Below are positions 1 through 42,073 of a DNA stretch of 42,073 nt, piece after piece (position 1 is the first letter of the stretch; the number at the start of each line of letters is the position of its first letter). Source of the DNA: Thioalkalivibrio sp. GTDB lineage: Bacteria; Pseudomonadota; Gammaproteobacteria; Ectothiorhodospirales; Ectothiorhodospiraceae. A program made the position numbers and the translations under genes. The stretch is from the NCBI GenBank assembly GCA_011389655.1, contig JAABTX010000017.1, positions 1 to 42,073 of the forward strand, written 5' to 3'. The notes under the pieces are model-generated. The model ran no database searches. It was not told the origin of the DNA and saw only the letters and a program-made list of their open reading frames with translations.

Positions 1-1236
1 GACATCCCGAATGCAGCCGTTCGCGCGATCGAGGTCGAGATCGTCCCACATCGCGTGCTGCGAGAAGGCCACCTGGGTCGGGATGCCGCCCGGGGCGGCG
101 AGGTAGCGTGCGCGCGCCTCCGTGACCTCGGCCCGCGCCACGTCCCAGCGGTCGAGTGCCGCGGCCAGGGAGGGGCTGTGCACGGTGGCCGCGTCGCGGT
201 GGATCAGCCCGGCGCGGTCCAGCTCGCCGAGGATGCCGATCACGCCGCCGGCGCGGTGCACGTCCTCCATGTGGTACTTCTGCGTCGCGGGTGCGACCTT
301 GCAGATGTTCGGCACGCTGCGCGAAAGACGGTCGATGTCGGCCATCGTGAAGTTCACCCCGCCCTCCTGGGCCGCGGCAAGCAGGTGCAGCACGGTGTTG
401 GTCGATCCGCCCATCGCGATGTCGAGGCTCATTGCGTTCTCGAAGGCATCGAGGCTCGCGATCGCGCGTGGCAGCACCGAGGGATCGTCCCTTTCATAAT
501 GACGGCGGGCCAGCTCGACGATCAGCCGACCGGCCTCCAGGAAGAGCTCCCGGCGGCCCGCGTGGGTCGCGAGCAGCGAGCCGTTGCCCGGCAGCGACAG
601 GCCCAGCGCCTCGGTGAGGCAGTTCATCGAGTTCGCGGTGAACATGCCGGAGCAGGACCCGCAGGTCGGGCAGGCCGAGCGCTCGTACTCCCGCACCGCC
701 TCGTCGCTCTCGTTCGGGTTGGCCGCGACCACCATTGCGTCCACCAGGTCGAGGTGGACCACGGTATCGTCGCGCTGGACCTTTCCGGCCTCCATCGGGC
801 CACCCGACACGAATACCGCCGGGATATTCAGGCGCATCGCGGCCATCAGCATGCCGGGCGTGATCTTGTCGCAGTTCGATATGCAGACCAGCGCATCGGC
901 GCAATGGGCATTGACCATGTACTCCACACTGTCGGCGATGATCTCCCGCGAAGGCAGCGAGTAGAGCATGCCGCCATGGCCCATCGCGATACCGTCATCC
1001 ACCGCGATGGTATTGAACTCCTTGGCGACCCCGCCGGCCTTCTCGATCTCGCGCGCGACCAGTTGCCCGAGGTCCTTCAGGTGCACGTGACCCGGAACGA
1101 ACTGCGTAAAGGAGTTGGCGACCGCGATGATCGGCTTGCCGAAGTCGCCGTCCTTCATCCCGGTTGCGCGCCAGAGCGCGCGGGCGCCGGCCATGTTGCG
1201 GCCATGGGTCGTGGTGCGTGAGCGATACTGGGGCAT
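1..1236 (-). CDS. ilvD: Dihydroxy-acid dehydratase, N-terminal two thirds (cut by window edge)
   Basis: Catalyses dehydration of 2,3-dihydroxy-isovalerate (or methylvalerate) to the 2-keto acid, the third common step of valine/isoleucine synthesis, in the cytoplasm with an Fe-S cluster. The visible 412 residues start [20 protein letters not shown] and match the E. coli enzyme almost residue for residue. Cluster cysteines are visible at C122 ([10 protein letters not shown]) and C195 (ACPTCGSC), followed by [10 protein letters not shown] and [12 protein letters not shown]. The family is about 615 aa, so roughly 200 C-terminal residues lie left of the window. The reading frame is intact to base 1, so this is an edge effect and not a pseudogene. 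The start ATG at 1236 is set by alignment to the family N-terminus. It is transcribed away from the HMA gene. Confidence 0.97.
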
Positions 1237-1317
1237 GCGGTGATCCCTTGAACATTCCGGGCAAAATGGAATCATACCTGCAGTCTCTGCATCGTGGAGA
1301 AACTCCTGGAGGATTCA

Positions 1318-1590
1318 ATGCGCATCGAAGTGGAAAACATCAAGTGCGGCGGCTGTGCCGGCAGCATTCGCAAGGGTCTGGCGGCACTGGAGGGTGTCGA
1401 CGCGGTGGAGGTGGACATCGAAGGCGGTGTGGTTGAGGTCGAGGCTGCTGACGAACGGCGCGACGAGATCATGCGCAAGCTCGCGTCGATGGGCTACCCG
1501 GCGACGGGCTCGGTGCAGGGCCTGAAATCCGCGGGCGCCAAGGCGCGTTCCTATGTCAGCTGCGCCGTCGGCCGCATGGACAAGGACTGA
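1318..1590 (+). CDS. Small heavy-metal-associated (HMA) domain protein
   Basis: A 90-residue single HMA fold (beta-alpha-beta-beta-alpha-beta), probably a soluble cytoplasmic metal-binding or metallochaperone protein. The metal site is IKCGGCAGSI, with C10 and C13 in the usual first loop, followed by GLAALEGVDAVEVDIEGG and a terminal MGYPATG-type strand. The ATG at 1318 is preferred over an in-frame ATG at 1294 because a perfect GGAGG (1308-1312) sits 5 bases upstream. Its TGA overlaps the next gene's ATG by one base (TGATG), so the two are probably translated together. Unusual: two glycines between the cysteines, and a 25-residue tail with one extra cysteine (SCAVGRM). The metal cannot be told from sequence; Cu(I) or Zn are family possibilities. 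Confidence 0.85.
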   Translation: MRIEVENIKCGGCAGSIRKGLAALEGVDAVEVDIEGGVVEVEAADERRDEIMRKLASMGYPATGSVQGLKSAGAKARSYVSCAVGRMDKD

Positions 1591-2117
1591 TGCCGCGATC
1601 GCTGGCGGGTATACCGCGGTGCCGGCCGCGGCGTCGCGGCGGCCCCGGCACGGGCCTTACCCCTGCTCCGGCGCTCGCGCTGGCCGTGCTGCTCTGGCTG
1701 CTGGCCGCTGTCGCGGCCGCGGAGGGCCTGCCGGTCCGGGAACTGGCGATCGCCGACCGCATTCTGACGGTAGAGATTGCCGCGACCCCCGAGGCAATGT
1801 CGCGCGGCCTGATGTTCCGCGAGCACCTGCCCGACGGACACGGCATGCTCTTTGTCTGGCCGGGTGACCAGGTCGTCGGCATGTGGATGCAGAACACCCT
1901 GATTCCCCTGTCGGTGGCCTTCATCGACAGCGATTACCGGATCCGGAACATTGCCCACATGGAGCCTCACTCCCGCGATGTACATGCCTCCGATGGTCCG
2001 GTGCGCTATGCGCTGGAGGTGAACCGCGGCTGGTTTCAGCGTCACGGGGTCGCGCCCGGCATGCGCATCGCCGGCCTGGGGACGCTGCTGGATCAGCCGG
2101 ACGCGCGCATCGACTGA
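1590..2117 (+). CDS. Exported DUF192 family protein
   Basis: A 175-residue protein with an Arg-rich N-terminus, a hydrophobic segment at about residues 27-44 ending AAVAAAEG (a plausible signal peptidase I site after A44), and a DUF192 domain from about 48 to 165. Family hallmarks are RGLMFREHLPDGHGMLFVW, MWMQNTLIPLSVAFID and ALEVNRGWFQRHGVAPG. DUF192 proteins are small, often secreted or periplasmic beta-rich proteins of unknown biochemical role. The start ATG overlaps the stop of the HMA gene (TGATG), so this is a two-gene operon. The first 25 residues are unusually long and basic before the hydrophobic core, so the true start could be slightly internal. Confidence 0.85.
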   Translation: MPRSLAGIPRCRPRRRGGPGTGLTPAPALALAVLLWLLAAVAAAEGLPVRELAIADRILTVEIAATPEAMSRGLMFREHLPDGHGMLFVWPGDQVVGMWMQNTLIPLSVAFIDSDYRIRNIAHMEPHSRDVHASDGPVRYALEVNRGWFQRHGVAPGMRIAGLGTLLDQPDARID

Positions 2118-2193
2118 ATAGCCAACGCACGGCGAGAGCCCCGCCGTGATCCTGTCATAATGGGACATCGTCGGTCTCCCTTTGCCCCTGCGC

Positions 2194-5100
2194 ATGCGTC
2201 CATCCCCGATCATCCTGACCCCGGTGCTGCTGGTCCTTTTGCTGACCTGGAGCGCACTGCTGCCCGCGCAGGAGCGCGCGGCCCCCGGCGCGAGGGCACC
2301 CGAACTCACCACACAGCACCTGCTTGAGCTCCGTGCCGCGCTGCGCGAGGGACGTCAGCGGCTGGTGCCCATGGCCGAGGCGATCGATACCGGGCCCGCC
2401 GAGGCCTGGCTGGAGGCGAGCCCCGCCGACCGTCTTGCCGAACGGGCAGCGGCCACCACGGAGAATGCGGCGGAGAACGCGCTGTGGCGCTCGGCGCTGG
2501 AACACGAGGAGGCCGGCGCCGAACGGCTGCGCGGCGCCCTGGACCGAGCACAGCTGGCGCTGGCCGCACAACGACGGCTGAGCGAGGCCGAGCGGCGCCT
2601 GGGCAGGATCCTGGACACGGCACCTCCCGCGGCGGGCGCGGGGGATCGGCCCCCTGACCGGATCGAGGAGGACATCGCGGCACTGGAGCGGCGGCGCACC
2701 CAGCTCGCGCTGGAACGGGAACAGAAACAGCAGCTGCTCGAACGTCTGGAGGCCCAGGCGCGCACCCAGCCCGAGACACTCGAAGGATTGCGCCGGCAGC
2801 GGGTGGAAGAGGCTGCCGCGGAGACCTGGGGTCCGCTGCAGGACCCGACGCTTGGCGATGCCCTTGCCGCCTGGGAACTCGCCCGGGACCGCCGCGCGGA
2901 GGCGCGCATCATCGCGGCTCAGCTCGACGCGGAGGTGCTGACCCCGCGGGTCGGGCTGCTCGACCTGGAACTCCGTGTCCTGGATGCCGAACAGCGCTGG
3001 ATCGACCAGCGCATGCGGCAGCTTGCCGAGGAGCTGGCTGAGCGGGCCGGCGAGGAGCTGCGCGCACTGCGCGATGACGTACGCCATCTGACCGAGCGCC
3101 AGCCCGAGGCCGCAGTGCGCTTCGCACCCGAGATCCAGTCCCTCCTGCACCGCATCGACCGGGTTGTCGCGACGCAGGCGCGGATCCGCGAACTGCAGGC
3201 CGAGCGCGAACGCTATACCCGGATCGAGACCGACCTGAGCCAGACCCTGGCCAGCGTGCGCGAGCGCCTCGAGATCGGGGGCCTGACCGATGTCCTCGGA
3301 GGGCTGCTGATCGAGGAGGAGCGGCGTCTGCGTGGTCTGCTGGATCTGCGCTACGCACTGCGCGACCTCGAGCGGGAACTGGCGCAGTCCCGCCTGCGGG
3401 ACATCACCCTTCGGGACGAGCTGCGTACCCTGCCTCCGGCGCCCGCGGGTCTGGCCGAGGACCGTGCGGCCGCGGAACTCCGGCGCCTTCAGGACACCGT
3501 GATCGGGATGCAGCTCCAGGCCGACGAGATGCTGACGGAACAGCTGCAGTTGACCGAGGCCCGGCTGCGCGCCGCCGTGCTGCAGATCGAGGAACTGTCG
3601 CAGCTGCTGCGCGAAGCCCTGCTCTGGTGGCCCAGTCATTCGTCGGTCGGGGTGGAGTGGTCCATGCGCCTCCCCGCTGCGCTGATCGCCCTGCTGGATC
3701 CTGCATCGTGGAGGGAGATCCGGGGTGCGCTGGTCCAGGTGACCCTCGGACACCCGGCGGGATCGCTGCTCACGCTGCTGATCGCGGGCCTGCTGCTGCT
3801 CTGGGCCCGCGGCACGCCGCGGCATCTCGCGCGGTTGGCCGAGATGACCACGCACCGCTTCACCGACCGCATCGGCCTGACCTTCCAGGCGATCGGCTGG
3901 AGCCTGCTGCGTACGCTTCCCGTGCCCGTGCTGCTGGCCTCCACCGCATTCCGGCTGGAACGGCTCCCGGACGTCGAGCCGGCGGTCGAGATTCTGGCCA
4001 TCCTCTTCTTCAGCACCGCGCTGTGGTGGCTGGTCGGCCACCTCTCCCTGCTGTTCACCGGGAAGCACGGGGTCGGGACCGCGCACTTTGCCTGGAATCC
4101 GCAGATGGTGCGTCGGCTGCGACGTCACCTCGCGTGGTACCTGCCCACCCAGCTGCTGCTGATCGTGTTCCTCGCACTGAGCCTCGGACACCCCAGCGAT
4201 CTCGTCGCCGATGTCTTCGGGCGCATCGCCCTGCTCGCGTCGGTGGTCGTGACCGGGGTATTTGCCTGGCGCATGCTCGCGCCGTGGCAGCATGGCGAAG
4301 ACAATCCGCGGGGGGAGCGCAGGCGCCGGTTCATGCGGGTTGCGCTGATGGCGTACGCCGTGGTCCTGGGCATGCTGACCCTGACCGGCTATCTGCTGAC
4401 CGTGGCCGCCCTGCTCGCACACACCATCAATACCGCGATCGTGGTGGCCGGTGTCTGGCTTGGCTATAGCCTCGCCGCTCGCGCGCTGGTCCTGAGCGAG
4501 ACGCGACTGGTGATCCGGCGCATGCGCGAGCAGCGCGCGAAGGCGGCGGCACAGGCCGGCCGGACCGGAGGCGAAGGGGCGCGGGTGGAGATACCGGAGC
4601 CGCACCTGAGCGTCGAGAACATCAATCAGCAGACCCGCAGCCTGTTGCGGGTGAGCGCCGGCGCCGCGCTCGTGCTCGGCCTGTTCTGGGTCTGGTCGGA
4701 GTTGCTGCCCGCGCTCACGTGGCTGGACGGCGTAACCCTTTGGTCACGCACCATCGTGATCGGCGAGACCGAGATCCTGAGCCGGGTGAGCCTCCAGGAC
4801 TTCCTGCTCGCGATCTTCCTTGGGGTGCTGTTCACCCTGGCCGCGCGCAACCTGCCGGGCCTGGTGGAGATCCTTCTCTCGCGCAGCACCCAGATGGATG
4901 CCGCCGGCCGCTACACCGTGACCACCCTGCTGCGCTACGCGCTGGCGGTGATCGCGGTGATCAGCGTCTTCTCGCTGCTGGGCCTGCGCTGGGCCGAACT
5001 GCAGTGGATGGTTGCGGCCCTGACGCTGGGGCTCGGCTTCGGCCTGCAGGAGGTGGTCGCGAACTTCGTGTCCGGCATCATCATGCTCTTCGAACGCCCG

Positions 5101-5634
5101 GCTCGCGTCGGCGACACCATCACCATCGGCGAGTACAGCGGCACGGTGACCCGGATTCGCACGCGCGCCACCACCATCGTGGACTGGGACAACCGCGAGA
5201 TCGTGGTGCCGAACAAGAACTTCATCACCGAGCGGCTGATCAACTGGACGCTGTCCGACACCACCACGCGCATCGTGATCCCGATCGGTGTGAGTTACGA
5301 CGCGGACGTGGACGAGGTGATCGCGACGCTGCGGTCGATCGCCGAAAATCATCCGGCGGCCCTGAAGGACCCGGCGCCCAGCGTCTTCTTCCTGAACTTC
5401 GGGGACAGCTCGCTGGGCTTCGAACTCCGGGTCTACGTGAGCCAGCTGAAGGACCGCCTCGCCACGACCAGCGAACTCCATCAGATTATCGTCAGGGAGT
5501 TCCGCCGGAAGGGAATCGAGATCGCCTACCCGCAGATGGACCTGCACATCCGGGACATGGCCCCGATGGCGCGGGCGGATAGCCGCGAGGAACCGGGCCG
5601 GGACGGTGGCGGGCCGCCGCCCGCTGGCGGCTGA
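2194..5634 (+). CDS. MscK/KefA-type mechanosensitive ion channel
   Basis: A large inner-membrane tension-gated channel (about 1146 aa; E. coli MscK and MscM are about 1110-1120). Order: signal peptide (1-26); a long Glu/Arg/Leu-rich periplasmic helical coiled-coil region (about 30-490); a block of inner-membrane helices from about 522; then the MscS core. The pore helix and cytoplasmic beta domain are clear from about residue 944 (LGLGFGLQEVVANFVSGIIM, FERPARVGDTITIG, IVVPNKNFITERLINWT). It protects cells from hypo-osmotic shock. MscK and MscM cannot be separated by eye. ATG 2194 is chosen; an in-frame TTG at 2182 would add four residues and neither has a strong ribosome site. It follows the DUF192 gene by about 75 bp. 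Confidence 0.9.
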   Translation: MRPSPIILTPVLLVLLLTWSALLPAQERAAPGARAPELTTQHLLELRAALREGRQRLVPMAEAIDTGPAEAWLEASPADRLAERAAATTENAAENALWRSALEHEEAGAERLRGALDRAQLALAAQRRLSEAERRLGRILDTAPPAAGAGDRPPDRIEEDIAALERRRTQLALEREQKQQLLERLEAQARTQPETLEGLRRQRVEEAAAETWGPLQDPTLGDALAAWELARDRRAEARIIAAQLDAEVLTPRVGLLDLELRVLDAEQRWIDQRMRQLAEELAERAGEELRALRDDVRHLTERQPEAAVRFAPEIQSLLHRIDRVVATQARIRELQAERERYTRIETDLSQTLASVRERLEIGGLTDVLGGLLIEEERRLRGLLDLRYALRDLERELAQSRLRDITLRDELRTLPPAPAGLAEDRAAAELRRLQDTVIGMQLQADEMLTEQLQLTEARLRAAVLQIEELSQLLREALLWWPSHSSVGVEWSMRLPAALIALLDPASWREIRGALVQVTLGHPAGSLLTLLIAGLLLLWARGTPRHLARLAEMTTHRFTDRIGLTFQAIGWSLLRTLPVPVLLASTAFRLERLPDVEPAVEILAILFFSTALWWLVGHLSLLFTGKHGVGTAHFAWNPQMVRRLRRHLAWYLPTQLLLIVFLALSLGHPSDLVADVFGRIALLASVVVTGVFAWRMLAPWQHGEDNPRGERRRRFMRVALMAYAVVLGMLTLTGYLLTVAALLAHTINTAIVVAGVWLGYSLAARALVLSETRLVIRRMREQRAKAAAQAGRTGGEGARVEIPEPHLSVENINQQTRSLLRVSAGAALVLGLFWVWSELLPALTWLDGVTLWSRTIVIGETEILSRVSLQDFLLAIFLGVLFTLAARNLPGLVEILLSRSTQMDAAGRYTVTTLLRYALAVIAVISVFSLLGLRWAELQWMVAALTLGLGFGLQEVVANFVSGIIMLFERPARVGDTITIGEYSGTVTRIRTRATTIVDWDNREIVVPNKNFITERLINWTLSDTTTRIVIPIGVSYDADVDEVIATLRSIAENHPAALKDPAPSVFFLNFGDSSLGFELRVYVSQLKDRLATTSELHQIIVREFRRKGIEIAYPQMDLHIRDMAPMARADSREEPGRDGGGPPPAGG

Positions 5635-5700
5635 TCCGCGCGACGCGCGAGACACGACCGCGCACGGCCTTCCGGGGCGGCCGGGAACAGGCCGGGACAG

Positions 5701-5765
5701 GTGCGGCATCCAGCCGCGATGCCCCTGCGGAGCCATGCCCGATCGCGGCCGGAGGCCGTTCCCGC
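5701..5765. repeat. REP-like palindromic pair (family A, copy 1)
   Basis: The left arm (5701-5720, ending CCAGCCGCGAT) and the right arm (5741-5765, starting GATCGCGGCCGGAGG) are near-inverted copies. Both match the better-preserved pair at 9647-9714. The left arm differs at only two positions in 20 from its counterpart. It lies between the convergent channel and cupin genes. Confidence 0.7.
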
Positions 5766-5776
5766 GGGCGCAGCCG

Positions 5777-6145
5777 TCACAACGGCTCCGGGTCGATGTC
5801 CCGGTAAATGTCGCGCGTAAAGCGCGGGGTACAGACGGCCAGAAACACCAGATCGACGTCCCCGGTATTGGTGATTCGCTGCGAGGTGTCCGGGGGCACC
5901 ACGACCACGTCGCCCGCGCCCACCTCCTGCGGCGCCTGCGTTCCGACCTCGGCCCGGCCCCTGCCCTCGAGGATCACGTAGCGCTCGGTCACGCCCTTCA
6001 GGCGGTGAAGCCGGGTGGTGACCCCCGGCTCGACGCGGGCGCGGGCCACCGACACCGCGGTGTCGGTCGGCGTATTCCACCACTCGGCGATGTGGCAGCG
6101 CTCCTCGAACCAGTATTCAGCGGGCGGCTGGGCAGTCCCTGTCAT
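5777..6145 (-). CDS. Small single-domain cupin protein
   Basis: A 122-residue single-domain cupin, family of 'cupin 2 conserved barrel' proteins. Motif 1 runs GVTTRLHRLKGVTERYVILEG (from about 41) and motif 2 GDVVVVPPDTSQRITNTGD (78-96), followed by FLAVCTPRF. Only part of the usual metal-ligand set remains: H47 and E54 are present, but the second His of HxH is Leu and the motif 2 His is Arg. It may therefore bind sugar nucleotides or small acids without a metal, or have a non-catalytic role. ATG 6145 has a GAGG six bases upstream. A much longer open frame to 6571 is rejected because the added part has repeat-like composition. Monocistronic and divergent from argA. Substrate unknown. Confidence 0.8.
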   Translation of the reverse strand: MTGTAQPPAEYWFEERCHIAEWWNTPTDTAVSVARARVEPGVTTRLHRLKGVTERYVILEGRGRAEVGTQAPQEVGAGDVVVVPPDTSQRITNTGDVDLVFLAVCTPRFTRDIYRDIDPEPL

Positions 6146-6603
6146 CGGTACCTCACCGAGCCCATCGGCATGGCGGCGATGCGCGGCAGGCCGCTGGCAT
6201 CTTTGCAGAAGAGGATCGGCCAACCCGGGCCGGGCATGCTTCGCAGGATTCCGCTGCTCGATGGGATCAAGGGTAGCTACCCGCTGGATGGAGATCCCCC
6301 GGCCCAGCAGGCGGGGGTTGGGGGTTGTGTTCCGCCGTGCGCGACGTTCGCGCTGCGTGAATCCTCGCACAGAGCCCACACCAGGCGTCAATCGCGGCAT
6401 CCCCCCGGGTGAGATCCCCCGCGCCGGAGCGCCGACAGTACTCGCCTCCCACAGGGACCGGGGCGCACGCCGCAGGAGGCCCAGGGCAAGCGCTTCTACA
6501 CCCGAAACGGCCGAAGGCGATACACTCGTGCGAACCGGGGCGACAGAAACGGGACACAAACTCGCCGGCACCGCCGCCCCCGGCAGGCGAGGACTCGACC
6601 GAC
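6146..6603. other. 458-bp intergenic region between cupin gene and argA
   Basis: No credible gene. It contains the dispersed repeat at 6413-6464 and G/C homopolymer-like runs near 6294-6330. A weak GCGAGGA ribosome site for argA lies near its right end. No clear sigma-70 boxes could be assigned. Confidence 0.5.
6413..6464. repeat. Dispersed intergenic repeat (family B, degenerate copy)
   Basis: Shares a run of about 50 bp with 11991-12048: GATC, a C run, GCGCCGGA, a CGnCGA core and CTCGCCTCCC(A/G)CAGGG. It is less symmetric than the second copy. Similarity was judged by eye at roughly 80 percent. Confidence 0.5.
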
Positions 6604-7926
6604 ATGGATCCAGACCCGCAACACACCGAACTCGACTGGTTCCGCGCGGCGGTGCCCTATGTCGCCGCGCATCGCGACCGGACCATGGTCATCGCGATGG
6701 CGGGCGAGGCCGCCCGGGCACCCGAATTCCCGGCCCTGCTGCGGGACATCGCGCAGCTGCGGGCACTCGGCACGCGGGTGGTGCTGGTACATGGGGCCCG
6801 TCCTCAGATCGAGGCCCGGCTGCGTGACCGCGGACTCACGCCGCGATACTCGCGAGGCCTGCGGGTGACCGATGCCGAGGCGCTGGAGGCGGTCTGCGAC
6901 GCGGTCGGTCGCCTCCGGCTGCACATCGAGGGGCTGCTGTCACGCAATCTCGGCAGCCCGGGCATCGCCGGCGCCCGCCTGCGGGTTGCTAGCGGCAACT
7001 TCGTGACCGCGCGGCCGCTGGGGGTCCGCGACGGGGTGGATTTCCAGTACACCGGCGAGGTCAGGCGGGTGGACGCACCGGGAATCACGCGCCTGCTCGA
7101 CGAGGGCCAGATCGTGCTGGTGTCACCGCTCGGCTACTCGCCGACCGGCGAGGTCTTCAACCTGTCCGGCGAAGACGTCGCGACCCAGGTCGCGGCCGGT
7201 CTGAAGGCGGACAAGCTGGTGTTTCTGACCGAGGCCGGCCCGCTGCGCGACCGGCACGCCGAGACGCTCACGCAGCTGACGGTGCCGGCGGTGGAGCGGC
7301 TGCTGGCCACGGAGGCCGGGCTGCCGGAGGAACTGGCCGGCCACCTGCGCAGCGCGGTGGAGGTCTGCGCCGTGCACGACCTGCGCGTACACCTCGTGGA
7401 CCGGCACATCGACGGTGGCCTGCTGATCGAGCTGTTCTCGCGGAGCGGAATCGGGACCCTGGTCAGCCGCGAGCCGGTGGAGCGCCTGCGCGCCGCGACC
7501 ATCGACGATGTGGGCGGGATCTTCGAACTCATCCAGCCGCTGGAGAGCGAGGGCATTCTGGTCCGACGCACCCGCGAGCACCTGGAACTGGAGATCGACT
7601 GCTTCCAGGTGCTGGACGCCGACGGGCTGATCATCGGCACCGCGGCACTCTACACCTTCCCCGAAACACAGGTGGCCGAGATCGCCTGCCTCGCCCTGCA
7701 TCCGGACTATCGTGGCGGCGGGCGGGGCGACCAGATCCTGGAACACATGGAGGGCCTGGCCCAGAGGCGCGGCCATCGGCAGGTCTTCGTGCTCACCACG
7801 CGAACCGCGCAGTGGTTCCAGGAACGCGGCTATCACCCGGGCAACATCGACGATCTGCCGGCCGCGCGCCAGGCGCTGTACAGCCAGGCGCGCAACTCCC
7901 GGATATTCGTGAAACGGCTCGCCTGA
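6604..7926 (+). CDS. argA: N-acetylglutamate synthase (amino-acid N-acetyltransferase)
   Basis: First step of arginine synthesis: acetyl-CoA plus glutamate to N-acetylglutamate, cytoplasmic, normally feedback-inhibited by arginine. The 440-residue length matches E. coli ArgA (443). The N-terminal amino-acid-kinase domain (about 20-285) shows VVLVHGARPQIEARL, TPRYSRGLRVTDAEALEAV and LVSPLGYSPTGEVFNLSGEDVATQVA. The C-terminal GNAT domain (about 292-430) shows VAEIACLALHPDYRGGGRGD and WFQERGYHPG. ATG 6604 fits the family N-terminus and has a GAGG about 11 bases upstream; an in-frame extension to 6409 is repeat-derived. Monocistronic as far as visible. No ARG-box was identified. Confidence 0.96.
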   Translation: MDPDPQHTELDWFRAAVPYVAAHRDRTMVIAMAGEAARAPEFPALLRDIAQLRALGTRVVLVHGARPQIEARLRDRGLTPRYSRGLRVTDAEALEAVCDAVGRLRLHIEGLLSRNLGSPGIAGARLRVASGNFVTARPLGVRDGVDFQYTGEVRRVDAPGITRLLDEGQIVLVSPLGYSPTGEVFNLSGEDVATQVAAGLKADKLVFLTEAGPLRDRHAETLTQLTVPAVERLLATEAGLPEELAGHLRSAVEVCAVHDLRVHLVDRHIDGGLLIELFSRSGIGTLVSREPVERLRAATIDDVGGIFELIQPLESEGILVRRTREHLELEIDCFQVLDADGLIIGTAALYTFPETQVAEIACLALHPDYRGGGRGDQILEHMEGLAQRRGHRQVFVLTTRTAQWFQERGYHPGNIDDLPAARQALYSQARNSRIFVKRLA

Positions 7927-8004
7927 CGCTGCTGTCGCGACGGAGGTCCATCCCACAAATGCCCGGGGTCACGGGAACCGCCCCCGGTCGCGATCGCCTG
8001 GGGC

Positions 8005-8115
8005 GAAGATTCAGCCACGGAGAAACACGGAAACACGCGGAATGCACAACGGCTCCCGTAGCGTTATTTTCTTCCATGGCTGTCCGTGTTCTTCCGTGGC
8101 TCGTCTTCATCCTTC
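8005..8115. repeat. Inverted CACGGA-type intergenic repeat
   Basis: The left arm carries AGCCACGGAGAAACACGGA (8013-8031). The right arm, read on the minus strand, carries AGCCACGGAAGAACACGGA, preceded by GATGAAGACG. The spacer holds about 50 bp. This kind of repeat is widely seen between genes of environmental bacteria and produces false short proteins. It lies between convergent argA and fetB. Confidence 0.7.
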
Positions 8116-8142
8116 GGGGGCCTTTGCCCGCGGGCATGACCG

Positions 8143-8949
8143 TCAGCCGCGGCGTCCCGGGCGAAGGCGATCCAGGCGCAGCCGCGACCGCTGGTCGAAC
8201 AGGCGCTTCGATGCCAGCCAGACCGCGCCCAGCGCGCCGAAACCGGTGCCGCCCGCGACCAGGAACATGATCAGGATCTGGTACTTCACTGCCTCCACCG
8301 GCGGCACACCCGCAAGGATCTGACCGGTCATCATCCCCGGCAGGCTGACCACGCCGGCCGCCGCCATCGCATTGATCGTCGGCATCAGGCCGCTGCGCGC
8401 GGCCTCGCGGCGCATGGTCGCGGTCGCGCTGATCCAGGTCTCCCCCAGCGCCAGCCGGCCCTCGATCACCCGGCGCTCCCGCCAGACCGTGTGGGTAAGA
8501 CGGTCCAGGCCCAGTGCGATGCCGGTCATCGTGTTGCCGAGCAGCATCCCGAGCAGCGGAATCGCGTACTGCGGTTCCCACCATGGCGTGGGCCCGACCA
8601 TCGTGGTGAGCGCCAGCACCGTCACCACGAATGCCGACAGGAACATCGTTGCCGCACCAATCCCGTAGCCCCAGATGCCGGCAAAGCGCCGCTCCTGCCG
8701 GGCCATCACCTCGTACCCGGCGACCGCCAGCATCACCAGCGCCATCAGTGCCACCCAGCTTAGCTGCGCGTGGTCGAACAGAGTCTGGAGCACCAGTCCG
8801 ACCAGCAGCAGCTGCAGTACCGTGCGCACACCCGCGATCAGCAGGCTGCGGCCCACCCCCAGACGCGCCCAGAGGGTCAGCCCCGCCAGCGCGACCACCA
8901 GCAGCGCCGCAAGCGCGAGATCCCATGCGCTCAGGCTGATCACGGTCAT
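8143..8949 (-). CDS. fetB: FetB/UPF0014 family metal-export permease
   Basis: A 268-residue polytopic membrane protein of the UPF0014 (YbbM/FetB) family, the permease of a two-gene ABC exporter linked in E. coli to iron efflux and oxidative-stress resistance. Hydrophobic helices run from about residue 8 to 245. Family signatures include GVRTVLQLLLVGLVL, GNTMTGIALGLDRL, ALGETWISATATMRREA, LPGMMTGQILAGVPPVEAVKYQILIMF and a basic C-terminus. The start ATG overlaps the stop of the ATPase gene by 4 bp (ATGA), so the pair is translationally coupled. Metal specificity is inferred from the family only. Confidence 0.92.
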   Translation of the reverse strand: MTVISLSAWDLALAALLVVALAGLTLWARLGVGRSLLIAGVRTVLQLLLVGLVLQTLFDHAQLSWVALMALVMLAVAGYEVMARQERRFAGIWGYGIGAATMFLSAFVVTVLALTTMVGPTPWWEPQYAIPLLGMLLGNTMTGIALGLDRLTHTVWRERRVIEGRLALGETWISATATMRREAARSGLMPTINAMAAAGVVSLPGMMTGQILAGVPPVEAVKYQILIMFLVAGGTGFGALGAVWLASKRLFDQRSRLRLDRLRPGRRG

Positions 8950-9554
8950 CGAGCGAACCTCCCGCCCTGGATCTCGAGGATGCGTCCGCCCAGACGACTG
9001 CGCTGCAGGGTGTCGTGACTGACCCACAGGGCGCCCGCTCCCGCCTCGGCGAGGTAGCTGCGCACCGCGCGCTCGATGCGGCGGGTGTTCTCGAGATCGA
9101 GGTTCGCGGTTGGCTCGTCGAGCAGCAGCACGCGGGGGCGATTCAGCAAGGCACGCAGCAGCCCCAGCCGCTGCCGCTCGCCGCTGGAGAGGCGCTCGAT
9201 CTCCCAGCCCAGCGCCTCGTCGGGCAGGGACATGCGTTCGAGCCAGGCCAGTGCCTGCCCCCTTTCCCAGCCGGCGGGAAGGTGTTCCGCAACCCTTGGC
9301 GCCCACCATGCTGTCTCCGCCGGGACATACGCGACTTGGCGGCGCCACTCGGGAGGCGCGATATCCCCCCGGTCCTGTCCCGCGAGCCTGACCGCGCCCG
9401 AGCCCGGATCAAGATCCGCGAGTGCGCGCAGCAGCAGGGACTTGCCGGAGCCGGAGGCACCGCTGATCTGCACCAGCTCTCCAGGCTGCAGACACAGGTC
9501 CAGCGGTCCCAGCTGTGCCGTCTGCAAACCCTCGACCTCCAGCAAGCACTCCAT
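8946..9554 (-). CDS. fetA: FetA-like ABC exporter ATP-binding subunit
   Basis: A 202-residue ABC ATPase. The Walker A is GASGSGKS, the signature motif LSSGERQRLGLLRALL, the Walker B RVLLLDEPTANLD, and the switch His lies in LWVSHD. It is compact, like E. coli FetA (225 aa). It energises the FetB permease encoded immediately downstream with an ATGA overlap. ATG 9554 follows a GGGGGAAGG-type purine stretch. I saw no convincing Fur box upstream, so iron control cannot be claimed. Confidence 0.92.
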   Translation of the reverse strand: MECLLEVEGLQTAQLGPLDLCLQPGELVQISGASGSGKSLLLRALADLDPGSGAVRLAGQDRGDIAPPEWRRQVAYVPAETAWWAPRVAEHLPAGWERGQALAWLERMSLPDEALGWEIERLSSGERQRLGLLRALLNRPRVLLLDEPTANLDLENTRRIERAVRSYLAEAGAGALWVSHDTLQRSRLGGRILEIQGGRFAR

Positions 9555-9646
9555 TCCGCCCGACCTTCCCCCTATCCCGCTTCGTATTGAGCGGCACTAG
9601 ATGCCCCTGGCGCCCGGCAGAGCGCGCTTCCGGTTGCCCCTCCGCC

Positions 9647-9714
9647 GTGGGAGCGGCTTCCAGCCGCGATCACCCATGCCGCCATACCCATCGCGGCCGG
9701 GAGGCCGCTCCCAC
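9647..9714. repeat. REP-like palindromic pair (family A, copy 2)
   Basis: The left arm GTGGGAGCGGCTTCCAGCCG (9647-9666, continuing CGAT) and the right arm ATCGCGGCCGGGAGGCCGCT (9690-9709, continuing CCCAC) are inverted copies around a 19-bp spacer. The form resembles pseudomonad REP doublets. Copy 1 is at 5701-5765. Confidence 0.8.
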
Positions 9715-9972
9715 GACCATCGGGCTCTGCAGGCGAGCCCGCGCGCCGATCAGGCGCCGTATTCTACCCCGCTGAGCACACGAGAGCCGGCCCCGCGATG
9801 GTCTGCCGGCGTCGCCGAAGGCTCTGATTGGGGCAGTCCCCAGAGCTCAAGAACTGCTCCGGGAATACGTGCGGTGCGGGCCATCGGCGGCCACGGACGG
9901 CTTGAGCGTGCCCGCCCCGCACCTACGCCGGAGCAGCCGCCCCCGGATGCCCGGAACTCTCCCCGGCGCACC

Positions 9973-9999
9973 AAAAAAAGCGGGCGCTGTTGCGCCCGC
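9973..9999 (-). terminator. Rho-independent terminator of glnK-amtB
   Basis: On the minus strand, a perfect 8-bp stem GCGGGCGC/GCGCCCGC with a 4-nt loop is followed directly by seven T. It lies about 100 bp past the amtB stop. Confidence 0.88.
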
Positions 10000-10056
10000 A
10001 ATCACCGATTTCAAGCCCTGGGAGACTGTATGGTCGGTGTCGGAGGAGACTCCGTC

Positions 10057-10090
10057 TGGGGTGCCCGGACTCGGGGTTCCGGGCACCCCA
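10057..10090 (-). other. 13-bp perfect hairpin after amtB
   Basis: TGGGGTGCCCGGA and TCCGGGCACCCCA are perfect inverted repeats with an 8-nt loop, 6 bp after the amtB stop. There is no T-tract, so it is more likely a 3'-end stabilising structure ahead of the true terminator at 9973-9999. Confidence 0.7.
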
Positions 10091-10096
10091 AGTCGC

Positions 10097-11344
<1,248 letters not shown>

Positions 11345-11385
11345 GATCGGAAATCTCCAGTAAACGTGAGTTCAGTCCAGGCGGC

Positions 11386-11727
<342 letters not shown>

Positions 11728-11795
11728 TCACTCCTTGTCGCTAGAGCTGGTTTGTCCACGCAGGACGAGAGGTGTCATGTAGACGCGGGGCTTCC

Positions 11796-11811
11796 TGCAC
11801 AGGCCGTGCCA
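11796..11811 (-). promoter_or_regulatory. glnK: Sigma-54 (-24/-12) promoter of glnK-amtB
   Basis: The minus strand reads TGGCACGGCCTGTGCA. It has the invariant GG and GC with exactly 10 bases between them, and matches TGGCACG-N4-TTGCA at all but one position. The predicted start near 11784 gives a leader of about 60 nt before the glnK ATG. Confidence 0.9.
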
Positions 11812-11905
11812 ACCATGCCCAGACGGGCTCGGGCGCCATTTGTGATCGAATCACCGCCACGCAGGGGGTGACCGCACCAAAAGCGAACGGAACCACGGGG
11901 ATCGC

Positions 11906-11922
11906 TGCACCAGAACGGTGCA
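11906..11922. promoter_or_regulatory. NtrC-type enhancer site upstream of glnK
   Basis: TGCACCAGAACGGTGCA is a perfect 6-bp dyad with a 5-bp spacer and equals the NtrC consensus TGCACC-N5-GGTGCA. It is centred about 130 bp upstream of the predicted glnK start, the usual enhancer distance. Confidence 0.88.
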
Positions 11923-11925
11923 TAA

Positions 11926-11956
11926 CCGGAAGGTGAAGTCACGGCAGACCTTCCGG
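11926..11956. other. 9-bp inverted repeat beside the NtrC site
   Basis: CCGGAAGGT and ACCTTCCGG flank a 13-nt loop. It could be a 3' hairpin for folB-folK transcripts, though there is no T-tract, or part of the regulatory region. Confidence 0.45.
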
Positions 11957-11970
11957 AGAGGATCAAGCGC

Positions 11971-12048
11971 AGGAGGCCAGCCCCCTGGCCGATCTTCCCC
12001 GGCGCCGGATCGGCGAGAGGGCTCGCCTCCCGCAGGGGGGGCGGGGAC
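11971..12048. repeat. Dispersed intergenic repeat (family B, structured copy)
   Basis: Contains two small perfect hairpins, GGCCAG/CTGGCC (11975-11990) and GGCGAG/CTCGCC (12012-12027), followed by CTCCCGCAGGG. About 50 bp of it recur at 6413-6464. Placement immediately past folK suggests an inserted extragenic element. Confidence 0.55.
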
Positions 12049-12088
12049 AGGGGTGCAGGGCGCGCCTCTCACGCGAATGGCCGTTGGA

Positions 12089-12604
12089 TCAGGGTCTATC
12101 CTGGAGCGGATCCGGAGAGAGGACCTCGATGGCTCCGGTGTGCCGCAGCTCTGCCCAGATGGCGCCGACCGTCCGCTGGCTGCCGGGCAGCGGCAGCTCC
12201 GGAGCCAGCATCGCCAGTGGTCCGAGCACGTAGGTGCGGGTGAGGATCTCCGGATGGGGAAGCGGCGGTTGCGCCGATACCAGCCGGTCCAGCAGCAGCA
12301 GGTCCGCGTCCAGGGTCTTCGGGGCATGGCGCGGCTCGCCGGACCGGCGGCCCAGGCGCGCCTCCAGCTGCTTCAGCCATCCCACCAGTTCCATTGGCGA
12401 CAGTGACGTGTCGAAGGCGACGCAGAGGTTCCAGTAGTCCGGTCCGTGATAGCCGGCCGCCGGACTGGCGCAGACCGGGGAACGCCGCAGCGCACCGAAG
12501 GCGCCGGCAATCGCGCCCAGCGCAGTGCGCAGGTGGCTTGCCGGCTCGACGTTGCTGCCGAGTCCGACAAAGGCACGCCGGGACGGACCGGGCCCGGCAT
12601 TCAA
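12089..12604 (-). CDS. folK: 6-hydroxymethyl-7,8-dihydropterin pyrophosphokinase
   Basis: Transfers pyrophosphate from ATP to hydroxymethyl-dihydropterin in folate synthesis, cytoplasmic, about 171 aa (E. coli 159). HPPK blocks visible: AFVGLGSNVEPASHLRTAL, YWNLCVAFDT, RRSGEPRHAPKTLDADLLLLD and PHPEILTRTYVLGPL. The start is TTG at 12604: it overlaps the folB stop by 4 bp (TTGA), and the nearby ATG at 12600 is in another frame. It follows folB, so consecutive pathway enzymes are made together. Confidence 0.94.
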   Translation of the reverse strand: MNAGPGPSRRAFVGLGSNVEPASHLRTALGAIAGAFGALRRSPVCASPAAGYHGPDYWNLCVAFDTSLSPMELVGWLKQLEARLGRRSGEPRHAPKTLDADLLLLDRLVSAQPPLPHPEILTRTYVLGPLAMLAPELPLPGSQRTVGAIWAELRHTGAIEVLSPDPLQDRP

Positions 12605-12954
12605 GGTCGGTTCCGTTCGATAACGATGCCGACCTCGCGCACGCCCGCTACCGCGCCCGGCTTGCCCACGGTCAGGCGAATCGAGTGGCAGCCGAACCGT
12701 TCCAGCAGCGTCTGCGCGATCTCCTCGGCCAGACCCTCGAGCAGAACGTGGGCGCCGCGGGTCACGATCGAGCGGACACAGTCGGCGACGGCCGCGTAGT
12801 CGATGGTGTCACCGATGTCTCCGGAGTCCGAGGCGGACCGCGTATCCGTGTCCAGTTCGATGTCGAAGCGCAGGCGGCGCCGGATCCGCTGCTCCCAGGC
12901 ATGAATGCCGATCACGGCTTCAACTTCGAGGTCGTGCAGATAGATGTGATCCAT
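12601..12954 (-). CDS. folB: Dihydroneopterin aldolase
   Basis: Converts dihydroneopterin to hydroxymethyl-dihydropterin and glycolaldehyde, the step before FolK. The 117-residue length is standard. It starts MDHIYLHDLEVEAVIGIHAW, with EQRIRRRLRFDIELDTD, TIDYAAVADCV, LLEGLAEEIAQTLL and IRLTVGKPGAVAGVREVGI; the catalytic Lys lies in VGKPGA. A strong GGGGAGG lies upstream of ATG 12954. It is first of the folB-folK pair and divergent from the amidoligase gene. Confidence 0.95.
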   Translation of the reverse strand: MDHIYLHDLEVEAVIGIHAWEQRIRRRLRFDIELDTDTRSASDSGDIGDTIDYAAVADCVRSIVTRGAHVLLEGLAEEIAQTLLERFGCHSIRLTVGKPGAVAGVREVGIVIERNRP

Positions 12955-13079
12955 GGTTCGTTCGCCTCCCCGCGAGGAACCCGTGCCAGACACCAGGGCG
13001 CAAGCATAACCGACCGCCCGCGGAGCCGCCGAGCACCGTCTTGGTCCGGTGTTCCCCGGAAGCCCGGCACAGGCTGCGC

Positions 13080-13085
13080 TATGAT
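13080..13085 (+). promoter_or_regulatory. Possible -10 box for the amidoligase operon
   Basis: TATGAT sits 62 bp ahead of the amidoligase ATG in the divergent folB/amidoligase spacer. No good -35 hexamer is visible, so this is a weak call. Confidence 0.3.
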
Positions 13086-13146
13086 CCGGGGCCAAGCCGC
13101 CACAACACCGATCCCGCAACCCGCGGGACCAGGAGCCATAGCCGCG

Positions 13147-14139
13147 ATGAGCAGCCGTTTTCGAGAATTGCCCTGGCCGGACGCCCCCGACGGGCGCCCG
13201 CGCCGCATCGGGGTGGAGATCGAAATGGGGGACGTTGCACTGGACGTGATGGCCGCGGCCGTGCGCGCGGAGTTCGGCGGGCGGATCGAAAGCGGCGGAG
13301 CCTTCGTCACGTACGTGCGCGAAACGGAGTACGGGGACTTCAGTGTGGAACTGGACGCCAGCGTGCTCCGGGACCACCGCTACCGCGAGCATCTCCGGCG
13401 CCTCGGGGTCGAGCTCGATGCAAGGGATCAGGAGTCCCTGGACCGCTGGCTTGCTGATGCCGCGGCCCGCCTGGTCCCGTACGAGATCGTGGCTCCTCCG
13501 GTACCGATGACCGTGCTGCCGCGTCTCGACCGCGTCCGTGGCACACTCCAGCGGCAAGGAGCGCAGGGGACCCAGGCGTCGCTGCTGTACGCCTTCGGGC
13601 TGCAGCTGAACATCGAGGCGCACAGCCTGGATGCGGATTGGCTCACTCCGCTGCTGCAGGCCTTCGTGCTGCTCTACGAGGCACTGGTCAAGGCCGGCAA
13701 CATCGACCTCGCCCGCCGGCTCACGCCATTCATCAAGCCCTTCCCGGGCAGCTACGTACGTCACCTGCTGCAACCCGCCTACCGCCCGGGGATCGGCGAG
13801 CTGATCGACGACTACCTCGAGCACAACCCGACCCGAAACCGCCCACTGGACATGCTGCCCCTGTTCGCAGTGATCGATGCACAGCGTGTACGGTCGGCGC
13901 CGGTGGAACACGAACTGATCAAGCCGCGTCCGGCACTGCACTACCGGCTGCCGAACTGCGAGATCGACGACCCCGAATGGACTCTGGCACGACCGTTCAA
14001 TGCATGGGCCGAGGTGGAACACCTGGCGGCGGACACGGACCGCCTGCAGGATGCGCGCGCGGAATACCTGCGGCGTCCCGCGCAGGCGCTCGGGCAGTTC
14101 GCGGACCAATGGGCGCAGCGGATCCGTGACTGGTTCTGA
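13147..14139 (+). CDS. Putative amidoligase (PF12224-type, glutamine-synthetase-like fold)
   Basis: A 330-residue protein with the signature start of the putative amidoligase family: RRIGVEIEMGDVALDVMAAA (E24 and E26 probable metal ligands), then GDFSVELDASVL, YEIVAPPVPM (about 116), LLYAFGLQLNIEAHSLDADW and a conserved FIKPFPGSYVRHLLQPAYRPG (about 197-217). It ends with ALHYRLPNCEIDDPEW, ARPFNAWAEVEHLA and an Arg-rich helix. Family members are predicted to use ATP to form amide bonds between carboxylate and amine groups, but the substrate is unknown. ATG 13147 has an AGGAG upstream. Its end overlaps the next gene by 14 bp, so ligase and hydrolase are coupled. The folate neighbours are divergent and probably unrelated. 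Confidence 0.8.
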   Translation: MSSRFRELPWPDAPDGRPRRIGVEIEMGDVALDVMAAAVRAEFGGRIESGGAFVTYVRETEYGDFSVELDASVLRDHRYREHLRRLGVELDARDQESLDRWLADAAARLVPYEIVAPPVPMTVLPRLDRVRGTLQRQGAQGTQASLLYAFGLQLNIEAHSLDADWLTPLLQAFVLLYEALVKAGNIDLARRLTPFIKPFPGSYVRHLLQPAYRPGIGELIDDYLEHNPTRNRPLDMLPLFAVIDAQRVRSAPVEHELIKPRPALHYRLPNCEIDDPEWTLARPFNAWAEVEHLAADTDRLQDARAEYLRRPAQALGQFADQWAQRIRDWF

Positions 14140-14974
14140 TCCGGAAACAGCCCGCGAAGAGACGGACGGTGCGAGCCGGCGTCCACTGGTCGCGATCACC
14201 GGACCGGACCGCGGCGGCTGGCCGGCATGGTTCTTCACCGCGCTGGCCGTGCGCCGGGCGGGCGGCCGACCGCTCAGGATCCGCCCGTCACGACCCTGCT
14301 ACCGCTGCGATTTCGATGCCCTGATCGTCGGCGGCGGCGCGGACGTCGACCCGGCGCTCTATGACGAGCCCGGGGGGCCGAGCGCCAGCGACATCCAGGC
14401 GGCCGAGCGCCGCTGGACGCAACGGCTGATCGGCTACGCCTTCTACCCGATGCTCTGGCTGCTCCGCCGCATGTTCCAGTCGCATCGGGGCGGCCTCGAC
14501 CCCGAGCGGGATCGCCTGGAGAAGGCCCTGATCAACCGCGCGCTCGACGGCCACCTGCCGGTGCTCGGCATCTGTCGCGGCATGCAGCTGATCAACGTGG
14601 TGCTCGGAGGGAGCCTGAACCGCAGCCTCGACGCGTTCTACGTGGAGACCCCGAGGTCGCGCAGCCTGCTGCCGGTGAAGAAGATCTCCGTCGAATCCGG
14701 CAGCCGGCTGGAGGAGGTCTTCGACACTGGAGAATTGTGGGTCAATGCGCTGCACGATCAGGCCGTGAAACGTCTGGGCCGGCGGATCCGGGTCGCGGCC
14801 TGCGAACCGGCGGGCGTGATCCAGGCGATCGAGTCCACGGCCGGCTGGTGCATCGGCGTGCAGTGGCACCCCGAATACCTGCCGCAGAAGGAGATCCAGC
14901 AGCGGCTGTTCCGGGCCCTGGTGGAGGCCGCCCGGCAGGCACCCGCGCGGCCCGGTCAGCTCGCGGCCGGATAG
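14126..14974 (+). CDS. Class I glutamine-amidotransferase-like hydrolase (gamma-glutamyl-GABA hydrolase family)
   Basis: A 282-residue cytoplasmic protein of the peptidase C26/PuuD-like group. The nucleophile elbow is [17 protein letters not shown] (C150) and the triad is completed in GVQWHPEY (H248, E250). [15 protein letters not shown] (66-80) matches the family. Unlike PuuD it carries an insertion at about 90-125 with a hydrophobic stretch ([14 protein letters not shown]). Start GTG 14126 lies inside the amidoligase gene, giving a 14-bp overlap; no later start keeps the full domain. The partner suggests it removes or transfers gamma-glutamyl-type amides made by the ligase, or supplies ammonia. 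Both are inference. It ends tail-to-tail with msrA (19-bp overlap). Confidence 0.82.
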
Positions 14975-15600
14975 GGAATGCCGAGCCCCCCCAGGCCGCA
15001 GTAACCCTCCGGGTTCTTCGCCAGGTACTGCTGGTGATAGTCCTCCGCGAAGTAGAAATCCTCCAGCGGCCTGATCTCCGTGGTCACCGGACCGCGGCCC
15101 GCCGCGCGCAGGATTTCATTGAAGCGCTCGCGGCTGGCCTCGGCCACCGGCAGTCGCCCCGGATCCGCAGGATAGATTCCCGAGCGGTACTGCGTCCCGA
15201 CGTCGTTTCCCTGGCGCATGCCCTGGGTGGGATCGTGACCCTCCCAGAAGATCTTCAGCACCTCCTCGAGCGCAAGCCTGGACGGATCGAAGACCACGCG
15301 GACGAGCTCGTTGTGCCCGGTCATGCCCGAGCACACCTCTCGATAGGTCGGATTCGGGGTATGGCCGGCACCATAGCCCACTGCGGTCACGTGAACGCCC
15401 GGCTGTCGCCAGAACAGACGTTCCGCGCCCCAGAAGCAGCCCATGCCGAGGTGGACCACCTCCATCCCGTCGGGATAGGGCGGCAGCAGCGGGACGTCGA
15501 GCACCGCGTGGCGCTCGGGTACCGGCATCGGGGTCGCGCGTCCCGGCAGCGCCTCCGAGGGATCGGGCATGCGGGTCTTGTGCATCGCGGCAAACAACAT
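14956..15600 (-). CDS. msrA: Peptide methionine (S)-S-oxide reductase
   Basis: Repairs oxidised methionine in proteins using thioredoxin. It has 214 residues, with the catalytic motif [13 protein letters not shown] (C55) and a resolving cysteine near the C-terminus ([10 protein letters not shown]201). [24 protein letters not shown] and [23 protein letters not shown] are diagnostic. A leader of about 45 residues precedes the core, as in E. coli MsrA, and has no signal peptide. ATG 15600 has GAGGAG six bases upstream, and that site overlaps the stop of the dehydrogenase gene ahead of it (gap 10 bp), so they form an operon. Confidence 0.95.
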
Positions 15601-15610
15601 CCAGAACTCC

Positions 15611-16753
15611 TCAGGGCTGACCCGGCGGTTCGATGCGGAGCAGTTCGCCGGGGTCGTGATCGGTGAGCACGTAGACCAGACCGTCGCGCACGTGCACGTC
15701 ACGGATGCGCCGGTTCTGCGCCTCGAGCAGGCGGACCTCCGAGACCACGGTGTTGTCGTCGTCAAGCGTGATCCGTGCGAGGTGCCGGTGCGCCAGCGCC
15801 CCGACCAGCAGATCACCGTCCCAGTCGGGGAAGGCATCGCCCTGGTAAAAGGCCATGCCGGATGGCGCAATCGACGGGGTCCAGTGGTGCAGGGGCTGTT
15901 CCATGCCTTCCTTCTCGCGGATTCCCTCCCCGACGACGGCACCCGAGTAGTCGATGCCGTGGGTGATCACCGGCCAGCCGTAGTTCAGACCGGGCTCGAT
16001 GATGTTGATCTCGTCACCGCCCCGGGGCCCGTGCTCATGTTCCCACAGGGCTCCGGCCTCGGGGTGCAGGGCCATTCCCTGGGGGTTGCGCACGCCGTAG
16101 GCATAGATCTCCGGACGCGCTCCGTCGTCCCCGGCAAAGGGGTTGTCCGCGGGAACGCGGCCGTCATCGTGCAGCCGGATGATGCTGCCCGCGTGGTCAT
16201 CGAGTAGCTGGGCGCGCGGCCGGTCTCCGCGATCGCCCACGGACAGGAAGACGTACCCGTCGCGGTCGAAGACAATGCGACCGCCGAAATGGCGCCCGCC
16301 ACGGCTGGCAGGCTCGGCGGTGAACAGGATCTCGACGTCGCTCAGGCGGTCATCCTCAAGGCGCGCGCGCGCCAGACGCGTGGTCACGCCGCCGCCGACC
16401 GAGGCGGCATGGGTGAAATACAGCCAGCGGTTGTCCTCGAACCCGGGATGCAGGGCCAGGTCGAGCAGACCTCCCTGACCGGTGGCGGTGATCGGCGGTA
16501 ACCCCGGCACCGGCTCCGGCAACAGCCTGCCGTCGCGGAAGATCCTGAGGCGCCCGGGCCGTTCGCTGATCAGGATGTCGCCGTCGGGCAGGAAGGCCAG
16601 CGCCCAGGGGTGCGACAGGCCGTCGGTCAGTGGCACGACGCGGTAGTCGGCGGACGCGCCCGCACGTCCCTGCTCCCCCGCGCAGGCCGCGAGCGAGACG
16701 AGCAGGAGCAGAAAGGGAAGGATCCGCCAGGGACCCGTTCGCATCGAGTGCAT
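15611..16753 (-). CDS. PQQ-dependent aldose-sugar dehydrogenase-like lipoprotein
   Basis: A 380-residue protein of the glucose/sorbosone dehydrogenase (YliI/Asd) beta-propeller family. It has a lipoprotein signal, [21 protein letters not shown], with lipidated C24, and then a six-bladed propeller: [90 protein letters not shown] and [13 protein letters not shown]. Relatives oxidise aldoses with PQQ in the periplasm, and the lipobox suggests membrane anchoring. No PQQ synthesis genes are in view. ATG 16753 is chosen for its AGGGG eight bases upstream; ATGs at 16744 and 16759 are alternatives. It is first of an operon with msrA. Confidence 0.88.
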
Positions 16754-16797
16754 CAGCATATCCCCTGCTGCCGCCCGGCAGCGTTGACGTGCAAGAG

Positions 16798-16820
16798 CAG
16801 CCACGAAAGAACACGGCGTG
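16798..16820. repeat. CACGGA-type repeat remnant
   Basis: AGCCACGAAAGAACACGG closely resembles the arms of the repeat at 8005-8115. A single arm only is seen. Confidence 0.45.
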
Positions 16821-16886
16821 CACGACCGATAGTTGGCCCTGCCGCCACCTCGGCTGGACGGTCGCCCGTCTCCTGCGCCCCGTTCG

Positions 16887-16975
16887 CGCCATGGAGTGCG
16901 GGAGCTTGCTTCCGCGGCAGGAGGCAGCCCCCTGCAGCGCAAGGCGGCGGCAAGCCGCCGCACTCCATACGGCGC
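16887..16975. repeat. Palindromic repeat of the ATGGAGTGCGG type
   Basis: The outer arms GCGCCATGGAGTGCGG and CCGCACTCCAT-AC-GGCGC are inverted copies with a 2-base bulge. Inside are GAGCTTGCTTCCGC and the hairpin GGCGGC/GCCGCC. It fills most of the spacer between the CHAD gene and the sugar dehydrogenase gene. Confidence 0.75.
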
Positions 16976-17011
16976 TCTCATCCCTCGGGGCGTCGCGTAT
17001 CGACATGATGT

Positions 17012-18034
17012 TTAGTCCGGCAGGCCACGGGCGGGTTCCGCAAGCAGCCCGGCCCGGGCGCAGTCCCTCGCGAGCCCCCGGACTGACGTCACCAGCTCCT
17101 CCGCATGTCCGGCCCGCAACCGGGCACGCAGATGCTCGACCAGGTCGATCTGGCGCGTCTGCAGTTCCCGGGCCAGTGACATCAGGCCGGCCCGCTCGTC
17201 CAGCTGGCGCGCCCGCTCGAGCTCCGCCGAATCCTGCGGCAGGGTCAGGGACAGCTCGATCAGCTGGCGCATGCGCATGGCGCCGGCCTCCTCGGAGGCC
17301 ACGGCCAGCTCCTGTCCGAAGACCTGCAGATCGTGGATCTCGCCCAGCAGATCCTGCAGCACCTTCAGTTGCCGGGCCTGTTCGGCCGCGTCGGGAAGGA
17401 CGACGACCAGCGGCTCCAGCAGGTAGCGCAGGCGCTTCCCGCTGATGCGGGCGATGTGCAACGGCTCCTCCGCGGTATCGGCAAGGATGTTGGCGCACTG
17501 CGTCGCAAAATCGCCGCTGGCCTCGAGCAGCAGTCCCGCTGTCACCTCGGCGAAGCTGTGCCGGGGGTCGTCGCGCTTCGCCTTGAGCCGGGCGCGCAGC
17601 GGCTTGTGCACCAGCCGGAAGCGCTCCGCCAGGGTCGCCCGGAGTTCCGCATATTCAGCCTCCAGCCGTTCCTCCAGGCGCTGCTGCAGCCAGTCGAAGC
17701 CGGGCCTCTGATGCGGTTTCGGATCGGACCGTCGCTGCGCCAGCCGGGCCAGCTGTACCTCGGTGTCCCGAGCCGCGCCCGTGGCGTCGACCACCGCCTT
17801 CAGGCGCCGGCGAAGCTTCCGGGTGACGACGTCGGTCAGGTACGGACGGTAGGCCTTCTCGATGCTGCGCGCACGCCGTATCGCGACCCGGAACTGGTGC
17901 ACCGCATCCGGATCGTCCAGCTCCCCTGCCAGTGCGTCGGCCACCGCAAGACGCTTGCGCATCAGCAGCCGGGCGACCTGGCCAACCGGGCGCTGCATGT
18001 GAGAGGGCTTGACGGTCAGGACCCTGGCAACCAT
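17012..18034 (-). CDS. CHAD domain protein
   Basis: A 340-residue, highly basic, all-helical protein made of two CHAD repeats. The first contains AVHQFRVAIRRARSIEKAYR (about 44-63) and KLRRRLKAVVDATGAARDTEVQLARL. The second contains LHIARISGKRLRYLLEPLVV (about 193-212) and LLGEIHDLQVFG. CHAD domains carry conserved basic and His residues that bind polyphosphate, and many localise to polyphosphate granules. There is no CYTH domain fused here and no ppk/ppx neighbour in the window. ATG 18034. It appears monocistronic, with a repeat block on each side. Confidence 0.88.
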   Translation of the reverse strand: MVARVLTVKPSHMQRPVGQVARLLMRKRLAVADALAGELDDPDAVHQFRVAIRRARSIEKAYRPYLTDVVTRKLRRRLKAVVDATGAARDTEVQLARLAQRRSDPKPHQRPGFDWLQQRLEERLEAEYAELRATLAERFRLVHKPLRARLKAKRDDPRHSFAEVTAGLLLEASGDFATQCANILADTAEEPLHIARISGKRLRYLLEPLVVVLPDAAEQARQLKVLQDLLGEIHDLQVFGQELAVASEEAGAMRMRQLIELSLTLPQDSAELERARQLDERAGLMSLARELQTRQIDLVEHLRARLRAGHAEELVTSVRGLARDCARAGLLAEPARGLPD

Positions 18035-18067
18035 CGCGGCATCCTACTCTCCGGTATGTTACAGATT

Positions 18068-18231
18068 CTAGTGAGCCATGCGGAAAGTTCGGTGACTATG
18101 GAGCACAGCCAGAAGGGCCGGAGCAAGGAGGGCAAGGGCAGGAATAGTGGGCCTATTTCAAACTGGCCCAACGCAGCGCCGGCGCTTCTGGCGAAGCGAT
18201 CTGGTACCGAACCTTCCGCATGGCCCACTAG
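18068..18231. mobile_element. MITE-like 164-bp element with 26-bp terminal inverted repeats
   Basis: The left end CTAGTGAGCCATGCGGAAAG (continuing TTCGGT, to 18093) and the right end ACCGAACCTTCCGCATGGCC (continuing CACTAG, 18206-18231) are inverted copies matching 24 of 26 bases. Each end carries CTAG, which could be a 4-bp target duplication of the kind left by IS5-type elements. The inner 112 bp encode nothing convincing and include an imperfect GGGCC/GGCCC dyad near 18150-18170. A structured RNA is the alternative. No transposase is nearby. Confidence 0.6.
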
Positions 18232-18258
18232 CTCGGGCGGTTGCCGGCCGCGCCGGCA

Positions 18259-19227
18259 TCAGGGGGGATAACGATAGGGGTGTGGCTGCCCCCCGGGGCG
18301 GGTCCGGAACAGCCGCATCGTCCACAGATACTGGGCCGGCGCCTCGCGAATCGCGCGCTCGATGGCCGCGTTCATCGCCCGGGCATCGGCACTGTCGTCG
18401 CCGCTCGGAAAATCCTCCAGCGGCGGCCACAGCTTCAGCACGTACTGGTCCTCGGCTCGGTCGTAGCTCGTGAAACTCGGCAGCACAGCGGCGCCGGTCA
18501 TCCGAGCGAGACGCCCCAGCGCGGTCAAGGTCGCCTTGCGCACGCCGAAGAACTCCGCGAAGACCGCCCCCTCGGCGCCAAGATCCTCGTCCGGCAGATA
18601 GTAGAAGAAGCGTCCCCGCCGGATCTGGCGGATCGCCGGCCGCAGACCCTGCTCCCGGGTGAAGATGTCGCCGGAATAGCGGGTCCTGGAGCGGTGATTG
18701 ACCCACTCGACCAACGGATTCCGCATCGGTTTGGCGAAGGACACCCCATCGTAAGACTGGCTCATGCGCAGCCCGCCGTGGTCCAGCGCCAACGAGTGCG
18801 GTGCAAGCACGATCACCGGCACGTCCCGGGCGCGCAGCCGCTGGTAGTGCTCTTCGCCCACCAGGCGAATGCGGGCCGCATGCGTCTGCGGCGACCCGAA
18901 CCAGAGCATCCCGTAGTCGAGCATGCTCTGCGCCGCATACCGGTAGTGCTCGCGCAGCAGGCGCTCGCGCTGGTCCCGGGTCAGATCCGGGAAGCACCAG
19001 GAGAGGTTTACCCGCGCGATATGCCGGCGCTTCGGGGAGCCTGCGCGCAGCGCCCGGGCCAGTCCCGGAACCAGCGCGCGCAGCACCGGCCGCGGCAGCC
19101 GGTGCAGCAGCCACAGCAGGCCAAGGCCGAACCACGTGCCCCAGTGCCGCGGCGATGCGTGGCGCCAGGTCAGTTCGGCCCGGTGGGCATCGGCCCCGGG
19201 AGCCGCGGCGCCTGCGCGGGTGCTCAT
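18259..19227 (-). CDS. LpxL/HtrB-family lipid A-type acyltransferase
   Basis: A 322-residue inner-membrane acyltransferase of the lysophospholipid/lipid A acyltransferase family. A hydrophobic anchor lies at about 31-45 (GTWFGLGLLWLLHRLP). The catalytic HX4D motif is H144-D149 in VIVLAPHSLALDHGGLRMS, followed by KPMRNPLVEW, RRGRFFYYLPDEDLG and TGAAVLPSFTSY. Such enzymes add secondary acyl chains to Kdo2-lipid IVA, here probably facing the cytoplasm. LpxL, LpxM and LpxP cannot be told apart by eye. The start ATG overlaps the stop of the TPR gene by 4 bp (ATGA). Confidence 0.9.
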   Translation of the reverse strand: MSTRAGAAAPGADAHRAELTWRHASPRHWGTWFGLGLLWLLHRLPRPVLRALVPGLARALRAGSPKRRHIARVNLSWCFPDLTRDQRERLLREHYRYAAQSMLDYGMLWFGSPQTHAARIRLVGEEHYQRLRARDVPVIVLAPHSLALDHGGLRMSQSYDGVSFAKPMRNPLVEWVNHRSRTRYSGDIFTREQGLRPAIRQIRRGRFFYYLPDEDLGAEGAVFAEFFGVRKATLTALGRLARMTGAAVLPSFTSYDRAEDQYVLKLWPPLEDFPSGDDSADARAMNAAIERAIREAPAQYLWTMRLFRTRPGGQPHPYRYPP

Positions 19228-19565
19228 TGCCCGCCGGCGGGAGGAACGATCTGTTTGCGCGCCCGCCGGGCGAAGACCTCCATCTCCTTCGCCGCCTGCA
19301 GGTCGCCCCTGTCCCGGGCCACGGACGCGCCGCGCTCGCAGACCTCGAGTGCCCGGGCCGGTTCGCCGGCATCGAGCAGGCTCCGCCCGAGGAGCTTCCA
19401 GGCCGCGGAGTAGCCGGCGTCCTGCTCCAGCGCGCGTTCCAGGTGCGGGATCGCCTCGCCGGTCCTTCCCGCCGCCACCAGGGCGTTGGCCAGCGACAGG
19501 CGCAGCATCGGCGAATCCTGACCGGCCTCGAGCATGGCCTCGAAACGGGGGATCATGTCGGCCAT
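19224..19565 (-). CDS. Small tetratricopeptide-repeat protein
   Basis: A 113-residue soluble protein with about two and a half TPR units: SPMLRLSLANALVAAGRTGEAIPHLERALEQ (18-48), AAWKLLGRSLLDAGEPARALEVCERGASVA (54-83) and a final helix. No signal peptide. A strong GGAGGAAC lies upstream of ATG 19565. It is coupled to the acyltransferase gene by a 4-bp overlap, hinting that it scaffolds or regulates that enzyme, but no function can be assigned. Confidence 0.82.
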   Translation of the reverse strand: MADMIPRFEAMLEAGQDSPMLRLSLANALVAAGRTGEAIPHLERALEQDAGYSAAWKLLGRSLLDAGEPARALEVCERGASVARDRGDLQAAKEMEVFARRARKQIVPPAGGQ

Positions 19566-19629
19566 TTTTGTTCCTCCAGTTTCATTCGGGGGGGCGGGGG
19601 GTTAGCACAGCCCCACCGGTGGCTTATCA

Positions 19630-21009
19630 CTAGAATAACCGCGAAGCCGGCCGGAACAGGCGCTGCACGGCCTTCACCCGGTCGCGTTCGGTCAGGAACA
19701 GGATCACGTGGTCGCCGGCTCGGATCACGGTGTCATGGTGGGGCACGATCACCTCCCGGTCGCGCACGATCGCGCCGATGCTGGCGCCCCTTGGCAGCCG
19801 CAACTCGTCGATGCGTCGGTCGACCACGCGCGACGTCCGCCGGTCTCCGCTGACAATGGTCTCGATCGCCTCCGCTGCGCCCCGGCGCAGGCTGTGCACG
19901 GTCGCGGTCCCTTCCTCGCGCACGCGCGCCAGCAGCACCCCGATGGTCGCCTGCTGCGGGGAGAGCGCCACATCGATCGGTCCGCCCTCCATCAGGTCGA
20001 CGTAGCCGGGGCGGTTGATCAGCGCCATCACCTTGCGCACACCCCGGCGCTTGGCCAGCATTCCGGAAAAGATGTTGGCCTGGTCGTCGTTGGTCACCGC
20101 GCAGAACACATCCATGTCGCCGATTCCGCAGCTTTCCAGGAAGCGGTCATCGGCGCTGTCCCCGGTCAGCACCTGCGTGTCGGGGGGCAGTTCCGCGGCC
20201 AGGTATTCCGCGCGCTGCGGATCACGCTCGATCAGCCGGACCTCGTAACGATCGGCCAGCGCCTCCGCCAGCCGGCGGCCGATGTTGCCGCCACCGCCCA
20301 CGAGGACCCGCCGGTAGGGCTTGTCCAGCTTGCGCAGTTCCGAGGTCACGGCCCGGATGTTCTTCTTCGCGGCCACGAAGAAGACCTCGTCCTCGGCCTC
20401 CACCACGGTGTCCCCATCCGGCTCGATGGGGCGATTGCGCCGGAAGATCGCTGCGACGCGGGTGTGGATGCCCGGCATGTCGGTGCTGATCCTGCGCAGC
20501 TCGTGGCCCACCAGCGGACCGCCGTAGTAGGCCCTGACCCCGACCAGCGATACCAGTCCGTCGGCGAAGTCCAGGACCTGCAGCGCACCGGGATGTTCGA
20601 GCAGGCGCTGGATCTGGCTGGTCACGATCGCCTCGGGGGAGATCAGCATGTCCACCGGCACCGCGTCCGGCGCGAAGAGCCCGGGGTTGTCGTGATAGCT
20701 GCGCTCGCGCACCCGCGCGATCTTGGTGCCGATTCCGAACAGCGTGGAGCCGACCTGGCAGGCGAGCATGTTCACCTCGTCGGAATCGGTCACCGCGATG
20801 AGCACCTCGGCCTCCCGCGCGCCCGCGGATTCGAGTACGCCCGGATGGCAGCCGAAGCCGCTGATCGTCCGGATGTCGAGGTGGCTGGCGATGGCCTCCA
20901 GACAGTCGGCGCGGGTATCGATCACCGTCACGTTGTGACCGTCTCCACTGAGGGCCTCCGCGAGCGACTGCCCCACCTGCCCCGCACCGACGATGACGAT
21001 ACGCTTCAA
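19630..21009 (-). CDS. trkA: Trk potassium transporter NAD-binding regulator TrkA
   Basis: A 459-residue cytoplasmic gating subunit of the Trk K+ uptake system. It has two RCK modules: an N-terminal Rossmann fold starting KRIVIVGAGQVGQSLAEALS with a TrkA-C domain to about 225, and a second beginning YRRVLVGGGGNIGRRLAEAL (about 232) with a TrkA-C domain at the end (RGASIGAIVRDREVIVPHHD). The length equals E. coli TrkA (458). The start is TTG at 21009, fixed by the conserved N-terminus, with GGGG seven bases upstream. It lies 14 bp after ntrX, so it is the last gene of the def-to-trkA run. The membrane partner TrkH is not in the window. Confidence 0.96.
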   Translation of the reverse strand: MKRIVIVGAGQVGQSLAEALSGDGHNVTVIDTRADCLEAIASHLDIRTISGFGCHPGVLESAGAREAEVLIAVTDSDEVNMLACQVGSTLFGIGTKIARVRERSYHDNPGLFAPDAVPVDMLISPEAIVTSQIQRLLEHPGALQVLDFADGLVSLVGVRAYYGGPLVGHELRRISTDMPGIHTRVAAIFRRNRPIEPDGDTVVEAEDEVFFVAAKKNIRAVTSELRKLDKPYRRVLVGGGGNIGRRLAEALADRYEVRLIERDPQRAEYLAAELPPDTQVLTGDSADDRFLESCGIGDMDVFCAVTNDDQANIFSGMLAKRRGVRKVMALINRPGYVDLMEGGPIDVALSPQQATIGVLLARVREEGTATVHSLRRGAAEAIETIVSGDRRTSRVVDRRIDELRLPRGASIGAIVRDREVIVPHHDTVIRAGDHVILFLTERDRVKAVQRLFRPASRLF

Positions 21010-21023
21010 TCGGAACCCCGCGC

Positions 21024-22400
21024 TCAGCCCTCGGCCTTGAGCCTCTTCGGATCAATGCCCAGAGTCTTGAACTTCCGGTAGAGGTGGGTCCGCTCCAGCC
21101 CGACGCGCTCCGCCAGGCGGGTCATGTTGCCCTCGCTGCGCTCGAGCTGGTGGATCAGGTACTGGCGTTCGAACTGCTCGCGGGCCTCGCGCAGCGGGAG
21201 ATCGGGGAACAGACCGGCCTCCTCCAGCTCGGCCTCCTGCAGCGTCTGTCCCGACAGTGTGCGTTCCACCTCCTCGCGGCTCACCTCGTCACCGGACCCG
21301 AGGATCATCAGCCGCTGCACGAAGTTGCGCAGTTCGCGGACGTTTCCCGGCCAGTGATAACGGCGCAGCTGCTCCAGCGCCCCCGGCTGGAAGCTGCGCA
21401 CCGGCAGCCCTTCCTGCTGATGCAGCTGGACCATGTGGTAGTTGAGCAGCGCCGGGATGTCCTCGGGGTGCTCGCGCAGGGGCGGGATCTTCAGCGGCAA
21501 CACGTTCAGGCGGTAGTACAGGTCCTCCCGGAACCCGCCCTGGGCGACGGCCTCACCGAGATCGACCTTGGTCGCGGCCACCACGCGGACATTCACGGTG
21601 ATCGGCTGGGTGCCACCGATCCGGGTGATGCGCTGCGTGTCCAGCGCATGCAGAAGCCGGCCCTGCGTCTGCGGATCCATCTCCGCCACCTCGTCCAGAA
21701 AGAGCACCCCCCCGGCGGCCTGTTCCAGCAGCCCGAAGCGGACACGCTCCCCGTGCTCGGCGCCGAAGAGCTCGGCGACGGATTCCTCACCGGACAGCGA
21801 CCCGACCGCGACCACGATGAAGGGGTTGTCGCGACGGGCACTGCGCCCGTGCAGGTAGCGCGCGAAGGTGTGCTTGCCCACACCGGCCTCGCCGGAGATC
21901 AGAACCCAGGTGTCGTGCTGCGCCATGCGCTGCACCTGGTCGCGCAGGCTGTTCATCACCGCGCTGTCGCCGACCGGTTCGGCGATCGCAGCGCCGAAGC
22001 GGCGGAGTCCCTGGTTCTCGCGCTGCAGCCGGTCCGACTCCAGCGCATTGCTCAGGGTGATCGTGAGCTTGTCGATGGACAGGGGCTTCTCGATGAAGTC
22101 GTAGGCACCGAGGCGGGTCGCGTCGACTGCGGTCTCCACGTTGCCGTGACCGGAGATCATCACTACCGGGAACGGCAGCCCGTCCTCGTCGCTCCACTCC
22201 TTCAGCAGGCTGATCCCGTCCCCGTCCGGCATCCAGACGTCGAGCAGCACCAGGTCGGGACGCCGGGCGCGCCGGGCCGCCTTGGCCTCGGCCACCGAGC
22301 CGGCGAGCGCCACCTCGTAGCCCTCGTCCTCCAGCACATCGCGCAGCAGCATGCGGATGTCCGGCTCATCGTCCACCACCAGTACGTACGCTACGCTCAT
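21024..22400 (-). CDS. ntrX: NtrX-type response regulator lacking the GAFTGA loop
   Basis: A 458-residue receiver-AAA+-Fis regulator. The receiver has D10/D11, phospho-acceptor D54 (VLLDVWMPDGDG) and K105. The AAA+ domain has Walker A GEAGVGKH (170-177) and Walker B GGVLFLDEVAE (230-240), plus GFREDLYYRLNVLPLKIPPLR and WPGNVRELRNF. The C-terminal Fis-type helix-turn-helix is NMTRLAERVGLERTHLYRKF. Where sigma-54 activators carry GAFTGA, this protein has ELFGAEHGERVRFGLLE (210-226) with no such motif, as reported for NtrX proteins of other proteobacteria. It is therefore likely a DNA-binding regulator that does not remodel sigma-54. ATGA overlap with ntrY. Confidence 0.92.
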   Translation of the reverse strand: MSVAYVLVVDDEPDIRMLLRDVLEDEGYEVALAGSVAEAKAARRARRPDLVLLDVWMPDGDGISLLKEWSDEDGLPFPVVMISGHGNVETAVDATRLGAYDFIEKPLSIDKLTITLSNALESDRLQRENQGLRRFGAAIAEPVGDSAVMNSLRDQVQRMAQHDTWVLISGEAGVGKHTFARYLHGRSARRDNPFIVVAVGSLSGEESVAELFGAEHGERVRFGLLEQAAGGVLFLDEVAEMDPQTQGRLLHALDTQRITRIGGTQPITVNVRVVAATKVDLGEAVAQGGFREDLYYRLNVLPLKIPPLREHPEDIPALLNYHMVQLHQQEGLPVRSFQPGALEQLRRYHWPGNVRELRNFVQRLMILGSGDEVSREEVERTLSGQTLQEAELEEAGLFPDLPLREAREQFERQYLIHQLERSEGNMTRLAERVGLERTHLYRKFKTLGIDPKRLKAEG

Positions 22401-24598
22401 TCCCGTTCGTCTCCGACGTCGCCTTCGTCACCGCCATGATCGACCGGAATCCGGATCACGAACACGGCGCCGCCGACGGACCGATTATGGCATTCAATCA
22501 TGCCCCCGTGCTCCTCGACGATCTTCTGCGCCACCGCCAGACCCAGCCCGGTGCCCCGCGGCTTGTCCGTGGTGTAGGGCTCGAAGATGCGTTCAAGGAA
22601 CTCCGGTCGGATGCCGGGCCCGTTGTCCGCCACCCGCAGTTCAACCCGTCGGCCATTGTCGTCGTCGAGACTGCGGGTCGCGACCTGGACCTCGCCCGCG
22701 GGCTGCTGCGCCACGGCCTCCATCGCGTTCTTGATCAGGTTGTGCAGCAGCTGCCGCAGCCGGCCCGCGTCCGCCCGGATCGCGGGCAGCCCCGGCTCCA
22801 GGTCGAGCACGATGCGCGCGTGCTCCACCCCCCCGTAGAGCTCACAGACGTCGCGCAACAGATCGTTCAGATCCAGGGGCACCAGCGCGAGCCGCGGCGC
22901 CTGGGCATAGTCGCGGAAGGCGTTGACCAGGGTCTTCATCGCCTCCACCTGCTGGACGATGGTCTGCGTCGCCCGATCCAGCACCTCGCGGTCGGAGCCC
23001 TGGAGGGTCTTGCCCAAGCGCCGCGAGAGCCGTTCGGCGGAGAGCTGGATCGGCGTCAGCGGGTTCTTGATCTCGTGCGCGAGCCGCCTTGCCACCTCGC
23101 CCCAGGCGGCATCGCGCTGGGCGCGCAGGAACTCGGTCATGTCATCGAAGACGATGGCGTGCAGCCCGCGGTTGTTGCCGAGATTCGGCAGCCACACGGC
23201 CCGGGTCATCAGCACCTTGCGCCCGGTGCGCGTGAACACCACGACCTCGCGCGACCACTCTTCCTCGCGGCGGGTCAGCGCGTCGCTGATCGCGTCGAAG
23301 AACTGGGCCACCAGCGGACACTCGCCGTCGTACTCGGACAAGAACCGGTTGTGCCCGGCCCACAGGTCGCACTCGAGGATCTGGCAGGCGGCCCCGTTGG
23401 CGGTGCGCAGGCGCAGGCTGCCATCGAGTGCCAGCACCCCGGAGCGCAGGTGCTGCAGCACGCTCTCGAGGTAGGCGCGCTCTGCATCGAGGAGCCGGCG
23501 GTTGCGCTCCGCCTCCTGACGCGCCTCGCTCAGCGTGCGCGTCATCGCGTTGAACGAGCGCACCAGGAAACCGAGTTCGTCGTCCCGGCTGACCGCGAGC
23601 CGGGTGCTGTAGTCGCCCGACGCCACCAGCCGGGTGCCCTCGGCCAGGTCCGTCACCGGGCGCACCAGCCGGCGGGCGACGAGCAGTCCCGCCCAGAGCG
23701 CCGCCATCAGCGAGATGGCCAGCGCGAGGGACATCGTGAAGATGAAGCCCTGCTTGATCGGCCCGCGCAAGTACGCGAACTCCCGGTAATCGACAAAGGC
23801 GTCCTGCACCCGCACTGCCAGCGCGCTCATGCGCGGGTCCACGGGGTAGATGCCCTGAAGGATGCGACTGTCGGCGCCCGGCCGGCGCTCGCTGGCGGCC
23901 GCAACCACCCGGATCACGAGACTTCCGTCCGCCTGCGGTTCGAGCCGGGTGAAGGGCTGTCCGGGGCTCATGCGCAGCAGCACGTCGGACCCTGGAGGCG
24001 AGGGCAGCCGCCGGATCGGACTGTCGGTGCTGGAGGCGATGATCCGGTTGTTCGCGCCGACCAGGGTCAGTTCCTGGGCGTCCATCTGGGCGCGGAGATC
24101 GTTCAGGGCCAGCGGCACCAGGGTCTCGGACACATCCTGCAGCTGCCCCATGATCTCCTGCGTCTCCCGCGCCAGCTGCCGGACACGCAGATCCAGCGAC
24201 GAGCGGGACAGTTCCAGTGCGTCCTCCAGCGCCCCCTCGACCCGCACGTCGAACCATGAATCCACGCCCTCGTTCAGGAACTTGAAGGAGAAGTAGTAGA
24301 CCACCGTCACCGGCAGCACCGCGACCAGCATGAAACCGGCCACCAGCCGCAGCGTCAGGCGGCTCCCGGGCGCGCCGTCCCGGTACTGCACGATCAGGCG
24401 CGAGAACTGGTAGATGATCCGGATCCCGAGCGCCACCAGGACCAGGCCGTGAAAGGCCAGCAGCCACAGGAAGAGCTGCTCGAACCGCGCGGAATTCTGG
24501 GCCGCGTCGCCCATCAGGACCAGCGAGGCCAGCAGCAGCAGGAACAGCAGGACCATGCCCAGCAGGCCCCAGGGAAAACGTCTCAGTCCAAGGACCAC
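22397..24598 (-). CDS. ntrY: NtrY-type membrane sensor histidine kinase
   Basis: About 733 residues. Order: several N-terminal membrane helices (within about the first 110 residues), a periplasmic sensor region (about 110-280), another helix (KQGFIFTMSLALAISLMAAL), HAMP, PAS (EAERNRRLLDAERAYLESVL onward), HisKA with the phospho-acceptor H508 in RRLAHEIKNPLTPIQLSAER, and HATPase with NLIKNAME, DNGPGI and GTGLGLAVAQKIV. It phosphorylates NtrX, and the pair is linked in other bacteria to nitrogen, redox and envelope signals. The start is uncertain: GTG 24598 overlaps the DUF4390 stop by 16 bp and has GGGGTGG upstream, while ATG 24649 would add 17 residues and overlap by 67 bp. Confidence 0.92.
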   Translation of the reverse strand: MVLGLRRFPWGLLGMVLLFLLLLASLVLMGDAAQNSARFEQLFLWLLAFHGLVLVALGIRIIYQFSRLIVQYRDGAPGSRLTLRLVAGFMLVAVLPVTVVYYFSFKFLNEGVDSWFDVRVEGALEDALELSRSSLDLRVRQLARETQEIMGQLQDVSETLVPLALNDLRAQMDAQELTLVGANNRIIASSTDSPIRRLPSPPGSDVLLRMSPGQPFTRLEPQADGSLVIRVVAAASERRPGADSRILQGIYPVDPRMSALAVRVQDAFVDYREFAYLRGPIKQGFIFTMSLALAISLMAALWAGLLVARRLVRPVTDLAEGTRLVASGDYSTRLAVSRDDELGFLVRSFNAMTRTLSEARQEAERNRRLLDAERAYLESVLQHLRSGVLALDGSLRLRTANGAACQILECDLWAGHNRFLSEYDGECPLVAQFFDAISDALTRREEEWSREVVVFTRTGRKVLMTRAVWLPNLGNNRGLHAIVFDDMTEFLRAQRDAAWGEVARRLAHEIKNPLTPIQLSAERLSRRLGKTLQGSDREVLDRATQTIVQQVEAMKTLVNAFRDYAQAPRLALVPLDLNDLLRDVCELYGGVEHARIVLDLEPGLPAIRADAGRLRQLLHNLIKNAMEAVAQQPAGEVQVATRSLDDDNGRRVELRVADNGPGIRPEFLERIFEPYTTDKPRGTGLGLAVAQKIVEEHGGMIECHNRSVGGAVFVIRIPVDHGGDEGDVGDERE

Positions 24599-25134
24599 CG
24601 ATACCACCCCAGTCGCGTCACGTAGGCGCTGCGCAGTCGCGCATCCCATTGCAGAGGCAGCGGCAGGGCCGAGTGATCCACCTGGATCCGCGTTGCCAGC
24701 TGGTAGTCGCGCCCGGGGCGCAGCGAATCCCGGTCCACTTCCAGCACCATCCGCCCGAGGCGCCGGGCCAGGATCTCCAGCGCATCACCGAGAGTCGGCG
24801 CGAGATCGGTCTGCTGGCGTTCGTGATCCGTGACCACGTAGTGGCGACTCAGTTCGTAGTATTCGATACGCACCGAGCGGGTCTGCGCCGTCAGGATGCG
24901 CTCGCCGATGAGCCAGCGCGGGTACTCTAGGCGGGCCTCGGAGATGAAATCCACGCGCACCCCATTCTCGAGCGCGTCGAGCACCACCCCGGGAAGCTCC
25001 ATGTCCAGGTACATGCGCACCAGCAGCCGGTCGTGGTCCTGCCAGACGTGATCGGCCTGCCGGATCTCGGTCGCCATCGTCACCAAGGGTACCAGCAGCA
25101 TCCAGACGAGCAGTCCCGCGAGCCAGCGCCGCAC
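24583..25134 (-). CDS. DUF4390 protein
   Basis: A 183-residue protein with an N-terminal signal or anchor (VRRWLAGLLVWMLLVPLVTMATE) and a DUF4390 domain. Its recognisable tokens are LLVRMYLDMELPGVVLDALENGV, RIEYYELSRHYVV, LGDALEILARRLG, DYQLATRIQVDHSALPLPLQW and a terminal YRWSLD. The family is repeatedly found between rsmB and ntrY in gamma- and betaproteobacteria, as here, and its role is unknown. The start is GTG 25134, four bases after the rsmB stop with GGGG in register; it has no good ATG. It probably acts in the periplasm or at the membrane, perhaps with the NtrY sensor, which is inference from position. Confidence 0.85.
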   Translation of the reverse strand: MRRWLAGLLVWMLLVPLVTMATEIRQADHVWQDHDRLLVRMYLDMELPGVVLDALENGVRVDFISEARLEYPRWLIGERILTAQTRSVRIEYYELSRHYVVTDHERQQTDLAPTLGDALEILARRLGRMVLEVDRDSLRPGRDYQLATRIQVDHSALPLPLQWDARLRSAYVTRLGWYRWSLD

Positions 25135-25138
25135 CCGG

Positions 25139-26458
25139 TCAGCCCCTGTGTCCCAGCAGTGCATAGTAGAAGCCGTCCATGTCCAGGGTGCCCAGCGCAA
25201 TGGCCCGTCCCACCTCGCGGTCGATCCCGCCCGGGAAGCCCGGATCGCGGATCCGCGCCTCCGGATTGTCCCCGAGCCAGGCGGCCACCACCGCCTCGTT
25301 CTCCGCGCGAAGCAGCGAACAGGTGGCATACAGCAGGCGCCCGCCGGGCCGCAGCAGACTCCACGCGGCAGTCAGCAGTTCCCGCTGGCGCACAGCCAGG
25401 TCGGGGATGTCGCCCTGGCGCCGGAGCAGCTTGATGTCCGGGTGCCTGCGGATCACGCCGGTTGCCGAGCATGGGACGTCGAGCAGGATCGCATCAAAGG
25501 GCCTCCCGTCCCACCACGTCTCCGGATTGGACAGATCGCCAACCGCCAGACGGGCATGGTAATGCAGCCGGTGCAGGTTTTCCCGGACCCGTCCGAGGCG
25601 GCCGCCATCCACGTCCAGTGCGAGCAGATCCAGCTCGCCGCCCGCGCACTCGAGCAGGTGGCCCGTCTTGCCTCCGGGCGCCGCGCAGGCGTCCAGCACC
25701 CGATCTCCGGGCTGCGGCGCCAGCAGCAGGGCCGCCCACTGGGCCGCCGCATCCTGCACCGAAACCAGCCCTTCGGCGAATCCCGGCAGATCCTGCACAT
25801 CCGCCGCTGCGGCCAGCGTCAGCGCGGAGGGCACCAGCGGGTGTTGCTCAGCGGCGCCGCCCCACTCCTCCAGCCGCGCCGCCAGATCCTCCCGGGAGCC
25901 CCGGGCCAGGTTGACGCGGAGGGTCATCGGGGCCGGCTGGGTGGAGGCCTGCAGCACCGACTCCCACTGGTCGGGGAAGGCGTCCCGGATGCCCTGGATC
26001 AGCCACGACGGACACGCATAACGCGTCGCCGGATCACGGTCCATCACTGCCGCCAGCTGCTCGCGTTCGCGCAGCGCTCGCCGCAGCAGTGCGTTCACCA
26101 GGCCGACGGCACCCGGACGCTGCACGGTCCGGGCCAGCTCTGCCGTCTCCCGCACCGCCGCGTGATCCGGCGTGCCGAAGTGAAAGATCTCGGCCAGACC
26201 CTGGCAGAGCAGGACACGGATCACCGCGTCACGCGGCTTCAGCGGCCTGTCGAGCATCCCGTCCACCATGGCCTCGAGGCGGATGTACCAGCGCATCGCC
26301 GCATAGGCCAGCGCCCGGCTCCAGGCGGCCTCGCGCGGCGGCAGATCGCGGGTCTCCGCGGCCAGCGCCGCGGTCAGCGACTCCCCCTTCAGCCTCACCC
26401 GACTCAGAGCCGAGAGGCACTGCCGGCGCGGTATCCAGCCGGTCTGCCCGGCCGTCAT
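25139..26458 (-). CDS. rsmB: 16S rRNA m5C967 methyltransferase
   Basis: A 439-residue RsmB (Sun/Fmu): an N-terminal NusB-like RNA-binding domain (about 10-145) and a C-terminal SAM-dependent m5C methyltransferase domain. SAM motif I is VLDACAAPGGKTGHLLE (about 253), with the DVPCSATGVIRRHPD (about 325) and LLYATCSLL (about 375) cysteines of the m5C mechanism. It methylates C967 of 16S rRNA. The start ATG overlaps the fmt stop by 4 bp (ATGA), the classic def-fmt-rsmB arrangement. Confidence 0.96.
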   Translation of the reverse strand: MTAGQTGWIPRRQCLSALSRVRLKGESLTAALAAETRDLPPREAAWSRALAYAAMRWYIRLEAMVDGMLDRPLKPRDAVIRVLLCQGLAEIFHFGTPDHAAVRETAELARTVQRPGAVGLVNALLRRALREREQLAAVMDRDPATRYACPSWLIQGIRDAFPDQWESVLQASTQPAPMTLRVNLARGSREDLAARLEEWGGAAEQHPLVPSALTLAAAADVQDLPGFAEGLVSVQDAAAQWAALLLAPQPGDRVLDACAAPGGKTGHLLECAGGELDLLALDVDGGRLGRVRENLHRLHYHARLAVGDLSNPETWWDGRPFDAILLDVPCSATGVIRRHPDIKLLRRQGDIPDLAVRQRELLTAAWSLLRPGGRLLYATCSLLRAENEAVVAAWLGDNPEARIRDPGFPGGIDREVGRAIALGTLDMDGFYYALLGHRG

Positions 26459-27408
26459 CCATCGCCCCCGAGGCGCCGGCCGGGAAGGGCCTCGCCGCGG
26501 GCCCAGGCGCTCGCGGGGATCGGCCTGCGCCCCGGGAGCTGCACCGTCCGCAGGCGCAACAGGCCAGCGCCCGTCGCCACGTCGACGCCGTCGGGCCCGG
26601 TCGCGACCACCGTGCCCGGGGGCGCTGGAGTCCCTTCGGCCGGCTCCGGCACGTCTGCCCGATGGATGCGCAGTACGCGGTCACCGAGACGCGTCTGCGC
26701 GACCGGCCAGGGCTGGAAGGCACGCACGCGGCGGGCGATCCGGACCGCCGGCTCGCTCCAGTCCACCCAGGCCTCCGATTTTTCGACCTTGCGAGCGTAA
26801 CGCACCCCGGATTCCGGCTGCGGCGACGGCTGCAGGCTGCCATCGAGAATCGCGTCCAGACGTTCCACCAGCAGTGCCGCGCCCATCCCCGCAAGACGCT
26901 CGGTCACCTCGGAGGCGATCATGCGGTCATCCAGGGGCAGGCGCTCACAGGCGTAGACGGGACCGGTGTCCAGGCCCGCCTCCATATGCATCAGGCAGAC
27001 CCCGGTCTGCCGGTCCCCCGCCAGGATCGCGCGCTGCACCGGGGCGGCGCCGCGCCAGCGCGGCAGCAGCGAGGCGTGGATGTTCAGGCACCCGAAAGAG
27101 GGGATCGACAGCACCGCGGGCGGCAGGATCAGCCCGTACGCGGCAACGATCAGGATGTCCGGTTGCAGCTGCCGCAGTTCCCCGTGGGCCTCGTCGGACT
27201 GCAGCGATGCCGGCTGCAGCACCGGGACTCCCGCCGCCTGCGCGATCCGTTTCACCGGACTCGGGCTCAGCCTGCGGCCCCGCCCGGCGGGGCGATCCGG
27301 CTGCGTGTACACCCCAACGGGTGTCCGCCCCGAGGCAATCAGGGCCGCCAGCGCGGGAACCGCGAATTCCGGAGTCCCGGCATAGACGATGCGCCGGTCC
27401 GCGGCCAT
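26455..27408 (-). CDS. fmt: Methionyl-tRNA formyltransferase
   Basis: Formylates initiator Met-tRNA using 10-formyl-tetrahydrofolate, in the cytoplasm. It has 317 residues (E. coli 315). Blocks: RIVYAGTPEFAVPALAALIA, YTQPDRPAGRGRRLSPSPVK, LNIHASLLPRWRGAAPVQRAI, TGVCLMHMEAGLDTGPVY and a C-terminal oligonucleotide-binding-like domain from about 206. Start ATG 27408 overlaps the def stop by one base (TGATG); a TTG just before it at 27411 is less likely. Confidence 0.96.
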   Translation of the reverse strand: MAADRRIVYAGTPEFAVPALAALIASGRTPVGVYTQPDRPAGRGRRLSPSPVKRIAQAAGVPVLQPASLQSDEAHGELRQLQPDILIVAAYGLILPPAVLSIPSFGCLNIHASLLPRWRGAAPVQRAILAGDRQTGVCLMHMEAGLDTGPVYACERLPLDDRMIASEVTERLAGMGAALLVERLDAILDGSLQPSPQPESGVRYARKVEKSEAWVDWSEPAVRIARRVRAFQPWPVAQTRLGDRVLRIHRADVPEPAEGTPAPPGTVVATGPDGVDVATGAGLLRLRTVQLPGRRPIPASAWARGEALPGRRLGGDG

Positions 27409-27950
27409 CAACGGCCGGCGACGGAGCCGGCCACGGCCGGGCTCGCGGACGGCGCCCTGGCCGCCTGCTTCTCCAGCTTCTTGCGGATGCGATTGCGCTT
27501 CAGGGTGGAGAGATAATCGACGAAGAGCTTGCCGTCGAGGTGGTCGATCTCGTGCTGGATGCAGACCGCGAGCAGGCCGTCGACGTCCATCTCGAAGGAC
27601 TGGCCGTCCCGGTTCTGCGCCCGCACGCGGATGCGCTCGGCCCGGCGTACGGTCTCGTAGAAGCCGGGAACGGAGAGGCAGCCCTCGTCCATCTCCTCCT
27701 CCCCCTCGCGGCTGACGATCTCCGGGTTGATCAGGCAGTGGGGCTCGGCCTGGTCCTCCGACACGTCCGCGACCAGGATCCTCTTCTGCACGTTGATCTG
27801 CGTGGCGGCAAGGCCGATGCCCGGGGCCGTGTACATGGTCTCGAACATGTCGTCGACCAGTTGCCGCACGGAATCGTCCACCTGGTCCACCGGATGCGCG
27901 CGCAGGCGCAGCCGCGGGTCCGGAAAGTGAAGGATTTCTCTAAGTGCCAT
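27408..27950 (-). CDS. def: Peptide deformylase
   Basis: Removes the N-formyl group from nascent proteins. It has 180 residues, with all three metal-site motifs: GIGLAATQ (44-51), EGCLSVPG (89-96, C91) and QHEIDHLDG (132-140, H133 and H137), typical of a type 1 Fe2+ enzyme. A C-terminal Lys/Ala-rich tail follows residue 150. ATG 27950 is preceded by GAGG eight bases upstream. It is the first gene of the def-to-trkA run and divergent from the LysM gene. Confidence 0.96.
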
Positions 27951-28355
27951 CGATAAGACCTCGATCTTTTTGTACTGTGCCGGCAACGTTTTTCTGCTAA
28001 CTTCTAAAGATGTTGACGATAGACGCCGATCCAGGGAATGAAGATCGGCCGCGGATCGCGTGATCGTCCCTTCCCACCGGCCCTCGCCCGCCGGCGGGAG
28101 CGGGAATCGCGAGTGCGCTGGGCGCGATCTTCAGGTTGACGGGGCGCCGTACCGCCGCGGGACCTGTTTTGCAGTATATTGGGTCAGCGGTGCATTTTAC
28201 GATAGAACCGCAAACTGGCGCGGACACTGCCGTGCAGAGGTCCGGTCGGGGAATCAGACAGCGGCGGCCGGCAGGAATTCGCCCGGCATCGCGAGCGGTG
28301 ACGGCGAGAGAACGCGCCGGGCGGACGTCGCGGGGACATGAACAGGGGGAAAACG
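27951..28355. other. 405-bp divergent spacer between def and the LysM gene
   Basis: No gene. The segment 27960-28020 is markedly A/T-rich for this genome and is the likely def promoter zone, though no clean box pair could be assigned. TATATT at 28175-28180 is a candidate -10 for the rightward LysM-dprA-smg transcript, giving a long leader of about 170 nt. Confidence 0.5.
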
Positions 28356-29453
28356 ATGTTCGATGCAAGGGCTGCAGCACGCGTGCGCCAGACGGCCGTT
28401 GTTGTCCTGTTGGCGCTGGGGCTGGTCGCCTGTGCGACCGCTCCCGAACCCGCAGTGCCGGAACCGGAGCCGGCTCCCGAGCCGATGACGGCACCCGAGC
28501 CGGAACCCGCACCGGAACCGGTGCTGCGACCGACAGCGCCGGAGCGGTACGTGGTCCAGGAGGGCGATACGCTGTGGAGCATCGCCAACGTCTTCCTGCG
28601 CGATCCCTGGTACTGGTCGGAGATCTGGCTGGTCAATCCCGAGGTGCGCAACCCGCACCTTATCTATCCCGGTGACGTGCTGAGCATCCACTTCATCGAT
28701 GACCGGCCGCGCGTGATGGTGGACGCCGGTCCGCGCACGCGCATCGAGGAACTCGCGGAGAAGCCCTTCCCGATCGCCGCGCTGCAGCCGTTCATGTTCC
28801 GCGCCCGCGTGGTCGACGAGGAGACGCTGGAGCAGGCTCCCCACATCGTGGCCGCCCGGGACGAGCGGGTGCTCTTCGGCCCCGGCGACGAGGTCTACGT
28901 GCGCAACGCCCCGGACGCCGAGCAGTACGACCTCTATCAGCTGGTCCGCAGGGACCGGATGCTGGTGGACCCCGAGACCGGCGAGGAACTGGGGGTGGCA
29001 ATCATCCCCGTCGGCCAGGCCGAGATCGTCCGTGGCGGCGAGATCGCGACCGCGCTGATCAGCGCCGGCGAACGCGAGGCGCTGCGCGGCGACCGCCTGA
29101 TCGGCTTCGACGAGGACCCGGATCTGCTGTTCGACATCAGCAACCCGCCGCCGGGGCTCGAGGGCGAGGTGATCCTGCTGTTCGACGCGATCACCCAGAT
29201 CGGCAGGTACCAGGCCGCGGTGATCAACCGGGGTGAGCGCGAAGGCGTCCGGGACGGCCAGGTCTTCGCGGTGTGGGCAGCGGGACGTACCGCCGTAGAT
29301 CCCGTCAGCGAGGGACGCAACGACGTCGTGCAGCTGCCCGAGGAGAAGGTCGGTACGCTGATGGTGTTCCGGACCTTCGAGAAGGTGGCCTATGGCCTGG
29401 TGATCGAGTCGATGCGGCCCATCCGTGAAGGGTTCAAGACCCGACACCCCTGA
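28356..29453 (+). CDS. LysM-domain lipoprotein
   Basis: A 365-residue envelope protein. The lipoprotein signal has lipobox LGLVAC. It is followed by a Pro/Glu/Ala linker with repeated PEPEPAPEP-type units (about 25-57), then one LysM peptidoglycan-binding domain (RYVVQEGDTLWSIANVFL to IYPGDVLSIHF, about 64-115), then a beta-rich region of about 240 residues without an assigned fold. The family commonly sits upstream of dprA in gammaproteobacteria. ATG 28356 has an AGGGGGA nine bases upstream; ATG 28338 is an alternative. It overlaps dprA by 29 bp. Likely periplasmic, on the outer membrane, holding peptidoglycan. Confidence 0.9.
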   Translation: MFDARAAARVRQTAVVVLLALGLVACATAPEPAVPEPEPAPEPMTAPEPEPAPEPVLRPTAPERYVVQEGDTLWSIANVFLRDPWYWSEIWLVNPEVRNPHLIYPGDVLSIHFIDDRPRVMVDAGPRTRIEELAEKPFPIAALQPFMFRARVVDEETLEQAPHIVAARDERVLFGPGDEVYVRNAPDAEQYDLYQLVRRDRMLVDPETGEELGVAIIPVGQAEIVRGGEIATALISAGEREALRGDRLIGFDEDPDLLFDISNPPPGLEGEVILLFDAITQIGRYQAAVINRGEREGVRDGQVFAVWAAGRTAVDPVSEGRNDVVQLPEEKVGTLMVFRTFEKVAYGLVIESMRPIREGFKTRHP

Positions 29454-30597
29454 TCCGGCAAACGAGGCGCCGAGGGAACGGCTGCGTGACTGGCTCCGCC
29501 TGCTGCACACCCCGGGACTCGGCCCACGGCGTGTCGCCCGCCTGCTGGAGGCCTTCGGAACCCCTGCCGCGGCACTGCAGGCCGACGCCCGGGCCTGGGC
29601 CGCGGCCGGCGCCGGCGGCAGCCCGTGCGAGGGCGGCGACGTCGCGGTCCGCGAGGCCGGGGTCGACGCCGACCTGGAGTGGCTGGAGAGCGACCCCCGG
29701 CACTTCATCCTGACCCGGGACGACCCGGATTACCCGCCCCTGCTGGCCCAGCTGCCCGATCCGCCGCCGGCCCTGTACCTGGTCGGGGATCCCGCGATGC
29801 TGCGGCGGCCGCAGATCGCGATCGTGGGCAGCCGCGAGGCGACACCCCAGGGGCTGCGCATCGCCGAACGCTTCGCCCGATCGCTCGCCTCCGCGGGTCT
29901 GACCGTGACCAGCGGCCTCGCCCGCGGTATCGACGCGGCTGCCCACCGGGGCGCACTGTCCGGACCGGGGGGAAGCACCGTGGCCGTGGTGGCCACCGGT
30001 CCCGATCGGGTCTATCCGTCGGCACACCGCCGCCTTGCGCACCGGGTCGCGGACCAGGGCCTGATGGTTGCCCTCTGGCCGACCGGCACCGCGGCACGCT
30101 CCGGCCACTTCCCCCAGCGCAACCGGGTGATCAGCGGACTGGCCCTCGGCACCCTGGTGGTTGAGGCCGCGCTGCGCAGCGGCTCCCTGATCACCGCGCG
30201 TCTCGCCGCCGAACAGGGGCGTTCGGTCTATGCGGTACCGGGATCGATCCTGAGCCCGCTGAGCCGGGGCTGCCACCGGCTGATCCAGGAGGGGGCGCAG
30301 CTGGTGGAATCGCCTGACGACATCCTGGAGGATCTCGCCGAGTGGCTCGGCGTGGGCGGACGCTCAAGCGATCCGGCACCGCCGCCCGACGATGCCGCCA
30401 GCCTCGATCCCGAGCACGAGCGGGTACTGACACTGATGGGATTCGATCCCGTGAGCCTCGAGGAATTGCTGCAGCGCACCGGATTGACCGTGGAGACGCT
30501 TTCCTCCATTCTGGTTTTGATGGAACTCAACGGCCGCGTGGCCTCACTCAGCCACGGGCGCTACCAGCGCCTCGATGCAGGAACGCACACGACATGA
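29425..30597 (+). CDS. dprA: DNA-processing protein DprA
   Basis: Loads RecA on incoming single-stranded DNA in natural transformation. It has 390 residues: an N-terminal helix-hairpin-helix/SAM-like region (LLHTPGLGPRRVARLLEAFG), the Rossmann-like DprA core (IAIVGSREATPQGLRIAERF, VTSGLARGIDAAAHRGAL, GHFPQRNRVISGLALGTLVVEAA, SGSLITARLAAEQGRSVYAVPGS), and a C-terminal winged helix (EELLQRTGLTVETLSSILVLMEL). Start GTG 29425 lies inside the LysM gene; no later start preserves the N-terminal domain. It overlaps smg by 4 bp. comF, another competence-type gene, lies 9 kb away. Confidence 0.95.
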   Translation: MKGSRPDTPDPANEAPRERLRDWLRLLHTPGLGPRRVARLLEAFGTPAAALQADARAWAAAGAGGSPCEGGDVAVREAGVDADLEWLESDPRHFILTRDDPDYPPLLAQLPDPPPALYLVGDPAMLRRPQIAIVGSREATPQGLRIAERFARSLASAGLTVTSGLARGIDAAAHRGALSGPGGSTVAVVATGPDRVYPSAHRRLAHRVADQGLMVALWPTGTAARSGHFPQRNRVISGLALGTLVVEAALRSGSLITARLAAEQGRSVYAVPGSILSPLSRGCHRLIQEGAQLVESPDDILEDLAEWLGVGGRSSDPAPPPDDAASLDPEHERVLTLMGFDPVSLEELLQRTGLTVETLSSILVLMELNGRVASLSHGRYQRLDAGTHTT

Positions 30598-31079
30598 AAG
30601 AAGACGTGCTGGACGTGCTGATGTACCTGTTCGATCACTACATGGACGACGACTCGGACAGCGAACCGGATCGGCAGGACCTTCAGGCACGCCTGCACGA
30701 GGCGGGCTTCCCCTCTGCCGAGATCGACCAGGCGCTGGGATGGCTGGACCGTCTGGTCAGCGAGGAGCCGGTGCCCGAGCGCCTCGGGTCCGAGGCGGCG
30801 CAGCGAGTGTATACCTTCGAGGAGCAGCATCGGCTGAACCTCGAGGCCCGGGGCTTCCTGGTGTTCCTGGAGCAGAACGGGTTGCTCACCACCGGGACCC
30901 GGGAGCTGGTGATCGACCGCGTGATGGAACTCGATGCCGACGAGATCGATCTGCATCAGCTGAAATGGGTCGTGCTGATGGTGCTGTTCAACCAGCCCGA
31001 CGACAACATCGCCTACTCGCGTCTCGAGGAGGTGGTGATGGCCGAGAGCGTACCCGCGCTGACCGAATACCTTCACTGA
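30594..31079 (+). CDS. smg: Smg (DUF494) family protein
   Basis: A 161-residue acidic cytoplasmic protein of the Smg family, starting MKEDVLDVLMYLFDHYMDDD. Further hallmarks are ARLHEAGFPSAEIDQALGWLD, RVYTFEEQHRLNLEARGFL, FLEQNGLLTTGTRELVIDRVM and LKWVVLMVLFNQPDD. The family lies beside dprA and topA across gammaproteobacteria, but its biochemical role is not established. The start ATG overlaps the dprA stop by 4 bp (ATGA). Confidence 0.94.
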   Translation: MKEDVLDVLMYLFDHYMDDDSDSEPDRQDLQARLHEAGFPSAEIDQALGWLDRLVSEEPVPERLGSEAAQRVYTFEEQHRLNLEARGFLVFLEQNGLLTTGTRELVIDRVMELDADEIDLHQLKWVVLMVLFNQPDDNIAYSRLEEVVMAESVPALTEYLH

Positions 31080-31217
31080 AAGACCCTTAACGCAGCCCTG
31101 CGTCCGCCGCCTTCCCGAGCCGACACGCCGCCTGCGGCCTGGCCGTGCGGATTTCCGCGGCTCCGCGCGGACGCATCCTCCTGGAACCCGGGCGCAGACG
31201 GAGTGGTCCCGAGCGAC

Positions 31218-33755
31218 ATGAGCAACAACCTCGTCATTGTGGAATCGCCTGCAAAGGCCAAGACCATCGGCAAGTACCTCGGGCCGGAGTTCACCGTGCT
31301 CGCGTCCTACGGACACGTGCGGGACCTGGTCCCGAAGGAGGGCGCGGTGGACCCGGATGCCGGGTTCCGGATGAATTACGAGGTGATCGAGCGCAACGAG
31401 CGGCAGGTCCAGTCGATCGCCCGCGCCCTGAAGGCGGCGGACACGCTGATCCTCGCAACCGACCCCGACCGCGAGGGGGAGGCCATCTCCTGGCACCTGC
31501 TGGAGATCCTCCGCGAGCGCGGCCTGCTCGGCGATCGGCCAGTGAAGCGCGTGGTCTTCCACGAGATCACCCAGCGCGCGATCCGGGACGCGGTCGCGCA
31601 TCCGCGCAGCCTGTCCCGCGACCTGATCAACGCCCAGCAGGCACGGCGCGCGCTGGACTATCTGGTCGGGTTCAACCTGTCGCCCCTGCTCTGGCGCAAG
31701 ATCAAGCGGGGACTGTCGGCGGGACGGGTGCAGAGCCCGGCACTGCGGATGATCTGCGAGCGCGAGGACGAGATCGAGCGCTTCGTCGCACGGGAATACT
31801 GGACCATCGACGCGCAGGTGCGGCGCAAGGACCAGGCCTTCACCGCGCGGCTCACCTATCTCGACGGACGCAGGCTCGACCAGTTCGATCTGAACTCCGA
31901 CACGCTGGCGCATGACGCCCGGAACCGGCTGCTGCAGGCGGCGGACGGTCGCCTGCGCGTCGATTCCGTGGAGAAGAAACAGCGCAAGCGCAACCCGGCC
32001 GCCCCCTTCACCACGTCGACGCTCCAGCAGGAGGCCTCGCGCAAGCTCGGCTTCACCGCCAGCCGCACGATGCGCGTCGCCCAGCAGCTCTACGAGGGCA
32101 TCGACCTCGGCAGCGGCGCGATCGGCCTGATCACCTACATGCGTACCGACTCGGTGACCCTCGCCGGCGAGGCGATCGCCGAGATCCGGGGCCTGATCGA
32201 GGAGCGCTACGGCGCGGACAACCTCCCGTCGAGCCCGCGCCAGTACAAGACCAAGTCGAAGAACGCGCAGGAAGCGCACGAGGCGATCCGCCCGACCTCG
32301 GTGCGGCGGCTCCCGGACGAGATCCGCGACCGCATGAGTTCGGACCAGGCCCGTCTCTACGAGCTGGTCTGGAAACGCACCGTCGCCTGCCAGATGGTCC
32401 ACGCGACCTTCGACACCGTCGCGGCCGACCTCGTGCCGGGCGACAGCTCCCATCGCTTCCGCGCCACCGGTTCCACCCTGCGTCACGCCGGCTTCATCGC
32501 CGTCTACCAGGAGGGCCGCGACGAGGCCAGCCGGGATGACGAGGAACGGCGCCTGCCGGAGCTGGCCGAGGGCATGGTCGTGGACCTGCTCGACATCGAC
32601 GCGGAACAGCACTTCACGGAACCGCCGCCGCGCTACACCGAGGCCAGCCTGGTCAAGACGCTGGAGGAATACGGCATCGGCCGGCCGTCGACCTATGCCA
32701 GCATCATCTCGACGCTGCAGTCGCGCGAATACGTGGAGATGGACGGCAAGCGCTTCCTGCCCACCGACATCGGACGGATCGTGAACGCCTTCCTGACCCA
32801 GCACTTCACCCGCTACGTCGACTACGACTTCACCGCGAAGCTGGAGGACGAGCTGGACGAGATCGCCCGCGGGGAGAAGGAGTGGATCCCGGTCCTCGAG
32901 CGCTTCTGGACCGACTTCCGCGAGCAGGTCGAGGACAAGGCGGCAAGCGTGAGCCGCGCCGAGGCGGTGCAGTCGCGCGATCTGGGCACCGACCCGAAGA
33001 GCGGGCGGCCGGTGAGCGTGCGCCTGGGCCGGTTCGGCCCGATCGTGCAGATCGGCACCAAGGACGACGAGGAAAAACCGCGGTTCGCGGGGCTTCTGCC
33101 CGGGCAGAAGATGGACCAGGTCACGCTGGAGGAGGCCCTCGCGCTGTTCAGGCTGCCGAGGGACCTGGGAGAGACCGGAGAGGGTGAGCCGGTGCAGGTG
33201 AACGTCGGCCGCTTCGGCCCGTATGTGAAGTACGGCCGGAAGTTCGCCTCGCTGGGGCCCGACGACGACGTCTGGACCATCGAGCTGCCGCGGGCACTGG
33301 AGATCATTGCCGAGAAGAAGGCCCTGGATGCCCAGAAGCACATCCGGTCCTTCCCGGAGGAAGGAATCGAGGTCCTCAACGGCCGCTACGGGCCCTACAT
33401 CACCGATGGCAGCAAGAACGCGAAGATCCCGAAGGACCGGGAACCGGCCAGCCTGACGCTGGAGGAGTGCCGGGAGCTGCTGGCCGCGGCCCCGGAGCGA
33501 CGCGGCCGGCGCGGCGGCAAGGCGGCAAAGGCATCGGCGAAGAGCACGCCCCGGAAGGAGGCGGCGGCCGGGAAGCCCAACGGCACGAAGAAGCCCACCG
33601 CATCCCGCTCCGCAACCGCGAAGGCGGCCACCGGCGGGAAGAAACGGGCGGCGGCGAAGAAGCCGGCCGCGTCCAAGCCGGCCAAGGGCTCGAAACGCGA
33701 CACCGGCGGATCCGGCCGTACGGGTTCCCGGCCGGGCGCGCCAGGCGGAACCTGA
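31218..33755 (+). CDS. topA: DNA topoisomerase I (type IA) with Lys/Ala-rich tail
   Basis: Relaxes negative supercoils. It has 845 residues. The Toprim domain carries E9 (VIVESPAKAKTIGKYL) and LATDPDREGEAISWHL. The active-site tyrosine is Y307 in GLITYMRTDSV, and EYGIGRPSTYASIISTLQ is conserved. Instead of E. coli-type Cys4 zinc ribbons, the C-terminus has three topoisomerase C-repeats (VSVRLGRFGPIVQIG, VNVGRFGPYVKYG, NGRYGPYITDGSKNAKIP) and then a Lys/Ala/Arg-rich disordered tail from about 757. ATG 31218 matches the family start; a GTG at 31203 is in frame. A spacer of 138 bp from smg suggests its own promoter. Confidence 0.96.
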   Translation: MSNNLVIVESPAKAKTIGKYLGPEFTVLASYGHVRDLVPKEGAVDPDAGFRMNYEVIERNERQVQSIARALKAADTLILATDPDREGEAISWHLLEILRERGLLGDRPVKRVVFHEITQRAIRDAVAHPRSLSRDLINAQQARRALDYLVGFNLSPLLWRKIKRGLSAGRVQSPALRMICEREDEIERFVAREYWTIDAQVRRKDQAFTARLTYLDGRRLDQFDLNSDTLAHDARNRLLQAADGRLRVDSVEKKQRKRNPAAPFTTSTLQQEASRKLGFTASRTMRVAQQLYEGIDLGSGAIGLITYMRTDSVTLAGEAIAEIRGLIEERYGADNLPSSPRQYKTKSKNAQEAHEAIRPTSVRRLPDEIRDRMSSDQARLYELVWKRTVACQMVHATFDTVAADLVPGDSSHRFRATGSTLRHAGFIAVYQEGRDEASRDDEERRLPELAEGMVVDLLDIDAEQHFTEPPPRYTEASLVKTLEEYGIGRPSTYASIISTLQSREYVEMDGKRFLPTDIGRIVNAFLTQHFTRYVDYDFTAKLEDELDEIARGEKEWIPVLERFWTDFREQVEDKAASVSRAEAVQSRDLGTDPKSGRPVSVRLGRFGPIVQIGTKDDEEKPRFAGLLPGQKMDQVTLEEALALFRLPRDLGETGEGEPVQVNVGRFGPYVKYGRKFASLGPDDDVWTIELPRALEIIAEKKALDAQKHIRSFPEEGIEVLNGRYGPYITDGSKNAKIPKDREPASLTLEECRELLAAAPERRGRRGGKAAKASAKSTPRKEAAAGKPNGTKKPTASRSATAKAATGGKKRAAAKKPAASKPAKGSKRDTGGSGRTGSRPGAPGGT

Positions 33756-33789
33756 CGCGCCCGCGGCCGCACCGACCGTCACGGATCCG

Positions 33790-37313
<3,524 letters not shown>

Positions 37314-37391
37314 ACGGCTTCAGGTTTCGTTCAACTCGCCGATCTAGACTAGGCTTCTGATTGGAAACACCGCGGTTCCGAGGACAACACC

Positions 37392-38054
37392 ATGCACAAA
37401 CCCCTGCTCCTGGCCTTCGTCGGACTGCTCGCCTTCCTGACGGGCTGCACCGCAATGGATCCCTACACCCGGGAGGAGCGCACGTCGCGAACCGCCACCG
37501 GGGCGGGCATCGGCGCCCTCGCCGGCGCCATCGTCGGCAGCGTGACCTCCAGCCGCAACCGCACCGAGCGGGCAATGGTCGGGGCGGGCATCGGCGCCCT
37601 CGCGGGGGGCGCGATCGGCAACTACATGGACCGGCAGGAGGTCGAGATCCGGCAGCAGCTGGAGGGGTCGGGCGTCAGCGTGACCCGGGTGGGCAACAAC
37701 CTGGTGCTGAACATGCCCGGTCACATCACCTTCGACGTGGACCGCACCGAGATCAAGCCGGAGTTCGATCCGGTTCTGGACTCCGTCGTGCTGGTGCTGA
37801 ACAAGTACGATCAGACCGGCATCGAGATCGCCGGTCACACCGACAGCACCGGCAGTGTCGAATACAACATGAGCCTGTCGGAACGACGCGCCGAGAGTGT
37901 CGGACGGGCACTGCGCAACCGGGGCGTGAATCCCGTACGCATCGGCACCATCGGCTTTGGTCCCCACCAGCCAGTCGCGACCAACGCAAGCTCCGCGGGC
38001 CGGACCCTGAACCGCCGGGTGGAACTCACGCTGTTCCCGCTGACCGCCGGCTAA
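37392..38054 (+). CDS. OmpA-family lipoprotein with glycine zipper
   Basis: A 220-residue outer-membrane lipoprotein (lipobox LTGC, C19), similar in layout to YiaD. A duplicated glycine-zipper segment (GAGIGALAGAIVGS and GAGIGALAGGAIGN, about 38-77) is followed by an OmpA C-terminal peptidoglycan-binding domain (about 105-218: ITFDVDRTEIKPEF, IEIAGHTDSTGSVEYNMSLSERRAESVG, IGFGPHQPVATNAS and NRRVELTLF). It probably tethers the outer membrane to the cell wall. It is 78 bp from aroE and so likely has its own promoter. GAGGA lies upstream of ATG 37392. Confidence 0.9.
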   Translation: MHKPLLLAFVGLLAFLTGCTAMDPYTREERTSRTATGAGIGALAGAIVGSVTSSRNRTERAMVGAGIGALAGGAIGNYMDRQEVEIRQQLEGSGVSVTRVGNNLVLNMPGHITFDVDRTEIKPEFDPVLDSVVLVLNKYDQTGIEIAGHTDSTGSVEYNMSLSERRAESVGRALRNRGVNPVRIGTIGFGPHQPVATNASSAGRTLNRRVELTLFPLTAG

Positions 38055-38069
38055 TCCCCAAGCCCCCCA

Positions 38070-38161
38070 TAGGAGCGAACCTCGCTCGCGAACGCGCCAC
38101 GGGTGCGCCTGACGCCGTGGGCGCCGTCCCTGACGGCCACTCGCGTGCAGGCACGCTCCTA
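38070..38161. repeat. REP-like palindromic pair (TAGGAGCG type)
   Basis: The left arm TAGGAGCGAACCTCGCTCGC (38070-38089) and the right arm, minus-strand TAGGAGCGTGCCTGCACGCG, are imperfect inverted copies. They resemble pseudomonad GTAGGAGCGAGC...GCTCGCGA REPs. It lies between the OmpA-like gene and ubiA. Confidence 0.75.
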
Positions 38162-38241
38162 CAGGGAGGCATCCCCACGCGGATCGGCACCTCCAGCCCA
38201 GACCCCGCCCCCGTAGAACGGGCTACAGGCGCGCCCACAGC

Positions 38242-38257
38242 AGCCGCGACGGCTTTT
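38242..38257 (+). terminator. Weak terminator-like hairpin before ubiA
   Basis: AGCCG-CGA-CGGCT is followed by TTT and then GCGTT. A 5-bp stem and short T-run make it marginal. Confidence 0.3.
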
Positions 38258-38295
38258 GCGTTAAGCTTGAAACCTGACCCGAACACCGGCCCGAG

Positions 38296-39165
38296 ATGAC
38301 CGCGCGCGCGCGACTTGCCGAGTATGCCCGGCTGATCCGCCTGGATCGCCCGGTGGGCATCTACCTGTTGCTCTGGCCCACGCTCTGGGCCCTGTGGATC
38401 GCGGCCGATGGCATGCCTCCGCTGCATATCGTGCTGATATTCGCGGTGGGCGTCACCCTGATGCGGTCGGCGGGCTGCGCGATCAACGACTTCGCCGACC
38501 GGCACATCGACCCCCACGTCGAACGTACCCGGTCGCGCCCGCTTGCGCAGGGCAGCATCGAGCCCTGGGAGGCGGTGGCCGTCTTCCTGACGCTGTCCGC
38601 CCTCGCCTTCGCGCTGGTGCTCCTCACCAACCCGCTGACCGTCGCCTATGCGCTGGTTGCGGTGGTGCTCGCGGCGACCTACCCCTTCACGAAGCGCTTT
38701 CACAGCCTGCCGCAGGTGCACCTCGGCGCCGCCTTCGCCTGGGCCGTGCCGATGGCCTTCACCGCGGTGACCAACGAGGCCCCGCCGCCCATCGCCTGGC
38801 TGCTGTTCGTCACCACGCTGACCTGGACGGTGGTCTACGACACCTTCTACGGCATGGTGGACCGCGAGTACGACCTGGCCATCGGCGTGCGTTCGACCGC
38901 GATCCTGTTCGGCGAACAGGACCGGCTGATCACCGGCATCCTCCAGGTGCTGGTCTGGTTCGGTCTCTTTCTGGTGGGGCAGCAGGCGGGCTTCGGCGGC
39001 ATCTACCTGGGCGCGCTGGTCATCGTGGCGATGCTGATGTTCTACCAGCAGTTCCTGATCCTCGACCGTGAACCCGAGGCCTGCTTCCGCGCCTTCCGCA
39101 ACAACCACCACCTCGGCCTGGTGGTACTGGTGGGCATGGTCGCCGACACCCTGCTACTCGGCTGA
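38296..39165 (+). CDS. ubiA: 4-hydroxybenzoate polyprenyltransferase
   Basis: Attaches the polyprenyl tail to 4-hydroxybenzoate in ubiquinone synthesis; an inner-membrane enzyme with about nine helices and 289 residues. The two Asp-rich motifs are NDFADRHIDPHVERTRSRPL (64-83) and YDTFYGMVDREYDLAIGVRS (181-200). GIYLLLWPTLWALWIAADG near the N-terminus is typical. ATG 38296. No ubiC is adjacent; a repeat-filled spacer separates it from the preceding lipoprotein. Confidence 0.95.
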   Translation: MTARARLAEYARLIRLDRPVGIYLLLWPTLWALWIAADGMPPLHIVLIFAVGVTLMRSAGCAINDFADRHIDPHVERTRSRPLAQGSIEPWEAVAVFLTLSALAFALVLLTNPLTVAYALVAVVLAATYPFTKRFHSLPQVHLGAAFAWAVPMAFTAVTNEAPPPIAWLLFVTTLTWTVVYDTFYGMVDREYDLAIGVRSTAILFGEQDRLITGILQVLVWFGLFLVGQQAGFGGIYLGALVIVAMLMFYQQFLILDREPEACFRAFRNNHHLGLVVLVGMVADTLLLG

Positions 39166-39203
39166 TGGCACTGCGCCCCGCCCTCCAGGCGGATTGAGCG
39201 GAA

Positions 39204-39313
39204 GCAGCGTGACCCGAGCGCCCGCTGGCGGGTGTCGGCAGCATGGATGCTGCCGTCAAGCCTACAGGGATGTATTTACGGCGTCCCGCCAGCGGGCGCT
39301 CGGGTCATGCTGC
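39204..39313. repeat. 110-bp element with 29-bp terminal inverted repeats
   Basis: The ends (39204-39232 and 39285-39313) match in 28 of 29 bases when inverted; the core is GACCCGAGCGCCCGCTGGCG. Inside is a second perfect hairpin, CGGCAGCA-TGGA-TGCTGCCG (39236-39255), then ACAGGGATGTATTTACGGCG. Repeats of the 'CATGGATG...ACAGGGA(T/C)GTATTTAC(G/A)GCGT' kind are widespread between genes of marine and halophilic gammaproteobacteria. It sits between convergent ubiA and comF and could end both transcripts. Confidence 0.82.
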
Positions 39314-39375
39314 GTGAAGACTGGGGGCCTTCCGGACTGCGCTCGAAGCCCCGCGCCCCGACCGCGTGCGTTCCC

Positions 39376-40116
39376 TCAAGCCCGAGCGAGAGCCACGGCG
39401 GTGACGCGGGTCGCGCCGGCGCGGCGAACGGCATCCGCGAGCTCGTTCAGCGTCGTGCCGGTGGTCATCACGTCGTCGAGCAGCAGGATCCGCTCGCCCG
39501 AGAGGTCCGCCGACACTGCAAAGGCGCCGCGCAGGTTGGCCCGGCGGGCGCGGCGGCTGAGGCCCTGCTGGCTGGGGGTGGAGCGCACGCGGGTGACGCT
39601 CCGGGTGTCGACAAACAGGCCGCGCCGCCGACACAGCACCCGGGCCAGTTCCTCGGCCTGGTTGAAGCCGCGGCGGACCAGACGTCCTTCGTGCAGCGGG
39701 ACCGGGATCACGCGATCGACCGCGCCGGTGGCGGTCTCCGGAAGGTGCCCGGCCAGCAGTGACCCGAGCGGCCGCGCCAGCTGCGGGCGGCCACCGCCCT
39801 TGTAGGCGAGCAGCAGGTGGCTCAGCGGCCACGCGTAGACGAAGGGCGTCGAGACCGCATCGAGTGCGGGCGGGCTGCGCTGGCACGACGGACAGCCACC
39901 CGTGAACGGCAGCGGCTCCGCGCAGGTCGGGCAGGACGGTCCGGGACGGGCGAGATCGGATACGCAGCCAGCGCAGAGCCCGGCGGGCGCAGGATCCAGG
40001 CACAGCGCGCAGCGCCCGGGATAGAGGCCTTCCAGCAGGCTCGCGCCCCACGACTGCAGGAACCGTCCCCAGTGTCCGGAAGCGGGACTGGGGGATTCTG
40101 GGTGGCGATCGGGCAC
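39376..40116 (-). CDS. comF: ComF-family phosphoribosyltransferase-like protein
   Basis: A 246-residue ComF/GntX-type protein linked to DNA uptake or use. Eight cysteines form two N-terminal zinc-finger-like sites (C36/C39, C48/C51, C62/C65, C75/C78). A type I PRTase domain follows, with VIPVPLHEGRLVRRGFNQAEELAR and the PRPP loop ILLLDDVMTTGTTLNE (210-225). The chosen start is GTG 40116, since a TTG at 40158 would run into the divergent gene's start. The spacer to that gene is only 35 bp. Confidence 0.92.
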   Translation of the reverse strand: MPDRHPESPSPASGHWGRFLQSWGASLLEGLYPGRCALCLDPAPAGLCAGCVSDLARPGPSCPTCAEPLPFTGGCPSCQRSPPALDAVSTPFVYAWPLSHLLLAYKGGGRPQLARPLGSLLAGHLPETATGAVDRVIPVPLHEGRLVRRGFNQAEELARVLCRRRGLFVDTRSVTRVRSTPSQQGLSRRARRANLRGAFAVSADLSGERILLLDDVMTTGTTLNELADAVRRAGATRVTAVALARA

Positions 40117-40151
40117 GGTGCTAGACTTGGGGTTTTTGCAGTGGGGCCTTG

Positions 40152-40604
40152 ATGGCAACCAAGACCGTCCCGGGAAATTCCTGCCGCCGCGCCGCCTCGA
40201 CCTTCGACTGGGGGAACCTCATCGCCGTCTCCCTGGCGGGCATACCGCTGTTCCTGGTGAGCGGCGAGGTCGGCATCGCCACCATCATCGCCGCGATCAT
40301 GGGAATCGTACCACTGATCTTCTGGTTCGGAGCGTCGATGATGGTCTATGCAATGTGTCGCCATCATCCCGATGACCGGGTCGGCCGGTTCACGCAGTGG
40401 GCCGCCTACCGCTATTACGCACTGATGGGGTCGCTGATCGTGGTGGCCACCTTCTTTCCACCGGACCTTGCCTACTATCGTGCCTACTGGGTGGTGGCCG
40501 CCCTGATCCTGATCCCCTGGACGATCCTGGCGCTGATCCGCATCCGCCGGGAGCGCTGGCACGACGTCCAGGTCGAGGTCGACTCCGAGGAACATCATCA
40601 ATGA
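40152..40604 (+). CDS. Small membrane protein coupled to bioB
   Basis: A 150-residue protein that I do not recognise as a named family. It shows about four hydrophobic helices: [17 protein letters not shown] (22-38), [20 protein letters not shown] (42-61), [16 protein letters not shown] (about 89-104) and [18 protein letters not shown] (about 111-128). These are followed by a charged C-terminus ([21 protein letters not shown]). ATG 40152 is preferred over TTG 40149. Its stop overlaps the bioB start by 4 bp (ATGA), so it is made with the biotin enzymes. A role in transport or quality control at the membrane is possible but unsupported. Confidence 0.8.
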
Positions 40605-41611
40605 CACCGATTCGTCACGACTGGACCCGGGAGGAGGTCGAGGCCCTGCTCGACCTCCCGCTCAGCGATCTGATCTTCAGCGCGCAGCAGGTCCACCGCG
40701 AACACTTCGACCCCAACCGGGTGCAGGTCAGCACGCTTCTGTCGATCAAGACCGGGGCCTGCCCGGAGGACTGCGGCTACTGCCCCCAGAGCGCCCATCA
40801 CCAGGTCGACCTGGAACGCGAGCGCCTGCTCCAGCTGGAGGAGGTGGAGCAGGCCGCGCGGAGCGCCCGGGAGCACGGGGCGACGCGGTTCTGCATGGGG
40901 GCCGCGTGGCGCAACCCCACCGACCGCAACCTCGGCCGCGTGATCGAGATGGTGCGCGCCGTTCGCGACCAGGGACTGGAGACCTGCATGACGCTGGGGA
41001 TGCTGACCCCGCAGCAGGCCCGGCGTCTGGCCGAGGCGGGCCTGGACTACTACAACCACAATCTCGACACCTCGCCCGAGTACTACGGGGAGGTGATCAG
41101 CACGCGCACCTACCAGGAGCGCCTCGACACCCTCGAGCACGTGCGCGAGGCGGGGCTGAGCGTCTGCACCGGCGGCATCCTGGGCATGGGCGAGTCGCGC
41201 CGGGACCGCGCCGGCCTGCTGCAGCAGCTGGCCTGCCTGCCCCGGCACCCGGAATCCGTGCCGATCAACCAGCTGGTGCAGGTGGAGGGCACGCCGTTGC
41301 ACGGGACCGAGGCCCTGGATCCGTTCGAGTTCGTCCGCACCATCGCGGTGGCCCGTATCCTGATGCCGGAGTCGCACGTGCGCCTGTCCGCGGGCCGCAC
41401 GGACATGAGCGACGAGATGCAGGCCCTGTGCTTCCTGGCGGGAGCCAACTCCATCTTTCACGGGGAACGGCTGCTCACCACGCCGAACCCGGAAACCAGC
41501 CGCGACCGCCGGCTGTTCGAACGGCTGGGAATTCAGCCCGAGACGGCGCATGAGTCCGCGGCCGGGACCCAGCCGCAGGGCGAACAGGCGGCCCCCGTGC
41601 AGCACGGCTGA
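40601..41611 (+). CDS. bioB: Biotin synthase
   Basis: A radical-SAM enzyme that inserts sulfur into dethiobiotin. It has 336 residues (E. coli 346). The 4Fe-4S triad C54/C58/C61 is in [17 protein letters not shown], followed by [110 protein letters not shown] and a short Gln/Ala-rich tail. The start is within the 4-bp overlap with the upstream membrane-protein gene. It is followed by bioF after 33 bp. Confidence 0.97.
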
Positions 41612-41644
41612 CCCGTCACATTCCGCGCATGCAGGTCTATTGAG

Positions 41645-42073
41645 GTGTCGATCGAACAGCGGCTCCGCGAGCGCCTCGGCGCGGCTCGTGCGGCGGGCCG
41701 GTGGCGCGCGCCGCGCACCCTGGAGGGACCGCAGTCGCCGGAACAGGTGATCGACGGACGCCGGGTGGTGGCGTTCTGCTCCAACGACTACCTGGGCCTG
41801 GCGGCCGACCCGAGGGTCGCCGCCGCGGCGCGCACGGCGCTTGAGCGCTACGGCATGGGGGCGGGCGCGGCCCATCTGGTCAACGGCCACACCCGGGCCC
41901 ACGCGGGACTCGAAGAGGATCTGGCCGAATTCACCGGCCGCGAACGGGCGCTGCTGTTCTCGACCGGATACATGGCCAATCTCGGCGTGCTTCAGGCCCT
42001 GCTGGGGCGTCACGATACCGTGCTGGAAGACCGCCTGAACCATGCCTCGCTGCTCGATGCCAGCCGCCTGGCC
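41645..42073 (+). CDS. bioF: 8-amino-7-oxononanoate synthase, N-terminal part (cut by window edge)
   Basis: A PLP enzyme joining pimeloyl-thioester and alanine in biotin synthesis. 143 codons are visible from GTG 41645: RRVVAFCSNDYLGLAADPRV, ERYGMGAGAAHLVNGHTRAH, ERALLFSTGYMANLGVLQAL and LNHASLLDASRLA. All are alpha-oxoamine synthase hallmarks, including the substrate and cofactor pocket segment SNDYLGL. The full family is about 385 aa, so the PLP lysine lies outside the window. AGG lies nine bases upstream of the GTG; an ATG at 41630 is followed at once by stops. Confidence 0.95.
   Translation, partial: MSIEQRLRERLGAARAAGRWRAPRTLEGPQSPEQVIDGRRVVAFCSNDYLGLAADPRVAAAARTALERYGMGAGAAHLVNGHTRAHAGLEEDLAEFTGRERALLFSTGYMANLGVLQALLGRHDTVLEDRLNHASLLDASRLA

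Follow-up and report, generated by a model that had tools for sequence, protein, structure and literature searches.

A conserved pair of a predicted amidoligase and a C26-family protein with a clade-defining insertion and, in a minority of loci, DedA-family neighbours

Two overlapping genes in a Thioalkalivibrio genome

The stretch of DNA analysed here, referred to as the window, comprises 42,073 nucleotides of a contig from the soda-lake sulfur bacterium Thioalkalivibrio sp. (JAABTX010000017.1, assembly GCA_011389655.1). Two overlapping genes lie on its forward strand (Table 1). The initial annotation, made from the sequence alone, had read them as a PF12224-type ligase and a C26-like hydrolase that overlap by 14 bp, and this is borne out by profile searches and open reading frame coordinates. 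A profile scan of the window places folK and folB divergently and msrA convergently on either side of the pair.

Table 1. Features of the ligase-C26 locus and its closest neighbours in the window
Feature	Position	Strand	Remarks
Amidoligase_2 (PF12224) protein, predicted GS-fold ATP-dependent carboxylate-amine ligase	13147..14139	+	330 aa, ATG start, TGA stop
Peptidase_C26 / class I GAT-like protein	14126..14974	+	282 aa, GTG start
Overlap of the two genes, 14 bp	14126..14139	+	possible translational coupling
Ligase E24-x-E26 (GVEIEM)	13216..13224	+	probable metal/ATP site in the first strand; all 57 aligned ligases have both Glu
C26 insert helix, residues 100-118 (hydrophobic, then RR)	14423..14479	+	within the clade-specific insertion, which lies between Y79 and D125
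C26 nucleophile C150	14573..14575	+	Cys in 118/119 loci, one row cut
C26 triad H248 and E250	14867..14875	+	each in 118/119 loci, one row cut
folB, divergent neighbour, outside the module	12601..12954	-	PF02152, E 3.9e-28
msrA, convergent neighbour, outside the module	14956..15561	-	PF01625, E 1.5e-58

The gene arrangement recurs elsewhere. Among the 119 non-redundant loci with a C26 partner, 26 have the same 14-bp offset, 25 of these with a GTG start. For 90 of the 119, the possible C26 start closest to the ligase stop overlaps it, a count that the choice of the nearest start favours.

Along its full length, the window ligase scores well above the curated cut-off of the Amidoligase_2 profile (E 2.2e-56, 191.9 bits against a cut-off of 22, profile positions 2-243 of 245). 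Its AlphaFold2 model (57 sequences; pLDDT 91.2, pTM 0.89) superimposes on glutamine synthetases (GS) with a VIA Z score of 12.5 and an rmsd of 3.8 over 211 aligned residues, and all 50 entries in the VIA listing are GS-type. As judged from this model, the ligase carries a glutamine-synthetase-type fold, so the initial annotation's concern that such a fold might be absent did not materialise. Foldseek returned weak matches to YbdK, GS, plant glutamate-cysteine ligase and PafA (best E 0.03). The ligase thus resembles the GS superfamily in its modelled fold and in the E-x-E motif of the first strand, the metal-binding role of which we take over by analogy with GS and PafA. It differs from these enzymes in its pairing with a C26 protein, and a sequence search of the PDB gave nothing significant for it (best E 0.35).

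The second protein belongs to the Peptidase_C26 family (PF07722; E 4.8e-42, 144.6 bits against a cut-off of 20.5, best stretch at profile positions 82-219), with a further match to GATase (PF00117, E 7.5e-13). The Cys-His-Glu triad that the initial annotation had called intact is present at C150, H248 and E250, and it is whole in every partner row that is not cut. In the structural comparison, the C26 model (54 sequences; pLDDT 83.3) is closest to PuuD (6vtv, Z 28.3), Lin1909 (Z 28.0) and SpuA (Z 26.8), with which it has the fold, the triad and the ICRG nucleophile region in common; gamma-glutamyl hydrolase 1l9x also appears among the matches (Z 19.3).

PuuD and SpuA hydrolyse gamma-glutamyl amides. 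Their closeness favours a reading in which the pair makes and breaks a gamma-glutamyl bond in the manner of PuuA/PuuD or SpuA. Here, the ligase would glutamylate an amine and the C26 enzyme would later remove the glutamate, the amine being masked, moved or detoxified in the meantime. The presence of a GS-fold gamma-glutamyl-methylamide synthetase (9qur, Z 11.1) among the structural matches of the ligase also speaks for this reading. Against it, the window partner reaches only 85.3 bits with the PuuD equivalog model NF008471, the cut-off of which is 266. Moreover, phmmer alignments place K185 and Q233 where PuuD, SpuA and Lin1909 have His and Glu. Position 185 is Lys in 112 of the 119 loci and position 233 is Gln in 118. 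From these three sequences, we infer that the His and Glu may be defining for a hydrolase. Together with the gene neighbourhood described below, these differences lead us to regard the make-and-break reading as somewhat unlikely.

Distribution and pairing

PF12224 proteins were found in 35 of 58 genomes, including all 30 of the genus, in 20 of 369 genomes of the class and in 24 of 398 of the phylum; weak matches in three genomes (G234, G560, G621) were excluded as relatives. To our profile of 18 rows for the C26 subfamily, 18 of 369 class genomes, by their identifiers the same set, gave matches with E values of 1.6e-66 or better, and all of these adjoin the ligase by coordinates. The next-best C26 proteins in this sample follow at E 1.3e-51 or worse. 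None of the up to eight candidates scored per genome belonged to the subfamily in the remaining 351 class genomes, 349 of which are PF12224-negative. The two PF12224-positive genomes among them have a phage-type locus (G295) and a weak match (G234). Fisher's test for co-occurrence in the class sample gives 1e-28; since many of the 18 positives are rows of the query profile, their presence follows by construction, and it is the absence from the other 351 that carries information. This constant company of a GS-fold ligase in the class sample, together with the clade-specific insert helix, sets the subfamily apart from PuuD, SpuA and Lin1909.

Across a wider collection, 191 ligase rows collapsed to 130 loci at 97% identity. 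The C26 partner adjoins the ligase in 119 of these; it is lacking in ten despite sufficient room, and one locus lies at a contig edge. The ligase-C26 pairing is therefore near-obligate, and the possibility weighed in the initial annotation, that the two genes might rarely co-occur elsewhere, can be set aside. Close relatives are over-represented in this set, as the 80 named loci, of which those of Thioalkalivibrio are nearest, are the best matches to a window-led profile. The distances among ligases and among partners correlate with an r of 0.84 over 116 loci, to which shared species history contributes; the highest of 999 shuffles reached 0.13. The case for pairing beyond chance comes from the two strong profile matches and from the recurrence elsewhere. 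Four of seven inspected alphaproteobacterial plasmid loci (11 records found) contain the ligase alone, which together with the ten partnerless loci shows that the ligase can manage without its partner.

Several loci depart from the common arrangement. In Halieaceae/Haliea, three loci (L145, L149, L154) retain the ligase and lack the partner, which the related L128 possesses; partner loss is the probable cause. L128, L145 and L149 have a small open reading frame downstream in common, which falls just below the cut-off for DUF3144 in L128 and was recognised by eye in the others. The ligases of Desulfurivibrio sp. AMeS2 (L080) and a Desulfobulbaceae contig (L086) are 68-70% identical to that of the window and nest among Thioalkalivibrio rows, reflecting either transfer between soda-lake bacteria or mis-binned contigs. 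One 12.5-kb Bdellovibrionales contig (SYLX01000102.1) carries the pair two times, in inverted orientation (L123 and L125), probably through an assembly artefact.

Phages of the LUZ24 type and OM43 phages have a PF12224 ligase with a glutamine amidotransferase nearby, according to passages in two phage reports (PMC3890496, PMC10580990). As far as these passages describe them, the phage systems use a class II enzyme (GATase_6, PF13522), whereas the window partner is of class I (PF07722/PF00117), and the LUZ24-type phages add ATP-grasp and COOH-NH2 ligase genes. A cluster of the phage type is present in G295 (L049 3865-6690, minus strand), where a PF12224 ligase accompanies a class II GATase_6 and a gamma-glutamylcyclotransferase. 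A phage origin of the window ligase was considered and rejected, as a tblastn search of 50,697 phage records with a threshold of E 1e-3 gave no match.

We conclude that the ligase and the C26 protein form a real, conserved and uncharacterised enzyme pair, which spans several phyla. In our literature search, no worked-out function was found for it, PF12224 appeared by name in phage papers only, and no paper combined an amidoligase with a gamma-glutamyl-GABA hydrolase. The pairing as such probably belongs to an already predicted kind. Several papers cite Iyer et al. 2009 as the source of amidoligase predictions, and this is probably the family-level comparative genomics to which the initial annotation alluded. 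The C26 pair, and even the link to DedA proteins described below, may already have been noted there. As far as could be checked, the putative membrane insert, the split into two partner forms and the DedA neighbours are new.

A clade-defining insertion and DedA-family neighbours

The partner occurs in two forms, which differ in the spacing between Y79 and the ICRG motif. A script typed 38 rows as short (33 residues) and 73 rows as long (61 to 73 residues); the eight rows that it left untyped were assigned by eye as three long, four short and one cut. Overall, 76 of the 119 loci have the long form, 42 the short form, and one is cut. The extra segment consists of a hydrophobic stretch followed by basic residues. 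In the window protein, it falls between Y79 and D125, where the model has helices at residues 87-93 and 100-118 with a pLDDT of 54-67 across the block. The best 19-residue hydropathy of the insert ranges from 0.64 to 2.09 across 14 rows, the window protein being lowest at 0.64.

On the ligase tree, obtained with a quick method, the form of the partner changes once, indicating that ligase and partner have been inherited together. By record titles, and with single MAG contigs in several cases, the insert-bearing loci span Pseudomonadota, Thermodesulfobacteriota, Balneolota, Bdellovibrionota, Myxococcota, Acidobacteriota, Sumerlaeota and Thermomicrobiota. The unusual insertion at about residues 90-125, with its hydrophobic stretch, that the initial annotation had remarked upon is real: it forms a helix of hydrophobic and basic character by which a single clade of 76 loci is defined.

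The initial annotation had also suggested that the pair acts as a self-contained module and had proposed a tabulation of third genes. We carried this out for 110 of the 119 immediate neighbour proteins in 74 dereplicated loci. Nine neighbours were left out: suspected wrong-strand calls (two each in L064 and L138, one in L068), a broken YqaA (L062) and the downstream genes of L086, L114 and L123. In several GC-rich loci, the gene caller written for this work picked the wrong strand, and the YqaA of L134 escaped it. The VTT domain of the DedA family (VTT_dom, PF09335) leads the table with 11 of the 110 proteins, followed by MFS_1 with four; all other families occur once or twice. The pair is therefore not always a two-gene unit, as DedA/VTT neighbours stand out, mostly beside the insert-less form. 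The same table counts against the make-and-break reading, since no pathway family except VTT_dom, be it an amine oxidase, a dehydrogenase or any other, exceeds four of the 110 neighbours.

Nine of the 11 VTT proteins are YqaA-like; they are 140-150 aa long and related to E. coli YqaA, with 41% for the first row. The remaining two represent a different DedA type: in L063, the gene sits immediately upstream of an insert-bearing pair and overlaps it by 4 nt, and in L192 it lies immediately downstream of an insert-less pair. A YqaA-like gene follows the pair directly on the same strand in 11 of the 42 insert-less loci and lies within 2.3 kb in three more, leaving 28 with none within reach. Beside the 76 insert-bearing loci, two of which lack room, there is none. 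This association between insert and YqaA has a Fisher value of 4.5e-6 with kinship ignored, and the tree offers one contrast only, so the idea that insert and YqaA replace each other is unsupported. A strict replacement was rejected, as the insert-bearing genome G108 retains a YqaA of the linked type away from the pair and L063 combines an insert-bearing pair with a DedA neighbour. Mutual exclusion of insert and DedA is not general, since two of the 11 VTT neighbours belong to the other type and one of these adjoins an insert-bearing locus.

At the genome level, YqaA-like proteins with at least 200 bits occur in ten of 34 pair-positive genomes (unlinked to the pair in G181, G281 and G108) and in none of 80 pair-negative ones. 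After removal of six profile members, the counts are four of 28 and none of 80 (p 0.004). Weaker YqaA relatives are equally common in both groups (8 of 34 and 19 of 80). DedA linkage of the pair is thus supported in a minority of loci. In the window itself, no YqaA-like gene was found; the best match in its genome (E 2.4e-10) is on another contig.

Further observations were made at individual loci. In E. coli K-12, yqaA adjoins gshA (L155 2884-4941), which encodes another gamma-glutamyl ligase, an arrangement that would suit the make-and-break reading. The YqaA-like gene beside the pair in G281 looks broken (L062 7555-7782), with an intact close copy on another contig; this genome also encodes a further PF12224 ligase that stands alone (L065). 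In Balneolales, membrane proteins that resemble bacterial PH domains are encoded after four insert-bearing pairs (L106, L107, L110, L117), in the same orientation; they were identified as bPH_2 in L110 and by eye in the others. These proteins are possibly another membrane partner in this lineage.

A candidate membrane-associated amidotransferase

We tentatively favour the view that the pair constitutes a two-subunit, membrane-associated, ATP-dependent enzyme that forms amides, and we hold it with less than even confidence. Here, the GS-fold subunit would use ATP to activate a carboxylate as an acyl phosphate. The C26 subunit would cleave glutamine or a gamma-glutamyl compound via its Cys-His-Glu triad and pass the ammonia to the ligase, giving a carboxamide product. 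In the insert-bearing clade, the insert helix would tether the complex to the inner side of the membrane. At many insert-less loci, the adjacent small YqaA-like DedA protein may instead anchor the complex or carry a membrane-bound product. Catalysis by either protein, formation of the complex, transfer of ammonia and membrane association are all predicted from the features described above.

Four features lead us to prefer an amidotransferase over make-and-break chemistry: among up to eight candidates per genome in the class sample, the C26 subfamily never occurred apart from the ligase; the two genes overlap; their surroundings contain no other recurrent pathway family; and residues common to three hydrolase relatives are changed. 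Against it stand the gamma-glutamyl hydrolase activity of the characterised C26 relatives PuuD and SpuA and the loci at which the ligase has no partner. We know of no C26 relative that supplies ammonia to a partner enzyme. A working analogy is provided by MurT-GatD, in which a ligase and a class I GAT amidate a membrane-linked carboxylate, as stated in parts of two reports (PMC3267633, PMC5871853). MurT, as far as these parts describe it, is a relative of Mur ligases, while the window ligase is predicted to be GS-fold.

The membrane link of the proposed enzyme is suggested by the insert and the DedA linkage; against it, the insert of the window protein is the least hydrophobic of the 14 rows compared and the model is unsure in this region. 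GatD, for its part, presumably belongs to a GAT family other than that of the window partner. Alternatively, the pair could be a soluble two-subunit amidotransferase that acts on a cytosolic peptide, cofactor or protein, with the insert and the DedA linkage as side features. Pairing as such needs no membrane, most insert-less loci have no YqaA within reach, and folate-type genes adjoin the pair in a few unrelated settings. This account leaves unexplained why a hydrophobic-basic insert is kept over eight phyla (by record titles) and why two DedA types occur beside the pair, and we consider it unlikely.

Returning to the membrane-associated amidotransferase, the search for its substrate can be narrowed to membrane compounds in view of the insert and the DedA linkage, and we think that the substrate is a lipid or lipid-linked carboxylate. 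For COG1238 DedA proteins, which include YqaA, a role in moving lipids that are uncharged or carry a positive charge has been proposed (PMC10127716), and one such protein affects indium resistance according to a portion of another (PMC8679861). In its most specific form, the pair would be a lipid (or lipid-linked) carboxamide synthase that neutralises a carboxylate of membrane lipids, the product of which is flipped by the DedA protein. The two DedA types beside the pair raised our estimate for this version slightly and left the others unchanged; we still regard it as decidedly doubtful. If true, it would imply a new lipid modification and a function for a DedA subfamily that lacks one. Through the linkage itself, a ligase of the GS fold is connected with a family of membrane proteins about whose cargo little is known.

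We also asked whether the pair could be the glutathione amide synthase still to be found in purple sulfur bacteria and their relatives, for which an amidoligase with a GAT offers the expected chemistry. Glu21 of glutathione reductase served as proxy for glutathione amide use, as taken from a part of PMC8877833. It was sought in 36 genomes, namely 34 pair-positive ones, one with a lone ligase (G032) and one with the phage-type locus (G295), and in 30 pair-negative genomes. A type-1-like reductase with a readable residue was present in 16 pair-positive genomes (nine with Glu), in 11 pair-negative genomes (four with Glu) and in G032, where the residue is Glu; the remainder had another reductase type, weaker relatives only, no locus or, in G276, a motif that the script did not read. 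The genome of the window and five members of its genus or family (G010, G022, G029, G031, G034) have the Glu. Pair and proxy are nevertheless mismatched in both directions, as seven of the 16 pair-positive genomes have another residue (G108, G206, G658, G077, G249, G061, G237) and four of the 11 pair-negative genomes have Glu (G045, G050, G033, G055). In addition, Ect. mobilis DSM 237 has the pair (L095), and the portion of PMC8877833 that covers this strain reports that no glutathione reductase was found there. A glutathione amide synthase is accordingly disfavoured, and we consider it highly improbable.

Among the remaining neighbours, genes of folate type accompany the pair in three settings that are unrelated to one another, namely folK/folB in the window (12089-12954), a dihydropteroate-synthase-type gene in L100 (30-815) and a distant FolB-domain gene in L315 (2207-2602) on pDSHI02 of Dinoroseobacter shibae. 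The FolB of the window recurs near the pair only in Thioalkalivibrio-type loci, and we did not take these genes as evidence of a folate link. Downstream of the pair, metH is present in four loci, and the msrA neighbour cluster is on the opposite strand in all 14 of its loci.
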